The notes under the pieces are model-generated. The model was not told where the DNA came from and searched no databases. It was given only the letters and a program-made list of their open reading frames with translations. From NCBI RefSeq assembly GCF_900109225.1, contig NZ_FNZK01000009.1, positions 62,001-126,000 of the forward strand: a DNA stretch of 64,000 nt, read 5' to 3'. Position 1 is the stretch's first letter. Each line of letters starts with the position of its first letter. The position numbers were made by a program, and so were the translations under genes. Of the stretch, positions 1 to 64,000 are shown one piece after another. Source of the stretch: Propionispira arboris. GTDB taxonomy: Bacteria; Bacillota; Negativicutes; Selenomonadales; Selenomonadaceae.

Positions 1-164
1 AAAAATTGATTGTGTCAGCAATTCGTCCACCGACGGTTCCTGTCGGAAGCAGTCGATTGCGCTTGACGATGACGGGTGCGCATTCAGCAGCAGATATAGA
101 TAAAGCCAGTGCTATTATAATTCATACTGCAATAAAAATGGGACGGGTGAAACCTTTTGCCTAA
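1..164 (+). CDS. bioF: 8-amino-7-oxononanoate synthase, C-terminal end (partial)
   Basis: The window opens inside a gene read in the frame starting at base 3 and ending at the TAA at 162-164. The visible 53 residues contain a run of the type [20 protein letters not shown] followed by AHSAADID, which is the conserved C-terminal lobe of BioF-like alpha-oxoamine synthases (biotin synthesis, PLP enzymes joining pimeloyl thioester and alanine). The catalytic lysine and the rest of the enzyme lie outside the window, so related synthases (glycine C-acetyltransferase type) cannot be fully excluded. A hairpin and T run follow about 25 bases later. Confidence 0.75.
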
Positions 165-189
165 TAAGATTTTTACAAAAATGGAAATA

Positions 190-228
190 AATCTCTGGTG
201 ATACTAGCTGTCACTGGGGATTTTTTTT
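190..228 (+). terminator. Rho-independent terminator after bioF
   Basis: An 11-bp stem with some G-U pairs (ATCTCTGGTGA against TCACTGGGGAT) around a 9-base loop is followed by eight T. It sits just behind the bioF stop. A second A/T-only inverted repeat (TTACTTTTTTT and AAAAAAAGTAA) lies directly behind it. The remainder up to base 394 is AT-rich with no gene seen. Confidence 0.6.
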
Positions 229-407
229 ACTTTTTTTAGTTACAAAAAAAGTAAAAACACAAACAAGGGACTTTATTCCTATTAATAAAAAGACTTGAAT
301 TTTATATACTTAACTATATTGTTTCAAAATGTCATGGAATAACAGTTAATTTGTCTTAACATTCAGAAATGAACAGTAGGACTTATGTATAAATAGGAGG
401 GGTTTAT

Positions 408-2129
408 TTGAAGTTGTTGAATGATCTAAATGTAGCAAAAAAACTGGCACTACTGATTTCGATTTTTATAGTTGGTCTGGTTGCAGTATGGGTTACGGGG
501 TATGTTTCTTTAAACAAAACGAATGAAAATATGGAATCCATGTATAGCAAGAATTTTGCGGCCGTTAATTTATTAACTGAAAATCGCAATCATGCTCGTG
601 CAATTGAGTCCAATATGTTTGCTATGATTTTGGCAAAAGAGCCACAGGATATCCAAAAATTGCAGGATGATATTACAAAGCGTGGTCAACAGTTTGATGA
701 AAATTTAAGTGCGTATGAAAAACTTGGCTTATCAGGTGATGAACAGACGAGTTTGAAAAATGTACGTGAAGATCTAGTGAAATATCGCGAAGTTCGCAAA
801 AAAGTTTTAGAACTTGCAGCACAAAATAAAGACGAGGATGCATATCGCTTATATCAACAGCAAGGCGATCCATTATCGAAAAAATTTAGCCAGGATCTTT
901 TAGCAATGAGCGATAAGGCGAAACAACAAGCGGCGGCAACGAATGAAGATAGTAAAAAGGATTTTACGGGAGCGAATATTACCTTTAGTGTTATTGTGTT
1001 ATGCTCTATTTTCTTAGGTCTTATTTTGGGTATTGTTATTGCCAAACGCATTGCAATGCGACTAAAACAAGCGGTAGGGTTTTTAGAAGAAATTGCTCAA
1101 GGTGATTTTTCTCGGGACGTTCCAGCTGATAGTTTAGCTGATAAAAGTGAATTTGGTGTTTTATCAGCAGCCGTAGATCGTATGAATAAAAATGTTAGGG
1201 CCTTGATTCAAAAATTAGCGCAGGCCTCGGAACAACTCGCAGCTTCTTCGGAAGAACTGACAGCCAATGCCGAACAGTCGGCTCAGGCGTCCAATCAGGT
1301 AGCTGGAGCTGTAACAGCCGTAGCGCAAGGTGCTGAGCAGCAATTGCATTTGGCTAATGAAGCCAATACAGCAGTCGAAAATATAGCAAAAGCAATGAAT
1401 CAGGTTTCTGATAATACGCTAGTGGTTTCCACTTCATCAGAAAAAACAGCAGAAACGGCTAATAAAGGCGGCGAAGCAATTCGTAAAGCAGTTCACCAGA
1501 TGTCGATTATTGAAGAAAAAACAAAAAGCACATCGGGTGTCATCGGTGAACTGGAAGCCAAATCCAAGCAAATTGGCCAAATTGTTGAAGTGATTGCAAG
1601 TATTGCAAGCCAAACGAATCTTTTGGCTTTAAATGCAGCCATTGAAGCAGCTCGAGCGGGTGAGGCTGGTCGCGGCTTTGCTGTTGTGGCGGAAGAGGTT
1701 CGAAAATTAGCTGAGCAATCGCAGGAAGCGGCGAAGCAAATCACTGGATTGATCAATGAAGTACAGGAAAAAACGGATAATGCTGTTACTTATATGGGTG
1801 ATAGTCAAAATGAAGTCAATCGAGGTGCGGAAGTCGTTAAGGCAGCTGGTGATAATTTCAGTGCGATTTTGCTGATGGTTAGTGAAATGACAAAAGAAAT
1901 TCATGAAATTTCCGCATCCCTGCAAGAAGTTACCAGTGGTACGCAGCATGTTGTAACTTCTGTAGAAAATATTGATAAGGAAAGTCAGAAAACGTCTGAA
2001 CAGACACAGAATATATCGGCGGCGACCGAAGAACAATCGGCAACAATCGAAGAAATTGCTTCGGCCAGTGAGCATCTGGCACAGATGGCGGAAGAATTAC
2101 AGCAGTCAATCAGAAAATTTAAAGTATAA
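408..2129 (+). CDS. Methyl-accepting chemotaxis protein
   Basis: This is a 573-residue transmembrane chemoreceptor. A TTG start at 408 is chosen because AGGAGG lies seven bases upstream and the protein then begins with a short charged N-terminus before the first membrane helix (about residues 12-33). A periplasmic four-helix-bundle sensing region follows (about 35-188), then a second membrane helix (about 189-211), a HAMP linker (about 213-265) and a long coiled-coil signalling domain. The conserved hairpin tip ([20 protein letters not shown]) lies near residue 400. The ligand is not predictable. No che genes are nearby, so it feeds a distant CheA/CheW array. A clear terminator follows. Confidence 0.95.
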
Positions 2130-2145
2130 TCGTATATTAATTTTT

Positions 2146-2180
2146 TACAGTGCAGTCAAATTGTCTGCACTGTATTTTTG
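2146..2180 (+). terminator. Terminator of the chemoreceptor gene
   Basis: There is a perfect 10-bp stem (TACAGTGCAG / CTGCACTGTA) with a 9-base loop, followed by TTTTT, starting 17 bases after the stop codon. Confidence 0.85.
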
Positions 2181-2300
2181 TAAATTCAACAGTATTATTT
2201 TGATACTATGGCACTTTGGAGTGTCTACTTCCCATAAGGGGCTAATTGCGTTATCATTGTATTTATAAGATAGAAATACACAATAAAGGAGCTTATGAAT

Positions 2301-2936
2301 ATGAAAATTGCAATTATTGGCGCGAGCGGCAAGCAGGGAAATATGATTTTAAAAGAAGCCGGCACAAGAGGTTTTGAGGTTACGGCAATTGTTCGGGATA
2401 AAACTAAAATTACAGATGCAGTAACGATAGTAGAAAAGGATTTATTTCAGTTAACGGCAGCAGATTTAAAACAGTATGATGTTGTCGTTGATGCTTTTAA
2501 TGCACCACCTGGAAAAGAAGAACTTCATCAAAGCGCATTGGCTCATCTGACGAAAATTTTTGAAGAATTACCGTCGGTGAGGCTTATCGTTGTTGGTGGA
2601 GCGGCGAGTTTGTTTGTTGATCCAGATAAGAAAGTTCGTTTACTGGATACAGAAAATTTCCCCAAAGAATATTATCCAACGGCATCGAATATGGCGGAAG
2701 CTTTTAAAAAATTACAACAAAGCAGTATTCAATGGACGTTTTTGAGCCCGGCCGCATATTTTGATTATGCAGGCAAACGTACTGGATCTTACAAGCTGGG
2801 GGCAGATAATTTGATTGAAAATGCAGCGGGTGAAAGTTATATATCCTATGCGGATTATGCGATTGCTCTTGTTGATGAGATTGAAAAAAAAGCTCATATT
2901 CGTAAACGCTTTACGGTTGTTGGTGAAAAAGCATAA
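2301..2936 (+). CDS. NAD(P)-dependent oxidoreductase, NmrA/atypical SDR type
   Basis: This protein of about 211 residues has a Rossmann fold. The N-terminal dinucleotide-binding loop reads IGASGKQG. A downstream stretch (VVGGAASLFVD) and the later SPAAYFD region match the NAD(P)H-binding proteins often annotated YwnB/NmrA-like. The role may be a small redox enzyme or a redox-sensing protein; the substrate is not predictable. ATG codons occur at 2295 and 2301. The later one has the better distance from AAGGAG at 2286-2291, while the earlier would add two residues. It is monocistronic, bounded by terminators on both sides. Confidence 0.85.
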   Translation: MKIAIIGASGKQGNMILKEAGTRGFEVTAIVRDKTKITDAVTIVEKDLFQLTAADLKQYDVVVDAFNAPPGKEELHQSALAHLTKIFEELPSVRLIVVGGAASLFVDPDKKVRLLDTENFPKEYYPTASNMAEAFKKLQQSSIQWTFLSPAAYFDYAGKRTGSYKLGADNLIENAAGESYISYADYAIALVDEIEKKAHIRKRFTVVGEKA

Positions 2937-2941
2937 AAAAC

Positions 2942-2993
2942 AAAAAGGTCTCTTGTTATCAATATAAAGATGATAACAGGAGATCTTTTTGTT
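2942..2993. terminator. Bidirectional terminator between convergent genes
   Basis: A nearly perfect stem of about 20 bp (AAAAAGGTCTCTTGTTATCA / TGATAACAGGAGATCTTTTT) has A runs on the left and T runs on the right, so it can stop both the rightward oxidoreductase gene and the leftward ablAB operon. Confidence 0.85.
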
Positions 2994-3000
2994 TTTGTGC

Positions 3001-3057
3001 TATATATAATGCATTAAAGAACTTGCATCTAGACTATTAAGCTGCCAGAAATGGGGT
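3001..3057 (+). repeat. Dispersed repeat, truncated copy A (left half)
   Basis: The stretch beginning TATATAATGCATTAAAGAA and running through CTGCCAGAAATGGGGT matches the left half of the full copy at 61704-61850. It stops immediately before the ablB stop codon, so the right half is missing. See the repeat finding for the whole family. Confidence 0.7.
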
Positions 3058-3059
3058 TG

Positions 3060-3950
3060 TTAGTTTATTTTTTTTGACCAAATATTCATATTTTCAAATT
3101 GCCCGCAGATATGGCAATTGTTTATCAGGCAGCCATAGTAGTTATACATATTATGAAAAAAAACGCTGTTCATTCCAACGGAACTGGCACGCGCTATAGA
3201 ATACAATGTTATAAGCTGTAGTTGTTTGGCCTCGCTTTCGAGGCTTTTGACTAAATGTGACATCAGACCTTTGCCGGAATGCTTTTTTATAGTAGCACAG
3301 TCAGTAAGTTCAGCACTGCTGGTTCGTTGGTCTACATCAATTGATGCAGCACTAATGATTTTATTTTGATACAGCATTATCTTAAAAATAGAAGTTTTTT
3401 GCATGATTTTTTCTAGATAGGTATGGTCATTCATTGGTGATGGATACGTTGAAAAAACACTGGTGTATAAATTGGAAAGTTCAGGAATTGAGACGGGGTC
3501 AGCTGTTTTAATGGTATATTCAGATGGTAAATCTCTGCTTGTGTGAGGACTTTCCTGAACCTTTTTCAATAAAGCTTTTTCAATAAGGCGATGATTTGAT
3601 TCCTGTCTTTCTATATTGGTGAATTTTGCTAAGTGAAAACCGGGTTCACCCTTAAAAAAAGATGGATGAAGTGCTTCCAGCAAAAAATCGCGAACAAATA
3701 AAGCTTCCCAATCTTTTTGTTTTGCAACGATAATGATTTTGTATAGATTGTGTTTTTGGGCAGTTGTTTCTAAGAATCCAACAAAATCATCATAGTTTTC
3801 ACAGGTATAGTCTTCGATTTTTAGTCTATTATTTACAAAATCTATAAAGAAGAGAACTTTAAAGGTGTCCGTTTCTTGGGTTGCGTGATAGCTTAGCTGA
3901 TGGGCTTCATCTAAAAGTTTATCGATTGGTTCCTTTTGTGCTAAAATCAT
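3060..3950 (-). CDS. ablB: Beta-lysine N-acetyltransferase
   Basis: This 296-residue GNAT-family protein has an N-terminal domain of about 140 residues and a C-terminal acetyltransferase fold (about 150-290) with the short stretch KHSGKGLMSHL, resembling the acetyl-CoA-binding loop. It matches the AblB family, which acetylates beta-lysine to N-epsilon-acetyl-beta-lysine, a compatible solute. Its start overlaps the ablA stop by four bases, so translation is likely coupled. Function follows from the family and from the pairing with ablA. Its 3' end abuts a truncated copy of the dispersed repeat, so the very C-terminus may have been shaped by that element. Confidence 0.9.
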   Translation of the reverse strand: MILAQKEPIDKLLDEAHQLSYHATQETDTFKVLFFIDFVNNRLKIEDYTCENYDDFVGFLETTAQKHNLYKIIIVAKQKDWEALFVRDFLLEALHPSFFKGEPGFHLAKFTNIERQESNHRLIEKALLKKVQESPHTSRDLPSEYTIKTADPVSIPELSNLYTSVFSTYPSPMNDHTYLEKIMQKTSIFKIMLYQNKIISAASIDVDQRTSSAELTDCATIKKHSGKGLMSHLVKSLESEAKQLQLITLYSIARASSVGMNSVFFHNMYNYYGCLINNCHICGQFENMNIWSKKIN

Positions 3951-5242
3951 ACTTTTTGTCCTTTCTGCTTAAGCGGGTGAAAGATTTTTCTGCGCTTTTC
4001 ACGATTGTTGTCGGTAGGAATCAGACTGATTTTTTTATCGGAAAACAATTTGCCGATGCCGATTTTGCTGCTTTTACTTTTATATTCTTCACAGAGTCCG
4101 CATTCGTGGCACTTGCTTTGTTTATGAGTTGATTCTGCATAGGTGGAAATGATACCCTCATAATTACGCAGTATTACTTTTTTTTCGGATCGGGATATTA
4201 CATATTGTGGTCCAACCGGAATTTTTCCACCTCCACCAGGTGCATCTATGACATAAGTCGGTACAGCAAAACCTGAGGTATGTCCGCGCAGCATTTCCAT
4301 AATTTCAATTCCTTTGGAGACAGATGTACGAAAATGATCGATACCGTTTGATAAATCACATTGATATAGATAGTAGGGACGAACACGCATTTGCACTAAT
4401 AAATGTACCAGCTTTTTCTGTATATAAGAACAATCATTTACACCACGCAGCAGGACGGTTTGATTTCCTATAGGAATGCCGGCATCAGCAAGCTTTTCAC
4501 AAGCAGCAGTGGATTCAGCAGTTACTTCATTTGGATGGTTAAAATGAGTGTTAACCCAAATTGGATGATATTTTTTTAGCATATTGCATAGTTTATCGGT
4601 AATTCGTTGTGGCATTACAACAGGGGTACGTGTTCCAAAACGAATAATTTCTACATGAGGGATTTTGCGAAGCCGTATTAATAGAGATTCAATAAATTCG
4701 TCACTTAGCAGAAACGGATCTCCGCCGGATATTAAAACATCGCGAATTACAGGTGTTTTGGCAATATAGTCGATAGCCGCAGTGATTTGGGCAGGGCTTC
4801 TTGCCTGATCTGTAGTACCGGCAAACCGTCTTCTTGTACAATGACGACAATACATGGCACATTGACTTGTAACTAAAAATAATACGCGGTCTGGATACCG
4901 ATGGGTTATTCCGGGAACCGGAGAATCGGCATCTTCCGACAAAGGATCATCCAAATCGTAGACCGTGTTGACTAATTCGTCCATTGTCGGGATGGATTGT
5001 TTCCGAATGGGACAGTCAGGATTGGCGGTATCAATTAAAGATGCATAATAAGGCGTAATCGCCATACGCAGAGTTTTCAAACAATTGTTGACACCTTTTT
5101 CTTCACTGGGAGTCAAATCTATTTTATTTTTTAAGGAAGTTACGTCTGTAATTCTGTTTTTTACCTGCCAGTGCCAATCATTCCAGTCCTGATTTGGCAC
5201 ATCTTGCCATGCTGATATAAGTTTTTCTTTACATAAATACAT
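3947..5242 (-). CDS. ablA: Lysine 2,3-aminomutase
   Basis: This radical SAM, PLP-dependent enzyme converts L-lysine to beta-lysine. The 4Fe-4S/SAM motif CAMYCRHC lies near residue 130. The PGGGGK segment near residue 330 carries the expected PLP lysine, and a C-terminal cysteine cluster (CHECGLC) matches the zinc site of the family. I start it at the ATG at 5242, which has AAAGG about ten bases upstream. The ATG at 5254 overlaps that same ribosome site and is unlikely. With ablB it forms the acetyl-beta-lysine osmolyte operon; the alternative role in lysine fermentation is less likely because no other fermentation genes are present. Confidence 0.93.
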   Translation of the reverse strand: MYLCKEKLISAWQDVPNQDWNDWHWQVKNRITDVTSLKNKIDLTPSEEKGVNNCLKTLRMAITPYYASLIDTANPDCPIRKQSIPTMDELVNTVYDLDDPLSEDADSPVPGITHRYPDRVLFLVTSQCAMYCRHCTRRRFAGTTDQARSPAQITAAIDYIAKTPVIRDVLISGGDPFLLSDEFIESLLIRLRKIPHVEIIRFGTRTPVVMPQRITDKLCNMLKKYHPIWVNTHFNHPNEVTAESTAACEKLADAGIPIGNQTVLLRGVNDCSYIQKKLVHLLVQMRVRPYYLYQCDLSNGIDHFRTSVSKGIEIMEMLRGHTSGFAVPTYVIDAPGGGGKIPVGPQYVISRSEKKVILRNYEGIISTYAESTHKQSKCHECGLCEEYKSKSSKIGIGKLFSDKKISLIPTDNNREKRRKIFHPLKQKGQKV

Positions 5243-5283
5243 TTTACAACGCATCCTTTCGTCAAATCTTTTTTTTTGATAAA

Positions 5284-5333
5284 AGTTGCGTTGAAATTCT
5301 AGATTGATTCATCTGGATAATTCCAACGCAACT
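5284..5333 (-). promoter_or_regulatory. Long hairpin in the ablA leader
   Basis: Two 15-base arms (AGTTGCGTTGAAATT and AATTCCAACGCAACT, 14 of 15 paired) lie between the predicted ablA start of transcription (about 5336) and its start codon. The hairpin would form at the extreme 5' end of the mRNA. It lacks a T run, so a role in stability or control is more likely than termination. Confidence 0.5.
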
Positions 5334-5445
5334 AACAACTCTATTATACATTAAAAGCTGTTAGTTGTCAATTTGAGCTCTTATAAAGCCGTAAAGATTA
5401 TTTACATAACTAGCACTTTATGATAATATTTAGGTTGTTAGTTTA
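5329..5445. promoter_or_regulatory. Candidate operator repeats shared by ablA and mrdA
   Basis: CAACTAACAACT (5329-5340) and AGCTGTTAGTTG (5356-5367) form an 11 of 12 inverted repeat around the ablA -10 box. A third copy, GTTGTTAGTTT, lies near 5434-5444 just before the mrdA ribosome site. No regulator is assigned; the GntR/RCK_C protein at 7357-7977 is the nearest candidate. Confidence 0.4.
5343..5371 (-). promoter_or_regulatory. ablA promoter
   Basis: On the minus strand TTGACA (5366-5371) is separated by exactly 17 bases from TATAAT (5343-5348), which is also preceded by TG: a consensus housekeeping promoter. Arms of an inverted repeat (5329-5340 and 5356-5367) flank the -10 box. Confidence 0.75.
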
Positions 5446-5461
5446 GAGGGGAGACCCGTTT

Positions 5462-7267
5462 ATGAAAGATTCAATGCAAGTTCGTTTTCGAGAAGCTATG
5501 ATCCAAAAACGTTTAATGATTGTACAATGGATCGTTGTAAGTATAATTTTTCTGTTATTGGGACGTGTTGCTTTTTTACAAATTATTACAGGTCAATATT
5601 ATGAAGGCTTGTCGGAAACGAATCGCATTCGGACTGTATCAATAGAGGCTCCGCGCGGTAAGTTTTTAGATGAAAATGGCAGTCTTTTAGTTTCGAATCG
5701 GCCGAGCTTTGTGGTTTCTGCGTGGTTGTTCCCACGTAACATTTCTGCAGATGAAATACAAAGATTAGCTGACATATTGCATATGGACTCGCTAGAAATT
5801 CAGGAAAAGATCCAACAGCCGCATAGTTTGCCATTTCTTCCAGTTAAGATAAAAGAAGATGTTGATTTGACAACGATTACGCAGATTGAAGCAAAGAAAG
5901 AAGAGTTTCCACAGATTGTTATAAAAACGGAGCCCATCCGAAATTACTTGTATGGTAATTTTGCCGCGCAAATATTTGGCTATACAGGAGAAATCAGCCA
6001 AAATGAATTAGCGAAAAATCCTACTGAGTATAAGAGCGGGGATCTTATTGGCAAATTAGGTCTTGAAAAAACATATGATGCATATATTCGGGGTAAAGCT
6101 GGAGCGGATCGAGTCGAAGTGGATGCCGGGGGACAAATGGTAAAACTCTTGCATCGGGTTTTACCGGTTCCGGGAAATAATTTGTTTTTGACAATAGATG
6201 CATCTGTCCAAAAAGCAGCCGAAGAAGCGGTAGATACGCAGCTGAAACTGCTGCAGACGCAGCATAAAACAAAAGCACAAGCCGCAGCCGTTGTAGTTAT
6301 GAATCCGAATACCGGGGCAATTATTGCGATGGTAAGCAAACCGGATTTTAATCCGAATTTATTTAACGGAGGCATCTCTAAAAAAGCTTGGGATGTTATA
6401 ATAAATAATCCATTTAATCCAATCGAAAATAGGGCGATTTCGGGAGAATATTCACCGGGATCTACGTTTAAAATTGTTACAGGTACTGCTGCTTTGGAAC
6501 TTGGTAAAGTTACGACAGAAGAAAAAATTTTAGATACAGGCAAGCATTGGCTGATACCAAAGGGGAATGCGGATGGTGAGGCTTTGGGGTGGATCAGTTT
6601 CCAGGAAGCATTAGCAAAATCGGATAATGTATACTTCTATGAGATGGGCAACCGCGTGGGTATTGATAATTTGGCTCGTTATGCTTATTTATATGGATTG
6701 GGTAAACCAACGGGTATTGATCTGACGGGTGAAGCCAGTGGAATTGTAGCTAGTCAGGAATATAAGCAAAAAATATACGATGAACCATGGTATCTTGCCG
6801 AAACGTTTGATGCGGCAATCGGACAGGGCTTTCAATTAGTGACACCAATACAGATTGCAATGTTGATGAGTCAAATTGCCAATGGCGGTGATCGTTATAA
6901 ACCGTTTTTGGTCGATAAAATTGTTTCGGATCAAGGGGAGATTGTGAAGCAGTTTTCTCCTGAAAAAACAGGACAGATTAGCATACAACCATCTACGCTC
7001 ACGGCTATTCGTAATGCTTTGCATGATGTAGCCATGTCCGGCGGAACGGCATCTACGGTTTTTCAGGGATTTCCGATTCCAATTGCGAGTAAAACAGGGA
7101 CAGTAGAAAATTCGCGGGGTGATGATCATGGTTGGTTTGTTGCTTATGCACCATTTGATAAACCAGAGGTTGTTGTGGCAGTTCTCGTTGAGCATGGTGG
7201 ATATGGTACAGCATCCGCAGCACCGATTGTCAGAAAAATTTTAGAGGCTTATTTTAAAATACAATAA
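5462..7267 (+). CDS. mrdA: Penicillin-binding protein 2 (peptidoglycan transpeptidase)
   Basis: This 601-residue class B PBP cross-links peptidoglycan during elongation. It has a short cytoplasmic tail, one membrane helix (about residues 18-38), a dimerisation/pedestal domain (about 50-230) and the transpeptidase domain. The active-site motifs are all present: STFK with its serine near residue 334, SDN near 388 and KTGT near 544. The ATG at 5462 follows GAGGGGAG. No rodA, mreB or mreC is next to it, so it is a free-standing copy and could also be one of several PBP2 paralogues. A strong terminator follows. Confidence 0.92.
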   Translation: MKDSMQVRFREAMIQKRLMIVQWIVVSIIFLLLGRVAFLQIITGQYYEGLSETNRIRTVSIEAPRGKFLDENGSLLVSNRPSFVVSAWLFPRNISADEIQRLADILHMDSLEIQEKIQQPHSLPFLPVKIKEDVDLTTITQIEAKKEEFPQIVIKTEPIRNYLYGNFAAQIFGYTGEISQNELAKNPTEYKSGDLIGKLGLEKTYDAYIRGKAGADRVEVDAGGQMVKLLHRVLPVPGNNLFLTIDASVQKAAEEAVDTQLKLLQTQHKTKAQAAAVVVMNPNTGAIIAMVSKPDFNPNLFNGGISKKAWDVIINNPFNPIENRAISGEYSPGSTFKIVTGTAALELGKVTTEEKILDTGKHWLIPKGNADGEALGWISFQEALAKSDNVYFYEMGNRVGIDNLARYAYLYGLGKPTGIDLTGEASGIVASQEYKQKIYDEPWYLAETFDAAIGQGFQLVTPIQIAMLMSQIANGGDRYKPFLVDKIVSDQGEIVKQFSPEKTGQISIQPSTLTAIRNALHDVAMSGGTASTVFQGFPIPIASKTGTVENSRGDDHGWFVAYAPFDKPEVVVAVLVEHGGYGTASAAPIVRKILEAYFKIQ

Positions 7268-7279
7268 AATTTTTCGTTA

Positions 7280-7337
7280 GAAAAAGGGAAGACGAATTCA
7301 GCTGCTATAAAACAGTCAAATTTGTCTTCCCTTTTTT
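7280..7337. terminator. Bidirectional terminator after mrdA
   Basis: A stem of AAAAAGGGAAGACGAATT against AATTTGTCTTCCCTTTTTT with a loop of about 20 bases separates mrdA from the convergent GntR/RCK_C gene. Confidence 0.85.
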
Positions 7338-7356
7338 GCAGTTTTGTTTATTTACA

Positions 7357-7977
7357 TCACATACAATGATTCTCATTCATAAAAGTTGCAACGGCACTTA
7401 ATTTATCGAGTGTTCCGATGACAACAAGCCGATCTTCTTTTTGTAAAATATCATCTGGGTCAGGAGCTATCAATACTTGTGTGCCGCGGCGAATTGCTAT
7501 AATTAAAGTTCCGGTTGACTGTCGTAAGTTTAACTCTCGCAGGGATTTGCCAATTGCTGTGGAATGTGGAGCAATTTGAATTTCCATTGGATTATACGGA
7601 GTAATGTTTTTTAACCGGTCAGAGTAATGCATAATCTCGTTGGTTACTTTATGAAATCTTTTATCAATTGACTCTTTTTCTTTTATTAACTGTTCTAGTT
7701 CTTGTTTTAAAGAGTAAGCTGCATCAATTTCTTGATGGTGCTCCAAGAGATGAGCTGCTTGTTGTGTGGAAAGCACAAGAACTTCTTTGCCCTGTGAGAC
7801 AGATATAACATTATTTTCTTTTAATATGTAAATTGCTTTGCGAATCGTTTCCGGGGATACCTTGTATTGACTGGCCAATAAGGTTCTACCTGATATTTTA
7901 GTGCCTTCTAAAAATTCTTGGTTGACGATCCTTTTAGCGATATCAAGTGCGATAGCTCGATATACTGGTAAATTCAT
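7357..7977 (-). CDS. GntR-type regulator with RCK_C (TrkA_C) domain, BusR-like
   Basis: This 206-residue protein starts with a GntR winged helix (about residues 5-70, with SPETIRKAIYILKENNVI as the recognition region). A coiled-coil linker (about 75-115) and a C-terminal RCK_C domain (about 120-203) follow. The same architecture is found in BusR of lactic acid bacteria and streptococci, which binds cyclic di-AMP through RCK_C and represses osmolyte uptake. Here the nearest osmolyte genes are ablA-ablB, beyond mrdA. That link, and cyclic di-AMP binding, are inference. The promoter has an extended TGTATAAT -10 (8036-8041). An eroded duplicate of its 5' end lies just upstream. Confidence 0.85.
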   Translation of the reverse strand: MNLPVYRAIALDIAKRIVNQEFLEGTKISGRTLLASQYKVSPETIRKAIYILKENNVISVSQGKEVLVLSTQQAAHLLEHHQEIDAAYSLKQELEQLIKEKESIDKRFHKVTNEIMHYSDRLKNITPYNPMEIQIAPHSTAIGKSLRELNLRQSTGTLIIAIRRGTQVLIAPDPDDILQKEDRLVVIGTLDKLSAVATFMNENHCM

Positions 7978-8076
7978 TTATGATGCCTCCACATAAAATA
8001 ATTTTTCATGAAAATTGCCTTTGCTGAAACAGTTCATTATACATTATTTAAAAATAAAATTACAGAACTAAAATTT

Positions 8077-8139
8077 TTAAATTATATTGAGCATGTTAGA
8101 ATTATCCAGGGCAATGGATTGGTAGATAGGTAAACTCAT
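8077..8139 (-). pseudogene. Remnant of a duplicated GntR/RCK_C gene (5' end only)
   Basis: A 20-codon open frame reads MSLPIYQSIALD and then loses similarity and stops. The intact neighbour begins MNLPVYRAIALD, so 8 of 12 residues are identical and the rest mostly conservative. A ribosome site (GGAGG) precedes the ATG and the upstream DNA repeats the same TATACATTATTT block (rc) that forms the promoter of the intact gene. This indicates a tandem duplication of promoter plus 5' coding region, with the rest of the copy lost. The whole 7978-8318 interval otherwise holds only promoters. Confidence 0.65.
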
Positions 8140-8318
8140 AAACATACCTCCATAAGATTAAATTCCATAAGAATAGTTTCTATTATACATTATTTTAGCG
8201 TTGAAAAATGTATTCATTAAAATAATTAAACTAAAAACCCGTATTCTTACAAGGAGATGTTAGAAGGTGTGTAGAATATAAAATATTTTAGAAATAAAAT
8301 AAGGAGTGTTAATTTTTA

Positions 8319-9068
8319 ATGAAAAAAACTTTTAGAAAAAGCCTGTGCATCGTTCTGGGGTGTTCCCTTGTATTTTTTATATTTACCAGAAATACAATTG
8401 CGGAGGGTGGCTGGAAAAAAGTAGAAAATAAATTTTATTCACAAATGGACGATCTCAGTCGTAGTGCGGATACACCAGCTTATCTTAGCTTACATTATAG
8501 AATTCGTAAGTTATATTTTGAAATGGATACACATGCGCTGCATCCGGTGGTTTTTTTAGGAGATAGTATGACAGACGAAGGAAAGTGGCATCAACTCTTT
8601 CCAAATGTGAATTTAGTAAATCGTGGCATTGGTGGAGACACCACATTGGGGGTACTCAATAGAATTGATCAAATTATTGCATTAGCACCACCAAAGATTT
8701 TTTTGATGATAGGCACAAATGATCTTTGCTTTAATCGGTCAATACCAGATACTATTAAAAATTATGATCAGATTTTGGCTGTTTTACACAAAGCTTTGCC
8801 GCAAACTAAAATATACATAGAAAGTGTTTTACCATTCAATGACAATCTCTTTCCATCCAGATATTTAAGAAACAATGAAAATATAAGCAGTCTGAATGTA
8901 GGTATTAAAAAATTAGCAGAAAAATATCAAGATCCATATATTGATATGGTAAAAGTTTTTTCCGATAAAAATGGACGATTACCAGCTGAAGATACAGTTG
9001 ATGGTTTACATTTAAACGAAAAAGGATATTTAATTTGGCGTAATCAAATACAAAATTTAGTAATCTGA
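8319..9068 (+). CDS. Secreted SGNH/GDSL-family hydrolase
   Basis: This 249-residue protein has an N-terminal membrane/signal segment (about residues 8-28), so it is exported or anchored. The SGNH blocks are all visible: GDS with its serine near residue 82, the glycine in GIGGDTT near 105, GTND near 133 and DGLH with the catalytic Asp/His pair near 228. Members are esterases acting on acyl groups of lipids, polysaccharides or peptidoglycan; the substrate is not predictable. AAGGAG lies upstream of the ATG. The permease gene follows after 75 bases, possibly on the same transcript. Confidence 0.88.
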   Translation: MKKTFRKSLCIVLGCSLVFFIFTRNTIAEGGWKKVENKFYSQMDDLSRSADTPAYLSLHYRIRKLYFEMDTHALHPVVFLGDSMTDEGKWHQLFPNVNLVNRGIGGDTTLGVLNRIDQIIALAPPKIFLMIGTNDLCFNRSIPDTIKNYDQILAVLHKALPQTKIYIESVLPFNDNLFPSRYLRNNENISSLNVGIKKLAEKYQDPYIDMVKVFSDKNGRLPAEDTVDGLHLNEKGYLIWRNQIQNLVI

Positions 9069-9143
9069 CGGTACTAATTCATAAAATTGTATATTTACGG
9101 AATTTTGTATGATTTCCGTCAAAGAAATGAAGAGGTATTGATT

Positions 9144-10886
9144 ATGGACACAAAAACAAAACGTGGATTAAGTGAATGGGAAGCAACGGCGATTTGTGGT
9201 AATGATATTACATCGTCGTGTCTGTATGTTTCAGCTTTAGCTATTTTGTATGCAGGCAAATGGGCGTGGGTCTCTTTGCTTATGGTTTCACTCGTATTAT
9301 ATTTTTATCGAAGCATTTATGCTGAAGTTGTCGGTGCTTTGCCGTTGAATGGTGGTGCTTATAATGCATTGCTAAATACAACTAGCAAATTTGTCGCTTC
9401 ATTAGCGGCTTGTTTTACGTTGCTGTCATATATGGCAACAGCCGTTATCTCGGCAAACGAAGCGATGCATTATTTGCACATCTTGTGGCAAGGTTTGCCT
9501 ATTTTTGAAGCTACAATTGTTTTATTGGCTCTTTTTATGTTGTTAACAATTACTGGAATGGGGGAGTCGGCTAAGGTTGCGGTTGTTATTTTTTTATTGC
9601 ATTTAATTACAATTGCGATTTTAATTTTAGCGGGAGCTTTAACAATCTATCAAAATGGGTGGACTATCTTTCAAGTGAATTTTCAGATACCAACGGAAGG
9701 TAGTTTGACGATGGCTTTATTTTTTGGCTTTTCTGCGGCTATGCTGGGAATTTCTGGATTTGAAAGTTCTGCAAATTTTGTGGAAGAACAACAGAAAGGA
9801 GTCTTTCCAAAAACATTGCGAAATATGTGGATGGCAGTAACAATTATTAATCCGATAATAGCATTTTTGGCATTATCACTTTTGCCAATGCAGGGGATTG
9901 CGGCACATCAGGAAGCAATGCTTTCTTACATGGGGACTGTAGCAGGCGGTTCCTGGCTTTCTGGATTAATTGCTATTGATGCAGCTTTTGTCTTGAGTGG
10001 TGCGGTGCTAACATCGTTTATTGGCGTGACGGGTCTCGTACATCGAATGGTATTAGATCGGTGTTTGCCACAAATTCTATTAAAGACGACTCGTTATGGT
10101 ACACAATATAGAATTATTATTGTCTTTTTTTTGCTGAGCGTATCGGTTTTGACCGTCACGAATGGGCAGTTGACAACGTTGGCAGGGGTATATACGATTT
10201 CTTTTCTATCAGTGATGGTGCTTTTTGGTGGAGGGAATTTACTGCTGAAAATTCGAAGAGAAGGCCTTTATCGATCGGAAAAAGCGAGCTGGGGCGGTGT
10301 TTTATTTGCTATGATAGCTGTAGCGGCAGCTTTGGTCGGCAATGTTTTTATAAATCCAGAGTATGTACTCGTTTTTTTAAAGTATTTTCTGCCAACGGTG
10401 ATTGTTATCTTAATTATGTTGAATCGAATTTCTTTGCTTAAGGTTTGTTTGTTTTGTATCAAAGAAGTAAGTAGCAAGTTGACGTTGATAACAAAATATC
10501 TTTCCTCTTTTCTGCAAGAGAAAATTGATGATATAAACTCACAACAAGTAGTTTTTTTTACTCGTGGCGGAGAACTTGCTAATTTGAATTTAGCAATGAT
10601 CTATATAAGAAATAATGAGAATACAAATCGTATGAAGATTGTAACGATACTGCCAAAAGGACAGGAGGTATCACCAATCTTGAAAAATGATATTGGATTT
10701 TTAGATAGAGCTTATCCGGAAATTAATATAGAATTTATTGTACAGTATGGTGAGTTTAATCCGCATTTAATTCAGGAACTTTCAAAAAAATGGTCTATTC
10801 CGGCGAACTTCATGTTCATTGGTTCGCCAAATGGTGCAATGAATTATAATTTGGCTGATTTTGGTGGAGTTCGTCTGATTATTTAA
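9144..10886 (+). CDS. APC-family amino acid permease with C-terminal cytosolic domain
   Basis: This protein of about 580 residues has some 12 hydrophobic helices spanning residues 25-435, and its N-terminal region (GLSEWEATAICGNDITSS) is typical of APC permeases. The last 130 residues are hydrophilic, with alternating beta/alpha patterning resembling a universal-stress-like domain. I place the start at the ATG at 9144, behind AGAGG; an upstream in-frame extension to 9087 has no ribosome site. The substrate is unknown. An EamA exporter gene follows after 61 bases. Confidence 0.82.
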   Translation: MDTKTKRGLSEWEATAICGNDITSSCLYVSALAILYAGKWAWVSLLMVSLVLYFYRSIYAEVVGALPLNGGAYNALLNTTSKFVASLAACFTLLSYMATAVISANEAMHYLHILWQGLPIFEATIVLLALFMLLTITGMGESAKVAVVIFLLHLITIAILILAGALTIYQNGWTIFQVNFQIPTEGSLTMALFFGFSAAMLGISGFESSANFVEEQQKGVFPKTLRNMWMAVTIINPIIAFLALSLLPMQGIAAHQEAMLSYMGTVAGGSWLSGLIAIDAAFVLSGAVLTSFIGVTGLVHRMVLDRCLPQILLKTTRYGTQYRIIIVFFLLSVSVLTVTNGQLTTLAGVYTISFLSVMVLFGGGNLLLKIRREGLYRSEKASWGGVLFAMIAVAAALVGNVFINPEYVLVFLKYFLPTVIVILIMLNRISLLKVCLFCIKEVSSKLTLITKYLSSFLQEKIDDINSQQVVFFTRGGELANLNLAMIYIRNNENTNRMKIVTILPKGQEVSPILKNDIGFLDRAYPEINIEFIVQYGEFNPHLIQELSKKWSIPANFMFIGSPNGAMNYNLADFGGVRLII

Positions 10887-10947
10887 CTGAGATCTTGACG
10901 ATGATGAACAGAGCGTTTGGAAAAATAAAAAAGAGGTTTTTATAAAT

Positions 10948-11823
10948 ATGAAGATAAAAGACATTTTACTGGCGCTGTTCATTGTGATTGCTTGGGGAGT
11001 AAATTTTATTGCCATTAAAGTTGGTTTGCTTGTTTTACCTCCACTGCTTTTAGGGGCGTTGCGTTTTTTATTGGCGGTTGTGCCCATTATTTTTTTCTTG
11101 CCACGACCGCCTGTTGCATGGAAATGGCTGCTTACATTAGGACTTTGCATCAATGTGGGGCAGTTTGCTTTTTTATTTTATGGTATGAAGGTTGGAATGC
11201 CAGCCGGACTCGCTTCTTTGGTGCTGCAGTCACAGGCATTTTTCACTTTATTTTTTGCAATTGCCTGGTTTCATGAATCCTGGTGTTGGAACCATATTGC
11301 AGGGCTGTTGATTGCCGTTGGGGGCATGAGTGTGATTGGGATGAATCAGGATGGAAATATGACAACGGCAGGTTTTGTTTTTACGCTTGCGGCAGCGGCG
11401 AGCTGGGGGCTTGGTAATGTTGTGATGCGTCGCACGACACTTAACCTGCCGCCTTTTTCAATGTTGTCACTCGCTGTTTGGGCGAGCGCTGTCGCAATCG
11501 TGCCGCTTTTCATTTTATCTTATTGTGTCGAGGGGACTGCTTCTTGGCGAACTGCTTATCAAAATTTTGATTGGGTAACACTTTGTGCAGTTTTATACCT
11601 TTCCTACATTGCCACTTTAGGCGGATATGGTCTTTGGGGTAGACTGATGTCGCGATATCCGGCTACGGTGGTTGCCCCTTGGGCATTATTAGTGCCAATT
11701 GTCGGTATGAGTAGTGCATCCCTTTTTTTAGGGGAAACTTTTTCTTTTTGGCAGGGGCTGGGCTCTCTTAGTGTGATGGCAGGCCTTTTAGTGCATGTTT
11801 TTGGTCAGCGTTGGAAATTATAA
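10948..11823 (+). CDS. EamA/DMT-family transporter
   Basis: This 291-residue inner-membrane protein has ten predicted helices arranged as two EamA repeats (about residues 5-135 and 145-285). The first repeat opens with the family signature AWGVNFIAIKVGL. Members export amino acids or metabolites, and the closest pattern is the EamA (O-acetylserine/cysteine exporter) branch. The substrate cannot be settled from sequence. It lies behind the APC permease and ends at a strong terminator. Confidence 0.87.
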   Translation: MKIKDILLALFIVIAWGVNFIAIKVGLLVLPPLLLGALRFLLAVVPIIFFLPRPPVAWKWLLTLGLCINVGQFAFLFYGMKVGMPAGLASLVLQSQAFFTLFFAIAWFHESWCWNHIAGLLIAVGGMSVIGMNQDGNMTTAGFVFTLAAAASWGLGNVVMRRTTLNLPPFSMLSLAVWASAVAIVPLFILSYCVEGTASWRTAYQNFDWVTLCAVLYLSYIATLGGYGLWGRLMSRYPATVVAPWALLVPIVGMSSASLFLGETFSFWQGLGSLSVMAGLLVHVFGQRWKL

Positions 11824-11868
11824 AAAATAGCCTATGGCAGTTTAAACTGTACCATAGGCTGTTTTTGT
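11824..11868. terminator. Bidirectional terminator after the EamA gene
   Basis: The stem AGCCTATGG..GTTTAAAC..CCATAGGCT followed by TTTTT separates the EamA gene from the convergent cbiO. Confidence 0.85.
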
Positions 11869-11898
11869 AGATGCAGTTTTATGTATGCTGGGAGGTGT

Positions 11899-12663
11899 TT
11901 AGCAGGGCTGATCTTGAGGATCAACCAGATTCGTTGCAATCAATAAATTACGATTACTGAGGATGTCTTGCGGTAAACCTTCAGCTGTGATTTCATGATC
12001 ATCACTTAATACAATAACTCGATCCGCTATTTCGGGAACGAAATTAAGCTGATGGGTTGCTAGAATAATCGTTTTTCCCTGCCGATTTAGGTCATTTATC
12101 GTATTTAAAATCCAGCGTTGTGATTTTGGGTCGAGCCCGTTTGTTGGTTCGTCAAAGATTAATACATCGGGATTGCTGGCCAAAACAGCGGCAATGGCGA
12201 CTTTTTTTTTCTCCCCACCACTTAAATGATGGGGAGAATCATGTGCTAGGGAAGCAATATCACAATAGGCGAGCAGATCATAGGCACGTTTTTTGGACTG
12301 ATGCAGCTCTAAACCCATGGCGATAGGCCCGAACATAATTTCATCTAAAACACTGGAGCAAAAAAGCTGCACATCTGAATTTTGGAAAACAAAACCGACT
12401 TTTCGGCGAAAAACAACGGAAAAATTTTTATCTTTCATTGCGTTTTCGCTGATTTTTCGATCAAATGCTGTCAACGTGCCATCCGTTGCGAAAATTAATC
12501 CGGCGAGTATTTTTTGCAGAGTTGATTTGCCGCAGCCGTTAGGCCCGAGCAGCATAATTCGTTCGCCGGCGTTGATTTTGAGATTAATCTGATTGAGTGC
12601 GGTTTTATTTGATGAATAACGATAAGAAAGATTTTGGAGATTATAGACTAAAGATCCAGACAT
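11899..12663 (-). CDS. cbiO: ECF-type nickel/cobalt transporter ATPase
   Basis: This ABC ATPase has Walker A (GPNGCGKST), the Q-loop (FVFQNSDVQLF), the signature LSGGEKKKVAIA, Walker B (DVLIFDEPTNGLD) and the H-loop (ATHQ). It powers the metal importer encoded by the upstream genes. I start it at the ATG at 12663 because GGAGGA lies seven bases upstream; a longer frame to 12726 would only be out-of-frame overlap with cbiQ. The first 23 bases overlap the end of cbiQ. With NikR encoded at the head of the operon, the metal is most likely nickel, so nikO is an equally good name. Confidence 0.92.
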   Translation of the reverse strand: MSGSLVYNLQNLSYRYSSNKTALNQINLKINAGERIMLLGPNGCGKSTLQKILAGLIFATDGTLTAFDRKISENAMKDKNFSVVFRRKVGFVFQNSDVQLFCSSVLDEIMFGPIAMGLELHQSKKRAYDLLAYCDIASLAHDSPHHLSGGEKKKVAIAAVLASNPDVLIFDEPTNGLDPKSQRWILNTINDLNRQGKTIILATHQLNFVPEIADRVIVLSDDHEITAEGLPQDILSNRNLLIATNLVDPQDQPC

Positions 12664-13591
12664 GGTTAATTCCTCCATAGGCATAACACCCCAAAATAAT
12701 AATTGCCGCAGCAAACCCAAAATCAATCAAATGTAGCGGCCCCTTTGCTTCTGCATAATAAATGCCAGTATAGCCGCGGGATTCTAGTGCATATTGAATA
12801 TCTTGACTGTACTCCAGCGTGATTCTTAAAAAGTCAGAAATTGTACCGCCTATCCAAGCAATTTTTGACGATTGTGTTTCCAAACCAACTAAGCGGCTTT
12901 TTCGACCTAATACATAGTCCATAAATATAAACAAAAATAGATAGATATAGCGATACGTCATATCTAAAATTGTCACGATGATATTTGATAAACCGTATTT
13001 TGCCAAAACTTTTGTTAAGACAGACCAACGGGTTGTTTTTATCAAAAGCATCGCAATACCTAAAGAAGCAGCACTTCGAAGTATTACAAAGAGTGCCGAT
13101 TTTACACCTTGTCGGGTGATAGTTAGTTCCGCTGGTAAAGTGAAGAAGTGTCCACTAAACGTTAAATTGCTATATATAGTATAAAGCGGATCACCAGGAG
13201 TGACCCAATTGATTATGCCTGGTAATACGGCAATTCCAGTAAAAAAGAAAATTGGCAGCCAAATGCGTACGAAGTAATCACCCAACCGAATACGCGATTG
13301 TAATGCTGCAAATAAAATAATGCTATTCAGCATTATTAAAAATACTAAATTTTGCGTTAAAGCCGCTAAAAGAATAACCGTTAATAAACCAGTTACTTTC
13401 ATATGCGGTTCAAGTTTTTGGAGTAATCCATCTTGATTATTTAGAACAGAGCGATTGTCTTCAGACAAGATAGCATGAATTTTTTTTAGTGTTTTTTCTA
13501 AATAATTGTGTGGTTTCCATGAGTGGGTGACAGCAGGCAGTCTTATTGTATCATTACTTTGCAGCCACGCAGGCAGATCCAATCTGTTCAT
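12641..13591 (-). CDS. cbiQ: ECF-type nickel/cobalt transporter transmembrane (T) protein
   Basis: This 316-residue membrane protein of the CbiQ/NikQ family couples the ATPase to the metal-binding subunit. About six hydrophobic segments are visible. The characteristic cytoplasmic coupling helix motif region lies near residues 215-270, with SRLVG and the ESRGYTG (A-R-G type) signatures. It starts four bases before the end of the preceding gene (ATGA-type overlap) and runs into the cbiO start. The N-terminal 60 residues are hydrophilic and longer than in many homologues. Confidence 0.9.
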   Translation of the reverse strand: MNRLDLPAWLQSNDTIRLPAVTHSWKPHNYLEKTLKKIHAILSEDNRSVLNNQDGLLQKLEPHMKVTGLLTVILLAALTQNLVFLIMLNSIILFAALQSRIRLGDYFVRIWLPIFFFTGIAVLPGIINWVTPGDPLYTIYSNLTFSGHFFTLPAELTITRQGVKSALFVILRSAASLGIAMLLIKTTRWSVLTKVLAKYGLSNIIVTILDMTYRYIYLFLFIFMDYVLGRKSRLVGLETQSSKIAWIGGTISDFLRITLEYSQDIQYALESRGYTGIYYAEAKGPLHLIDFGFAAAIIILGCYAYGGINHVWIFSL

Positions 13592-13923
13592 TTATTAGAG
13601 CAAGACAATGTTGAATTTTTTTTTGCTGCTATTATTTTCATAAGTAATAGAGAGAGTCCATATACCATTGCAGAACCGATTATGGCGGCAATGATATAAC
13701 CGATGGATTGACCTAGAGAACTTTCGCCGAGAAAGCCGATACTATAGTCAGGGAATATGCCTGCCCAGACATCTTGTACATTTTTCATCCCTTGTGGAAT
13801 ATACCCCAGTGTTTCCGATAAATCGTCACCACCCCATTCACCCCACGCTGTGCCGTCAGCAAGTAACCCAAGTGGTGATACTATAATTAGTGCCGCAATG
13901 GCCAGCCAATAACGTTTCATCAT
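13588..13923 (-). CDS. PDGLE/CbiN-type nickel transporter subunit
   Basis: This 111-residue protein has an N-terminal membrane helix (about 5-23), an extracytoplasmic loop containing the PDYSIGFLGESS stretch (PDGLE-like) and a second helix (about 75-97). Small two-helix proteins of this kind (CbiN/NikN) accompany CbiM in metal importers and open its binding site. It sits between cbiM and cbiQ with overlapping or two-base junctions, which supports the role more than sequence alone. Confidence 0.8.
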   Translation of the reverse strand: MMKRYWLAIAALIIVSPLGLLADGTAWGEWGGDDLSETLGYIPQGMKNVQDVWAGIFPDYSIGFLGESSLGQSIGYIIAAIIGSAMVYGLSLLLMKIIAAKKNSTLSCSNK

Positions 13924-13925
13924 AG

Positions 13926-14624
13926 TTATACAACCCCTTCCTTTTTATTTATTTGTGATTGCAGCATTGTCACAGGTTGCACTGCCATGAATTTTAATGC
14001 CGCGGCGGTTACGATTCCCTCAATAAATCCGGCAACGGTGAGGTGTGCGACCATCATTGCAGGTATTGCCACATCTAAACCATAAGGACAATACAGTGGT
14101 GTACCATCAGCGGCTGTAAAGAAGAGTGGTTGAATGCCAAATTCTATAGAAGCAACAAAAGCAGCACAGTTAATGGCGATATAGCCGGCAATGGCTCCGG
14201 CAGCTAGTTGGCGGGTTGAACCTGGCACGGCATTTTTGCTGATAGATTTGTAAACATAATAGCCGACAAAAGGGGCAATAAAAGCCATATTAAAAGCATT
14301 TGCACCAAATGCTAAAATGCCACCATCAGCGAATACAAGAGCTTGAATGGCGAGTGCCACACTCATAGCAATAACCGCAGCCCAGGGGCCGAAGATAATG
14401 GCAACGAGCGTAGCACCAATGGCATGCGCAGTTGTACCATTTGGAATCGGCACATTAAACATCATAATTAAAAAACAAAATACAGCACCCATGGAAAGAA
14501 GGGGAACTTGTTTTACGTCCAAATCTTTTTTTAGTTTGGCTGAAGCTCTATACCATATAGGAATCATCACAGCTCCTAGAGCCAAACAGGTTGAAGGACT
14601 TAAATATCCGTCGGGAATATGCAT
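13926..14624 (-). CDS. cbiM: ECF nickel/cobalt transporter substrate-binding membrane subunit
   Basis: This 232-residue integral membrane protein starts MHIPDGYLSP. In CbiM/NikM proteins the Met-His N-terminus inserts into the membrane and chelates Ni(II) or Co(II). The helices are followed by conserved histidine segments (NGTTAHAIGATL and MVAHLTVAGF). It is the first transporter gene after nikR in the same direction, 46 bases behind it. Nickel is the likely metal because of that pairing, making nikM an equally valid name. Confidence 0.92.
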   Translation of the reverse strand: MHIPDGYLSPSTCLALGAVMIPIWYRASAKLKKDLDVKQVPLLSMGAVFCFLIMMFNVPIPNGTTAHAIGATLVAIIFGPWAAVIAMSVALAIQALVFADGGILAFGANAFNMAFIAPFVGYYVYKSISKNAVPGSTRQLAAGAIAGYIAINCAAFVASIEFGIQPLFFTAADGTPLYCPYGLDVAIPAMMVAHLTVAGFIEGIVTAAALKFMAVQPVTMLQSQINKKEGVV

Positions 14625-14670
14625 TTCACTTGGACCTCCATTTTGTTGAATTTTTAGGTGAACGGGTAAT

Positions 14671-15120
14671 CTATTTCAAATGACTATGCTCCGCTACCGA
14701 TTCTTCATTCATATGGGTTACAGATAATTCGGCATAAAATACACCCTTTTGAACTTGAATTTGCTGGCAAAGTTCATTTAATTTTCGATAAACACCTCGT
14801 ACGACTAGTACTTCAAGACATTGTGCATGATTTAGATGAACGTGCATTGTGGAAATGATCTCATGATGGAAATGATGCTGCAATTCAATTAAATACGCGG
14901 CTAAACCATGAAAAGCATGGTCATAAACAATTACGATGGTACCAGCTACGGCTTGCGTTTGCTGCAGCATTGTTGGTTCAATCAAAGCTTTACGTATCAG
15001 ATCACGGATCGCTTCAGAGCGATTGTCATAACCTTGTTTGTCGATGATTTTATCGAATTGTTCGACCAGATCCTGGTTCATCGAAACGCCAAAGCGGATC
15101 AAGGCATCTTTTTCAGTCAT
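14671..15120 (-). CDS. nikR: Nickel-responsive transcriptional regulator NikR
   Basis: This 149-residue protein has an N-terminal ribbon-helix-helix (about residues 7-48; RFGVSMNQDLVEQFDKII then RSEAIRDLIRKAL) and a C-terminal ACT-like tetramerisation domain. The square-planar nickel ligands are recognisable in HEIISTMHVHLNHAQC (the His-X-His pair and the Cys six residues later). It represses nickel uptake when nickel is plentiful. It heads the cbiM-cbiO operon, so it probably controls itself and the transporter through the palindrome at 15137-15176. Nickel demand could come from hydrogenase or urease encoded elsewhere. Confidence 0.95.
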   Translation of the reverse strand: MTEKDALIRFGVSMNQDLVEQFDKIIDKQGYDNRSEAIRDLIRKALIEPTMLQQTQAVAGTIVIVYDHAFHGLAAYLIELQHHFHHEIISTMHVHLNHAQCLEVLVVRGVYRKLNELCQQIQVQKGVFYAELSVTHMNEESVAEHSHLK

Positions 15121-15136
15121 CAGAGCACGTCCTTTT

Positions 15137-15176
15137 CATTTCGTGTTACTTATATCATATATAGTAACACGAAATG
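15137..15176. promoter_or_regulatory. NikR operator
   Basis: Perfect 14-base inverted arms (CATTTCGTGTTACT and AGTAACACGAAATG) are separated by 12 bases. The core is GTGTTAC-N14-GTAACAC, the published NikR consensus for bacteria outside the enterics. It lies 17 bases upstream of the nikR start and overlaps the likely promoter. Confidence 0.88.
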
Positions 15177-15192
15177 ATTTTTTTTTAAAGTA

Positions 15193-15312
15193 TCTATATA
15201 AGTTGCATTAAATATTTTATATGACAATCGTCAGGAATGTGGTATAGGGCTCCGTGGCGTTACGTAGGAAGCAACGATGACATCTCCCAAGGCTAAAATT
15301 TCTTTAATGCAA
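15193..15312 (-). repeat. Dispersed repeat, full copy B
   Basis: This copy is inverted relative to the one at 61704-61850. Its ends are GCATTAAAT (15205) and TTTAATGC (to 15310). The core GTGGCGTTACGTAGGAAGCAACGAT near 15254-15278 differs from the other full copy by one base. It lies between the NikR operator and the ahpC promoter and contains no gene. Confidence 0.8.
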
Positions 15313-15370
15313 TTTACTATATGAATAGAAGCGCTTGGAATAAAGAGAATTAAGAATTGTAAAAAAAATA

Positions 15371-15419
15371 AATGATAATGATAATTAGTATTGATTAAAA
15401 ACTGTTACTGTGTTATTAT
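15371..15419 (+). promoter_or_regulatory. ahpC promoter with Fur/PerR-like box
   Basis: GATAATGATAATTAGTATT (15374-15392) matches the 19-base Fur box at 16 of 19 positions. It overlaps a likely -35 (TTGATT, 15391-15396), with TATTAT 17 bases further on. In Firmicutes-type anaerobes such a box before ahpC points to peroxide-sensing PerR or to Fur; sequence cannot tell which. Confidence 0.65.
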
Positions 15420-15480
15420 AAATTTATAGAAAAAATACATCGTTTTACTATGAATGTAATTTTGAAAGGGGATATAGCAT

Positions 15481-16047
15481 ATGAGTAATTTAATAGGAAC
15501 AGAGTTGACGGATTTCAAGGTACAGGCGTATCAAAAGGGTCAATTTCGTGAAATAAGAAAACAGGATGTTTTAGGCAAGTGGTCGGTTTTCTTTTTCTAT
15601 CCGGCAGATTTTACTTTTGTATGTCCAACCGAATTAGGCGATGTACAAGATTTTTATAAAGATTTTACAGAACTTAACTGTGAAATTTATTCTGTATCGG
15701 AAGACACGCATTTTGTACATAAAGCGTGGGCTGATTCATCCGATACGATTGGGAAAATTGAATATCCAATGATCGGTGATCCGACAGGCGCCTTAGCAAG
15801 GTTTTTCGGCGTTTTGGTAGAAGAAGCCGGTCAAGCCTTGAGGGGGACTTTTATTGTCAATCCACAGGGTGTTATAAAGGCTTATGAGGTTCATGATATG
15901 GGAATCGGCAGAAATGCTGAAGAATTATTGAGAAAAGTACAAGCAGCTCAATTTGTCGAAGAACATGGTGATCAGGTTTGCCCTGCTAAATGGAAACCAG
16001 GTCAAGCAACCTTGATACCGAGTCTTGACTTGGTAGGTAAGTTATAA
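15481..16047 (+). CDS. ahpC: Peroxiredoxin (alkyl hydroperoxide reductase subunit C)
   Basis: This 188-residue typical two-Cys peroxiredoxin reduces hydrogen peroxide and organic peroxides. The peroxidatic cysteine is in FTFVCPTELGD (near residue 48) and the resolving cysteine in VCPAKWKPG (near residue 167). A ribosome site (AAAGGGG) precedes the ATG. Its reductase partner follows after a hairpin, and the upstream box suggests induction by peroxide or iron/manganese status. Confidence 0.96.
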   Translation: MSNLIGTELTDFKVQAYQKGQFREIRKQDVLGKWSVFFFYPADFTFVCPTELGDVQDFYKDFTELNCEIYSVSEDTHFVHKAWADSSDTIGKIEYPMIGDPTGALARFFGVLVEEAGQALRGTFIVNPQGVIKAYEVHDMGIGRNAEELLRKVQAAQFVEEHGDQVCPAKWKPGQATLIPSLDLVGKL

Positions 16048-16049
16048 GA

Positions 16050-16094
16050 ACAACAAAGCTCTATCAGGGTTTACTGATAGAGCTTTGTTTATGA
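16050..16094 (+). terminator. Hairpin between ahpC and the reductase gene
   Basis: The stem ACAAAGCTCTATCA / TGATAGAGCTTTGTTT has a short loop and a weak T run. It could partially terminate transcripts, giving more ahpC than reductase mRNA, or protect the ahpC 3' end. Confidence 0.6.
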
Positions 16095-16109
16095 ATAGGT
16101 GGTGTTAAC

Positions 16110-17789
16110 ATGCAAAAAATATATGATTTGATTATTATTGGCGGCGGGTGCGCGGGTTTGTCGGCGGGAATCTATGCTGGCAGAGCAAAACTCAATACAT
16201 TGCTCATCGAACGAGATCATCCCGGCGGGCAGACCAGTAATACCAATGAAATAGCCAATTATCCAGGAGTTCGGAAGATTACAGGACCTCAATTGATGCA
16301 GGAAATGCAATCTCAGATGCAGGATTTTGCTGTGAGTATTGTGCAAAACGACATACAAATGGTTGATTTTTCTGGTGATGTGAAACGTTTGTATACAGCA
16401 GATGCTGAATACAACACTCGAGCTGTGATCATTGCAACTGGTGCAACACCAAAAAAAATAGGATTCCCGGGAGAGGTTGAATTTACCGGCAAAGGAATTG
16501 GTTATTGTGCAACCTGTGATGGAGAGTTTTTTTCGGGACTTGATATTTTTGTAATTGGTGGCGGTTATGTTGCGGCAGAAGAAGCCGTTTATTTAACACG
16601 ATATGGGAAAACCGTTACGATTGTGATGCGGGGAAAAGATTTTTCTTGCGCAAAATCCATTGCGGATCGGGCGAAAGAACATCCAAAAATCAAAGTGATG
16701 TATAATACCGTGGTGCGGGAAGTTCAAGGAGCGGATTTTCTAGAAAAAGCGGTCTTCTTTAATACAAAAGAAAGAAAAGAAATAGTCTATGAAGCAGCTT
16801 TGGCGGATAAAACGTTTGGCTTATTTGTTTTCGCCGGGTATCAGCCGGCAACTTCTATCTTCAAAGATCAGATTATACTTGATACTGCCGGGTATATTCC
16901 GACGGATGAATTTATGCAAACCAATGTGCCGGGGGTATATGCAGCCGGCGATTTACGGTCAAAGAGCCTACGCCAGATTGTAACGGCAGTAGCCGATGGC
17001 GCCATTGCTGCTACTGCAGCTGAGAAATATATTGCACAGGAAAAAGAACGACTTGGCATTGTTGACGCCGTCAAATCGGTGAATGTTACACCAGCAAAAC
17101 TTGAGGTACCATTGGCTGTAAAAGGACAAACTTTAGAAGAAAACCCGGCAGAATTTATTCCAGCTGAAATGAAAAAACAACTTACCGGACTTTTTGCTGC
17201 ATTGGTAAAAGATATCTCAATTGTTTCGATTTATGAAGAAACGGATGTAAAATCAATGGAGATGGTTACCTTTTTAAAAGAAATAAGCGTTTTGAGTGAT
17301 AAAATAACATTATTGCTTTATCGAAAGAATGAAAATACGAATATGGAAAAACAAATTGGCTTTATGCGGATGCCAATTGCTGCTTTCTTGAATGAAAAAA
17401 ATGAATATGTTGGTATTAAGTTTTCCGGGATACCAGGTGGACATGAAATGACTTCATTTGTGTTAGCTGTTTATAATTTGGCTGGGCCGGGACAGAAAAT
17501 AGAGCTCAGCGTACAAGAAAAAATTGAAAAAATAATAAAACCAACGAGACTAGAAGTTTTTGTATCGTTATCCTGTCATTTTTGCCCGGATGTAGTCAGT
17601 GCCGGACAGAAGATTGCCTCGATTCAGCCGTTGGTAGAGACGGAAATGATTGACATATCACTCTTTCCAGAACTTAAGCAAAAACTAAAAATCATGAGTG
17701 TTCCTGCAATGTCAATTAATGGCGGAAAAATTATTTTCGGTGCTAAAAAAATTGATGAAATTGTTGATCAAATCTTACAGGAGGCATAA
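16110..17789 (+). CDS. Thioredoxin-reductase/AhpF-type peroxiredoxin reductase, rearranged domains
   Basis: This 559-residue flavoprotein probably passes electrons to the upstream AhpC. Residues 1-310 are a thioredoxin-reductase module: FAD loop IIGGGCAGLSAG, redox pair CATC (about 133-136) and the second nucleotide site VIGGGYVAAE. Residues about 330-559 look like the double thioredoxin fold of the AhpF N-terminal domain, with the redox pair CHFC (about 489-492). In enterobacterial AhpF the thioredoxin part comes first, so the order here is reversed. The preferred electron donor (NADH, NADPH or other) cannot be judged; the usual HRR NADPH motif is not seen (VMRGKDF instead). Confidence 0.88.
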   Translation: MQKIYDLIIIGGGCAGLSAGIYAGRAKLNTLLIERDHPGGQTSNTNEIANYPGVRKITGPQLMQEMQSQMQDFAVSIVQNDIQMVDFSGDVKRLYTADAEYNTRAVIIATGATPKKIGFPGEVEFTGKGIGYCATCDGEFFSGLDIFVIGGGYVAAEEAVYLTRYGKTVTIVMRGKDFSCAKSIADRAKEHPKIKVMYNTVVREVQGADFLEKAVFFNTKERKEIVYEAALADKTFGLFVFAGYQPATSIFKDQIILDTAGYIPTDEFMQTNVPGVYAAGDLRSKSLRQIVTAVADGAIAATAAEKYIAQEKERLGIVDAVKSVNVTPAKLEVPLAVKGQTLEENPAEFIPAEMKKQLTGLFAALVKDISIVSIYEETDVKSMEMVTFLKEISVLSDKITLLLYRKNENTNMEKQIGFMRMPIAAFLNEKNEYVGIKFSGIPGGHEMTSFVLAVYNLAGPGQKIELSVQEKIEKIIKPTRLEVFVSLSCHFCPDVVSAGQKIASIQPLVETEMIDISLFPELKQKLKIMSVPAMSINGGKIIFGAKKIDEIVDQILQEA

Positions 17790-17811
17790 CGTCGATAAAT
17801 TTGTTCATAAG

Positions 17812-17866
17812 AATATGGGCGGAATTGATAACTATTTTTATAGTTATTGATTTCGTCTTTTTTTAG
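17812..17866 (+). terminator. Terminator after the reductase gene
   Basis: The stem GAATTGATAACTAT / ATAGTTATTGATTTC includes a few G-U pairs, has a four-base loop and is followed by CTTTTTTT. The rest of the gap up to 18043 is AT-rich and carries a possible -10 (TATAAT near 17983). Confidence 0.7.
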
Positions 17867-18043
17867 CTTTAAAAGGATATTTTTAAAAGAGGAAATTGTT
17901 AGAATACAGCGAATAATAATACTAACCGGTTAACTAAATTGATTACTATTAACCTAATAATATACATAAATGGTTTATTTAAGTATAATCTATGATAGAC
18001 AGGGCATATGAAAAAATTTTGGGTGTTGAGGTGGAGAAACAAA

Positions 18044-19732
18044 ATGAAACTTACGATTGGTAAACAGATTTCAGCAACTTGTATCATGATTATTGCTATC
18101 TTTATGATAATGGATGTGTACATGTATTATCGTTTAACAAATGTTGAGCAGACGTATCAAACTCTCTTAACAGATTCTACAGAGTTTACCAGTGCTGCAA
18201 AAGATATTCGCGCACAGCTTTGGATACGCAATACACACATACGAAATTATATATTGACGGGTGATAAAGCCTATTTAAAACAGAGTGATGATGTAAAAAA
18301 TTTGACGGAAGATAAAGTGAATGAACTGGAATCTTCTATGAATTTTTCTCAAGCGAAAAAAGAAATAGGAATACTAAAATTAGCTCTGACCGAGTATGAT
18401 AAGACGTTGAATCAGGGAAATGAAGTTCGTGATAAATTAGGTATTGAAGGGACCTTGAAATTTTTGTCGGCTTCTGGGAAACGGGCTGATGGAATGGATA
18501 AAGTCATTGATGGTTTTACGAATTTTGTGGGAGCGGAAATTAACGCAAGGATCGATCAAACAAAAGCGGAACAAAAACAGGCAAGTGTAATTTTAGTTGT
18601 ATGCAATTTATTGACTTTGATTTTTGCTGTTTTGGCATCCATTATTTTAGCACGGAAAATATCACGGCCCGTGGCGATGATGGCAGGTGTTGCCGGAAAA
18701 GTTGCCGGTGGTGATTTGCGGTCAGATGATGTTGGTTATCATTCGAATGATGAAATCGGTGATATGGCCAAAGCAATTCAGGAAATGGTTACACGTCTGC
18801 GTAGTATGGTCCAGCAAGTTGTGCTTACGGCTAAAGATGTCGCAGCAGCTAGTAATCAATTGAATTTGGTTTCGGATCAATCGGCACAAGCGGCACAGGA
18901 AATTGCGGATACGACTACTCAATTAGCCGAAGGTGCAGTGAGACAAACCGCTGAAATGAATCAGGTTGTCAGTGTTGTGGGGGACATGGTAGATAATATT
19001 GGCAATGTTGCTGATAATGCAGTGCGTTTGTCACAGCGGGCTACGAAAACAGCGGATGTTGCAGTGCAAGGGAAAAATGCGGTGGCTAAAGTCGGATCTC
19101 AAATGCAATTGATTAATGATTCCGTGAACCAGTCGGCGGATGGTGTTAAAAATTTAGGTGAAAGTTCGAAACAAATTGGCGAGATTGTTCAAGTTATTAG
19201 TGAAATTTCAAGTCAAACCAATTTATTAGCTTTGAATGCGGCCATTGAAGCGGCAAGAGCCGGTGAGCATGGCCGTGGTTTTGCAGTTGTTGCTGGTGAG
19301 GTAAAAAAACTGGCGGATCAGTCTCAAAAAGCAGCGCAGAGTATTACAGAACTTATCAATGATATACAAGTACGTATCCATTCGGTGGTTGAAATGATGG
19401 AAAAAGGTAGTGTCGATGTACAAAATGGAACGACTGAAATGATGTCAACCCTAGAGCAATTTAATAACATTGCAGCACTTATACAGGAACTTGATCAGCA
19501 AGTTGGCGATATCACCAAGGGAACCGCCAATGCATCCACCTCAGGTACTCGAGTTTTGGATTCCATTGAAATGGTTAAAAAAATGGTTGGAAAAACGGTT
19601 TCGGGGACACACTCTATTTCGGCTGCAACCGAGCAGCAGCTGGCATCCATTGAAGAAATTTCATCTTCGAGCAGTTTGCTGGCAAAACAGGCAAAAAAAT
19701 TGGAATCAATGATGGATCGGTTTAAACTTTAA
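18044..19732 (+). CDS. Methyl-accepting chemotaxis protein
   Basis: This is a chemoreceptor of about 562 residues. The ATG at 18044 is preferred because GAGGTGG lies upstream at good distance; an ATG at 18008 would add 12 residues without a ribosome site. It has membrane helix one (about 9-29), a periplasmic helical sensing domain (about 30-180), membrane helix two (about 181-203), HAMP (about 205-260) and a signalling domain with the tip [20 protein letters not shown] near residue 400. It is followed 35 bases later by a TRAP-type binding lipoprotein on the same strand, a pairing that suggests the lipoprotein may present its ligand to this receptor. Confidence 0.95.
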
Positions 19733-19767
19733 TTTATATAATACAGTTGATGGAGGTTTACGGGAAT

Positions 19768-20751
19768 ATGATGAGAAAAACTGTTTTATTGCTGCTGGTT
19801 ATTTCTTTGCTTGTTCTTATATCTGGCTGTGGCAGTTCAGATAAAGAAAAAAATGCGACGATCATTTTAAAAGCAAATGATGTACATACAGATGATTACC
19901 CAACGACACAAAGCACAAAATATATGGGGAAGCTACTGGAAGAGCGGAGTAATGGCCGGATTAAATTGCAAATCTATTCAGATGGGCAACTGGGGGATGG
20001 CAAGGTAATTGAAGATGCTATGGCTGAGGGGGTCATTGATATCGATCGGGAAGGTATTGATCGTTATGCAAGTCAGATTCCGACGCTGCAGGCCTTCATT
20101 ATGCCTTACGTATTTCGTGACTCAGCGCATGTATGGAGAGTGCTTGAGGGGTCTATTGGTGAGCGGGTCAAGAGTGAATTAAAAGATAAAGATAAGGTAG
20201 TTTTGGCCTTTTATGATTCAGGTATGCGAAGTTTTTATGCTATGAAACCGATTATGAAACCGGAAGACCTTAATGGAATGCAGCTCAGGGTACTAAGTGG
20301 TGATGTGTTTGAAAATATGCTGGGAATATTGCAAGCGCAGAGTGTGCCGCTAGCCTACAATGATATTTATCCAGCATTGCAGGTGGGGAAAATCACTGGC
20401 GCTGAAAATAATATACCAAGTTATTTAAGTGCAAAACATTTTGAAATTGCTAAATATTATACCTTGGATGAGCATATGGCAATTCCAGAAATCCTGTTTA
20501 TCAGTAAACAATCTTGGGATAAGTTAAGTCCGGATGATCAAAAACTGGTAGCAGAGTGCGGTGCGGAAGCTGGTCAATATGAACGGAAATTATGGGATGA
20601 TTTCACAAAGAAGGGGATGGATGAATTACAAAAACAGGGTGTACAGTTTATTAAACCGGATAAAGCGGCTTTTACAAATGCCATGCAGCCGTTATACGCA
20701 AAATACCCGAATTTAGTGCCGATTATCAAAGAAATTCAAGCCGTACAGTAA
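19768..20751 (+). CDS. dctP: TRAP transporter solute-binding lipoprotein (DctP family), orphan
   Basis: This protein of about 327 residues has a lipoprotein signal (LLVLISGC, with the cysteine near residue 20), so it is anchored outside the membrane. The DctP fold is indicated by DGQLGDGKVIEDAM, the conserved GMQLRV arginine segment and the AENNIPSY region that binds a carboxylate ligand. The start is the ATG at 19768, behind GGAGG. No DctQ or DctM membrane subunits are adjacent, so it either works with a distant transporter or serves as the ligand-binding partner of the chemoreceptor upstream. A strong terminator follows. Confidence 0.88.
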   Translation: MMRKTVLLLLVISLLVLISGCGSSDKEKNATIILKANDVHTDDYPTTQSTKYMGKLLEERSNGRIKLQIYSDGQLGDGKVIEDAMAEGVIDIDREGIDRYASQIPTLQAFIMPYVFRDSAHVWRVLEGSIGERVKSELKDKDKVVLAFYDSGMRSFYAMKPIMKPEDLNGMQLRVLSGDVFENMLGILQAQSVPLAYNDIYPALQVGKITGAENNIPSYLSAKHFEIAKYYTLDEHMAIPEILFISKQSWDKLSPDDQKLVAECGAEAGQYERKLWDDFTKKGMDELQKQGVQFIKPDKAAFTNAMQPLYAKYPNLVPIIKEIQAVQ

Positions 20752-20795
20752 CACAAAAACCTCTCAGCTATTGGTGAGAGGTTTTTGTGTTACTG
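20752..20795. terminator. Bidirectional terminator after dctP
   Basis: The stem AACACAAAAACCTCTCA / TGAGAGGTTTTTGTGTT around an 8-base loop separates dctP from the convergent anfO-family gene. Confidence 0.88.
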
Positions 20796-20806
20796 TACGT
20801 ATTCAT

Positions 20807-21442
20807 TTATACTTTATTTTTTTGCAGACATATTTTGTGTGAAACTGTTACCAGACAAGTATCTCGGTTCTTTTTTGTCGTAATATCATATTGTGATTTA
20901 AATTCTTTTGTATCAAGCCATGGCGGCAGGTGGGAACATATAAAATCCAGTTTGATAAAGGGTGTGTTTTTCAAAAATGGCTGTAAGGCTCTTTTGGATG
21001 AGATATCGGGATGTGTAGTTTGGAGCTGGATTAAATCTAAAAAATAAATACCATCTACGGTTTTTACAGGACCTAATGCAGTGTCTGACTGTTCGCTGTT
21101 TTCGTGTTCAGAGCGATAAACATCAGCGACTATTTCATCGAAGTCCTGCGGTGTAAAGTTCGTCATTTCGAAAATATGAAATCCCATTCGGTCAAAGATA
21201 TGAAAAGGGAGACCATTAATCGAAGGACTGAGAATGATTTTACAGTCTTCTAATTTTGTGATTAAATTGCGAATCTGATTACGAAGATCTTCTAAATTAC
21301 TTTTAAAATTGAATTGTACAGGAATTTCTTTGCGTAACTGCCATGTATCATCTTGCTTTTGATAGAGCAAAATAATCGTTGTTTCGCTCAGTGCAGCAAA
21401 ATCCTTGGTCGTGTTTGTTGTTATAGCAATTTTGTCCAACAT
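20807..21442 (-). CDS. anfO: AnfO-family nitrogenase-associated protein
   Basis: This 211-residue soluble protein matches the pattern of the AnfO family (nitrogenase accessory proteins). The N-terminal part has WQLRKEIPVQFN and LRNQIRNLITKLEDCKIIL; the middle has NGLPFHIFDRMGFHIFE; the C-terminal part has ICSHLPPWLDTKEF and ends with a CLVTVSH strand. AnfO is known from iron-only nitrogenase operons, where it supports diazotrophic growth in an undefined way. Here it lies divergent to a molybdenum nitrogenase cluster and no anfDGK is present in the window. The assignment is by recognised motifs, so I hold it with moderate confidence. Confidence 0.72.
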   Translation of the reverse strand: MLDKIAITTNTTKDFAALSETTIILLYQKQDDTWQLRKEIPVQFNFKSNLEDLRNQIRNLITKLEDCKIILSPSINGLPFHIFDRMGFHIFEMTNFTPQDFDEIVADVYRSEHENSEQSDTALGPVKTVDGIYFLDLIQLQTTHPDISSKRALQPFLKNTPFIKLDFICSHLPPWLDTKEFKSQYDITTKKNRDTCLVTVSHKICLQKNKV

Positions 21443-21694
21443 GAGTTTACATTCCTTTCATTAATCAATGATTTATTTATAAAATATAGGCTACACTGTA
21501 TAAAAAGTCAAGCGGAAAGATTGTATACAAAATATTTATAAAAACTTGAAAATTTCTTCGACGAATAAAATAAAGTAAATATATAGAATGTATTAATATT
21601 TAAAGTAAAAAGAGAACACTTCTTCTTTAGTAAGCTATGAATACAAATGACAGAAAATTTAAAAAAGAGAGGATTATTTTTACATAAAATGGAA

Positions 21695-21723
21695 TTGACA
21701 AAGATATTTTTATAATCTATAGT
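21695..21723 (+). promoter_or_regulatory. Predicted nif operon promoter
   Basis: TTGACA (21695-21700), a 17-base spacer and TATAGT (21718-21723) predict transcription from about 21730, giving a leader of about 230 bases before nifH. No sigma-54 promoter or NifA site is seen. The remainder of the 21443-21957 gap is AT-rich leader and spacer. Confidence 0.6.
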
Positions 21724-21792
21724 TATCACATCGAAGGGAAATTGCCCTGAGATTTATAAACAGGAAATAAAAAATTTATGTTGATGCAATGA

Positions 21793-22779
<987 letters not shown>

Positions 22780-22814
22780 AAATTTATAGTTGAGATAAGA
22801 AGGGAGATATGATT

Positions 22815-23141
22815 ATGATTATGATAAGGGCGGTTGTCAGACCCGAAAAATCAGGAATTGTTTTATCAGAATTATTGGATGCTGGTTACGTTGGTGTAAC
22901 GAAAGAAGAAGTTTATGGTCGTGGTCGCCAAAAAGGAATTATTGTTGGTGAAGTTCATTATGATGAACTGCCAAAAGAACTTTTGATTATTATTGCCGAA
23001 GATGCCGATAAAGAAGACATCATAAAAATTATTATGAGAAATGCGAAAACCGGTGAGAATGGGAACTTCGGTGATGGCAGAATTTTCATCACACCAGTTG
23101 ATGAAGCGTACACGATTAGTTCTGGAAAAGCCGGGCTATAA
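22815..23141 (+). CDS. nifI1: PII-family nitrogenase regulator NifI1
   Basis: This GlnB-like protein of about 108 residues is encoded between nifH and nifD, as in methanogens, clostridia and other anaerobes. With NifI2 it binds NifDK and switches nitrogenase off after ammonium addition, sensing 2-oxoglutarate and ATP. The PII C-terminal signature GDGRIFITPVDEA is present, and the T-loop region (YGRGRQKGIIVGEVHYDELPKE) has the NifI1 form. ATGs occur at 22809, 22815 and 22821; 22815 is best spaced from AAGGGAG. Confidence 0.92.
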   Translation: MIMIRAVVRPEKSGIVLSELLDAGYVGVTKEEVYGRGRQKGIIVGEVHYDELPKELLIIIAEDADKEDIIKIIMRNAKTGENGNFGDGRIFITPVDEAYTISSGKAGL

Positions 23142-23158
23142 GAGAGGATGGGTGGAAA

Positions 23159-23551
23159 ATGAAAGAAATTATGGCTTTTATACGCTTGAATATGGTAAAC
23201 CCAACCAAGCATGCACTGGCAAAAGTCGGTTACCCGTCCTTTACTTGCTCGAAAGCGGTAGGCCGAGGTAAAAGACCGCTGGCTGCAGAGGCAATTCAGG
23301 TTATTATGGAAAATGCAGGTTCGGTTCCCGCCGATGAAATAGGGGAACATTTATCAGAAGGCATACGTTTGGTGCCGCGTCGTTCTTTTTCTTTGATTGT
23401 GGATGATGAGCAAGTGGCTTTGGCTGTGAAAACTATTATTCAAGTAAATCAAACAGGAACACCAGGAGATGGCAGGTTATTTGTGATGCCGGTTGCGGAA
23501 GGCTATAATATTAGAACTGGTGAACGCCAGGTAAAAGAACTTGACCGATAG
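23159..23551 (+). CDS. nifI2: PII-family nitrogenase regulator NifI2
   Basis: This 130-residue GlnB-like protein is the partner of NifI1 in post-translational nitrogenase control. It has the longer NifI2 T-loop region (about residues 38-75) and the PII signature GDGRLFVMPVAEGYNIRTGE. It lies 17 bases after nifI1 and 12 before nifD, consistent with one polycistronic message. Confidence 0.92.
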   Translation: MKEIMAFIRLNMVNPTKHALAKVGYPSFTCSKAVGRGKRPLAAEAIQVIMENAGSVPADEIGEHLSEGIRLVPRRSFSLIVDDEQVALAVKTIIQVNQTGTPGDGRLFVMPVAEGYNIRTGERQVKELDR

Positions 23552-23563
23552 GGGGCGAACAGT

Positions 23564-25153
23564 GTGAATGAACGCGAGAAAATTTTAGATAAATATTCAG
23601 CAAAAGTTTTTAAAAATCGTAAAGATCATGTTGTCCAATTTGACAATGCGGGCATGCCAAAAGAAATTGCTGCCAATAGTCGCTCCATTCCTGGTCTTAT
23701 GAGTAATCGGGGCTGTTGTTATGCAGGCTGTAAAGGTGTTGTACTAGGGCCACTCAGGGATGTTGTAGTTTTAACCCATGGACCAATTGGCTGCGGATTT
23801 TATAGCTGGGGGACACGCCGTAATAAGGCGAAATCGGAAGATGGTAAGAGTTATATTCAGTATTGTTTTTCGACGGATATGCAGGAAGCGGATATTGTTT
23901 TCGGTGGTGAAAAGAAACTGAGACAGGCAATTGAGGAAGCAATGGAACTATTTAATCCAAGCTGTATCATGATTTGCTCTACTTGTCCGGTCGGTCTGAT
24001 TGGTGATGATATCAACGCTGTTGCAACCTGGGCTGAAGAAAAATTCAACATTAAATGTGTGGCCTATAGCTGCGAGGGCTATAAAGGTGTCAGTCAATCA
24101 GCCGGGCATCATATTGCCAACAATGGGTTAATGAAATCTATTATTGGTACTGGTGATGCACCACTGACAAAGAAATATTCCGTGAATATTCTTGGTGAAT
24201 ATAATATTGGCGGCGATGGCTGGGAAACAGAACGGTTACTCGAAAAAATCGGGTATGAAGTGGTATCGATTTTTACCGGGGATGGCAGCTATGAAGCAAT
24301 TAAAAATGCTCATACGGCGAATTTAAATCTTGTGCAATGTCATCGTTCCATCAACTATATTGCGGAAATGATGAAAACAAAATACGGTATCGATTGGTTT
24401 AAAGTGAACTTTATCGGGATTGATGAAACGATTCGTTCTTTACGGGAAATTGCTGCTTATTTCAATGATCCGACACTAATTGCCAATACTGAAAAGGTTA
24501 TTGCTGAGGAATTGGAAGAAGTGGCAGAAGCCAGAGAATATTATAAAGAAAAGCTTCATGGGAAAACCGCAGCAGTTTTTGTCGGTGGCTCCAGGTCACA
24601 TCATTATCAAATGTTGTTAGCTGACTTTGGCATGAAAACCATTATCGCTGGATATGAATTTGCTCATCGTGATGATTATGAAGGGCTGGAAGTTCGACCA
24701 AATGTAAAAGTTGATGCGGATAGCCGTAATATTGAAGAACTTACAATAACTCCTGACGATAAATACTATCATTTATCAATTGATAAAGAACGTTTTGATG
24801 CGTTGAAGTTGACTACGGAGCTTGAGTATTATAAAGGTATGTTTAAAGATATGGGTGATGGTACGATTGCCATTGATGATTTCAATCATTATGAAACAGA
24901 AAAATTATTGGAACTATTTCATCCCAATATTTTTTATTCCGGCATCAAAGATAAATATATGATTCAAAAATCAGGGACACCATCCAGACAAATGCATTCG
25001 TATGATTATAGTGGACCGTATGCTGGGTTCAAAGGTGCCATTAAATTTGCCAGTGACACGTATATGAGTTTATTTACACCAGCTTGGCAGTATATTACGC
25101 CGCCATGGCGCATGCAGCCAACGCTTGAGGGAAAAGTAGGAGGTGCAGACTAA
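23564..25153 (+). CDS. nifD: Nitrogenase molybdenum-iron protein alpha chain
   Basis: This 529-residue alpha subunit of dinitrogenase holds FeMo-cofactor. P-cluster cysteines are recognised in SNRGCCYAGCKG, HGPIGCGFYSWG and ICSTCPVGLIGDD. The cofactor-binding cysteine is in VQCHRSINYI, and the histidine in RQMHSYDYSGPYAG. A GTG start at 23564 follows GGGGGCG. These motifs are of the Mo type rather than AnfD/VnfD, and no delta subunit gene (anfG/vnfG) follows. The stop codon overlaps the nifK ATG by one base. Confidence 0.97.
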   Translation: MNEREKILDKYSAKVFKNRKDHVVQFDNAGMPKEIAANSRSIPGLMSNRGCCYAGCKGVVLGPLRDVVVLTHGPIGCGFYSWGTRRNKAKSEDGKSYIQYCFSTDMQEADIVFGGEKKLRQAIEEAMELFNPSCIMICSTCPVGLIGDDINAVATWAEEKFNIKCVAYSCEGYKGVSQSAGHHIANNGLMKSIIGTGDAPLTKKYSVNILGEYNIGGDGWETERLLEKIGYEVVSIFTGDGSYEAIKNAHTANLNLVQCHRSINYIAEMMKTKYGIDWFKVNFIGIDETIRSLREIAAYFNDPTLIANTEKVIAEELEEVAEAREYYKEKLHGKTAAVFVGGSRSHHYQMLLADFGMKTIIAGYEFAHRDDYEGLEVRPNVKVDADSRNIEELTITPDDKYYHLSIDKERFDALKLTTELEYYKGMFKDMGDGTIAIDDFNHYETEKLLELFHPNIFYSGIKDKYMIQKSGTPSRQMHSYDYSGPYAGFKGAIKFASDTYMSLFTPAWQYITPPWRMQPTLEGKVGGAD

Positions 25154-26517
25154 TGCTGGATTTAACACCAAAAAAAATAGTTGAACGTAAGGCATTGCGC
25201 ATCAACCCTTGTAAGACATGCCAACCAGTTGGTGCTATGTATGCGGCTCTGGGAGTACATCGCTGTATGCCGCATAGCCATGGCTCACAGGGTTGTTGTT
25301 CCTATCACAGAACGTTTTTAGCTCGGCATTTCAAGGAACCGGCAATTGCGACAACGAGTGCTTTCACGGAAGGCTCTTCGGTATTTGGCGGGGGCAGTAA
25401 TGTTAAACAGTCCGTAAAAAATATTTTTGAAATTTATGATCCAGATATTATTGCGGTGCATACGACTTGTCTAAGTGAAACTATTGGTGATGATTTAAAT
25501 ACGTATATCCAACAGATGGACATTCCAGAAGGTAAAATCGTTGTGCATACGAATACACCAAGTTATGCGGGATCGCATGTTAATGGATTTTTCAATATGA
25601 TGTGTGGGTTTATTAAATATTTGTCGAAAGCGACGGCCGTTAAAAATGGTAAAATCGGTATTTTCCCAGGGTTCGTCAATCCTGGAGATATGCGTGAAAT
25701 GAAACGTTTGGCAAAATTGTTAAAGACCGAATTTATCATGTTTCCTGATACCAGCGGCGTGCTAGATGCACCGATGACTGGTGAATATGAAATGTATCCC
25801 AAAGGCGGCACAACAATTCCTGAGATTGTTTCGTTAGGTGATTGTGAAAAAATATTAGCATTGGGTGAGCTTACCAGTATGGAACCGGCTATTGAATTGA
25901 AACGTAAATGTGAAGTTGATTTTGATTCTTTGCCGCTGCCAATTGGTATTCAGGCAACGGATGCATATGTCATGGCATTATCACATTTTTCGAAACAGGA
26001 AGTTCCCGCTGAATTAGAAGAGGAACGCGGTCAATTAGTTGATATCATGATGGATGCGCATGCAAATTTTGATAAGAAGTCTGTAGCAATTTATGGTGAT
26101 CCTGATACAGTTTTAGGGTTGGCGGCGTTTGTTTTAGAAATGGGGATGATTCCTAAATATTTATTGACTGGTACACCAAATGAAAAATTCACGACAAAAG
26201 CGAATGCTTTATTTGAAAAGTTTGGTGTTACTGGCTGTAAGGCTAAAGCGAATGGTGATTTGTTTGAGCTGCACCAGTGGATTAAAAATGATCCGGTGGA
26301 TTTACTTTTGGGTACGACACATGGCAAGCAAATTGCCAAAGCAGAAGATATTCCATTGGTTAGAGCTGGTTTTCCGATTATTGATCGTTATGTACATTCT
26401 TATATGCCACTTGTCGGGTATAGAGGGGCAATGCGTCTTTTGGAACTTATCTGCAATGCCTTGATGGACCGTCGTGATCGTGATGCAAAAGATGAAGATT
26501 TAGAAATGGTTATGTAA
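25153..26517 (+). CDS. nifK: Nitrogenase molybdenum-iron protein beta chain
   Basis: This 454-residue beta subunit of dinitrogenase contributes half of the P-cluster ligands. They are visible in NPCKTCQPVGAMYA, HGSQGCCSYHR and HTTCLSETIGDD. It is shorter than the roughly 520-residue proteobacterial NifK because it lacks their N-terminal extension, as in clostridia. Its start overlaps the nifD stop, giving translational coupling and equal subunit levels. It is followed by a 152-base gap with a terminator-like hairpin. Confidence 0.97.
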   Translation: MLDLTPKKIVERKALRINPCKTCQPVGAMYAALGVHRCMPHSHGSQGCCSYHRTFLARHFKEPAIATTSAFTEGSSVFGGGSNVKQSVKNIFEIYDPDIIAVHTTCLSETIGDDLNTYIQQMDIPEGKIVVHTNTPSYAGSHVNGFFNMMCGFIKYLSKATAVKNGKIGIFPGFVNPGDMREMKRLAKLLKTEFIMFPDTSGVLDAPMTGEYEMYPKGGTTIPEIVSLGDCEKILALGELTSMEPAIELKRKCEVDFDSLPLPIGIQATDAYVMALSHFSKQEVPAELEEERGQLVDIMMDAHANFDKKSVAIYGDPDTVLGLAAFVLEMGMIPKYLLTGTPNEKFTTKANALFEKFGVTGCKAKANGDLFELHQWIKNDPVDLLLGTTHGKQIAKAEDIPLVRAGFPIIDRYVHSYMPLVGYRGAMRLLELICNALMDRRDRDAKDEDLEMVM

Positions 26518-26599
26518 GGATTCGTAAAAAATACTTGACATTAAAAAAGAATTTGCCTAATATGAACATATAACTAAAAACTTTAAATCGTTGAGCCGA

Positions 26600-26652
26600 A
26601 GACCTTTAATACAATGAAGTATTTCATTTGTGTTAAAGGTCTTTTTATTTTT
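26600..26652 (+). terminator. Attenuator-like hairpin between nifK and nifE
   Basis: AGACCTTTAATACAATGAA pairs with TTCATTTGTGTTAAAGGTCT (one bulge) and is followed by a T run about 20 bases before nifE. It probably lowers expression of the downstream assembly genes relative to nifHDK, or is a second point of antitermination. Confidence 0.7.
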
Positions 26653-26669
26653 AACTGGGAGGGATAGCT

Positions 26670-28007
26670 ATGGGCGCTGGAATCTTAGAAGAAAGAAAAG
26701 AATCTATTTTGGTGAAAGACCATTGCAGCGGCAATGGAAAAGGCATTCAATGTGAGACACAAAGTGTCTCAGGAGCCGTCAGCCAACGAGCTTGTGTATA
26801 TTGCGGCGCCAGAGTAGTTTTGAACCCGATTACCGATGCTTATCATATCGTGCATGGTCCGATTGGCTGTGCCAGCTACACTTGGGATATTCGCGGGAGT
26901 TTGTCCAGTGGCAGTGATATTTACCGCAACAGTTTTTCTACGGATTTGCGCGAACTGGATGTTATTTTCGGTGGTGAAAAGAAGTTGACTGCGGCTATCG
27001 ATGAGATTGTTGCCTTGCATAAACCAAAATTGATTTTTGTTTATGCAACTTGTATTGTTGGCGTAATTGGCGATGATATTGAAGCTGTCTGTAAGGCGGC
27101 CAGTACCAAATACAATCTTTGTGTTATCCCAATTAAAGCACCAGGTTTTTCGGGAACGAAGACTTTAGGTTATAAGATGGCTTGCAATGCAATTATGGAA
27201 GTAATCAAACCACATGTACAAGCGGGGCAGATCAAAAAGGGAATCAATATTTTAGGTGATTTCAATTTAGCCGGGGAAATGTGGATCATTAAAAATTATT
27301 TTGATAAAATCGGCGTAAAAGTCGTTTCGACGATTACGGGTGATGCTTCTTATGATACGTTAATCCAAGCTTCCACTGCAGAACTGAATATTGTGCAGTG
27401 TGCAGGTTCAAGTACGTATCTGGCGACTCGGATGGAGGAAGAACTCAATATTCCCTATATTAAAGTGAGTTTTTTTGGTGTGGAAGACACAACAAGTTCA
27501 TTGCTTCGAGTTGCACAGGCAGTTGGTGATGCCGAGACGCTGGCACGGACTGAAACTTTTGTACAAGAGCAAAGTAAAATCGCCCAAGAATTTCTGGAAA
27601 AATACAAACGAAACTTTATTGGTAAAAAAGCAGCAATTTATGTTGGTGGTGGATTTAAAGCAATTTCATTGATTCGCCAGTTTAATGAAATGGGTATAAA
27701 AACGGTAGTTGTTGGTACGCAAACGGGGAAAAAAGAAGATTATGATATTATTGAAAGTTTAGTTGAAGATGACACCGTTATTTTAGATGATACAAATCCG
27801 GCCGAGCTGGAAAAATTTATGAAAGAAAAAGAAGCTGATATTTTGGTCGGTGGTGTCAAGGAACGACCATTGGCTTATAAACTTGGTATTGCATTTTGTG
27901 ATCATAATCATGAGCGTAAACATGCACTTGGTGGTTATGAGGGAGTTATTAATTTTACGCAGGAAGTAAATTTAACGATGAATAGTCCGGTTTGGCGCTA
28001 TTTATAA
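26670..28007 (+). CDS. nifE: Nitrogenase FeMo-cofactor scaffold protein NifE
   Basis: This 445-residue NifD paralogue, with NifN, forms the scaffold on which the NifB cofactor is converted to FeMo-co. Cluster-binding cysteines are seen in RACVYCGARV, HGPIGCASYTW and YATCIVGVIGDD. The cofactor histidine environment of NifD is replaced near the C-terminus (CDHNHERKHALGGYEG). It is 26 bases ahead of nifN-B. GGGAGGG precedes the ATG. Confidence 0.96.
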   Translation: MGAGILEERKESILVKDHCSGNGKGIQCETQSVSGAVSQRACVYCGARVVLNPITDAYHIVHGPIGCASYTWDIRGSLSSGSDIYRNSFSTDLRELDVIFGGEKKLTAAIDEIVALHKPKLIFVYATCIVGVIGDDIEAVCKAASTKYNLCVIPIKAPGFSGTKTLGYKMACNAIMEVIKPHVQAGQIKKGINILGDFNLAGEMWIIKNYFDKIGVKVVSTITGDASYDTLIQASTAELNIVQCAGSSTYLATRMEEELNIPYIKVSFFGVEDTTSSLLRVAQAVGDAETLARTETFVQEQSKIAQEFLEKYKRNFIGKKAAIYVGGGFKAISLIRQFNEMGIKTVVVGTQTGKKEDYDIIESLVEDDTVILDDTNPAELEKFMKEKEADILVGGVKERPLAYKLGIAFCDHNHERKHALGGYEGVINFTQEVNLTMNSPVWRYL

Positions 28008-28033
28008 AAAGATGATGAAAAGGGGCTGGTCTT

Positions 28034-30679
28034 ATGGGGTACAATTTTACGAATTTAAATGTGAATCCTTGCAAAATGTGTATGCCGATGGGAGCGGTAA
28101 CCGCGTTGTATGGAATTAAACGCTGTATGTCGATTTTACATGGATCACAAGGCTGCAGCACCTATATTCGCCGTCATATGGCTACACATTATAATGAACC
28201 GGTGGATATTGCTTCTTCTTCTTTAAGTGAAGAGGGTACTGTATTTGGCGGGGCGGATAATTTGCTTAAAGGATTAGCAAATATGATTCGCATGTATCAG
28301 CCGGAAGTAATCGGTGTGGCGACAACGTGTCTGGCAGAAACGATTGGTGAAGATGTCCCAGCGATTATCAGACGTTTTTATATGGCGAATCCTGACTGTA
28401 AGGTAAAGATTATACCAGTATCAAGTGCTGGCTATGCAGGGACGCAATATGAAGGTTTTTTTCGCTCCTTGCGTGCGATTGTTGAGTACGCAGAGATGGA
28501 TGAAACAAAAAATAACAAAGTGAATATCATCACGGGAGCTATTTCACCAGCTGATACAAGATATCTCAAAAATTTATTAACAGAGCTGGGTATTGATTAT
28601 ATTTTGCTGCCGGATTTGTCAGAAAATCTGGATGGCGGGCATAGTGATGTTTATAATAGACTGCCGGATGGCGGGACTTCTTTGGCAGAAATCGCACATA
28701 TGGCAGGGGCACAATATACGATAGAACTTTCAACCTTTATCAGTGACGAATCTTCGCCGGGGAAATATTTAGCAGATACCTATGGTGTGCCTTACGTCCG
28801 AATGGATTTACCAACCGGGGTACGCGCGATGGATGCACTGGTTGCTAAATTGGTTGAGTTTGGCGGGAAGATTCCTGTCAAATTACAGAAAGAGCGGGAG
28901 CGTTATCTGGATGCAATGATTGATTCGCATAAGTACAGTGCTTTGGGACGGGCGGCTGTTTTTGGTGAACCGGATTTTGTTAAAGCGGTGATTCAATTGT
29001 GTGCTGAAAATGGAATTGTCCCAGTTGTTAGTGCTACGGGGTCGGCTTGTAAAATGTTCCATGAACAGATTGAACCGGATATTAAAGCAGTAGCAGCGCC
29101 GGTGTTTGTAGAACGTTATGCAATGGTTGATGATGCGGACTTTGAGATGATTGAAAAATTGATGGTTGATTTGAAAGTGAATGTCATGATTGGCAATTCC
29201 GATGGCAGACGCGTTGCTCAAAGGTTGAGTCTCGATTTGATTCGTTGTGCGTTTCCGATCCATGATCAAATTGGCGGGCAGCGCATTCAAATGCTCGGCT
29301 ATGATGGGTCTTTGCAGCTTTTGGATCGCATTGTCAATTCTTTATTAGGGGCGCGGGAACATACTTTTAGGGAAGAACTTTATAATAAATACTATTTAGG
29401 TGGTGAGACGGGGAAAATGGAAACACAAGCAGTCGTAGAGATGAAAGGCGAAGTGCCAGTTATGGCGGAAAAAGTTATTTCACCTGCAGATAAAACAGAG
29501 ACGCATCCTTGTTTTAATTGTAGTGGTGGTCAATATGCACGTATCCATTTACCGATTGCACCAAAATGCAATGTACAATGCAATTATTGTTTGCGCAAAT
29601 ACGATTGCCCGAACGAAAGCCGGCCGGGTGTAACAACGCAGATTCTTAACCCGGAAGAAGCTTTTGCAAAATATAAATTAGTCAAAGCAAATATGCCGAA
29701 TCTTAAAGTAGTTGGTATTGCCGGTCCTGGTGATTCTTTAGCCAATTTTTCCCAAACAAAACAAACGTTGTCTCTCATTAAAGAATATGATCCTGACGTT
29801 ACATTTTGTTTATCAACGAATGGCTTGATGCTGCCGATGTATGCGCAAGATCTTATTGATTTAGGGGTATCACATGTGACGGTTACAATGAATACCATTT
29901 CACCAAAAATCGGCGCACAAATTTATCAATATGTGAATTACATGGGTTTTCGTTACACGGGTGAACAAGGAGCAACGATTTTACTGGCGAATCAGCTCGC
30001 TGGAATCAAATACCTTACAGATCATGGCATTGTTTGCAAAATCAACATTGTCATGTTAAAGGGAATTAATGATGAGGAAATTGAAGCCGTTGTGCAAAAA
30101 GCAAAAGAATTACATTGCGAAATTACTAATATTATGCAGCTTATCCCGGTTAAAGGCAGTACGTTTGAAGATATGCCGCTTGTTAGCAATAAGGAAATCA
30201 CGGCAATGCGTAAAAAATGTGAAGGGCATATGAAGCAAATGTATCATTGTCGTCAATGCAGAGCGGATGCCGTGGGGACCTTGGACAATGATGAGTCTAT
30301 TAATTATCAAATGAAACAAGAAACAAACGTGATAGCAATTAAAAAAGAACGGCAACGTTTTGCTGTAGCCACGAAGAGTGGTATGCTGGTTGATCAGCAT
30401 TTTGGGCATGCACAAGAATTTTATATTTATGAAAGTGATGGGGAAACGGCAAACTTTATTGAAAAACGCAATGTTGATAAATATTGCAATGGACCTGATG
30501 TTTGTGAAGATAAGGTAGATAAAATTGAATCGATTTTGCAGACTATCAAAGATTGCAGCGCTGTGCTGGCACTGCGTGTTGGTGAATCACCATCACGACG
30601 GCTGGAGGCTCTGGGAATTCGTATTGTGGTTACCTATGATCGGATTGAAGAAGCTGTTAAAAAAGCAGCAAATCAATAA
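28034..30679 (+). CDS. nifN-nifB: NifN-NifB fusion protein (FeMo-co scaffold and radical SAM cofactor synthase)
   Basis: This single 881-residue protein carries three modules. Residues 1 to about 455 are NifN (NVNPCKMCMPMG, HGSQGCSTY, TTCLAETIGED), partner of NifE. Residues about 490-765 are NifB, the radical SAM enzyme that builds the 8Fe-9S-C core, with the cluster motif CNVQCNYC near residue 512 and the preceding HPCFNCSGG. Residues about 774-881 are a NifX/NafY-like cofactor-binding domain (FAVATKSGMLVDQHFGHAQ). The fusion would hand the NifB product straight to the scaffold; such fusions are known in clostridia. Confidence 0.95.
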   Translation: MGYNFTNLNVNPCKMCMPMGAVTALYGIKRCMSILHGSQGCSTYIRRHMATHYNEPVDIASSSLSEEGTVFGGADNLLKGLANMIRMYQPEVIGVATTCLAETIGEDVPAIIRRFYMANPDCKVKIIPVSSAGYAGTQYEGFFRSLRAIVEYAEMDETKNNKVNIITGAISPADTRYLKNLLTELGIDYILLPDLSENLDGGHSDVYNRLPDGGTSLAEIAHMAGAQYTIELSTFISDESSPGKYLADTYGVPYVRMDLPTGVRAMDALVAKLVEFGGKIPVKLQKERERYLDAMIDSHKYSALGRAAVFGEPDFVKAVIQLCAENGIVPVVSATGSACKMFHEQIEPDIKAVAAPVFVERYAMVDDADFEMIEKLMVDLKVNVMIGNSDGRRVAQRLSLDLIRCAFPIHDQIGGQRIQMLGYDGSLQLLDRIVNSLLGAREHTFREELYNKYYLGGETGKMETQAVVEMKGEVPVMAEKVISPADKTETHPCFNCSGGQYARIHLPIAPKCNVQCNYCLRKYDCPNESRPGVTTQILNPEEAFAKYKLVKANMPNLKVVGIAGPGDSLANFSQTKQTLSLIKEYDPDVTFCLSTNGLMLPMYAQDLIDLGVSHVTVTMNTISPKIGAQIYQYVNYMGFRYTGEQGATILLANQLAGIKYLTDHGIVCKINIVMLKGINDEEIEAVVQKAKELHCEITNIMQLIPVKGSTFEDMPLVSNKEITAMRKKCEGHMKQMYHCRQCRADAVGTLDNDESINYQMKQETNVIAIKKERQRFAVATKSGMLVDQHFGHAQEFYIYESDGETANFIEKRNVDKYCNGPDVCEDKVDKIESILQTIKDCSAVLALRVGESPSRRLEALGIRIVVTYDRIEEAVKKAANQ

Positions 30680-30724
30680 AATAAAGATACCATATAGGTT
30701 GAATTAAAAAATTGATGATTGCCA

Positions 30725-30750
30725 TATGAAATATTTAATGCAACTTATAT
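30725..30750 (+). repeat. Dispersed repeat, solo right end D
   Basis: ATATTTAATGCAACTTATATA matches the right end and flank of the dispersed repeat (copies at 15193, 35395 and 61704). It lies in the 91-base gap between nifN-B and nifV(omega) without the rest of the element. Confidence 0.55.
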
Positions 30751-30770
30751 ATTTTAGCGGGGTGAGAAGG

Positions 30771-31727
30771 ATGATTCGTATCATTGATAATACGTTATCC
30801 TGTCTTGATTCATATCATGCATCACCGCATGATCTTTATCAATTGTTGGAAAGCTTATTAAAACTGCCAACAACTTATATTGAAATGTCTGCTTCAGTAT
30901 ATGAAAAGCTAATTTCCTTAAAAACGCTGCCGCCAAATAGAAAATATTTATTGCATGTCGTAAGTGCCATGCAGGCGGATCGTCATCCGGGACTTGCTGG
31001 TTATATTATGCCAGCCGAATCTTTTGGTAAAATGGGAAATGCGGTATATGAAATTAATTTCAAGAATATGGATAATTTTGTTTTTGATGAAAAATGTGTA
31101 CAAGGTCTGCGTATTGTTGGCTTTGCTGAACGCATGGCAAAAGAGATCGAACAAGAAATAATAGATATATTGGCCTCGAAAGAAAAATTTGAGTTTTGTC
31201 CGAAAAACGATTATTTTTGTGCAACGGCTTTGGCGTTTGAGTGGTGCCGTCTGGGCGGACAGAAGATTGTTGCCAGTTTTTCCGGTATTGGCAATCAGGC
31301 TGGGTTGGAAGAACTTTTAATGGCGCTGCATTTAGAAAATTTATATGAACTCAAAGGAGATTTGTCTTGCTGCACCGAAATTAAACATTGTTTAGAGCGT
31401 ATTGTCGGTCAAAATATTGCTCCCAATAAAGCCGTTATTGGCGAAGCTATTTTCGCAGTTGAAGCGGGTATTCATGTGGATGGTATCGTGAAAAATCCCA
31501 GCATTTATGAACCATATCCGCCAGAATTTGTGGGAAACAAACGGCAGATTGTTATGGGGCAATATTCGGGACGCAATGCGGTGCTCGCAAAAATGAAAGA
31601 ACTGCAAATTCCAGAAAATGGTGTGGATCTTATTAAACTAGTGGAACTATTACAGCATAAAAGTCTGGTACTGCAAAAAAATTTGACGGATGCAGAATTT
31701 GCCAACCTTGTAAGGCTGGTGAAATAA
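30771..31727 (+). CDS. nifV: Homocitrate synthase omega subunit
   Basis: This 318-residue protein resembles NifV-omega of Clostridium pasteurianum, one of two polypeptides that together form homocitrate synthase (homocitrate is the organic ligand of FeMo-co). It contains an early RIIDNTLS strand and the C-terminal homocitrate-synthase-like segments AVEAGIHVDGIVKNP and GQYSGRNAVLAKMKEL. It lacks the DGAQSPG motif, which is in the next gene. The ATG at 30771 is chosen; an upstream extension to 30726 is repeat-derived. Its last base overlaps the next start. Confidence 0.88.
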   Translation: MIRIIDNTLSCLDSYHASPHDLYQLLESLLKLPTTYIEMSASVYEKLISLKTLPPNRKYLLHVVSAMQADRHPGLAGYIMPAESFGKMGNAVYEINFKNMDNFVFDEKCVQGLRIVGFAERMAKEIEQEIIDILASKEKFEFCPKNDYFCATALAFEWCRLGGQKIVASFSGIGNQAGLEELLMALHLENLYELKGDLSCCTEIKHCLERIVGQNIAPNKAVIGEAIFAVEAGIHVDGIVKNPSIYEPYPPEFVGNKRQIVMGQYSGRNAVLAKMKELQIPENGVDLIKLVELLQHKSLVLQKNLTDAEFANLVRLVK

Positions 31728-32536
31728 TGAAAAAACAACTTTATATGATTGATACGACATTACGTGACGGGGCACAAAGTCCGGGAATTTCCTTTTCAAA
31801 GACCGATAAAATCGAGATTGCCAAAGCTTTGGAAAAAGTCGGAGTTTATCAGTTGGAAGCAGGAATCCCTGCTATGGGGGCGAGTGAGAAAGAGGCTATT
31901 CTTGCCATTAAAGATGTTTGTAAAAAATCATTGATTGCTGCATGGAATCGGCTGAATATCAAAGATATTCAGCATTCTGTGGATTGCAGCCCCGATATTA
32001 TCCATATCAGTGTCCCTGTCTCGGATTTGCAGGTGTATCAAAAGCTGCAAAAAGACCGTCTTTGGCTCAAAAAGGAAATGCTTGCCTGTGTTGATTATGC
32101 CTTAGAAAAAGGATTCTTTGTTACGATTGGTTTTGAAGATGCATCACGCGCAGATCTGGCTTTTATGATTGAAATGGGTACTGTTTTGCAGGAACTGGGC
32201 GTAAAACAATTGCGTTTTGCGGATACGGTGGGAATCTTGACACCGCACACTACGCAGATAAAAGTACGTTCTTTGATTGAATACACGGGGCTTGATATTG
32301 AGTTTCATGCACATAATGATTTGGGAATGGCTGTGGCTAATTCGATTGCTGCTGCAAGGGCGGGAGCAAGCTTTATTGATACGACAATTAACGGTATTGG
32401 AGAACGCACAGGAAATTGTGATTTCTATCAGTTTATAAAAGCGGCGCATTCTTTTTATGATATAATGACAGAAGAACTAGCAGCAAAAGAGATGGTGCAG
32501 TTATTAGAAATAAATTTGCACAGAGAAAAGGATTGA
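31727..32536 (+). CDS. nifV: Homocitrate synthase alpha subunit
   Basis: This 269-residue catalytic half of split homocitrate synthase condenses acetyl-CoA with 2-oxoglutarate. The TIM-barrel active-site motif IDTTLRDGAQSPG is at residues 8-20 and the metal-binding HAHNDLGMA near 198. The C-terminal region of full-length NifV is missing, being supplied by the preceding omega gene. Its start overlaps omega by one base, so the two halves are translated together. Confidence 0.92.
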   Translation: MKKQLYMIDTTLRDGAQSPGISFSKTDKIEIAKALEKVGVYQLEAGIPAMGASEKEAILAIKDVCKKSLIAAWNRLNIKDIQHSVDCSPDIIHISVPVSDLQVYQKLQKDRLWLKKEMLACVDYALEKGFFVTIGFEDASRADLAFMIEMGTVLQELGVKQLRFADTVGILTPHTTQIKVRSLIEYTGLDIEFHAHNDLGMAVANSIAAARAGASFIDTTINGIGERTGNCDFYQFIKAAHSFYDIMTEELAAKEMVQLLEINLHREKD

Positions 32537-32541
32537 GTGAA

Positions 32542-33348
32542 ATGGTGAATAAAATATCTAGATTATTGGCAGTTTTGGCGATTTTTTCTTTTTCAATTTG
32601 GAGTGCTGGTTGTGGTGCGGCTGAAACTAAAAATACAGCGGCAGAGTCTAAGCCGCAAAAAGAAATTTTTGTTTCAGCCGCAGCGAGTTTAACCGATGTA
32701 ATGAAAGAAATTTCGGCTGCCTATACCAAAAATCATCCAGATACCAAGTTAACGTTTAGCTTTGGCAGCAGCGGTGCTTTACAGACTGCAATTGAGCAAG
32801 GCGCTCCCGCGGATATTTTTCTTTCAGCGGCACAAAAACAAATGAATACCCTTGATAAAGAAGGGATTTTGGCTGAAGGAACAAAAAAAGATTTATTGAT
32901 TAATAAAGTAGTATTGATTACACCGAAAGATAGTAAAGTTGAGATCACATCTTTTGCGGATCTTACCTCAGATAAAGTAAAACGAATTGCCTTAGGTGAA
33001 CCGAAAGGTGTGCCGGTTGGTCAATATTCGGAAGAAATTTTCACCTCATTAAATACACTGGATCAAATGAAAGCGAAAGCCGTTTATGGTTCCGATGTGC
33101 GTCAGGTTTTAACTTGGACAGAAGCTGACGAAGTGGATTGTGGTATTGTCTATGCAACGGATGCAGCAACATCAACTAAAATCAAGGTTGTAGCAGAGGC
33201 TCCGGCAGGCAGCCATAAACCTGTTATTTATCCGGCAGCGGCAATTAAGGCAAGTAAAAATCTGGATGAAGCAAAAGACTTTTTGGCATTTTTAGCGACA
33301 CCAGAAGTAACGAAAATTTTTGAGAAATATGGATTTCAGGTAAAATGA
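32542..33348 (+). CDS. modA: Molybdate-binding lipoprotein
   Basis: This protein of about 268 residues has a lipoprotein signal (WSAGC, cysteine near residue 24) and a periplasmic-binding fold with the ModA motifs SAAASLTDVMKEI and FGSSGALQTAIEQGAPADIFLSA. It captures molybdate (or tungstate) for ModBC. I start it at the ATG at 32542, 12 bases from AAAGG; a TTG at 32533 overlapping the nifV stop is possible. Its position right behind nifV ties molybdate supply to FeMo-co synthesis. Confidence 0.95.
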   Translation: MVNKISRLLAVLAIFSFSIWSAGCGAAETKNTAAESKPQKEIFVSAAASLTDVMKEISAAYTKNHPDTKLTFSFGSSGALQTAIEQGAPADIFLSAAQKQMNTLDKEGILAEGTKKDLLINKVVLITPKDSKVEITSFADLTSDKVKRIALGEPKGVPVGQYSEEIFTSLNTLDQMKAKAVYGSDVRQVLTWTEADEVDCGIVYATDAATSTKIKVVAEAPAGSHKPVIYPAAAIKASKNLDEAKDFLAFLATPEVTKIFEKYGFQVK

Positions 33349-34055
33349 CGGACTGGTCACCACTTATTATTTCTTTGAAAACGGCTTTTTTGTCTACGTT
33401 TATTACTTTTTTCTTTGGCGTTTATGCAGCCTTTTTAGTAGTGAAAGTGAAACGTTTTCAGGGATTGATGGATACCATTTTTACGCTGCCGATGGTTTTG
33501 CCACCGACCGTAGTCGGATTTTTTCTTTTACTATTATTTGGTAAGCAAAGTTTTCTTGGACAAATTTTTTTGAGCGTTGGAGTGAATTTTGTTTTTTCGT
33601 GGGAAGCAACGGTAGTTTCTGCTGTGGTGGTCTCTTTCCCTTTGATGTATCGAACAACACGCGGCGCATTCGAACAATTAAATCCTGATTTGATTTATGC
33701 AGCTCGAACACTTGGCATTAGTGAATTTAAAATTTTTTGGCGAGTTATCTTACCGAATACCTGGTATGGCATTATGGCAGGGCTTATTCTTTCGTTTGCG
33801 CGTGCTTTAGGTGAGTTTGGGGCGACAATCATGACAGCTGGGAATATTCCCGGACTTACCCAGACCATGTCAACGGCTATTTATTCGGCAGTGCAGGCGG
33901 GAGATAATGCAACAGCTTTTTTTTGGGTAAGCATTGTGTGTGCCATTTCTTTTGCTGTGATTATTATGATGAACTATTGGATGAATCATCAACAGCAGTT
34001 TGCTGAATTTATCAGCAAAAGAAAGCGAGGCACTCAAAATGTCGTTGTTCGTTGA
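33345..34055 (+). CDS. modB: Molybdate ABC transporter permease
   Basis: This 236-residue inner-membrane permease has about five to six helices and the ABC permease EAA-like loop (YAARTLGISEFKIFWRVILPNTW). The ATG overlaps the modA stop by four bases, and the 3' end overlaps modC by 17. It forms the channel for molybdate delivered by ModA. Confidence 0.96.
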   Translation: MTDWSPLIISLKTAFLSTFITFFFGVYAAFLVVKVKRFQGLMDTIFTLPMVLPPTVVGFFLLLLFGKQSFLGQIFLSVGVNFVFSWEATVVSAVVVSFPLMYRTTRGAFEQLNPDLIYAARTLGISEFKIFWRVILPNTWYGIMAGLILSFARALGEFGATIMTAGNIPGLTQTMSTAIYSAVQAGDNATAFFWVSIVCAISFAVIIMMNYWMNHQQQFAEFISKRKRGTQNVVVR

Positions 34056-35079
34056 TATAAAAAAATCATTGGGAGAGTTTGAACTCAATATTAAATTTGA
34101 GACGGACAATGAAGTATTTGCTTTGCTGGGTGCATCGGGTTGCGGTAAAAGTATGACTCTGAAATGTATTGCCGGTATTGAAAAACCGGATTCTGGTGTG
34201 ATTCGTTTAAATGAAACGATACTCTTTGATAGTGAAAAAAAAATTAATTTACCACCGCAAAAACGTCATATTGGGTATTTGTTTCAAAATTATGCATTGT
34301 TTCCGAATATGACCGTGCGCGAAAATATAGAATTTGTTATTCAAACAACAGGAGCTGCGAAACTGGACATGCTGGCGACGCAGGTTCAAAGATTTCATTT
34401 GGCAGGATTGGAAGACCTTTATCCGGCTCAACTATCTGGTGGGCAGCAGCAGCGGACGGCTTTTGCCAGAATTTTGGCTTCGCAGCCAGAAGTATTGATG
34501 TTAGACGAGCCATTTTCTGCTTTAGACAGTTACTTGAAATGGCAGGTCGAACAGGAGCTTCGGGCTTTGCTTAAAACATATCAACGTCCTGTTTTATTTG
34601 TATCGCATGATCGCGATGAAGTATTTCGGCTTTCAGAGCGGATTGCTGTTTTAGCGCAAGGTAAAATTGATGTGATTCATAGCAAACATGATTTATTTGA
34701 TTCACCAGAAACATTGGCGGCTACGTTGATTACCGGGTGTAAAAATATTTCCATTGCGAAAAAAATTGACTCTCAGACGTTATATGCACAAGAATGGGGA
34801 CTACAGCTTCGTGTTGATGGTACGATTCCCGATGATCTATGCTATGTTGGGTTTAGGGCGCATTTTTTTGAAATGGGTCAGTCGCCCAAAAATTCTTTTG
34901 CCGTTGAAATTGTTGATGTGGTAGAAGACACTTTTTCTATGTTGATAATGATTCGTCCGCAAGGGTCTTTGGTTAAGCCGCTTCGTTGGGAATTAGGAAA
35001 AGAACTCTGGCAGAGAATCTCACCAGATAATCTTTTTTTAACCATCCCTGAAGATAAAATTATATTAATGAAGAAATGA
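34039..35079 (+). CDS. modC: Molybdate ABC transporter ATPase
   Basis: This 346-residue ATPase has Walker A (GASGCGKS), signature LSGGQQQRTAFARIL, Walker B (VLMLDEPFSALD) and a switch histidine (VSHDRDEVF). Residues about 225-346 are the extra regulatory region of ModC/CysA-type ATPases, without a clear molybdate-binding pair. The start is the ATG at 34039 behind GCGAGG, inside the modB end; longer readings to 34000 are out of frame with modB and unlikely. Confidence 0.95.
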   Translation: MSLFVDIKKSLGEFELNIKFETDNEVFALLGASGCGKSMTLKCIAGIEKPDSGVIRLNETILFDSEKKINLPPQKRHIGYLFQNYALFPNMTVRENIEFVIQTTGAAKLDMLATQVQRFHLAGLEDLYPAQLSGGQQQRTAFARILASQPEVLMLDEPFSALDSYLKWQVEQELRALLKTYQRPVLFVSHDRDEVFRLSERIAVLAQGKIDVIHSKHDLFDSPETLAATLITGCKNISIAKKIDSQTLYAQEWGLQLRVDGTIPDDLCYVGFRAHFFEMGQSPKNSFAVEIVDVVEDTFSMLIMIRPQGSLVKPLRWELGKELWQRISPDNLFLTIPEDKIILMKK

Positions 35080-35089
35080 GGTATGAAAA

Positions 35090-35299
35090 ATGAAAATCAG
35101 TGCGAGAAATCAACTCAAAGGTGAAGTAGTTTCCATTCAAGAGGGTTCTGTTAACGCGATTGTGGGTATCAAGATTGCAAGTGGAGATGTTGTAAGTGCA
35201 ACCGTATCCATGAATGCAGTGAAAGATTTGAATCTGAAAGTCGGGAAAGAGGCTTATGCAATAATCAAAGCAACTTCCGTTATGATCGGTGTAGAATAA
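35090..35299 (+). CDS. mop: Molbindin (Mop-type molybdate-binding protein)
   Basis: This 69-residue single TOBE/Mop domain reads SARNQLKGEV at the N-terminus and ends YAIIKATSVMIGV. Such proteins assemble as hexamers that buffer molybdate in the cytoplasm. It is ten bases behind modC and is the last gene before a strong terminator, so it is the end of the nif-mod block. Confidence 0.93.
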   Translation: MKISARNQLKGEVVSIQEGSVNAIVGIKIASGDVVSATVSMNAVKDLNLKVGKEAYAIIKATSVMIGVE

Positions 35300-35332
35300 A
35301 TCTCATAAACAGCAGGTGTTTATGTTTGTACA

Positions 35333-35382
35333 AAATGAAATGTCCAGGTGAAAACCTTGGACATTTCATTTTTTTGTTTTAA
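35333..35382 (+). terminator. Terminator of the nif-mod operon
   Basis: AAATGAAATGTCCAGGT pairs with ACCTTGGACATTTCATTT (one bulged base) and is followed by TTTTTTG. Confidence 0.88.
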
Positions 35383-35394
35383 ATTATGCTACAA

Positions 35395-35467
35395 TATATA
35401 TAATGCATTGAAGAAATTACATTAACCCACCAGTCTGTCATATATAATATTTAATGCAGCTTATTTA
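35395..35467 (+). repeat. Dispersed repeat, internally deleted copy C
   Basis: The left end (ATATAATGCATTGAAGAAATTACATT) and right end (ATAATATTTAATGCAGCTTAT) of the dispersed repeat are joined, with only a few internal bases (CCAGTCTGTCA) left: 54 bases from end to end against about 129 in the full copy. Confidence 0.75.
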
Positions 35468-35508
35468 TAGAAAAAGATCAAGAAGTAAGCCGCAAGGAGG
35501 TGTAATGT

Positions 35509-37227
35509 ATGAGTGATGAGTCATTGCTGTTTCAAATGGTTGCCAGAATGAGTATGGCGGCAACATTGGCCTTTATTTTATCGCAGGCAAAACTATTTCG
35601 TCGGGTAAATTATCGGTATGTAAGCTGGTCTGATAAAATAAAATTATCCGTTATTTTTGGCTTGATTGGTATTGCTGGCACGTATGTGGGTATTCCAATT
35701 AATGATGCTTTGGCGAATTCAAGAGTCATTGGTGTTATGGCAGCAGGATTAATAGGTGGACCAGCCATGGGAGCCGCCGCGGCAGTAATTGCGGGTGGCC
35801 ATCGCTATTTCTTGGGCGGTTTTACGGCTTTTTCCTGTGCATTATCGAGTCTTTGCGAAGGACTGCTGGCAGGCTATGTGAAAAAAAGATATCCAAATAA
35901 ACCGATTCCCTGGTGGCTGGCACTGCTGACTGGACTTGTCGGAGAAATCATGCAGATGGGGATTATTTTATTGACAGCTCAGCCCTTTGATCAAGCGTTA
36001 CAGCTGGTAAATAAGATTGCGATGCCGATGATTACGGCCAATGCGATTGGTCTTACGATTTTTATGCTCATTATAAAAACAACAATAGATGCACAAAATA
36101 GAGTAGGTGCGATTCAGGCCCAAAAAGTTCTGCGTATTGCGGCAAAAACTCTGCCATATTTTCGACGCGGTATCAGTCAGGAATCGGCACAAGCTGCGGC
36201 ACAGATCATCTATCAATATGGTGGCTATCATGCCGTCGCTGTTACTGATACACATCGAGTTTTGTCTTTCATTGGAGCTGAGGCAGATCACCATATGACA
36301 GAAGAAAATAATTTTACCAAGTCGACGAAACAGGTTATTGAAACAGGTGAAATTTATATTGCTGAACATGCCAGGGAAATTGGCTGTAACCACCCGGGCT
36401 GTACTTTGAAAAGTGCTATTATCGTTCCATTGAAATATAGTGAAAAAGTTGTTGGAACATTTAAACTTTATTACACAGTGAGCAATTTATTGAGTCAAAC
36501 CGATACTGTCTTTGCGGAAGGGCTTGCACAGCTTTTTTCCATTCAGTTAGAGCTGGCAGAAATTGAACGTGAGTCTCAGCAAGCCGCTCAAGCTGAATTA
36601 AAAGCACTGCAGTCGCAAATTAATCCGCATTTTTTATTTAATACCTTGACAACAATTATTTCTTTAGTGCGAACAAAACCAATGCTCGCGCGGGAACTTT
36701 TGCTTAAACTTAGTGAGATTTTCCGTTTCACGTTACATAAAACAGGGAAAGAAATTACACTGGAAGAAGAATTGAATCAAGTGCGTGCTTATTTGACGAT
36801 TGAAAAAGCACGATATGGTAATAAATTAACATTCAAAGAGACAATTGAATTGAATCCTAATATTTATTTAATATCCTCTTTGACAATTCAGCCACTCGTA
36901 GAAAATGCAATACAACACGGACTTAAGCCGAAAGAAAATGGTGGGACAATTTATCTTTTGATTCGAGAAGACATGGATTTTATTGAAATTTTGCTTAAAG
37001 ATGATGGAATTGGTTTTGATTTAGTAAAGATGAATCCATTGCAAAAGCCGCTCGAAGGGCATATTGGCATTCGTAATGTGCATGAACGGTTGCAACGTCA
37101 ATATGGTAAGCGTTATGGGTTGACGATCGAAAGTATACCAGGGGCAGGTACAACGGTTATAATTCGTATACCAAAATTAATTTTTATGGATGGTGATATT
37201 GATGCTGAAAATTTTGATTGTGGATGA
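35509..37227 (+). CDS. LytS-type sensor histidine kinase
   Basis: This 572-residue membrane kinase has six or so helices of the 5TM-5TMR_LYT type (about residues 10-205), a GAF-like domain (about 225-360) with conserved cysteines (IGCNHPGC), a histidine kinase domain with NPHFLFNTL (about 374, phospho-acceptor His) and a HATPase domain (ENAIQHGLKPKENG and GIGIRNV-type motifs). It pairs with the response regulator that overlaps its 3' end. Related kinases sense pyruvate, and the nearby CstA-type gene supports that here, though this is inference. Confidence 0.93.
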   Translation: MSDESLLFQMVARMSMAATLAFILSQAKLFRRVNYRYVSWSDKIKLSVIFGLIGIAGTYVGIPINDALANSRVIGVMAAGLIGGPAMGAAAAVIAGGHRYFLGGFTAFSCALSSLCEGLLAGYVKKRYPNKPIPWWLALLTGLVGEIMQMGIILLTAQPFDQALQLVNKIAMPMITANAIGLTIFMLIIKTTIDAQNRVGAIQAQKVLRIAAKTLPYFRRGISQESAQAAAQIIYQYGGYHAVAVTDTHRVLSFIGAEADHHMTEENNFTKSTKQVIETGEIYIAEHAREIGCNHPGCTLKSAIIVPLKYSEKVVGTFKLYYTVSNLLSQTDTVFAEGLAQLFSIQLELAEIERESQQAAQAELKALQSQINPHFLFNTLTTIISLVRTKPMLARELLLKLSEIFRFTLHKTGKEITLEEELNQVRAYLTIEKARYGNKLTFKETIELNPNIYLISSLTIQPLVENAIQHGLKPKENGGTIYLLIREDMDFIEILLKDDGIGFDLVKMNPLQKPLEGHIGIRNVHERLQRQYGKRYGLTIESIPGAGTTVIIRIPKLIFMDGDIDAENFDCG

Positions 37228-37960
37228 TGAAATGCCAGCCCGGGATGAACTAAAATATATATTGTCTTTATTGGAAGAAAATGAAGTTGTTGGTGAGGCC
37301 GCGGATGCAGCACAAGCGATTGCCTTAGCAGCGAAGCTAAGACCAGATGTGATATTTTTAGACATCAATATGCGAGAAATGAATGGACTGGCAGCGGCAA
37401 AAATCCTTCTGAGTGTTGCACCAGATGTGAGGCTCGTATTTGCCACCGCGTATGATGAATATGCTCTAAAAGCATTTGAAATTGGTGCTATCGATTATGT
37501 TTTGAAACCTTTTATTGACGAGCGTATCCAGCAAACCCTTCTGCGAATTAAAACATATCAAAAAGAAGATCGGCATATGATGTCTAAGCAAATTGATAAA
37601 GTTTTGGAGCATACCAATATTCAAGTGAATAAATTGCCGGTTGAAAAAAACGGAAAAATAATGCTGCTTAATTATGATGAAATTTTGTATGCTTATGCAT
37701 CAATGGGCACGGTTAAAATTGTTACGGACGCAGAAGAAATTAATTATAATGGTTCATTATCTGATTTGGAAGATCGACTTTATGGTACACATCTCTTGCG
37801 GGTCCATAAAAGTTATTTAGTGAATATGGATAAAGTAGAGGAAGTGGTTCCTTGGTTTAAGGGAACATATTGGCTTAAGATTACCAGTGAGGGCAAACAT
37901 GAAATTCCAGTTAGCAAAAGTCAGATCAAAGAGATTAAAACAATTCTGGGTTTAAAATAA
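37202..37960 (+). CDS. LytTR-family response regulator
   Basis: This regulator of about 252 residues has a receiver domain (1-120; acidic pocket DDE, phospho-acceptor in IFLDINMREMNG, conserved Lys in VLKPF) and a LytTR DNA-binding domain (about 145-250; YASMGTVKIVT, LLRVHKSYLVN). The ATG at 37202 lies inside the end of the kinase gene; slightly earlier starts (37190, 37193) are possible. LytTR domains bind direct repeats, and three such repeats lie immediately downstream before the cstA gene. Confidence 0.94.
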   Translation: MLKILIVDDEMPARDELKYILSLLEENEVVGEAADAAQAIALAAKLRPDVIFLDINMREMNGLAAAKILLSVAPDVRLVFATAYDEYALKAFEIGAIDYVLKPFIDERIQQTLLRIKTYQKEDRHMMSKQIDKVLEHTNIQVNKLPVEKNGKIMLLNYDEILYAYASMGTVKIVTDAEEINYNGSLSDLEDRLYGTHLLRVHKSYLVNMDKVEEVVPWFKGTYWLKITSEGKHEIPVSKSQIKEIKTILGLK

Positions 37961-37965
37961 AGATT

Positions 37966-38013
37966 TTCCATTAAATGGAGCATAGTTCCATTCAGGATGA
38001 GTTTTCTTCCATT
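37966..38013 (+). promoter_or_regulatory. Triple direct repeat, candidate LytTR operator for cstA
   Basis: TTCCATT occurs at 37966, 37986 and 38007, spacings of 20 and 21 bases, which puts all three on the same DNA face two helical turns apart. LytTR regulators typically bind paired direct repeats with this spacing. The cstA start codon is 100 bases downstream. Confidence 0.6.
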
Positions 38014-38113
38014 GAATGAAAAATCCTATTCATATAGTAGAATGTAGTCTATTATAAAGTTGATAGTGATTCAGAAAATTGAGTCAATTCAACTTTATAT
38101 GGAGGTTACTTTT

Positions 38114-39895
38114 ATGAACGGACTTTATCTTGTAATTATTTCTGCTTTAGTTTTAAGTCTTTGTTATCGTTACTATGGTGCATTTATGGCAGCAAAAGTA
38201 TTGACGCTTGATCCAAATCGTCCAACACCGGCTGTCGTCCATGAAGATGGACATGATTATGTGCCGACCAATAAATGGGTAACATTTGGTCATCATTTTG
38301 CCGCAATTGCTGGTGCTGGTCCTTTGGTTGGTCCGGTTTTGGCAGCACAGTTTGGCTATCTTCCCGGCACGATCTGGCTTCTGGTTGGAGCGTGTATTGG
38401 TGGTGCTGTGCATGATATGGTTATTCTATTTGCTTCGATTCGCCATGATGGATTGTCCATCGCAGAAATCGCGAAAATAGAAATCGGTAAATCAACAGGC
38501 TTGGCAACTGCTGTTGCCGTTATTTTTATTTTGATTATTACCATGGCTGGAATGGCGATTGCCGTTGCTAATGCTCTATTTAACAGTCCATGGGGAGCCT
38601 TTACAGTTGGGGCAACCATTCCAATAGCCCTGTTTATTGGTGTTTATATGAGATATTTGCGCCCTGGTCATATCGGTGAAGCTTCTTTTATCGGAGTTAT
38701 GCTGGTTATTGGTGCAGTTTTTGGTGGTGCGTGGGTACAACACTCTGCTTTGGCTCCATTTTTTACTTTAAGCAGAGCACAACTTGATATCATTTTACCT
38801 TGTTATGGTTTTATTGCAGCGGCACTTCCTGTTTGGCTGTTGCTTGCTCCACGTGATTATTTAAGTACATATATGAAAATTGGTACGATTGGGGCATTAG
38901 CTCTCGGCATTATCATTGTTCAACCAGCAATTCAGATGCCTGCCATCACTCAATTTATTGGCGGCGGCGGTCCGGTTGTTCCGGGTCCGGTATGGCCATT
39001 TGTCTGCATTACGGTTGCTTGCGGGGCTATTTCGGGATTTCATACGATTATTGCCACGGGTACAACGCCTAAAATGCTGATGAATGAAAGAGAAATTCTG
39101 CCAATTGGTTTTGGTGCAATGCTGGCAGAATCTTTTGTGGGAATTATGGCCTTGATTGCGGCTACCAGCTTAGTGCCGGCTGATTATTTTGCGATAAATA
39201 GTGCACCGGATGTTTTTGCAACACTTGGCATGAACATTCAAGAATTACCTCTGCTCTCGGAAATGGTTGGTGAAAATGTTGCCGGCCGTCCAGGCGGGGC
39301 TGTGTCGTTGGCTGTTGGTATGGCACATATTTTCTCGCAGATTCCAGGTCTTGAAACATTAATGTCATTTTTATATCATTTTGCTATTATGTTTGAAGCT
39401 TTATTTATTTTAACAATTATTGATGCTGGTACACGGGTTGGTCGTTATCTATTACAAGAAATTGGTGGACTCGTGTATAAACCACTAGGCGATGTTCATT
39501 GGACACCGGGAATTATCTTTACGAGTGCTTTGATTTCGGTAGCTTGGGGTTACCTTGTCTTTGGTGGTTCTATTGCCTCGATTTGGCCATTATTTGGTCT
39601 TTCAAATCAGTTGCTTGCCAGTATGACATTGGCAATTGGAACAACGATTTTGCTTAGAATTGGCAAAGGCCGCTATATTTGGACTACACTTGTACCACTT
39701 TGTTTTATGATCACTACAGCACTTACGGCTGGTTTTTATAATATTTTCGAATTTTATCTACCGAAAAGTCAGTATTTATTGGCGGGTGCAAGTGCCGTAA
39801 TGATGATATTAATCGTGTTTGTTATCATTAATTCAGTACGTGTATGGCTGCAAATTATGAAGTCTGACAAAAAAGAAATGCAGCAGTCCCTTTAA
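38114..39895 (+). CDS. cstA: CstA-family carbon starvation/pyruvate transporter
   Basis: This integral membrane protein of about 593 residues has some 16 hydrophobic helices. CstA signatures include FGHHFAAIAGAGPLVGPVLAAQFGY, GGAVHDM and SGFHTIIATGTTPK. CstA and BtsT import pyruvate or peptides when carbon is scarce. I start it at the ATG at 38114 behind GGAGG; an in-frame extension to 38060 lacks a ribosome site. The upstream LytS/LytTR pair and its repeats suggest a pyruvate-sensing uptake module like BtsSR-BtsT, but the ligand is not proven by sequence. Confidence 0.92.
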   Translation: MNGLYLVIISALVLSLCYRYYGAFMAAKVLTLDPNRPTPAVVHEDGHDYVPTNKWVTFGHHFAAIAGAGPLVGPVLAAQFGYLPGTIWLLVGACIGGAVHDMVILFASIRHDGLSIAEIAKIEIGKSTGLATAVAVIFILIITMAGMAIAVANALFNSPWGAFTVGATIPIALFIGVYMRYLRPGHIGEASFIGVMLVIGAVFGGAWVQHSALAPFFTLSRAQLDIILPCYGFIAAALPVWLLLAPRDYLSTYMKIGTIGALALGIIIVQPAIQMPAITQFIGGGGPVVPGPVWPFVCITVACGAISGFHTIIATGTTPKMLMNEREILPIGFGAMLAESFVGIMALIAATSLVPADYFAINSAPDVFATLGMNIQELPLLSEMVGENVAGRPGGAVSLAVGMAHIFSQIPGLETLMSFLYHFAIMFEALFILTIIDAGTRVGRYLLQEIGGLVYKPLGDVHWTPGIIFTSALISVAWGYLVFGGSIASIWPLFGLSNQLLASMTLAIGTTILLRIGKGRYIWTTLVPLCFMITTALTAGFYNIFEFYLPKSQYLLAGASAVMMILIVFVIINSVRVWLQIMKSDKKEMQQSL

Positions 39896-39921
39896 AGAAC
39901 AAGCTTATATATAATGTGTTA

Positions 39922-39966
39922 TGAAACCAAGGCCGTTAGTTTTTACTGACAAGCCTTGGTTTTTCT
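39922..39966 (+). terminator. Terminator after cstA
   Basis: AAACCAAGGC..GTTAGT and ACTGAC..GCCTTGGTTTTT pair around a T-rich loop and end in a T run. Confidence 0.82.
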
Positions 39967-40077
39967 TTTATTGCACTTAGTTTGCGATTTATTTTCTAGT
40001 ATAGTAATATAAATAGAAAACAGATTTTGACCTTTGAGATAAAGTATAAGAGATAGATGATATATGGGGCGATGCAA

Positions 40078-40764
40078 ATGAACTTTATTATTTCTGATAA
40101 ATTAACGCAAGAGTCGATTCGTGAATATGCGTATCGTTTGGTGAGTACAAATATTCTTAATTTGAATTTGGTACCTGGGACAGCATTGTCGGAACAGGAT
40201 ATTTCGGTACAATTAAATATAAGTCGTACACCAGTTAGAGAAGCTTTTATTCGATTAGCACAAGAGGATTTATTGGATATTTTGCCACAACGGGGCACTT
40301 ATGTAGCTAAAATTGATTTACAGCAAGTTGCAGAAGCACGCTTTTTGCGTGAAGTTATGGAACATGCCATTATCAAGATTGCCTGTCGGGATTTTCCCGA
40401 AGATGCTTTGTTTAATTTGAAAATCTGTTTGAAAAAACAAGAGAACTGTGTGATAAAAGAAGATTTTGATGGCTTTTTTGATTTGGATTGGAGCATGCAT
40501 GGTATTATTTTTAATGCTTGTAATAAATCACGAATCTGGCAAATTATTACGCAGATGAGTATGAATTATAGTCGTGTGCGCATACTAAATCTAAAAAATG
40601 GTCAGTATGAATTGCCAAAACTATTCCATCAGCATAAGCAGCTTATTGATGCTATCGAAACAAAGGATTATGGTTTAGGTGAAAAAATTATAGCAATTCA
40701 TATTAATAAAGTTATTCTTGATATTGAAGATTTAAAAAAAATATATATAGGATATTTTATATAA
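40078..40764 (+). CDS. GntR-family regulator with FCD domain
   Basis: This regulator of about 228 residues has an N-terminal winged helix (about residues 10-75; LSEQDISVQLNISRTPVREAFIRL) and an all-helical FCD effector domain (about 80-215), including the metal/ligand-binding residues around DWSMHGIIFNAC. FCD regulators respond to organic or sugar acids. It lies upstream of, and in the same direction as, the dehydrogenase and MFS transporter genes, the usual arrangement for hexonate catabolism (compare lgoR-lgoD-lgoT). ATGs at 40057 and 40072 are alternatives; none has a strong ribosome site. Confidence 0.88.
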   Translation: MNFIISDKLTQESIREYAYRLVSTNILNLNLVPGTALSEQDISVQLNISRTPVREAFIRLAQEDLLDILPQRGTYVAKIDLQQVAEARFLREVMEHAIIKIACRDFPEDALFNLKICLKKQENCVIKEDFDGFFDLDWSMHGIIFNACNKSRIWQIITQMSMNYSRVRILNLKNGQYELPKLFHQHKQLIDAIETKDYGLGEKIIAIHINKVILDIEDLKKIYIGYFI

Positions 40765-40765
40765 T

Positions 40766-40808
40766 TGATAAAAGAGTGTGCAAATTATTTTGTACACTCT
40801 TTTATTGA
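40766..40808 (+). terminator. Terminator after the GntR/FCD gene
   Basis: AAAAGAGTGTGCAA pairs with TTGTACACTCTTTT around an AT loop, ending in a short T run. Confidence 0.78.
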
Positions 40809-41340
40809 TCTGTAGAAAAATGAAAAAATTAAAATAACGAGAAAAAGATTGAAAACAAGAGAATTAAATAGAAAACACGATTGAAATGAACATTGTTGCG
40901 TTATTTAGAACCTTGATACTAATATACTAATATGGTAGTGTGTTAGTCGTGGGGGGAGAGTTTAATTGGTAGAGGTAAATTATTGATAGGGTTTATGGGA
41001 ACTTCAAAACATTAATCTTGTTTGTAGTTTATGCAATAGTTATTATGCATAGTTTGTGAATACTGAAAAAACAGAATAATTAGTCATTTTAGATAATTTC
41101 CTAAATGGGCGAGTGGCACTAAAAAAGGCAGGGCGATTTTTACGACTCGTGAAACGATCGCTAAAGTCGAGTGAATGAAGGTTTGTACTTGCTTCAATAC
41201 ATATTATATAAAGCCTTAGCAGTGCCAGGTTCAATAAAAAAACACTGAACAAATATTTGGATTGAAGTTTTATAACAAATACATATAAAACTTGTTGAAT
41301 GAATCAATAAGAAAAAATATATTATGTGAGGATGATTTTT
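40809..41340 (+). promoter_or_regulatory. Long leader upstream of the dehydrogenase gene
   Basis: No gene is seen in this 532-base stretch. It holds a tandem repeat TACTAATA-TACTAATA (40917-40932) that could be an operator for the neighbouring GntR protein. It also has a strong ribosome-like GGGGGGAGAG near 40951 with no matching open frame, and a short GC-richer patch (41100-41175) encoding a 30-codon open frame without recognisable similarity. Confidence 0.35.
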
Positions 41341-42357
41341 ATGAAAGCAATTGTAATAAAAAAACCAGGAGAACTTTGTATTGAAGATAGGGAAATGCCG
41401 GTGATCACAGCATCGCAAGTACTGGTACGTGTTAAGGCGGCAGGAATTTGCGGATCGGATGTCCATATTTATCATGGAAAAAATGCATTTGCAACATACC
41501 CACGTATCGTTGGTCATGAATTTGTTGGTGAAGTTGTAAGCACTGGTGCATTGGTGACGAAATTTTCAGAGGGAAATAGCGTAGTTGTTGATCCAGTTCT
41601 TTCTTGTGGGACGTGTTATTCTTGTAAAATTGGGCGTCATAATGTTTGTAAAAATTTACATGTAATGGGGGTTCATGAGGACGGAGGATTTCAAGAGTAT
41701 GTAGCTGTAGAGGAAAAACAATTATATATCTTACCAGATGGAATATCTTGGGAACATGCAGCAATGATTGAACCTTATAGTATAGCAGCTCAAGTGATTA
41801 ATCGTGGGAAATTGGCGGAAGATGATCATGTTTTGATTTGTGGAGCCGGCCCTATAGGTTTAGTTATATTGCAAGCGGTGAAACAGAGTGGTGCCAAGGC
41901 AGCTGTGATGGATATTTTGGATAAACGCTTGGATATGGCGAAGAACTTGGGTGCAGATTGTGTGATTAATAGTAAAACGATGAATGTCAAAGAAGTAATA
42001 AGAAATTTCACGAATAATGATGGTGCAAGTCTGATCTTTGAAGCAACGGGGAATATACATGTTCTAGAAACATGTATTCATGAGCTTACTGCTCCAGCTG
42101 GACGTATTGTGGTCTTGGGATTTGGTCAAGAACCCGCATCAATTCCACAAATTGATATTATGAGTAAAGAACTGGATATTTTGGGAACCCGGCTTAATAA
42201 TCATAGATTTCCGCAAGTATTGGATTGGTTTAAAAAGGGGATAGTGTATCCAGAAAAAATTATTAGCCATGTATTTAAGTTTGAAGATGCAGAAAAAGCT
42301 TTTGCGTTGACACAAGCTAATCCGGAAGATGTTTGTAAAATTGTATTAAAATTCTAA
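41341..42357 (+). CDS. Zinc-dependent medium-chain dehydrogenase (hexonate/polyol type)
   Basis: This 338-residue dehydrogenase has catalytic zinc ligands in GICGSD and GHEFVGE, a structural zinc four-cysteine lobe (CGTCYSCKIGRHNVC) and a Rossmann loop (ICGAGPIGLVILQ). The overall pattern is closest to the RspB/LgoD branch (L-galactonate or mannonate-type oxidoreductases). Together with the GntR/FCD regulator upstream and the MFS anion symporter downstream it suggests oxidation of an aldonate or hexonate to a keto acid. The precise substrate is not determined. The ATG at 41341 is preceded by GTGAGG. Confidence 0.85.
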   Translation: MKAIVIKKPGELCIEDREMPVITASQVLVRVKAAGICGSDVHIYHGKNAFATYPRIVGHEFVGEVVSTGALVTKFSEGNSVVVDPVLSCGTCYSCKIGRHNVCKNLHVMGVHEDGGFQEYVAVEEKQLYILPDGISWEHAAMIEPYSIAAQVINRGKLAEDDHVLICGAGPIGLVILQAVKQSGAKAAVMDILDKRLDMAKNLGADCVINSKTMNVKEVIRNFTNNDGASLIFEATGNIHVLETCIHELTAPAGRIVVLGFGQEPASIPQIDIMSKELDILGTRLNNHRFPQVLDWFKKGIVYPEKIISHVFKFEDAEKAFALTQANPEDVCKIVLKF

Positions 42358-42400
42358 AAATAAAATCGTTTCATTAAAATGAGTTTTAGGAGGAGTATAA

Positions 42401-43687
42401 ATGTTCCAAACACGTAGGTGGAAAATTGCATTGTTAATTTTTTTAGCCAGTGTCATTAATTATATGGATCGAACAGCATTTTCTGTAGCGGCACCGTATT
42501 TTGTGAAAGATTTTAATCTGACACCTTCCGAACTAGGTATGTTATTTAGTAGTTTCTTTTTGGGGTATGCAATCTTTAATTTTGTTGGTGGCTACCTATC
42601 TGATATACACGGTCCAAAGAAAATTTTCGGAATATTTATGATAATATGGTCTGTTTTTTGCGGATTAACAGGAGCAGCCTTTAATTTTGTATCATTGTTC
42701 ATCATTCGATTATGTTTTGGTATAGGTGAAGGACCAATCTCATCAACGACAAGTAAAACGGTAAATAACTGGTTTCCAGCTAAGGAACGATCCAGTGCTA
42801 TGGGGTTTGCGAGTTCGGGAACTCCATTAGGAGCGGCAATAGCGGGTCCACTGGTGGGTCTTCTTGTGCTAATTGTTAGTTGGAAAGTGGCATTTGTGGT
42901 AATGGGAACGTTAGGTGTTGTATGGGCCTTAACTTGGTTTAAAATGGCACATGACTATCCACAGGAAGATCCAGCTGTTTCAAAAAAAGAATTGGAAGAT
43001 ATCCGTATAGGTCAAAATCAAGAACTTATGCTAAAAAGTGGGAAGAAGATGCCATTGTCTTACTTTTTGAAGCAGCCAACAATTTTGCTTACGGCACTCG
43101 CATTTTTTGCGTATAATTATAATCTATTTTTCTTTTTGACTTGGTTTCCTAGTTATTTGATGATGGATAAGGGATTAAGCCTTAGTGAAATGAGTGTTGT
43201 TACCGCCCTCCCTTGGGTTGCAGGCTTTATAGGACTTGGAAGTGGCGGATTTATATCAGATTATATTTATAAAAAAACGGGAAAACTGATGTTTTCCAGA
43301 AAGATAATTTTAGTTGTTGGGTTAGGTGCAACTGCATTATTTATTGCGTTGACAGGATTTGTGTCTAGTGCAATGGGAGCTGTGGGGTTAATGACGATGG
43401 CAATTTTCACATTATATCTTACAGGTTCAACATATTGGGCAATTATTCAAGATACTGTAACAGGTGAAAATGTAGGCGGTGTAAGTGGTTTTGTACATTT
43501 TTTGGCAAACTTGTCAGGCGTTATTGGTCCGACTGTTACAGGGTTCATTGTACAATTTTCAGGGGAATTTACGAGTGCATTTGTTTTAGCTGCAACAATC
43601 GCACTCGCAGGAGCAATATCTGTAGCTTTTTTTGTAAAACCTATTATTCAAGAAGAAAAATCAAGTTCTACTTATGCTGAATCTTAA
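42401..43687 (+). CDS. MFS transporter, anion:cation symporter (sugar-acid) family
   Basis: This 428-residue protein has 12 helices. It has the family hallmark INYMDRTAFSVAAP near residue 20, the GGYLSDIHGPKK loop between helices 2 and 3, and IRLCFGIGEGPISSTTSKTVNNWFP, typical of galactonate/glucarate/hexuronate transporters. It follows the dehydrogenase by 43 bases with AGGAGGA before the ATG, probably in one operon. It would import the acid that the dehydrogenase oxidises. Confidence 0.9.
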   Translation: MFQTRRWKIALLIFLASVINYMDRTAFSVAAPYFVKDFNLTPSELGMLFSSFFLGYAIFNFVGGYLSDIHGPKKIFGIFMIIWSVFCGLTGAAFNFVSLFIIRLCFGIGEGPISSTTSKTVNNWFPAKERSSAMGFASSGTPLGAAIAGPLVGLLVLIVSWKVAFVVMGTLGVVWALTWFKMAHDYPQEDPAVSKKELEDIRIGQNQELMLKSGKKMPLSYFLKQPTILLTALAFFAYNYNLFFFLTWFPSYLMMDKGLSLSEMSVVTALPWVAGFIGLGSGGFISDYIYKKTGKLMFSRKIILVVGLGATALFIALTGFVSSAMGAVGLMTMAIFTLYLTGSTYWAIIQDTVTGENVGGVSGFVHFLANLSGVIGPTVTGFIVQFSGEFTSAFVLAATIALAGAISVAFFVKPIIQEEKSSSTYAES

Positions 43688-43792
43688 GGGCAGAAACATA
43701 AAATATTTATATATATTTAATTGTTGAAATATTTTGCGAAAATATTCTACTGAAATGTCCCCAAAATTTTTTCAAATGTTATAATAAAGTAA

Positions 43793-43838
43793 CAGGAAAG
43801 TTTCTGTTAGAATGTAATCATAAAAAGAAACTTTCCTG
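43793..43838. promoter_or_regulatory. Inverted repeat before the epimerase-like gene
   Basis: Perfect 13-base arms CAGGAAAGTTTCT and AGAAACTTTCCTG are separated by 20 bases, with no T run after. It lies 33 bases before the start codon, so an operator or a leader hairpin is more likely than a terminator. Confidence 0.5.
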
Positions 43839-43870
43839 ATTAAGATCACATTTGTGGAGGAGGAAATATA

Positions 43871-44758
43871 GTGAATTTTCAAATCGAAAATGAAAGAGTA
43901 GTTGCGGCATTTGACAGTAAGGGGGCTGAAATTACAAGCTTCAAAGACAAGACCACGAATATTGAGTACATATGGCAGGCCGATCCGGCTTTTTGGGCAA
44001 GTCATGCACCTATTTTATTTCCCTTTATCGGACAGTCGAAAAATAAGCAATATGAATACAATGGTAAATCGTATCCGATGACAAATCATGGTTTTGCTCG
44101 CGAATATGATTTTAAAGTTTCTGAACAATCAAAAGACTCTATTTCTTTTGTATTGACCGATTCTGAAGCTACACAAAAGGTGTATCCATTTCAGTTCTCT
44201 TTTGAAATAACGTACAAAGTAGAACAAACATCTTTAGTGGTAAGTTTCCAAGTGAAAAATACAGATACGCAAAACCCGCTTTATTATTCCTTAGGTGCGC
44301 ATCCGGCTTTTAATGTACCAATGGTAGAAGGAACGAAATTTGAAGATTATTCGTTGAGCTTTTCACCTAAAAAGAAAAGAAAAATTTTCAAATTAGCAGA
44401 TTTAAAAGAGTTCTTACTTGATTTTGCAGCTACAGCAGAGGCTTCAACGGATGTGGACTTACCGCTTCAATACGGTTTGTTCAAAGAGGGGTTGTTTGCT
44501 TATGAAACAACAGGGGATACAACGTGTACGCTTCACTCCAATAAAACACCCCATAGTGTTGCTGTTACGTATGATAACATGCCATATTTATGTGTTTGGT
44601 CACCTACACCAAAAGATGCACCTTTTGTTTGCATTGAACCGTGGGTTGGTTTACCTGATAACACAAAGGCTACAGGGAAACTGGCAGAAAAATTTGGCAT
44701 TCAAAAATTGGAAGCACTTACAAGTTCGCAAACAGGGTTTACGATTACTATAAAATAA
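43871..44758 (+). CDS. Aldose 1-epimerase-like protein (LacX-type)
   Basis: This 295-residue galactose-mutarotase-fold protein begins FQIENERVVAAFDSKGAEITSFKD and has the substrate-site segments TNHGFAREYDF, SLGAHPAFNVP and FVCIEPWVG. Such proteins interconvert sugar anomers or act on phosphorylated sugars; the exact sugar is unknown. A GTG start follows GGAGGAGG. It has its own upstream repeat and a downstream terminator, so it is probably transcribed separately from the MFS gene. Confidence 0.88.
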   Translation: MNFQIENERVVAAFDSKGAEITSFKDKTTNIEYIWQADPAFWASHAPILFPFIGQSKNKQYEYNGKSYPMTNHGFAREYDFKVSEQSKDSISFVLTDSEATQKVYPFQFSFEITYKVEQTSLVVSFQVKNTDTQNPLYYSLGAHPAFNVPMVEGTKFEDYSLSFSPKKKRKIFKLADLKEFLLDFAATAEASTDVDLPLQYGLFKEGLFAYETTGDTTCTLHSNKTPHSVAVTYDNMPYLCVWSPTPKDAPFVCIEPWVGLPDNTKATGKLAEKFGIQKLEALTSSQTGFTITIK

Positions 44759-44798
44759 AGAATAGGCATTTAATTTGGCTGTGCCCATGAAAGTTCAC

Positions 44799-44848
44799 AA
44801 GAGATGTTTTATCGTTGATTCTATTGCGATAAAACGTCTCTTGTTTTG
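44799..44848 (+). terminator. Terminator after the epimerase-like gene
   Basis: ACAAGAGATGTTTTATCG pairs with CGATAAAACGTCTCTTGT (one G-U pair), followed by TTTT. Confidence 0.88.
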
Positions 44849-44889
44849 GTTTGACCAGTACAAATTAGATTGGGTTCACTACATATGTA

Positions 44890-44946
44890 TTGACAATTTA
44901 TTGCGTTTTATGTTATAAATTACATATGAACATATATTCATATGTA
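44890..44946 (+). promoter_or_regulatory. Metal-ATPase promoter with ArsR/SmtB operator
   Basis: The -35 TTGACA (44890-44895) and -10 TTATAA (44913-44918) have a 17-base spacer. A perfect inverted repeat TACATATGAA-N6-TTCATATGTA (44921-44946) covers the start of transcription. The ATATGAA-N6-TTCATAT core is the classical operator of ArsR/SmtB metal sensors such as CadC and SmtB. Confidence 0.82.
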
Positions 44947-44986
44947 AATACGTAAAGTAAACTTCAATAAAAGGAGCGAGCATAGT

Positions 44987-47137
44987 ATGGATAAAAAACA
45001 AAATGACGAAGGAATGAGACAACAGATCTATAGTATAGAAAATCTTGGTTGTGCGCATTGCGCGGGGCAAATGGAAGAAAAAATAAAAAATTTGCCGGGG
45101 ATAGAGAATGTTTCGATTACATTTACGACAAAACAGCTAAAGATTGTGGCCAAAGAGCCGGATGAATATTTGTCGGTGATCCGTGAAATCTGCACATCGA
45201 TTGAAGAGGATGTAAAAATTGTACCCAAGGTCCTTCGGAAAAATAAACACCAAGAAAATAGGCAAGACTGGATGGTATGGGAAGTTGGTATTGGGGCTGT
45301 GCTGTTTTTTATGAATGCAGTTTTGGATATCATTCCTGATACTTTTGTTTTGGCAGTTTATGTGCTCGACTATGTGCTGGTTGGGGGGCGGATTGTTCGC
45401 AAAGCTTTGCTGAATATCGTTCATGGAAAAGTTTTTGATGAAAATTTCTTGATGATGATAGCAACATTAGGTGCATTTGCCATTGGTGAATATCCTGAGG
45501 CTGTTGGTGTTATGCTGTTTTATCGAATTGGTGAATATTTTGAAGATCGAGCTGTCGCTAAAAGTCGCAGCCAGATCATGGATGCGATTGATTTGCGTCC
45601 TGAGACCGTCCAACGAATTGTTGGTACAGATAGCGAAGTTATGGCTGCAGAAGATGCTAAGGTCGGGGATATCCTTTTAGTTCGAGCTGGTGATCGTATT
45701 CCACTTGATAGTGTAGTTGTAGATGGTGCAAGCCGCATTGATACTTCACCAATTACAGGGGAACCCGTTCCTGTTGCAGCTGTTATTGGGACATCACTTG
45801 TTTCTGGCAGTGTTAATTTATCAGGGGTCCTGAAAATTCGCGTGGTTAAAGTATTAGCAGAATCTATGGTTTCCCGGATTTTGGCTTCTGTGGAGAATGC
45901 GGCAGCCACCAAACCAACAATTGATCGTTTTATTACCCGTTTTGCGCGCATTTACACACCGGTGGTAGTGCTGGCAGCCGTAGCTGTTGCTGTTATTCCT
46001 TCCTTGGTGACAGGCAACTGGAATTATTGGATTTATACTGCCTTGACTTTTCTTGTTATTAGTTGTCCCTGCGCGTTGGTTTTAAGTGTTCCATTGGCTT
46101 TCTTTTCAGGAATTGGTGCAGGATCAAAGCAAAGTATTTTATTTAAGGGTGGTACAGCATTAGAGGCTTTAAATAAGGTAAAGCATATTATTTTTGATAA
46201 AACTGGTACAATTACGGAGGGGAATTTTATTGTTCAACAGATTGTTCCAGTAGGACCAATCACGGCAGATGAATTATTAGCGCTAACGGCCTCTTGTGAA
46301 AGTCAGTCATCGCATCCGATTGCCAATAGTATTTTTTCTGCAGCGAGAGAAAAAAACTTAGAGCTGGTTAATTTTGCAGCGATTGAAGAAACCGCCGGGC
46401 AGGGGCTTAAAGTTCGGTTTGCGGATAAATTTGTTTTATGCGGTAATCGAGTTTTATTAGAAAAAGCGGGAATTGATCTTACATCGGTACAAAAGACTCT
46501 TTATGGTACAGAAGTTTTTGTGGCGGCTGATGGTTTATTACTCGGTTATCTTGTGCTGGCCGATACGGTAAAGCCGGGGGCAAAGATTGTGATTGAAGAA
46601 ATTAAACGAATGGGAATCGGTGTTACGATGCTGACTGGTGATAGTCAGGAAAGTGCCAGTGCAATTGCTGCGGTAACGGGGATTGGGGAGGTTCGTGCCA
46701 GCCTTTTGCCACAAGATAAGTTTGATGAACTTACCAAAATCCGTGACAAGTATGGTGCGGTTATGTTTATTGGTGATGGTATTAATGATGCCCCGGTATT
46801 GGCGGGAGCTGATTGTGGAGCCGCGATGGGATCCGGAGCGGATGCTGCAATTGAAGCAGCAGATGTTGTATTTATGACATCAAAACTGGAAGCAGTTTTA
46901 CAGTCATTGCAGATTGCACGAAATACAAATAAAATTGCCTGGCAGAATGTTGTTTTTGCTTTGATTGTCAAAATCATGGTATTGGTTTTGGGATTGGCTG
47001 GTTTTGCTTCGATGTGGTTTGCCGTATTTGCCGATACTGGGGTTGCGATGTTGTGTGTGCTGAATGCAATTCGCATTTTATATATAAAAAATTCGAATCC
47101 GCAATTTAATGCTTCGATTACTGCATCTGACGCATAA
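44987..47137 (+). CDS. cadA: Heavy-metal-exporting P1B-type ATPase (Zn/Cd/Pb type)
   Basis: This 716-residue membrane pump has an N-terminal HMA metal-binding domain with CAHC (about residues 19-22) and a first helix cluster (about 98-150). An actuator domain with TGEP (about 255), the ion site CPC (about 362), the phosphorylation motif DKTGT (about 404) and the hinge GDGINDAP (about 600) follow. A final helix pair with a conserved aspartate (VFADTGVA) marks the P1B-2 zinc/cadmium/lead branch rather than copper. It is likely derepressed by metal through the operator upstream; the probable sensor is the ArsR protein at 55075-55455. A strong terminator follows. Confidence 0.93.
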   Translation: MDKKQNDEGMRQQIYSIENLGCAHCAGQMEEKIKNLPGIENVSITFTTKQLKIVAKEPDEYLSVIREICTSIEEDVKIVPKVLRKNKHQENRQDWMVWEVGIGAVLFFMNAVLDIIPDTFVLAVYVLDYVLVGGRIVRKALLNIVHGKVFDENFLMMIATLGAFAIGEYPEAVGVMLFYRIGEYFEDRAVAKSRSQIMDAIDLRPETVQRIVGTDSEVMAAEDAKVGDILLVRAGDRIPLDSVVVDGASRIDTSPITGEPVPVAAVIGTSLVSGSVNLSGVLKIRVVKVLAESMVSRILASVENAAATKPTIDRFITRFARIYTPVVVLAAVAVAVIPSLVTGNWNYWIYTALTFLVISCPCALVLSVPLAFFSGIGAGSKQSILFKGGTALEALNKVKHIIFDKTGTITEGNFIVQQIVPVGPITADELLALTASCESQSSHPIANSIFSAAREKNLELVNFAAIEETAGQGLKVRFADKFVLCGNRVLLEKAGIDLTSVQKTLYGTEVFVAADGLLLGYLVLADTVKPGAKIVIEEIKRMGIGVTMLTGDSQESASAIAAVTGIGEVRASLLPQDKFDELTKIRDKYGAVMFIGDGINDAPVLAGADCGAAMGSGADAAIEAADVVFMTSKLEAVLQSLQIARNTNKIAWQNVVFALIVKIMVLVLGLAGFASMWFAVFADTGVAMLCVLNAIRILYIKNSNPQFNASITASDA

Positions 47138-47160
47138 AAATCGTTGCCTTTTTCGATTGA

Positions 47161-47206
47161 GTGGAATGAAAAGTTTACAGTTGTAAACTTTTCATTCCAC
47201 TTTTTG
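47161..47206 (+). terminator. Terminator of the metal ATPase gene, with palindromic core
   Basis: A perfect 18-bp stem (GTGGAATGAAAAGTTTAC / GTAAACTTTTCATTCCAC) with loop AGTT precedes TTTTT. Its centre, TTTACA-GT-TGTAAA, is also palindromic DNA 76 bases upstream of the sigma-54 promoter of ald and could double as an activator site. Confidence 0.85.
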
Positions 47207-47259
47207 GATCGATTTCGTTCCAAATAAAATTATTGGTGCAGGTTTTCTGCTTTTTAAAG

Positions 47260-47276
47260 TTGGCACATAACTTGCA
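47260..47276 (+). promoter_or_regulatory. Sigma-54 promoter of ald
   Basis: TTGGCAC-ATAAC-TTGCA matches the sigma-54 -24/-12 consensus at every conserved position. It lies 50 bases before the ald start codon. A sigma-54 activator gene is encoded 3 kb away at 50186-51744. Confidence 0.88.
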
Positions 47277-47325
47277 ATAATATATTAATAGTTAAAACAT
47301 ATTAATATAAAATGGAGGGGTTCAA

Positions 47326-48441
47326 ATGATTATTGGTGTACCGAAAGAAATTAAAAACAATGAAGCAAGAGTAGGTCTTACTCCCGCTGGAGCCGAAGCA
47401 TTGTGCAAATCCGGACATACCGTATTGATGGAAAAAAATGCTGGCCTTGGTAGTGGCTTTAGTGATGCAGCTTATGAAGCCACTGGCGCTAAAATTATCA
47501 GTGATAAAAAAGCTTTGTTTGATCGAGCTGAAATGATCATTAAAGTAAAAGAACCAGTTGAACCAGAATACAATTTATTCCACGAAGGGCAAGTTTTGTT
47601 TACATATTTGCATCTTGCACCAGAACCAGAACTTACCCAGGCCTTGTTAAAAGATAAAGTGATTGGTATAGCGTATGAAACAATTGTGGGACGAAACAAC
47701 ACGCTGCCATTATTATCCCCAATGAGTGAAGTGGCAGGCCGTATGGCTGTTCAGGTAGGTGCACAATATTTAGAAAAACAAAATGGTGGTAAAGGTGTTT
47801 TGTTAAGCGGCGTATCAGGCGTACCATCTGGCCAGGTTGTCATCATCGGTGGTGGTAATGTTGGTACAAATGCTGCAAAAATTGCTGTTGGAATGGGTGC
47901 ACGCGTAACTGTAATTGATATGTCGGGCGACAGACTTCGTTATTTGGATGATATTTTTGGCAGTAGTATTGTGACGGTAATGTCAAATAGCTATAATATT
48001 GCCGAATGGGTTAAAAAAGCAGATTTGTTGATTGGATCGGTATTAGTTCCAGGAGCGAAAACACCAAAATTAGTTTCAGAAGATATGATCAAAACGATGG
48101 AAGCTGGTTCCGTGGTCGTTGATGTTGCAATTGATCAGGGCGGTTCGATTGTTACCTGCGATCATTGCACGACACATGATAATCCAACCTTTATTAAACA
48201 TGGTGTAGTTCACTATTCGGTAGCTAATATGCCAGGTGCTGTTGCACGGACTTCGACGCTGGCTTTGACGAATGCTACGCTGCCATATGCTCTTCAACTT
48301 GCGAATAAAGGATATCGTCAAGCTTGTCTCGATGATCCTGGCTTAGCAAAAGGGATTAATGTAATTAACGGGAATATTACATTTAAGGGTGTTGCCGACG
48401 GTTTAGGATTACCTTATGTAGAGTTGAGCACTATCTTATAA
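47326..48441 (+). CDS. ald: Alanine dehydrogenase
   Basis: This 371-residue NAD-dependent enzyme interconverts L-alanine and pyruvate plus ammonia. It has the N-terminal signature [18 protein letters not shown], the substrate lysine and histidine region (MIIKVKEP and [10 protein letters not shown]) and the NAD-binding [23 protein letters not shown] precedes the ATG. The sigma-54 promoter upstream makes its expression dependent on an enhancer-binding activator, plausibly the ACT/PAS protein nearby. The permease that follows may bring in the substrate. Confidence 0.96.
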
Positions 48442-48467
48442 TTTCATAAACTATATTTTTAGAGTTA

Positions 48468-48487
48468 TATATAATGCAACTTATATA
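48468..48487 (+). repeat. Dispersed repeat, minimal footprint E
   Basis: ATATAATGCAACTTATAT consists only of the left flank (ATATAATGC) and right flank (GCAACTTATAT) of the dispersed repeat, joined at the shared GC, as if the body had been lost or never inserted. Confidence 0.5.
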
Positions 48488-48489
48488 GT

Positions 48490-48541
48490 AAGCAGTTCTA
48501 TGTTATATTAAACAAGCTACGACCAACATAGAGCTGCTTAT
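48490..48541 (+). terminator. Hairpin downstream of ald
   Basis: AAGCAGTTCTATGTT pairs with AACATAGAGCTGCTT around a loop of about 20 bases, followed by ATCTT. It is a probable 3' end for ald. A smaller stem (AAAAGGTT / AACCTTTTT) at 48577-48602 may be a second terminator. The rest of this 286-base gap holds the permease promoter region. Confidence 0.6.
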
Positions 48542-48727
48542 CTTAAATTAAATGAAAATTCGAACAATTATCAAGGAAAAGGTTACAAGGAAACCTTTTT
48601 GTAGTACACTTAAACGATGTGGAATTTGATGTTAAAGACTGCTAATTTTTATATAGCATATTCGTCAATTCTTACAGCTTATATCTACCATTCATGCCAA
48701 AGATTTATATGATATGGAGGGAAAGAA

Positions 48728-50110
48728 GTGGATAATTTAAAGAATGGACTTCAAGAAGACTTACATCGTGGACTCAAAGAGAGACATATTCAACTGATTG
48801 CATTAGGTGGCGCTATCGGGGTTGGTTTATTCCTTGGTTCGGCCGCAGCAATTAAAGTTGCTGGTCCATCGCTTGTTTTGACTTATTTTATCGGTGGAGT
48901 TGTTATTTTCTATGTTATGCGTGCATTAGGAGAGGTTACTGTAGAATATCCGGTATCTGGCGCATTCAGCGCACATGCCAGTAAGTTTGTTGGACCGCTG
49001 TGCGGCTATATTACCGGCTGGACTTACTGGTTCATGTGGGTTGTAACTTGTATGGCCGAAATCACGGCAGTTGGTGTATATGTGAATTACTGGATACCTG
49101 ATTTGCCACAATGGATACCCGCACTTGCCGCACTCGTTTGCATGACGATTGTCAATTTGATCGCTGTAGCTGCATACGGAGAATTTGAATTTTGGTTTGC
49201 ACTCATAAAAGTCGTTACCATTGTCGCTATGATTCTGGTAGGTGGCGCGATGATCTTTTTTGGAATTGGCAATGATGGCGTTGCTGTGGGTATTTCCAAT
49301 TTATGGACCTATGGTGGATTTTTCCCGAATGGAATCACCGGAATGGTCATGGCTCTTGTTATGGTTATGTTTTCTTATCTGGGAATTGAAATTATCGGGG
49401 TTACTGCCGGTGAAGCCGCTCATCCTGAAAAAACGATACCATCGGCAATTGATAAAGTTTTTTGGCGGATTTTAATTTTTTATGTACTGGCATTGTCGGT
49501 TATTATGTCACTGTATCCATGGAATCAAATTGGCACGCTTGGCAGCCCGTTTGTTTTGACTTTTAGTAAACTTGGTATAAGTACAGCAGCAGGTATTATT
49601 AATTTTGTTGTTTTAACCGCTGCGTTATCTTCTTGCAATAGTGGCCTTTTTAGTACGGGGCGCATGTTATATAATCTGTCATTGCAGGGAAAAGCACCTA
49701 AAATGTTTGGAAAACTTAGTACACATATGGTACCAGCGAATGGAATCTTGGTTTCATCAGGTTTTTTGCTTATAGGTGTTGTTCTCAATTATATGGTTCC
49801 GGCTGAAGTATTTACGTATGTAACGAGTGTGGCAACATTTGGCGCACTTTGGATTTGGGGTATTATCTTATTTGTTCAAATCAAATTTAGAGAAACTTTA
49901 GCTCCAGAGCAAATTGCCAAATTGCATTATCCGATGCCGCATTCACCTTATTCGAGCTGGATCTGCATAGCGTTTTTCTTTCTAGTGGCTGTTGTCATGT
50001 TCTTTAGTGAAAATACGCGGGTTGCGCTTTATATTGCGCCAATTTGGTTTGCGGGTGTAATTGCTTCGTATTACATGAGTGGGATGCATAAGCAAGTTCT
50101 CGAAAAATAG
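48728..50110 (+). CDS. Amino acid permease, AAT family
   Basis: This 460-residue protein has 12 helices and belongs to the amino-acid transporter (AAT) branch of the APC superfamily. The N-terminus reads LHRGLKERHIQLIALGGAIGVGLFLGSA, and helix 3 carries ALGEVTVEYPVSGAFS. Relatives carry proline, aromatic amino acids, or D-alanine/D-serine/glycine. The ald gene just upstream makes alanine or a related amino acid a fair guess. A GTG start follows GGAGGG. A terminator follows. Confidence 0.9.
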   Translation: MDNLKNGLQEDLHRGLKERHIQLIALGGAIGVGLFLGSAAAIKVAGPSLVLTYFIGGVVIFYVMRALGEVTVEYPVSGAFSAHASKFVGPLCGYITGWTYWFMWVVTCMAEITAVGVYVNYWIPDLPQWIPALAALVCMTIVNLIAVAAYGEFEFWFALIKVVTIVAMILVGGAMIFFGIGNDGVAVGISNLWTYGGFFPNGITGMVMALVMVMFSYLGIEIIGVTAGEAAHPEKTIPSAIDKVFWRILIFYVLALSVIMSLYPWNQIGTLGSPFVLTFSKLGISTAAGIINFVVLTAALSSCNSGLFSTGRMLYNLSLQGKAPKMFGKLSTHMVPANGILVSSGFLLIGVVLNYMVPAEVFTYVTSVATFGALWIWGIILFVQIKFRETLAPEQIAKLHYPMPHSPYSSWICIAFFFLVAVVMFFSENTRVALYIAPIWFAGVIASYYMSGMHKQVLEK

Positions 50111-50137
50111 CAGATCTGTTTTTGTGAAAAATTAAAA

Positions 50138-50185
50138 AGAAGCTTTCTACTTTGTATTACATATAAATAGGAAGCTTCTTTTTTA
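50138..50185. terminator. Bidirectional terminator after the permease
   Basis: AAAAAGAAGCTTTCT pairs with AGGAAGCTTCTTTTTT around a loop of about 20 bases. It sits between the permease and the convergent sigma-54 activator gene. Confidence 0.8.
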
Positions 50186-51184
50186 TTATTTTGCCTTAAA
50201 TTGTTCGAAAGAAAGACCATATTTTTGCAGCTTTTTCAAGACACTGGTATGTGAAAGTCCAAGGACGGTACCAAGCTTGCGGGAAGTATGATAATGGCAC
50301 AAGGCTCGACATAAAATTTCCCGTTCTTTTTCGGCTAAAATATCAGCTAATCCTTTTTCCGGGACAGCGGGTAAAATAGGTTCTAGATTTGCTGCATGGC
50401 GCCCCAGCATCAAATGTTCAGGGGTTATGATTTTAGTTTCCACGACATTGACTGCTCGTTCCATGACATTTTCTAATTCGCGAATATTTCCCGGCCAATG
50501 ATAGTCGGTTAATACTTGGAGAGCTTGCTCGTTAATGGAATCAGCGTGTTTGTGAAGTTTGGATGAAAAGCGTTGTAGAAAAGATTGAGCAAGAACAATG
50601 ATATCTTCTTTACGTTCTCGTAATGGTGGTAAAAATAAAGGAATTACATTGAGCCGATAATACAAGTCTTCGCGAAACGTGCCTTCTTCGATCATGGCTT
50701 CTAGATTTCGATTGGTAGCGGCTAAAAGCCGGACATTAATCGAAAACTCTCGGCGGCTGCCAATTCGACGAATTTTTCGTTCTTGCAGCACACGTAATAA
50801 TTTTACTTGCAGATGGGCAGACACTTCCCCAATTTCATCCAAAAATAAAGTGCCGCCATTTGCCAGTTCAAATAATCCCTGTTTGCCACCTTTCGTGGCA
50901 CCGGTAAAGGCACCATCTTCATAACCGAATAATTCACTTTCGAGCAGCGTATCCGGTATTGCGGCACAGTTGATTGGCACAAATATATTTTCCGAACGTG
51001 AAGATGCACTATGCAAGGCACGGGCAAATAATTCTTTACCCGTGCCCGTTTCACCCCGAATTAGGACTGTTGAATCATTGTAGGCATATGATTTTGCCAG
51101 ATTAATAACTTTTTGCATGATTTTGCTTGTATGTAAAATTTCATCGAATTTAAATATGGGTTGTTCGGTTAATTTCTGATACAT
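50186..51184 (-). CDS. Sigma-54 activator, AAA+ and DNA-binding part (downstream of a frameshift)
   Basis: This is the C-terminal two thirds of a TyrR-like sigma-54-dependent activator. The AAA+ domain has Walker A GETGTGKE, the sigma-54-contacting GAFTGA loop, Walker B GGTLFLDEIGE and the R-finger region. A Fis-type helix-turn-helix closes the protein (LGTVLGLSHTSVLKKLQKYGL). The first ATG in frame is at 51184, but similarity continues upstream (IGGIAILKDIKDVRK) to about 51225, where it meets the end of the N-terminal fragment in another frame. Either the AAA+ part is made alone, or the full protein is restored by slippage, or the gene is dead. It probably acts on the ald sigma-54 promoter. 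Confidence 0.85.
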   Translation of the reverse strand: MYQKLTEQPIFKFDEILHTSKIMQKVINLAKSYAYNDSTVLIRGETGTGKELFARALHSASSRSENIFVPINCAAIPDTLLESELFGYEDGAFTGATKGGKQGLFELANGGTLFLDEIGEVSAHLQVKLLRVLQERKIRRIGSRREFSINVRLLAATNRNLEAMIEEGTFREDLYYRLNVIPLFLPPLRERKEDIIVLAQSFLQRFSSKLHKHADSINEQALQVLTDYHWPGNIRELENVMERAVNVVETKIITPEHLMLGRHAANLEPILPAVPEKGLADILAEKEREILCRALCHYHTSRKLGTVLGLSHTSVLKKLQKYGLSFEQFKAK

Positions 51185-51225
51185 TTTTCGGACATCTTTA
51201 ATATCTTTTAAAATTGCGATGCCGC

Positions 51226-51236
51226 CAATTATTTTT
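51226..51236 (-). other. Frameshift site in an A run of the sigma-54 activator
   Basis: On the minus strand the text is TAT AAA AAA TAA. Adding one A (seven instead of six) gives Tyr-Lys-Lys-Ile-Ile-Gly-Gly and joins both fragments. It may be a real mutation, a sequencing or assembly error, or a slippage site used to make two products. Confidence 0.75.
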
Positions 51237-51744
51237 TATACCGATCCATAATTGGATGACTGCTGACTAAATAATGGCTATTTGTTTGCTCAAAAAATAT
51301 TTCACGATTAATTGACTTTGATCCACTTTGAATAGAGTCGACCAGAGATAAACAACAAGGGAAAATATCAGTCAGTGGTTTGCCGATTACATGTACAGTT
51401 GATGTGTGCATGATTTTTTCAGCTGCTGGATTATACTGGGTGATACAGCCATGACTGTCGATCGCAACGACACCGTCTGTTACAGCATCTAAAACGGCCT
51501 TCAGTTGTTCCGCTTTTTCTTCGTGAGGCATTAATTCGATTTGAGCCACAGCGGTTATATCAGAAATTTGAGCTATGTCACGCAGCAGGGGCTGCTCGAG
51601 TTCGATTGACATAGGTTCAGTTTCGAGGAAAATAACATTGATACCCACTTCCATCGAGACGATATTTAATTGATGATGCATAAAAATATAGGCAATATCA
51701 AAAACAATTCCAACACGGTCTATATAGGAAACCTTAATACGCAT
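51229..51744 (-). CDS. Sigma-54 activator, ACT and PAS part (upstream of a frameshift)
   Basis: This 171-residue N-terminal fragment has an ACT domain (about residues 1-75), as in TyrR-type amino acid sensors, and a PAS domain (about 80-170; AVLDAVTDGVVAIDSHGCITQYNPAAEKI). It ends prematurely at MDRYKK-stop. The next codons of the family (IIGG...) follow in the minus-one frame, where the AAA+ part is encoded. A single base missing from a run of A explains the break. The domain order ACT-PAS-AAA+-HTH across the two fragments is that of one complete activator. Confidence 0.85.
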   Translation of the reverse strand: MRIKVSYIDRVGIVFDIAYIFMHHQLNIVSMEVGINVIFLETEPMSIELEQPLLRDIAQISDITAVAQIELMPHEEKAEQLKAVLDAVTDGVVAIDSHGCITQYNPAAEKIMHTSTVHVIGKPLTDIFPCCLSLVDSIQSGSKSINREIFFEQTNSHYLVSSHPIMDRYKK

Positions 51745-51826
51745 GAGGTATTCCCCCTAAATAAAATATTACAGGAAACTAGATAGAATGAATAAACAAT
51801 ATAAGTCCATAGTAGTATTTGTCCGA

Positions 51827-51889
51827 GATGGAAGGGGATAGCTTGCTTAAGCTATCGTTAGCCTGGGGCTGCATAGAATTTCCTTCATC
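51827..51889 (+). ncRNA. Possible structured RNA element upstream of mqnE
   Basis: An outer stem GATGGAAGG / CCTTCATC (one bulge) encloses a perfect 8-bp hairpin GATAGCTT-GCTT-AAGCTATC (51837-51856) and a small AGCC/GGCT hairpin, forming a three-way junction. I cannot match it to a known riboswitch. It lies in a 388-base gap with no gene. Confidence 0.3.
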
Positions 51890-51956
51890 ATATAGATTTG
51901 TAATGACATGCAAATTCGTACATTTGTCTGTTTCTACATAACCAGGTAAATCCCTG

Positions 51957-51999
51957 CTTAGTAGGTAAAAATAGCTGCCTAAAAGAATTTTTTTTTACT
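51957..51999 (+). terminator. Terminator-like hairpin upstream of mqnE
   Basis: CTTAGTAGG and CCTAAAAG can pair (imperfectly) around a loop of 12 bases, followed by AATTTTTTTTT. Combined with the folded segment 70 bases upstream this could be a leader attenuator, or simply the end of a small transcript. Confidence 0.4.
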
Positions 52000-52132
52000 T
52001 TTCTTGTAATTTAATTTGAATTTGGTGATTTTTTTATGGTAGTATATAAAAGAAACATATTGTTTAGCAAAAACAAATAGAGTAGAATTATGTTAGGTTT
52101 ATATGTTTATTGTATACAAGAAGGTGAAAAGT

Positions 52133-53218
52133 TTGACAGAAGTTACTAAAAAAATTGGTGATAAAATTTTAAAAGGTGAGCGTCTTACAAAAGAAGATGG
52201 TCTTGCTTTATATGATTGTGATGATCTGGCATGGCTTGGATCGATGGCGGATCTGGTTCGCTATCGTATTAGCGGTGATTATGTTTATTATAATGTAAAT
52301 CGGCATATCAATCTTACGAATATCTGTACATCACGCTGCTCGTTTTGTGCGTTTGGCTGCGATGAAGACAGCCAGCAGGCATATGAAATGAATCAAGAAC
52401 GTGTTTTGGAAGTGGTTAAGCAGGCGACAGCGGATCCAGACCTTAGCGGTCTGCATATTGTGAGTGGACTCCATCCAACCTGGCCGTTTGAGTATTATGT
52501 AAATATTATTCGAGCCATTAAGACCAATTTTCCGACGTTGCATTTAAAAGGGTTTACGGGAGTCGAAATTACTCATTTTGCTAAGATTTCAGGGAAATCA
52601 ATTCGACAGGTTTTACAAACTTTAATGGATGCCGGACTCGAGGCTTTGCCGGGGGGCGGCGCAGAAATCCTCTCAGATCGAATTCGCCAGCAGCTTTGTC
52701 CGAATAAAGCGACGGCCAGTGAATGGCTGGAAGTGGCACAGACGGCACATGATCTTGGGATTAAAACGAATGCCAGTATGTTATATGGTCACATTGAAAC
52801 CATTGAAGAACGTATTGATCATTTGTTGACTTTGCGTAAGTTACAAGATAAAACGGGCGGTTTTCAGACCTTTATTTGTTTTCCGTTTCATCCCGAACAT
52901 ACAGAAATGGCTAATATGGTTCAGCGGACCAGCGTATGGGATGATCTAAAAACGATGGCAATTTCACGCCTTATGTTGGATAATTTTCGCAATATTAAAG
53001 CCTATTGGGTGATGCTTACACTGCCGATTGCACAATTGGCCTTGGGTTTTGGTGCCAATGATATTGATGGGACCATTCAGGAAGAAAAAATTATGCATGC
53101 AGCAGGAGCGAAATCGAGTACATCACTCAGTAAAGAAACTTTGATTGCGACCATTCGGGAAGCTGGCCGGACGCCTGTGGAATGTGATTGCAATTTTAAT
53201 ATTGTTAAAGTATTTTAA
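52133..53218 (+). CDS. mqnE: Aminofutalosine synthase (radical SAM)
   Basis: This enzyme of about 361 residues belongs to the futalosine route to menaquinone. MqnE joins SAM and a 3-enolpyruvyl benzoate precursor to give aminofutalosine. The radical SAM motif CTSRCSFCAFGCD lies near residue 67 and the family stretch ALPGGGAEILSDR near 175. A TTG start at 52133 is preferred because GAAGGTGA lies just upstream; an ATG at 52103 would add ten residues without a ribosome site. The related MqnC (cyclic dehypoxanthinyl futalosine synthase) is the main alternative, but the motif spacing favours MqnE. Other mqn genes are not nearby. Confidence 0.87.
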   Translation: MTEVTKKIGDKILKGERLTKEDGLALYDCDDLAWLGSMADLVRYRISGDYVYYNVNRHINLTNICTSRCSFCAFGCDEDSQQAYEMNQERVLEVVKQATADPDLSGLHIVSGLHPTWPFEYYVNIIRAIKTNFPTLHLKGFTGVEITHFAKISGKSIRQVLQTLMDAGLEALPGGGAEILSDRIRQQLCPNKATASEWLEVAQTAHDLGIKTNASMLYGHIETIEERIDHLLTLRKLQDKTGGFQTFICFPFHPEHTEMANMVQRTSVWDDLKTMAISRLMLDNFRNIKAYWVMLTLPIAQLALGFGANDIDGTIQEEKIMHAAGAKSSTSLSKETLIATIREAGRTPVECDCNFNIVKVF

Positions 53219-53336
53219 AATTCAAACATCTTACTTCATAAGAAATTCACATTAAAGGAATATAATAAATATATGTCGAATTATATAAATAAGTGTAGTT
53301 TCAAATATACTGAATATAAAGTTTTGGAGGCTCGGT

Positions 53337-53618
53337 ATGTCAGAAAGATTAACGTTACAAGATGTTCTCAGAGAGTATGGTATTCCCCAGATTAAGCTTG
53401 ATATTCATGCGACTCGTGAAGAATGTCTGAAATTGCGGGAAAAGTTGATGGCGATTCGTGATCTCAGTCAGGCTAAAGAACAAGGTTATTTAGATATTGA
53501 TTGTAAAGTTTATATTGATGTTGATGATATTGATCGCTATTTATCAGGTGAATTGGATACATTAGCAGAGATTTATGCATTTCCAGAAGATGTGAAAGCT
53601 TATCGGGAGGAAGAATAA
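53337..53618 (+). CDS. Uncharacterised acidic protein
   Basis: This 93-residue acidic protein has no signal peptide or membrane segment. It has a helical middle part (ATREECLKLREKLMAIRDLSQ) and an aspartate-rich stretch (YIDVDDIDRYL). I do not recognise the family. A GGAGG ribosome site precedes the ATG, and the next gene starts two bases after its stop codon, so the two are translated from one message and may act together. Confidence 0.75.
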   Translation: MSERLTLQDVLREYGIPQIKLDIHATREECLKLREKLMAIRDLSQAKEQGYLDIDCKVYIDVDDIDRYLSGELDTLAEIYAFPEDVKAYREEE

Positions 53619-53619
53619 A

Positions 53620-54240
53620 ATGAAATTAAAGAAAATAGTAACGATTGTTTTAGTATGTTTCTTTGCTTTATCATCGATTGCCTTTGCGGCAAAGGGGGGA
53701 GCAAAATTTTCCGCACCTAAGTCGGCACCTAGTGTTTCAACGCCGTCGAAAACTTCAGGTGCTTCAACGACTACACCATCAAAAGAATATACGCCATCGA
53801 AAGATGCTAAATCCTTAAGCAAGGATGCACCAGCAGCCAGTACAAAATCTGCAGCAACGCCAGCTGCTGCCGCCAGTTCATCCCCGTGGGGTGGAATGAT
53901 GCGAAATGTTGGCTTGTTTGCCGGTGGTATGTTCCTCGGCAGTATGCTTGGTAATATGTTTGGTATGGGTGGTATGGGCATGGGTGCCGATATCATGGGT
54001 TTATTGATGAATGTAGTCTTGTTGGGAGTCGTCTTTATGGTAGGACGTTTCTTATGGAATAAGTTTAAAAACAAAGGTAATAATGTAAGTCATTTCACAC
54101 GTCCACAACAAGATGTTTCACCATATCGGAATAAATATGATATGGCATCTAAAAAAAATGACGAAGAATTGCCGAATATTACACCAGAACACGATTCTTA
54201 TCAAAGTAAAAGCAAAGCGGATGAATATCGTAACCGTTAA
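53620..54240 (+). CDS. Secreted/membrane protein with Ser/Thr/Ala-rich linker and Gly/Met-rich helix
   Basis: This 206-residue protein has a cleavable-looking signal peptide (about 1-23, ending AFA), a low-complexity Ser/Thr/Pro/Ala linker (about 25-85), a glycine- and methionine-rich hydrophobic patch (about 90-125), one membrane helix (about 128-147) and a hydrophilic basic/acidic tail. The layout matches the N-terminal half of bacterial Tim44-like proteins, but the Tim44 lipid-binding domain that should follow is absent. Function is unknown. Confidence 0.75.
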   Translation: MKLKKIVTIVLVCFFALSSIAFAAKGGAKFSAPKSAPSVSTPSKTSGASTTTPSKEYTPSKDAKSLSKDAPAASTKSAATPAAAASSSPWGGMMRNVGLFAGGMFLGSMLGNMFGMGGMGMGADIMGLLMNVVLLGVVFMVGRFLWNKFKNKGNNVSHFTRPQQDVSPYRNKYDMASKKNDEELPNITPEHDSYQSKSKADEYRNR

Positions 54241-54290
54241 ATAAAAAATGACCTGCATTTCTAAATTGAAATGCAGGTCATTTTTATGTC
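54240..54290. terminator. Bidirectional terminator
   Basis: AAAAATGACCTGCATTTC pairs with GAAATGCAGGTCATTTTT around an 8-base loop, between the convergent Tim44-like and NlpC/P60 genes. Confidence 0.9.
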
Positions 54291-54305
54291 AGCGAATAGG
54301 AGTAG

Positions 54306-55061
54306 TTATTTCGTGATACGTTTTGCGCCAATATATTTTGGCTTCCAATATGAATTATCTAATTCATCGATACGAACCCCTTTACTCGATGAGGTGTGAA
54401 TGAATTTGCCGTCACCAATATAGATTCCACAATGGGAAGGGCCTGGCTCATAGGTCGTGAAAAAAACTAAATCACCGCTTTGCAAGGCACTGCGGCTGAT
54501 ATTTTTGCCCAGTCTATACTGTTCATCGGCGGTACGGGGAATGGATATTTTCTGCTGGGCAAATACATACTGCAGGTAACCGGAACAGTCAAAACCTTTT
54601 GGTGTAGTGCCACCGAATTGGTATGGAACACCGATGTAATGTTTTGCTGTCTGGATAATTGGTGGAACCATATTTGTTGTGATAAACGGGGAACCTTCAG
54701 GTGCCGGGCTATTGGGAAAATTTATTTGACCAACAGCTGGAACGGCTTCTCTTTTTTTTACTATAGGTGTTGCTTTTTTTAGCGCTCGCCAAGTCTGACC
54801 ATCAACGATACCATTAATTTTAATCCGTTGGTCACGCTGAAATTCAAGGACAGCTTGTTTTGTTTCTAAACCAAAAATACCGTCAATACTTGTAATGGTA
54901 TAATTAAGTCGCTTTAATTGCTGTTGCAGAGCTATGACTTCGCTGCCATGCGAACTTTGTGAGAGCGATTTTGCTGCATTTGCTGCCGTGGGAGGAAGTA
55001 AAACAAACAGTAATGTTATGATAATAGAGTAAAGAATCAACTTCATAAAATTCCCTATCAT
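54306..55061 (-). CDS. NlpC/P60 peptidoglycan hydrolase with PG-binding domain
   Basis: This secreted cell-wall endopeptidase of about 251 residues has a signal peptide (about 1-28, ending ANA), a peptidoglycan-binding domain type 1 (about 35-95; VIALQQQLKRLNY, GLETKQAVLEFQRD) and a C-terminal NlpC/P60 domain (about 130-250). The catalytic cysteine is in FDCSGYLQ and the histidines in SHCGIYIG and FIHTSSS. It would cut peptide cross-links. The start is the ATG at 55061 behind AAAGGA; an ATG at 55082 would overlap the arsR end. It lies 14 bases after arsR. Confidence 0.92.
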   Translation of the reverse strand: MIGNFMKLILYSIIITLLFVLLPPTAANAAKSLSQSSHGSEVIALQQQLKRLNYTITSIDGIFGLETKQAVLEFQRDQRIKINGIVDGQTWRALKKATPIVKKREAVPAVGQINFPNSPAPEGSPFITTNMVPPIIQTAKHYIGVPYQFGGTTPKGFDCSGYLQYVFAQQKISIPRTADEQYRLGKNISRSALQSGDLVFFTTYEPGPSHCGIYIGDGKFIHTSSSKGVRIDELDNSYWKPKYIGAKRITK

Positions 55062-55074
55062 TTGATTTTTCCTT

Positions 55075-55455
55075 TCAGCCATGCTTAATATGTTCGAGTC
55101 CCTGACTCATTAGGCTTACAACATGAGAGTCGTCAAGTGAATACCAGGCTTCTTTACCCTCTTTGCGAAATTTTACGAGCCTTGCTCCGCGCAGTACCCT
55201 CAGTTGGTGCGAGATGGCGGACTGACCCATCTGCAGGGTTGCTGCAATATCACAGACGCACATTTCATTTTTTGTGAGCAGTCCTAATATTCGAATCCGT
55301 GTTGGATCCCCAAGGATTTTGAATGTGTCTGCCAAGATCATTGTTGTTTCTTCCGTCAGTAAATGCAGTTTTGCTGCGTGAACCATATCTTGATGTACGA
55401 TATAAGCATCACATGTTTCACAATTGCAAGTTTCAGTTTTTTTTTCATGTATCAT
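55075..55455 (-). CDS. ArsR/SmtB-family metal-responsive repressor
   Basis: This 126-residue winged-helix repressor resembles CadC. It has an N-terminal cysteine cluster CNCETC (residues 9-14) and the ELCVCDI-like motif (MCVCDIAATL, about 67-76) next to a recognition helix (GQSAISHQLRVLRGARLV). These cysteines suit Cd(II), Pb(II) or Zn(II) sensing. No ATATGAA palindrome lies in front of this gene, but a perfect one lies before the P-type ATPase at 44987, its likely target in trans. It is followed by the NlpC/P60 gene in the same direction. Confidence 0.9.
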   Translation of the reverse strand: MIHEKKTETCNCETCDAYIVHQDMVHAAKLHLLTEETTMILADTFKILGDPTRIRILGLLTKNEMCVCDIAATLQMGQSAISHQLRVLRGARLVKFRKEGKEAWYSLDDSHVVSLMSQGLEHIKHG

Positions 55456-55517
55456 TGAATCCTCCTATTCTACTAGCAAGAGAAACTGTCTAAACGCAGA
55501 AAATATTATTATTATTC

Positions 55518-55540
55518 TAATAAGTTGCATTATATATATC
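55518..55540 (-). repeat. Dispersed repeat, minimal footprint F
   Basis: AATAAGTTGCATTATATATATC is the reverse of the footprint at 48468-48487 (ATATAATGCAACTTAT), again without the element body. Confidence 0.5.
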
Positions 55541-55620
55541 AGTATAAAGCAAAAAATAAAATTTGAAAATAAAATCTTTGAAAATAAGTTGTTTTTTCTT
55601 AATGGGGACAGATAAAAAAC

Positions 55621-55778
55621 TGTGGATAACTTTTCAATAAAAGAGAGTTATCAACAATATTATCCACAAAATCGAATATATTGTGGATAAGTATAGGATC
55701 CTGAAACTAAATCATGTGTTACGGTATATAAAAAAGTTATTCACAAGCCTGAATAAATTTATCCCCAACTGTGTATAA
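55621..55778. other. Cluster of DnaA boxes (origin-like or DnaA-titration region)
   Basis: Seven nine-base sites lie within 158 bases. Five match TTATNCACA exactly: TGTGGATAA at 55621 and 55682, TTATCCACA at 55660, TTATTCACA at 55737 and TGTGTATAA at 55770. Two have one change: TTATCAACA at 55648 and TTATCCCCA at 55759. An A/T-only stretch (about 55540-55600) lies on one side. The interval 55456-55871 has no gene. No dnaA or dnaN is in the window, so this is either an origin separated from dnaA or a DnaA reservoir. Confidence 0.8.
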
Positions 55779-55814
55779 GTATTTTTTTCTGTAAAGAAAA
55801 AGTGTGCTTTTGCA

Positions 55815-55862
55815 TTAAAAAGCAGATAACTCCTACGCTGAGAAATTATCTGCTTTTTTAAA
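55815..55862. terminator. Terminator downstream of ilvA
   Basis: AAAAAGCAGATAA pairs with TTATCTGCTTTTTT around a loop of about 16 bases. Read leftward it lies ten bases behind the ilvA stop codon. Confidence 0.85.
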
Positions 55863-55871
55863 TTCGTTTTG

Positions 55872-57116
55872 TTAATATACCTTAGTTACAATAAAATCAT
55901 TTTTTTCTAAAGCGGCAACGATTTGTTTGACATGGTCCTGCCCATGTGTCTCAATAGTAACTTCAAGTTGAACTTTTTTAAAGCTGTCCGTCACTTTGGC
56001 TTGGTTATGGTCAAGTTTTATAACATTGGCATTTTCTGCGGCTAAAACTTGTGAAACTTTAAGCAATTGTCCTGGTTTATCAGGAAGCTGGACCGCAAAA
56101 CAGAAAATGCGTCCACGAGCAATCAAAGCTTTGTCAATTAGAGCTGAAATCGTCGATATATCAATATTGCCGCCACTGACGATAGCGACAACTTTTTTCC
56201 CTTTAAGAGAAAGTTTGGTGAGTGCAGCTAAAGATAGGACACCAGCACCTTCGGCGATCAATTTATGCTTCTCAATTAAAGAGAGTAGAGCTGACATGAT
56301 TTCTAGTTCGGATACGGTTATTATTTCATCCACATATTTTTTTATGAATTCGAACGTCAATTTACCAGGCGTTTTTACAGCTGTACCGTCTGCTACCGTA
56401 TCCACTTGTCGAAGTGTGCTGACTTTCCCCTTGGCAAGGGAGTATTTGATACAGGCGGCCCCCTCTGGCTCGACACCAATGATTTTTACATTTGGATTTA
56501 CTGCTTTGGTAGCAAGAGCTACACCACTGATAAAACCACCGCCACCGACTGGTACAAGTATGGCATCTACATCTTTAAGTTCGTCAATGATCTCAAGAGC
56601 TGTGGTTCCTTGACCGACAAGAACCTGAACATCATCAAAGGGGTGAACAAAGACATATCCGTGTTCTTTTTGTAGTTCAACGGCTTTTCCGTAAGCATCA
56701 TCATAGCTGTCTCCGTAAAGAACTACTTCGGCACCGTAAGCGCGTGTCGCTTCAACCTTTAAGATCGGAGTCGTTGCTGGCATAGCAATAACAGCTTTTA
56801 CACCGAGCTGCTGAGCGGCAAATGCTACGCCTTGGGCATGATTGCCAGCGGAAGCTGTGATGACACCTTTTGATTTTTCTTCGGTAGATAGCTGACTAAT
56901 TTTGTTATAAGCACCACGTAATTTAAAAGAACCTGTGTTTTGCAGATTTTCTGGTTTAATGTAGACATCATTTCCAGAAATAGAAGAAAAATATGGGCTT
57001 TGAATTAAATGTGTTTTTTTTACGACTTGATTTAATTGTTTTGCAGCCTGATAGACATCCGCAATGGATGTACTTTCCATGATTGATTGAGCGGTTGATT
57101 TTTTTTCTTCAGACAT
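55872..57116 (-). CDS. ilvA: Threonine ammonia-lyase
   Basis: This 414-residue PLP enzyme deaminates threonine to 2-oxobutyrate. The PLP lysine is in GSFKLRGAYNKI (near residue 62), the phosphate loop is GGGGFISGVA, and a C-terminal ACT-like domain (about 330-414; AVQLPDKPGQLLKVSQVL) is of the single-ACT catabolic/biodegradative type found in many Firmicutes. It may serve isoleucine synthesis or threonine breakdown; no ilv or tdc genes are adjacent. The start is the ATG at 57116 behind AGGAGG; a longer frame to 57176 lies in the leader. Confidence 0.93.
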   Translation of the reverse strand: MSEEKKSTAQSIMESTSIADVYQAAKQLNQVVKKTHLIQSPYFSSISGNDVYIKPENLQNTGSFKLRGAYNKISQLSTEEKSKGVITASAGNHAQGVAFAAQQLGVKAVIAMPATTPILKVEATRAYGAEVVLYGDSYDDAYGKAVELQKEHGYVFVHPFDDVQVLVGQGTTALEIIDELKDVDAILVPVGGGGFISGVALATKAVNPNVKIIGVEPEGAACIKYSLAKGKVSTLRQVDTVADGTAVKTPGKLTFEFIKKYVDEIITVSELEIMSALLSLIEKHKLIAEGAGVLSLAALTKLSLKGKKVVAIVSGGNIDISTISALIDKALIARGRIFCFAVQLPDKPGQLLKVSQVLAAENANVIKLDHNQAKVTDSFKKVQLEVTIETHGQDHVKQIVAALEKNDFIVTKVY

Positions 57117-57289
57117 CAAGAAGCCTCCTAAAAAATATAAATGAAGCTGAACATCAAAGTTTGCAATGGGATACAAGTATTGAGTCTTTGAATAGTAACT
57201 TCATTTTGCGGTCAAACGCACATATGGAAATGACTATGTTTACAAATTATATACAATATGCACAAAAATAACCGATAAATGTTTAGTAG

Positions 57290-57319
57290 ATTTTAGCATT
57301 AACCAACCATTGCTGTCAA
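57290..57319 (-). promoter_or_regulatory. Predicted ilvA promoter
   Basis: On the minus strand TTGACA (57314-57319), an 18-base spacer and TAAAAT (57290-57295) predict a leader of about 165 bases. The leader can fold (AATGAAG with CTTCATT) but shows no T-box sequence. Nothing else is seen in 57117-57477. Confidence 0.6.
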
Positions 57320-57491
57320 GTTTGATTCGGCAAAATATAGTCGTGTTTTGCTATAAATTCAGGTAATTTGTAATTATTTATGGAAGTCGTTGTAAAAAGA
57401 CAGGACTTTTAGCAGTTGTAACGAAGTATTAATATATGACAATAAGAGGCTAGAAAAAGACGAAGGATACATATAAAGAGGAGTGAGCTTT

Positions 57492-57929
57492 ATGCAGGCA
57501 TTTGGACGGATTTTGGTGCCAGTAGATGGTTCGAAAAATTCGGATAAGGCTATTGCAGCAGCAGTTGATATTAATTCCGTATCCCATGGGCAGATTGATT
57601 TTTTATATGTGGCTTATTTTAATGGCAATACCGATGATCCGGCGGATCAGATTTCATGGCTGCCGGATGAATTTACGGGATCAATCCAGCAAATCAGCCA
57701 GGCTGTTTTGCTGCATGCCGTAAAGCAGATTTCAACAGATTCAAATTATATGACACATACTGCAACTGGAATTCCGGCGAAACAAATTCTGAAATTTGCC
57801 AAGGACCATGCAAGCGATTTAATTGTAATTGGCGGGCGCGGCCTTGGGGTTGTCGAGGGTTTTTTGCTTGGTAGTGTGAGTCAGGAAGTTCTCGAACATG
57901 CCCGCTGCCCAGTTCTTATCGTGAAATAA
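57492..57929 (+). CDS. Universal stress protein (first of three)
   Basis: This UspA-fold protein of about 145 residues starts FGRILVPVDGSKNS. The ATP-binding motif of the family reads GGRGLGVVEGFLLGSVSQEVL near residues 112-132 and the end CPVLIVK is typical. ATP-binding Usp proteins support survival under energy or redox stress. The start is the ATG at 57492 behind AGGAG; a GTG at 57483 overlaps that site. It is the most divergent of the three tandem copies. Confidence 0.9.
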   Translation: MQAFGRILVPVDGSKNSDKAIAAAVDINSVSHGQIDFLYVAYFNGNTDDPADQISWLPDEFTGSIQQISQAVLLHAVKQISTDSNYMTHTATGIPAKQILKFAKDHASDLIVIGGRGLGVVEGFLLGSVSQEVLEHARCPVLIVK

Positions 57930-57965
57930 CAGATCATATAAATCGAAAAATAGGGGGGGATTATT

Positions 57966-58430
57966 ATGGCGGAATATCGACATATTTTAGTTCCAGTTGA
58001 TGGTTCAGCAAGTTCGTTAAAGGCAGTAGAACAAGCTATTGAGCTAGCTGGACTTTGTGATGCTGAAATCAACTTCATCCATGTAGCAAATTTAAATGGT
58101 GTCATGGGAAGTTACCCCGCGTTTGTATCGCCTCGTTCTACTTTTAGTGGTTCTATATTGGAAGATGTAGTAGAAATTGGTAGAAAAATATTAGACCAAG
58201 CATTGGATATGGTGCCGCAATCTATTAAAGCAAAAGGGCATTGTGTAAATGGAAACCCTGCTTCGGCAATTTTGCAAGAAGCAGAAGCCTTGAAGGTTGA
58301 TTTGATTATAGTTGGAAGTCGGGGGCTGGGAGTGCTGAAGGGAACTTTGGTTGGCAGTGTCAGCCGTTCTTTGTTAGGCAATGCAAATTGTCCTGTTCTG
58401 GTTGTGAAAGCAGTAGAAGAAGAAAAATAG
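57966..58430 (+). CDS. Universal stress protein (second of three)
   Basis: This 154-residue UspA-fold protein starts YRHILVPVDGSASS, with ATP-binding motif GSRGLGVLKGTLVGSVSRSLL and end CPVLVVK. It follows the first copy by 36 bases with GGGGGG before the ATG. It has a longer loop (MGSYPAFVSPRSTFSGS) than the third copy. Confidence 0.9.
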   Translation: MAEYRHILVPVDGSASSLKAVEQAIELAGLCDAEINFIHVANLNGVMGSYPAFVSPRSTFSGSILEDVVEIGRKILDQALDMVPQSIKAKGHCVNGNPASAILQEAEALKVDLIIVGSRGLGVLKGTLVGSVSRSLLGNANCPVLVVKAVEEEK

Positions 58431-58442
58431 GAGGATATTATT

Positions 58443-58865
58443 ATGGATAAAATTAGACGTATTTTAGTTCCGGTCGATGGGTCAGAAAGCTCAGATCGAG
58501 CAATTTCACAGGCAATAACGCTGGCGGATGTTTGTGAAGCGAAAATAGCATTTCTCTATGTGGCCAATATCAATCAATTGGCGATTAATGCTTGTTTATC
58601 AGATGCGATTTTAGAAGCTGTTACAAAAGCAGGCAATGTAATTTTGGATAAAGCACTTGCTGATGTTCCAGAGTCGATTACAGCGGAAGGATTTGCTGAA
58701 ACTGGATCACCAGCCGTGGTGATTCTTGATTTTGCAAATTCAGAAGGTATTGATATGATCGTCATGGGAAGTCGGGGACTTGGGATTGTGAAAGGTGTAC
58801 TTTTAGGCAGTGTCAGCCAGTATATTGTTGAACAATCAAAATGTCCGGTGCTTGTTGTAAAATAA
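58443..58865 (+). CDS. Universal stress protein (third of three)
   Basis: This 140-residue UspA-fold protein starts IRRILVPVDGSESS, with ATP-binding motif GSRGLGIVKGVLLGSVSQYIV and end CPVLVVK. It is 12 bases after the second copy, behind AGGAGG, and ends at a strong terminator, closing a three-gene operon that arose by tandem duplication. Confidence 0.9.
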   Translation: MDKIRRILVPVDGSESSDRAISQAITLADVCEAKIAFLYVANINQLAINACLSDAILEAVTKAGNVILDKALADVPESITAEGFAETGSPAVVILDFANSEGIDMIVMGSRGLGIVKGVLLGSVSQYIVEQSKCPVLVVK

Positions 58866-58876
58866 GATATATTATA

Positions 58877-58924
58877 TTAAAGGCATTGCCTGCATTGATA
58901 AAATGCAGGCAATGCCTTTTTGTT
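58877..58924. terminator. Bidirectional terminator after the usp genes
   Basis: AAAGGCATTGCCTGCATT pairs with AATGCAGGCAATGCCTTT, loop of about 6 bases, followed by TTGTTTT. It separates the usp operon from the convergent deoR-type gene. Confidence 0.92.
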
Positions 58925-58951
58925 TTGGGAAATGTTCTGTTTTTTGCTGTG

Positions 58952-59755
58952 TCAACTATCTGCTGCATCCGCTAACGTATCAAGTTCAATGATTTCAAGA
59001 CCTTGTTCTTTGAGGCGCAGCAGCTCATCGTGATCGGCATCTTTACCGGTGATGATTGTAGTGATTTTATTGATTGAGCCACTGAGAAAATTATGTTCAC
59101 GACCAATTTTGGAAGTCGTGGCAAGGACAAAGCATGGACCTTGGCAGCGCTTGAGCATCATTTCATTGACGGCTGTTTCCTGGAGGACAGATGTTGTAAT
59201 GCCGCCTTTAACGCTAATACCGCCGACGCCGATAAAGGCTTTGTCGGCGGTGATTTTAGATAAGGTGTGCAGGGCAAATTCTCCGACCATTGATTGTTTG
59301 CGCTCGTAAACTTCACCACCGGTTAAAATCAGTTCGACACGCGGGTCTTTTTCGGTCCCGACGGCACTGCCGTTATTGGTTACGATGATAACTCGTTTAT
59401 TTTTAATGTATTTCAGCAAAAGCAAAGTTGTGGAACTTGAGTTCATAAAAATAGTATCACCATCTTCAATTAGGTCTGCTGCATATTTTGCAATAGCATT
59501 TTTTTGCGATATGTTTTTTGGGGACAAGGTATCAAGTGGGGGATCTTCTTTTAATGTTCCTTCTAATAATCTTGCACCGCCGTGAAACCGGTTGACTATA
59601 CTTTTTTCTTCAAAAATTTGCAAATCACGGCGAATTGTTGTTGGTGAAACTTTTAGTTGTTGGGCAAGATCATCGACTTGTACATCTTTTGACTCTTTTA
59701 AAGCTTTTAAAATATATTGCTGCCGTTTAAAAACGACACTTTTACTATTTTTCAT
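58952..59755 (-). CDS. DeoR-family transcriptional regulator (likely ula regulator)
   Basis: This 267-residue repressor has an N-terminal DeoR helix-turn-helix (about 13-60; VDDLAQQLKVSPTTIRRDLQIFEEK) and the DeoR sensor domain (about 80-255), with FMNSSSTTLLL and ADKAFIGVGGIS, which bind phosphorylated sugars. It is divergent from the ascorbate-type operon, so it probably represses that operon and responds to L-ascorbate 6-phosphate or a related sugar phosphate. The 364-base gap between them carries phased CATAAAA repeats. Confidence 0.9.
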   Translation of the reverse strand: MKNSKSVVFKRQQYILKALKESKDVQVDDLAQQLKVSPTTIRRDLQIFEEKSIVNRFHGGARLLEGTLKEDPPLDTLSPKNISQKNAIAKYAADLIEDGDTIFMNSSSTTLLLLKYIKNKRVIIVTNNGSAVGTEKDPRVELILTGGEVYERKQSMVGEFALHTLSKITADKAFIGVGGISVKGGITTSVLQETAVNEMMLKRCQGPCFVLATTSKIGREHNFLSGSINKITTIITGKDADHDELLRLKEQGLEIIELDTLADAADS

Positions 59756-59841
59756 CGGACATTCAATCCTCTCATTATTAATATAAAATTGCAGTTGTCT
59801 ACTAGAACATCGTTGCTGGATAGATTGTTTTTAGAAGTGCG

Positions 59842-60104
59842 CATAAAATTATCATAATGCTTATTGTTTATATTATATGCAAAAACAAAAAAATATACAA
59901 GTTTTAAATCATAAAAAGAACGTAAAATTTATATTTTACTAAAATACAACATAAAACAATCGTAAAACAAACATAAAAAGCAATTTTATAAAATTTTAGT
60001 ATTATTTTTTGCAAAAAAGCTTGAATCGTGCAAAAAAAAAGTGTATTATAAGGGCATAAAGAAAAAACAAGAAGAAATCATTCATAAAACGATCATAAAA
60101 TAAA
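59842..60104. promoter_or_regulatory. Phased CATAAAA repeats between the DeoR gene and ulaG
   Basis: Four clusters of CATAAAA/CGTAAAA half-sites repeat every 11 bases: 59842 and 59853 (CATAATG); 59910 and 59921; 59950, 59961 and 59972; 60083 and 60094. The last cluster directly precedes the ulaG ribosome site. They are strong candidate operators for the DeoR-type repressor. No gene lies in this gap. Confidence 0.65.
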
Positions 60105-60119
60105 TATTCGGAGGGCATT

Positions 60120-61184
60120 ATGAGTAAAGTAGATACAATAACGAGAGAGTCTTGGATTTTAAATACGTTTCCTGAATGGGGTACCTGGTTAAATGAAGAA
60201 ATTGACCAGGAAGTGGTGGAAAAAGGAACTTTTGCGATGTGGTGGCTTGGCTGTACTGGGATTTGGGTTAAGTCGGAAGGCAATACAAATCTTTGTATTG
60301 ATTTTTGGTGCGGTACTGGTAAACAGACAAAAAATAAAAAAATGGATCCACAGCATCAAATGGCGCGGATGTCGGGCGGGCGCAATGTGCAGCCGAACTT
60401 ACGGGTAGCACCTTTTGTCTTGGACCCCTTTGGTATCAAAAATATTGATGCTGTACTGGCAACACACTATCATAATGATCATATAGATGTGAATGTTGCG
60501 GCAGCTGTTCTACAAAACTGTGTGTCAGACGTTCCTTTCATTGGACCCAAATATTGTGTTGAAAAATGGGTGGAATGGGGTGTGCCAAGAGAGCGTTGCA
60601 TTCTTCTGAAGCCGGGAGATGTTGTCAAAATCAAAGATATGGAGATTATTTCATTAGAAGCATTTGATAGAACGGCACTGATTACTGCACCGCCTGATGG
60701 TGATTTAAAAGGCTGGCTGCCAGATGATATGGATGAAAAAGCTGTAAACTATCTTATTAAAACACCTGGTGGATCTATTTATCATAGTGGTGATTCTCAT
60801 TATTCCAATTATTATGCCAAACATGGCAACGAACATAAAATCGATGTGGCATTAGGCTCTTTTGGAGAAAATCCTCGCGGCATCACCGATAAAATGACAT
60901 CGGTAGATATTCTTCGGATGGCAGAAGCACTCAATACACAGGTTGTGATTCCATTTCATCATGATATTTGGTCCAATTTTCAAGCTGATCCAGCAGAAAT
61001 TCTTGCTTTGTATGAAATGAAAAAAAATAGACTTCAATATAAATTTAAACCATATATCTGGCAGGTTGGTGGAAAATTTGTTTTTCCAAATGATAAAAAT
61101 AATGTAGAATATCATTATCCAAGAGGGTTTGATGATTGTTTTGCAGCCGCTGACATTAATTTGCCATATACGAGTTTTTTATAA
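60120..61184 (+). CDS. ulaG: L-ascorbate-6-phosphate lactonase
   Basis: This 354-residue metallo-beta-lactamase-fold hydrolase opens the lactone ring of L-ascorbate 6-phosphate in the cytoplasm. The metal site HYHNDHID lies near residue 119 and further ligands in [11 protein letters not shown] and VIPFHHD. The family signature [22 protein letters not shown] is present. It is the first gene of a PTS operon of the ula type. GGAGGG precedes the ATG. Confidence 0.95.
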
Positions 61185-61255
61185 AAAATTCAGCTGTCGA
61201 TCGTAGGCAAGTTTTAAGGTCGACAGCAAAAAATAAAAAAAAGTGGTGAGTCTAA

Positions 61256-61702
61256 ATGTTTAAAGAGTTGATTGAAAAAAAACGCTATTCGTTTCATGAA
61301 AGTTTTGCGACTTGGCAAGATGCTGTACGTGCTGCTTGTCAGCCATTGTTGGCTGACAAGACAATTGAAGCCGAGTATATTGATGCCATCATTAGCAAGG
61401 TAACAGAACTTGGACCGTATATTGTTATTGCACCGAACATCTGCATTCCTCATGCACAAGAAGGTGTTGGGGTAAATGATACGGCAGTCTGTTTTATGAA
61501 GACCGAAAAATCGGTTCATTTTAGTGATAATTCTGAACATGATGCTAAGTTGTTTTTTGTTTTAGCATCCGTTGATAATGCCGTACATTTGGAAAATCTT
61601 TGTGAGTTATCGGAATGTTTGTCTGATGAAGAATTTGTTGATAAATTATTAGCAGTTCATTCTGGAGAAGAACTGAAGAATTTAACTTGCAGCATGAGCT
61701 GA
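61256..61702 (+). CDS. ulaC: Ascorbate-type PTS enzyme IIA
   Basis: This 148-residue PTS IIA domain of the mannitol/fructose/ascorbate superfamily carries the phospho-histidine in NICIPHAQEGVGV (near residue 64). It transfers phosphate from HPr to IIB. It follows ulaG by 71 bases; the IIC gene follows after a 180-base gap that holds a complete dispersed repeat. The Ser/Cys-rich C-terminus (LTCSMS) is short. Confidence 0.9.
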   Translation: MFKELIEKKRYSFHESFATWQDAVRAACQPLLADKTIEAEYIDAIISKVTELGPYIVIAPNICIPHAQEGVGVNDTAVCFMKTEKSVHFSDNSEHDAKLFFVLASVDNAVHLENLCELSECLSDEEFVDKLLAVHSGEELKNLTCSMS

Positions 61703-61703
61703 T

Positions 61704-61850
61704 ATATAGAACGCATTAAAGAAATTACATCCAGTCTATCAGTCTGCCAGGAATGGGGTATAGGGCATCGTTTGCTTCCTACGTAACGCCACTCAACCCT
61801 GCACCCCATTCCTGACGAGTACCATATAAAATGTTTAATGCCATATATTA
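61704..61850 (+). repeat. Dispersed repeat, full copy G (MITE-like)
   Basis: The ends GCATTAAAGA (from 61713) and GTTTAATGC (to 61841) are inverted. Inside them CAGGAATGGGGT and ACCCCATTCCTG form a second perfect inverted repeat, so the whole can fold into a long hairpin. It is inserted in the gap between the IIA and IIC genes of the ula-type operon. No protein is encoded. Confidence 0.85.
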
Positions 61851-61882
61851 TAGATAAATATTGATTAATAGGGGGAGAATAA

Positions 61883-63379
61883 ATGGAATTTTTAATGCCA
61901 GTCTGGGAGTTTTTCCAGAATAATATTTTAACGAAACCGCAATTTTTTATTGGGTTTATCGTATTTATCGGATATCTATTGCTCCAGAGACCAATTTATG
62001 AGGCGGTTGCCGGTTTTATTAAAGCAGTGGTTGGCTATATGATCTTAAATGTTGCCTCGGGCGGTCTGGTCGGAAACTTTCGCCCGGTACTAGCAGGTCT
62101 TAAAGACAGGTTTGATTTATCGGCAGCGGTAATTGATCCATATTTTGGGCAGGCAGCAGCACAGGCTTCGATTGAAAATGCCGGTCGTTCTTTTTCGATG
62201 ATGATGGTTGTCTTATTAATTGCCTTTTCGATTAATATTTTATTGGTATTATTCAGACGTTATACAAAGATTCGGACTTTGTTTATTACGGGACATGTTA
62301 TGGTACAACAGTCTTCGACCGCATTATGGCTCGTTATCTTCTGTTTTCCACAGCTTCAGGACATGGGTGTTGTTTGTATGCTGGGGGTACTGCTTGGTAC
62401 GTACTGGTCCGTTGGTTCGAATTTGACGGTGGAACCTTGTCAGCAGCTTACGGAAGGCGGCGGGTTTGCTACGGGTCATCAACAAATGTTTGGTATTTGG
62501 ATTGTTTCTAAAATTGCTGGTAAAATAGGCAATAAAGAAAAATCATTGGAAAATCTTAAACTTCCTGGATTTTTATCAATTTTCAATGAAAATGTTGTAG
62601 CTACTGGTATCTTGATGTTTATCTTTTTTGGGGTCATTATCACAATTTTGGGTCCTGAACTGATGCATAAAATCGATCCATCTTTTAGTGCTAATCAAAG
62701 TTTCTTATTCTTTATTATTGAAAAATCTTTTAATTTTGCAGTATACTTGACCATTTTACAACTGGGGGTTCGTATGTTTGTATCTGAACTAACAGAATCT
62801 TTTCAAGGTATTTCTAGTAAGATTCTACCTGGTTCGATGCCTGCGGTCGATTGTGCGGCAACCTATGGTTTTGGTCATCCCAATGCAGTAACATTTGGTT
62901 TCTTGTTTGGAGCACTGGGACAATTTTTAGCAATCATCGGTTTAATTGTATTTCAAAGTCCAATCCTTATCATCAGTGGATTCGTACCATTGTTTTTTGA
63001 TAATGCTACATTCGCTGTATTTGCCAATCGTTTAGGGGGGCTTCGAGCTGCAGCTATTATTCCATTTGTTTCAGGGATAATTCAAGTGCTCGGTGGTGGA
63101 TTTGCTGCATACTTTTTTACAACCGGAAATTTTGGTGGATGGCATGGGAACTTCGACTGGGATACACTTTGGCCAGTGATTGGCGTGATTATGAATTACG
63201 GACAGTATATCGGTGTCGTGGCGGTTATTCTTATTTTACTGGCAATTCCGCAAATCATTTACTATCGGAGTAAAGATACGTATTTTTTAATAGCAGAAGA
63301 CTACGATCAATATCTTGAAGTTATGGAGCAGAAAAAAAGATCTGCCGAAGAACTTGAAGTCATGGCTCAAAAAGTTTAA
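61883..63379 (+). CDS. ulaA: Ascorbate-type PTS enzyme IIC
   Basis: This 498-residue membrane permease of the SgaT/UlaA family has about 11 helices and the family stretches VGGYMILNVASGGLVGNF-like (residues about 48-63) and GHQQMFGIWI. The C-terminal tail (about 470-498) is hydrophilic. It moves ascorbate or a similar sugar acid while IIB phosphorylates it. GGGGGAG precedes the ATG. The IIB gene follows. Confidence 0.92.
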   Translation: MEFLMPVWEFFQNNILTKPQFFIGFIVFIGYLLLQRPIYEAVAGFIKAVVGYMILNVASGGLVGNFRPVLAGLKDRFDLSAAVIDPYFGQAAAQASIENAGRSFSMMMVVLLIAFSINILLVLFRRYTKIRTLFITGHVMVQQSSTALWLVIFCFPQLQDMGVVCMLGVLLGTYWSVGSNLTVEPCQQLTEGGGFATGHQQMFGIWIVSKIAGKIGNKEKSLENLKLPGFLSIFNENVVATGILMFIFFGVIITILGPELMHKIDPSFSANQSFLFFIIEKSFNFAVYLTILQLGVRMFVSELTESFQGISSKILPGSMPAVDCAATYGFGHPNAVTFGFLFGALGQFLAIIGLIVFQSPILIISGFVPLFFDNATFAVFANRLGGLRAAAIIPFVSGIIQVLGGGFAAYFFTTGNFGGWHGNFDWDTLWPVIGVIMNYGQYIGVVAVILILLAIPQIIYYRSKDTYFLIAEDYDQYLEVMEQKKRSAEELEVMAQKV

Positions 63380-63422
63380 GCTGATACTTGGATGTTTTAG
63401 ATAAAAAAATGAGGTGTTTATA

Positions 63423-63716
63423 ATGTTAAAAGTTATCGCAGCATGTGGAAGTGGAATGGGATCTTCTCAAATCATTAAAATGAAACTGGAAAAAGTTTTT
63501 AAGAAACTCGGCATAGAAGCAAGCATTTACCATACGAATATTGGCGATGCAAAATCGCAGGCAGCGAATTATGATGTTGTAGTATGTTCAGATTCTTTAA
63601 TCGGGACATTTGCGAACGCGACAGCAAAAAAAGTTATTGTGATTGGGTTAAAAAATCTTTTGTCAGAAAAAGAAATAGAAGAAAAAGTATTAGAGAAAAT
63701 TGTAAACGCACAATAA
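63423..63716 (+). CDS. ulaB: Ascorbate-type PTS enzyme IIB
   Basis: This protein of about 97 residues carries the phospho-cysteine in IAACGSGMGSS (residue about 8), the normal P-loop of PTS IIB of the lactose/ascorbate type. It donates phosphate to the sugar as IIC imports it. The start is the ATG at 63423 behind GAGG; a GTG at 63414 overlaps the ribosome site. Confidence 0.92.
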   Translation: MLKVIAACGSGMGSSQIIKMKLEKVFKKLGIEASIYHTNIGDAKSQAANYDVVVCSDSLIGTFANATAKKVIVIGLKNLLSEKEIEEKVLEKIVNAQ

Positions 63717-63861
63717 AGCTGAAAGGGAATGGACATAATTTACAAGGCTGTTCTTAGGAACGGTATGTAAATTTAGACCAAACCTTTTTCATAAACGTCA
63801 GAATATTCCGATAATTATAGGCGGATGAATTTATAAATAGTGTGAATGGGAGTGCGTGGTA

Positions 63862-64000
63862 GTGAATATAAAAAAACAGTTTTTGACGAAATTACATAGA
63901 TGTTATGCAACAAGCAGTACGATCATTGATGGAGAAGAAAAAATATTGTTTGCAACAGAAGGCGAGGGTGCCGCATATATGTATTCCGGACCTGAATTTG
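63862..64000 (+). CDS. Unidentified gene, 5' end (partial)
   Basis: An open frame starts at GTG 63862 behind GGGAG and runs off the window after 46 codons (MNIKKQFLTKLHRC ... YMYSGPEF). I do not recognise it. Its position directly behind the ula-type PTS genes suggests it belongs to the same operon, perhaps an enzyme of the pathway. A weak inverted repeat (ATTTACA / TGTAAAT) lies at 63738-63772 between it and the IIB gene. Confidence 0.55.
   Translation, partial: MNIKKQFLTKLHRCYATSSTIIDGEEKILFATEGEGAAYMYSGPEF

Follow-up and report, generated by a model that had tools for sequence, protein, structure and literature searches.

Why a chromosome should carry a dense group of DnaA boxes with no dnaA gene nearby is the question raised by a locus in Propionispira (Selenomonadaceae, Negativicutes), found in a 64-kb stretch of contig C17 (positions 62001-126000, here called the window) of a 97%-complete draft genome of 4.26 Mb in 40 contigs. 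The original prediction counted seven boxes, five of them exact, within 158 bases, and the same count was obtained at 55621-55778, where exact stands for TTATNCACA. The cluster begins with an exact box on the minus strand (TTATCCACA, 55621-55629), followed on the plus strand by a box with one mismatch (TTATCAACA, 55648-55656) and an exact box (TTATCCACA, 55660-55668), and then by an exact box on the minus strand (TTATCCACA, 55682-55690). These last three boxes form a triad (55648-55690, plus strand) composed of two tandem boxes separated by 3 nt and an inverted box after a further 13 nt, with one mismatch overall. An exact box (TTATTCACA, 55737-55745) and a box with one mismatch (TTATCCCCA, 55759-55767), both on the plus strand, and an exact box on the minus strand (TTATACACA, 55770-55778) complete the cluster.

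The identities of the neighbouring genes were confirmed with Pfam. The cluster lies in a 416-bp intergenic region (55456-55871) flanked on one side by an arsR-family regulator gene (55075-55455), which overlaps by 8 bases with a gene encoding an NlpC/P60 cell-wall hydrolase with a peptidoglycan-binding domain (54306-55082), and on the other by ilvA, with PALP and ACT domains (55872-57116), all three on the minus strand. An inverted repeat with 18-nt arms (55817-55858) adjoins ilvA and is perhaps its terminator; the terminator scan itself called none. An A/T-only stretch had also been described next to the boxes, and the region is indeed poor in GC (26.7%), but its longest run of A and T alone is just 17 nt (55500-55516). 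Elsewhere in the window, three tandem ORFs at 57483-58865 resemble universal stress proteins by eye, and a 93-aa ORF at 53337-53618 had no Pfam match. Five of the six exact boxes of the window fall inside the cluster; in 300 dinucleotide shuffles of the window, the maximum number of exact boxes per 158 nt was two in 16 shuffles, one in 280, and zero in four. The window as a whole contains 96 boxes with at most one mismatch against 96.5 expected, so the total is not raised and the clustering alone is unusual.

One reading offered for the locus was a displaced origin, with the location of dnaA and the GC skew proposed as the check. A single Bac_DnaA match at E ≤ 0.001 was obtained in the genome, on contig C21 and not on C17. 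On C21, the gene order is rnpA-dnaA-dnaN-recF (names assigned by eye and by tblastn), DnaA boxes flank dnaA on both sides, and the GC skew changes from -0.23 to +0.24. The gap between dnaA and dnaN contains a GGCCC cluster followed by the repeat CTA-CGA-CTA-CGA-CGA-CTA. The scan used the DnaA-trio rule as cited in a section of PMC7561715; the CTA units alone (half of the units) fit this rule and the repeat satisfies a relaxed version, which makes it trio-like. Given the gene order, the boxes flanking dnaA, the skew flip, and the GC cluster with its trio-like repeat, the C21 dnaA region marks a bipartite oriC. Around the cluster, 31 of the 32 2-kb bins of the window have positive skew and the remaining bin has -0.011, without inversion, and the skew stays positive over two further 20-kb stretches of C17 (coverage: the contig other than 20001-62000 and 146001-150889). 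At the cluster itself, neither the cited nor the relaxed rule gave a trio run behind a GC cluster. The cluster resembles the oriC of the class in its identical box consensus and its tandem pairs 3 nt apart, and triads with gaps of 2-3 nt occur at dnaA in the fetched loci of the class, but it differs in having no dnaA/dnaN, no GC cluster with a trio run, and no skew flip. On the grounds of dnaA location, skew over the covered parts of C17, and the lack of a GC cluster with a trio run, the displaced origin was rejected. A displaced or second chromosomal origin would suit the box density and the A/T-rich surroundings, but is extremely unlikely.

The cluster is not the only one in the genome, and other clusters of the same sort occur on the chromosome. 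Exact boxes number 281 genome-wide against 143 for the reversed pattern, and TTATCCACA occurs 81 times against 33 (complete list). The genome has at least four more clusters outside the origin that each hold a minimum of three exact boxes. The cluster on C27 (69866-70181; in the fetched stretch L003, 9867-10182) is larger than that of the window, with 11 exact boxes in 316 bases, and is situated upstream of tRNA-Arg(ACG). The others are found on C14 (about 97577-97734; four exact and three near boxes), on C21 beside mgtC (about 17312-17423; three exact boxes), and on C15 (50654-50735; three exact boxes), while C18 bears one close pair of boxes. The triad with the 13-nt gap is common to C17, C14, and C27, where it occurs twice, with at most one mismatch each. 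Additionally, C17 and C14 have in common an opposite box 18 nt before the triad; the 13-nt gap sequences differ among C17, C14, and C27. About 2 kb from the C27 cluster, behind an amino-acid permease gene, lies a gene that we call DWSRP after the ending of its product (in L003, 7407-7721; 104 aa), for which Pfam returned no match. The DWSRP gene is repeatedly located beside a DnaA-box cluster and tRNA-Arg across Negativicutes.

When the search was extended to relatives, the triad with a 13-nt gap and at most three mismatches was present in 29 of 60 genomes, our own included, and the reversed-triad control in none of the 60. Among 30 fetched triad loci, 19 had tRNA-Arg and/or a DWSRP relative within 1.5 kb and 11 did not; by hand count, the 19 represent 18 distinct sites in 18 genomes from 15 of the 22 families sampled, and C27 is the Propionispira copy of this type. 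A second locus, flanked by a LysA-type decarboxylase gene on one side and one for a DegS-type kinase on the other and corresponding to C14, bears a triad in five other families (G052, G040, G037, G048, and G053), and Pectinatus has a cluster beside mgtC, as on C21. Eight of 15 loci examined matched none of our marker genes, indicating that more cluster loci exist than those named here. The genome G001, of the same genus, was discarded for judging conservation because it is too close, with identity at 451 of the region's 461 positions. Chance abundance of similar clusters across the genome, which the original prediction had named as refuting, holds in part only: such clusters do exist, but they are conserved and not a product of chance. 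Judged from these comparisons, the DnaA-box cluster is genuine and conserved and lies outside the origin.

Seven triads in five relatives share a contig with dnaA at distances of 182-409 kb, equal to 5.1-11.4% of the contig when contigs are treated as circular, and in G040 and G052 triads are situated to either side of dnaA. A non-origin box cluster, of a kind that lies 5-11% of the contig from dnaA in relatives, could act like E. coli datA, where clustered ATP-DnaA would hydrolyse ATP and thereby lower initiation activity. Both are non-oriC box clusters, and the tRNA-Gly genes adjoining datA have a parallel in the tRNA-Arg gene beside the class-wide cluster, represented here by the sister cluster C27. 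In datA, the DnaA boxes are arranged around a single IHF site with fixed spacing. By eye, the box layout here is unlike that of datA, and we regard a datA-like role as very unlikely.

Within the family, IlvA was matched in all 111 genomes searched, in some only remotely, and the best 30 loci were examined. The 450 nt beyond ilvA contain three to five exact boxes in ten of these loci and none or one in the other 20. The ten box-rich loci come from genera g1, g22, g24, and g5, and nlpC adjoins in nine of them, the tenth ending at a contig end; among the 20 box-poor loci, nlpC adjoins in two, almost without a gap. For nlpC, 61 genomes were searched and 30 loci fetched, four of which have at least three exact boxes upstream and 26 none. 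In G016 (genus g16), the cluster accompanies arsR-nlpC in a locus with no ilvA match, and overall the cluster stays with nlpC more often than with ilvA. Family-wide, this copy is not essential, since 26 of 30 nlpC loci and 20 of 30 ilvA loci are without it. Each of the 11 cluster-bearing loci (the ten and G016; L184, L185, and L189 are repeats of three of the ten) contains a single triad in which no box has more than one mismatch. Its gap is 13 nt in g1, 12 in g22, 25 in g5, 23 in g24, and 24 in g16, the triads of g24 and g16 being on the other strand, and by eye the DNA flanking the triads differs between genera. The presence of one triad in all 11 loci indicates that it was kept or rebuilt here at one or two extra turns.

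The company of nlpC could also point to local transcription control, in which bound DnaA would repress or activate arsR-nlpC and so link the cell-wall hydrolase to the replication cycle. The cluster is upstream of arsR-nlpC and kept with nlpC more than with ilvA, other clusters are likewise upstream of a gene or tRNA, and a promoter-like site at 55687-55659, read on the strand of arsR, coincides in part with the triad's inverted box. Nevertheless, promoter-like sites are not in excess (five against 3.5 in shuffles, sd 1.6), the 26 nlpC loci mentioned above have no exact box upstream, and the genes beside the different clusters have no evident common function. Control of arsR-nlpC thus appears unlikely from the sequence.

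The geometry of the triad was examined more widely in 300 genomes of the class, in which the exact pattern box-N3-box-N{0,30}-inverted box gave 106 matches in 75 genomes. All 106 gaps fall into three bands spaced about one helical turn, namely 2-5 nt (61), 12-14 nt (33), and 24-26 nt (12), with none elsewhere in the range 0-30. These bands are drawn from 16, 18, and 6 genera, respectively, with 44 distinct genus-gap pairs overall, and as the 300 genomes are related, the counts do not amount to a probability. The phasing is not peculiar to the inverted box, given that a direct third box, which is rarer (22 matches in 17 of the 300 genomes), was phased too, with gaps of 0-2 nt (6), 10-12 and 14 nt (13), and 22 and 24 nt (3). 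In 384 genomes from the rest of the phylum, gaps of 2-4 nt dominate and a gap of 13 occurs in three; the phasing is looser there, gaps of 1, 15, 19, 20, 27, and 29 nt occurring too. The idea that the triad is special to non-origin loci was rejected in part, as the class has the gap-2/3 form at dnaA in the fetched loci. Outside the class, seven of 75 stretches with an exact gap-13 triad also hold dnaA (L109, L119, L134, L135, L139, L164, and L169), and the spacing one turn longer may be used at origins there. A box hidden in the 13-nt gap (13 = 2+9+2) was rejected as a general explanation, the mean best mismatch being 3.68 against 3.74 in shuffled gaps. This comparison covered a hand-picked set of 44 gaps with some matches omitted, of which 11 had at most two mismatches against about 3.5 expected, and some loci may hold such a box.

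The fixed geometry suggests a defined DnaA complex. A section of PMC11317965 reports that E. coli DnaA prefers in vivo double boxes 2-3 bp apart. For the Thermotoga DnaA pairs described in part of PMC10316083, binding is strongest at a spacing of 4 bp when the boxes are inverted and of 2 bp when they are direct, and these optima agree with the first gap band. Concerning the protein itself, domain IV of DnaA is well conserved relative to E. coli. The E. coli residues Arg285, Arg227, Leu290, and Lys243, whose roles are set out in a portion of PMC5742627, are kept in all six class DnaAs compared. All six also keep Arg334, Arg399, and Thr435. In E. coli DnaA, these three are functional residues. 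Val211 is replaced by Ile in six of six, Arg245 by His, Gln, or Ser, and Gln208 by Asn in six of six; in E. coli, Gln208 is needed for DARS-dependent release of ADP. Regarding the regulators, no YabA match was obtained in the 97%-complete genome, the control having matched B. subtilis and Lactococcus lactis, and a second Bac_DnaA protein of the Hda type was not found in it either. With neither YabA nor Hda found, other control would be needed.

Another candidate is a DARS-like site, at which ADP-DnaA bound to the tandem boxes and to the third box facing them would shed ADP, yielding more ATP-DnaA and promoting initiation. The box order and polarity of the triad equal those of the DARS1 and DARS2 cores of E. 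coli MG1655, in which box III is followed after 3 nt by box II and, after 5 nt more, by the inverted box I; their box orientation and equal spacing are also given in a passage of PMC5742627. DARS2 additionally has IHF and Fis sites. The three-box core, two tandem boxes with 3 nt between them opposite an inverted one, is present at 55648-55690, and its fixed geometry would suit a defined complex. Moreover, two genomes of family f15 of the class (L056 and L059) have a gap of exactly 5 nt at the DWSRP locus, as in DARS, and the C27 cluster ends with a box, 5 nt, an inverted box, 2 nt, and another inverted box. In contrast, the inverted box of the cluster lies 13 nt from the tandem pair and not 5, the substitution of Gln208 by Asn does not match the DARS requirement, and triads with gaps of 2-3 nt also occur at dnaA, so the arrangement is not reserved for reactivation. 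A DARS-like role seems rather unlikely.

We give about an even chance to the reading in which the cluster belongs to a small chromosomal set of DnaA-assembly sites outside the origin that limit free DnaA in the manner of the Bacillus clusters. The alternative to a displaced origin in the original prediction, a locus that titrates or reactivates DnaA, fits the comparable clusters elsewhere in the genome, some of them syntenic across the class. DnaA would occupy the tandem pair as a dimer that binds cooperatively. With the inverted box set one helical turn farther away than at oriC, a third DnaA could dock on roughly the same side of the helix, and the flanking boxes would add further DnaA. Together with its sister clusters, the site would tie up part of the DnaA, the free pool would fall, and initiation at oriC would be delayed until enough DnaA had been made, as proposed for the B. 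subtilis clusters. Several observations argue for an assembly site, including clustering far above that in shuffles, the sister clusters with the triad common to three loci, class-wide syntenic clusters, a triad cluster at this locus in five genera, phased gaps, the preference of E. coli DnaA for tandem boxes 2-3 bp apart, and the conserved domain IV. The early initiation of B. subtilis without its six clusters and the lack of YabA and Hda matches here point the same way.

Like a Bacillus-type DnaA-box cluster, the one described here lies in non-coding DNA away from oriC and has several counterparts on its chromosome, and the B. subtilis chromosome also carries several multi-box non-origin clusters (Okumura et al. 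2012, as cited in parts of PMC5295017 and PMC13220808) in a member of Bacillota without Hda. Some of the Negativicutes clusters are syntenic across the class and share a phased triad. Passages of PMC5295017 and PMC13220808 report that joint loss of the six DnaA-box clusters led to early initiation in B. subtilis; PMC5295017 itself rates the clusters as having no significant role in initiation, and PMC13220808 adds that about tenfold overproduction of DnaA gave no over-initiation. By analogy, the simplest function would be that of the B. subtilis clusters, and the cluster probably helps set the timing of chromosome copying. Plain titration would need no fixed geometry, which counts against it, as does the lack of the cluster at most of the fetched ilvA and nlpC loci of the family; an active role may fit such a geometry.

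Such a role could be that of DnaA-remodelling elements of the Negativicutes' own, in which a phased three-box core at conserved loci would do the work performed by Hda, datA, and DARS in E. coli and by YabA in B. subtilis, the window copy being a lineage-specific extra. The core would be DARS-like in polarity, with one or two helical turns inserted between the opposed boxes, and the conserved loci would lie on both arms of the chromosome, in the parts nearer the origin; we consider this rather unlikely. According to a portion of a 2026 review (PMC13220808), B. subtilis has no datA, DARS1, or DARS2, and is not known to have regulators that balance ATP- and ADP-DnaA. Our search of the open-access literature returned no account of such DnaA-box clusters for Negativicutes, Selenomonas, or Veillonella. 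The comparison thus draws attention to a class of Bacillota with non-origin DnaA-box clusters syntenic over many families, represented by a genome in which neither Hda nor YabA was found. The triad geometry is so strict that a defined DnaA complex can be predicted from it, and the clusters would provide short, exact DNA targets for distinguishing titration from nucleotide exchange beyond the two model species.
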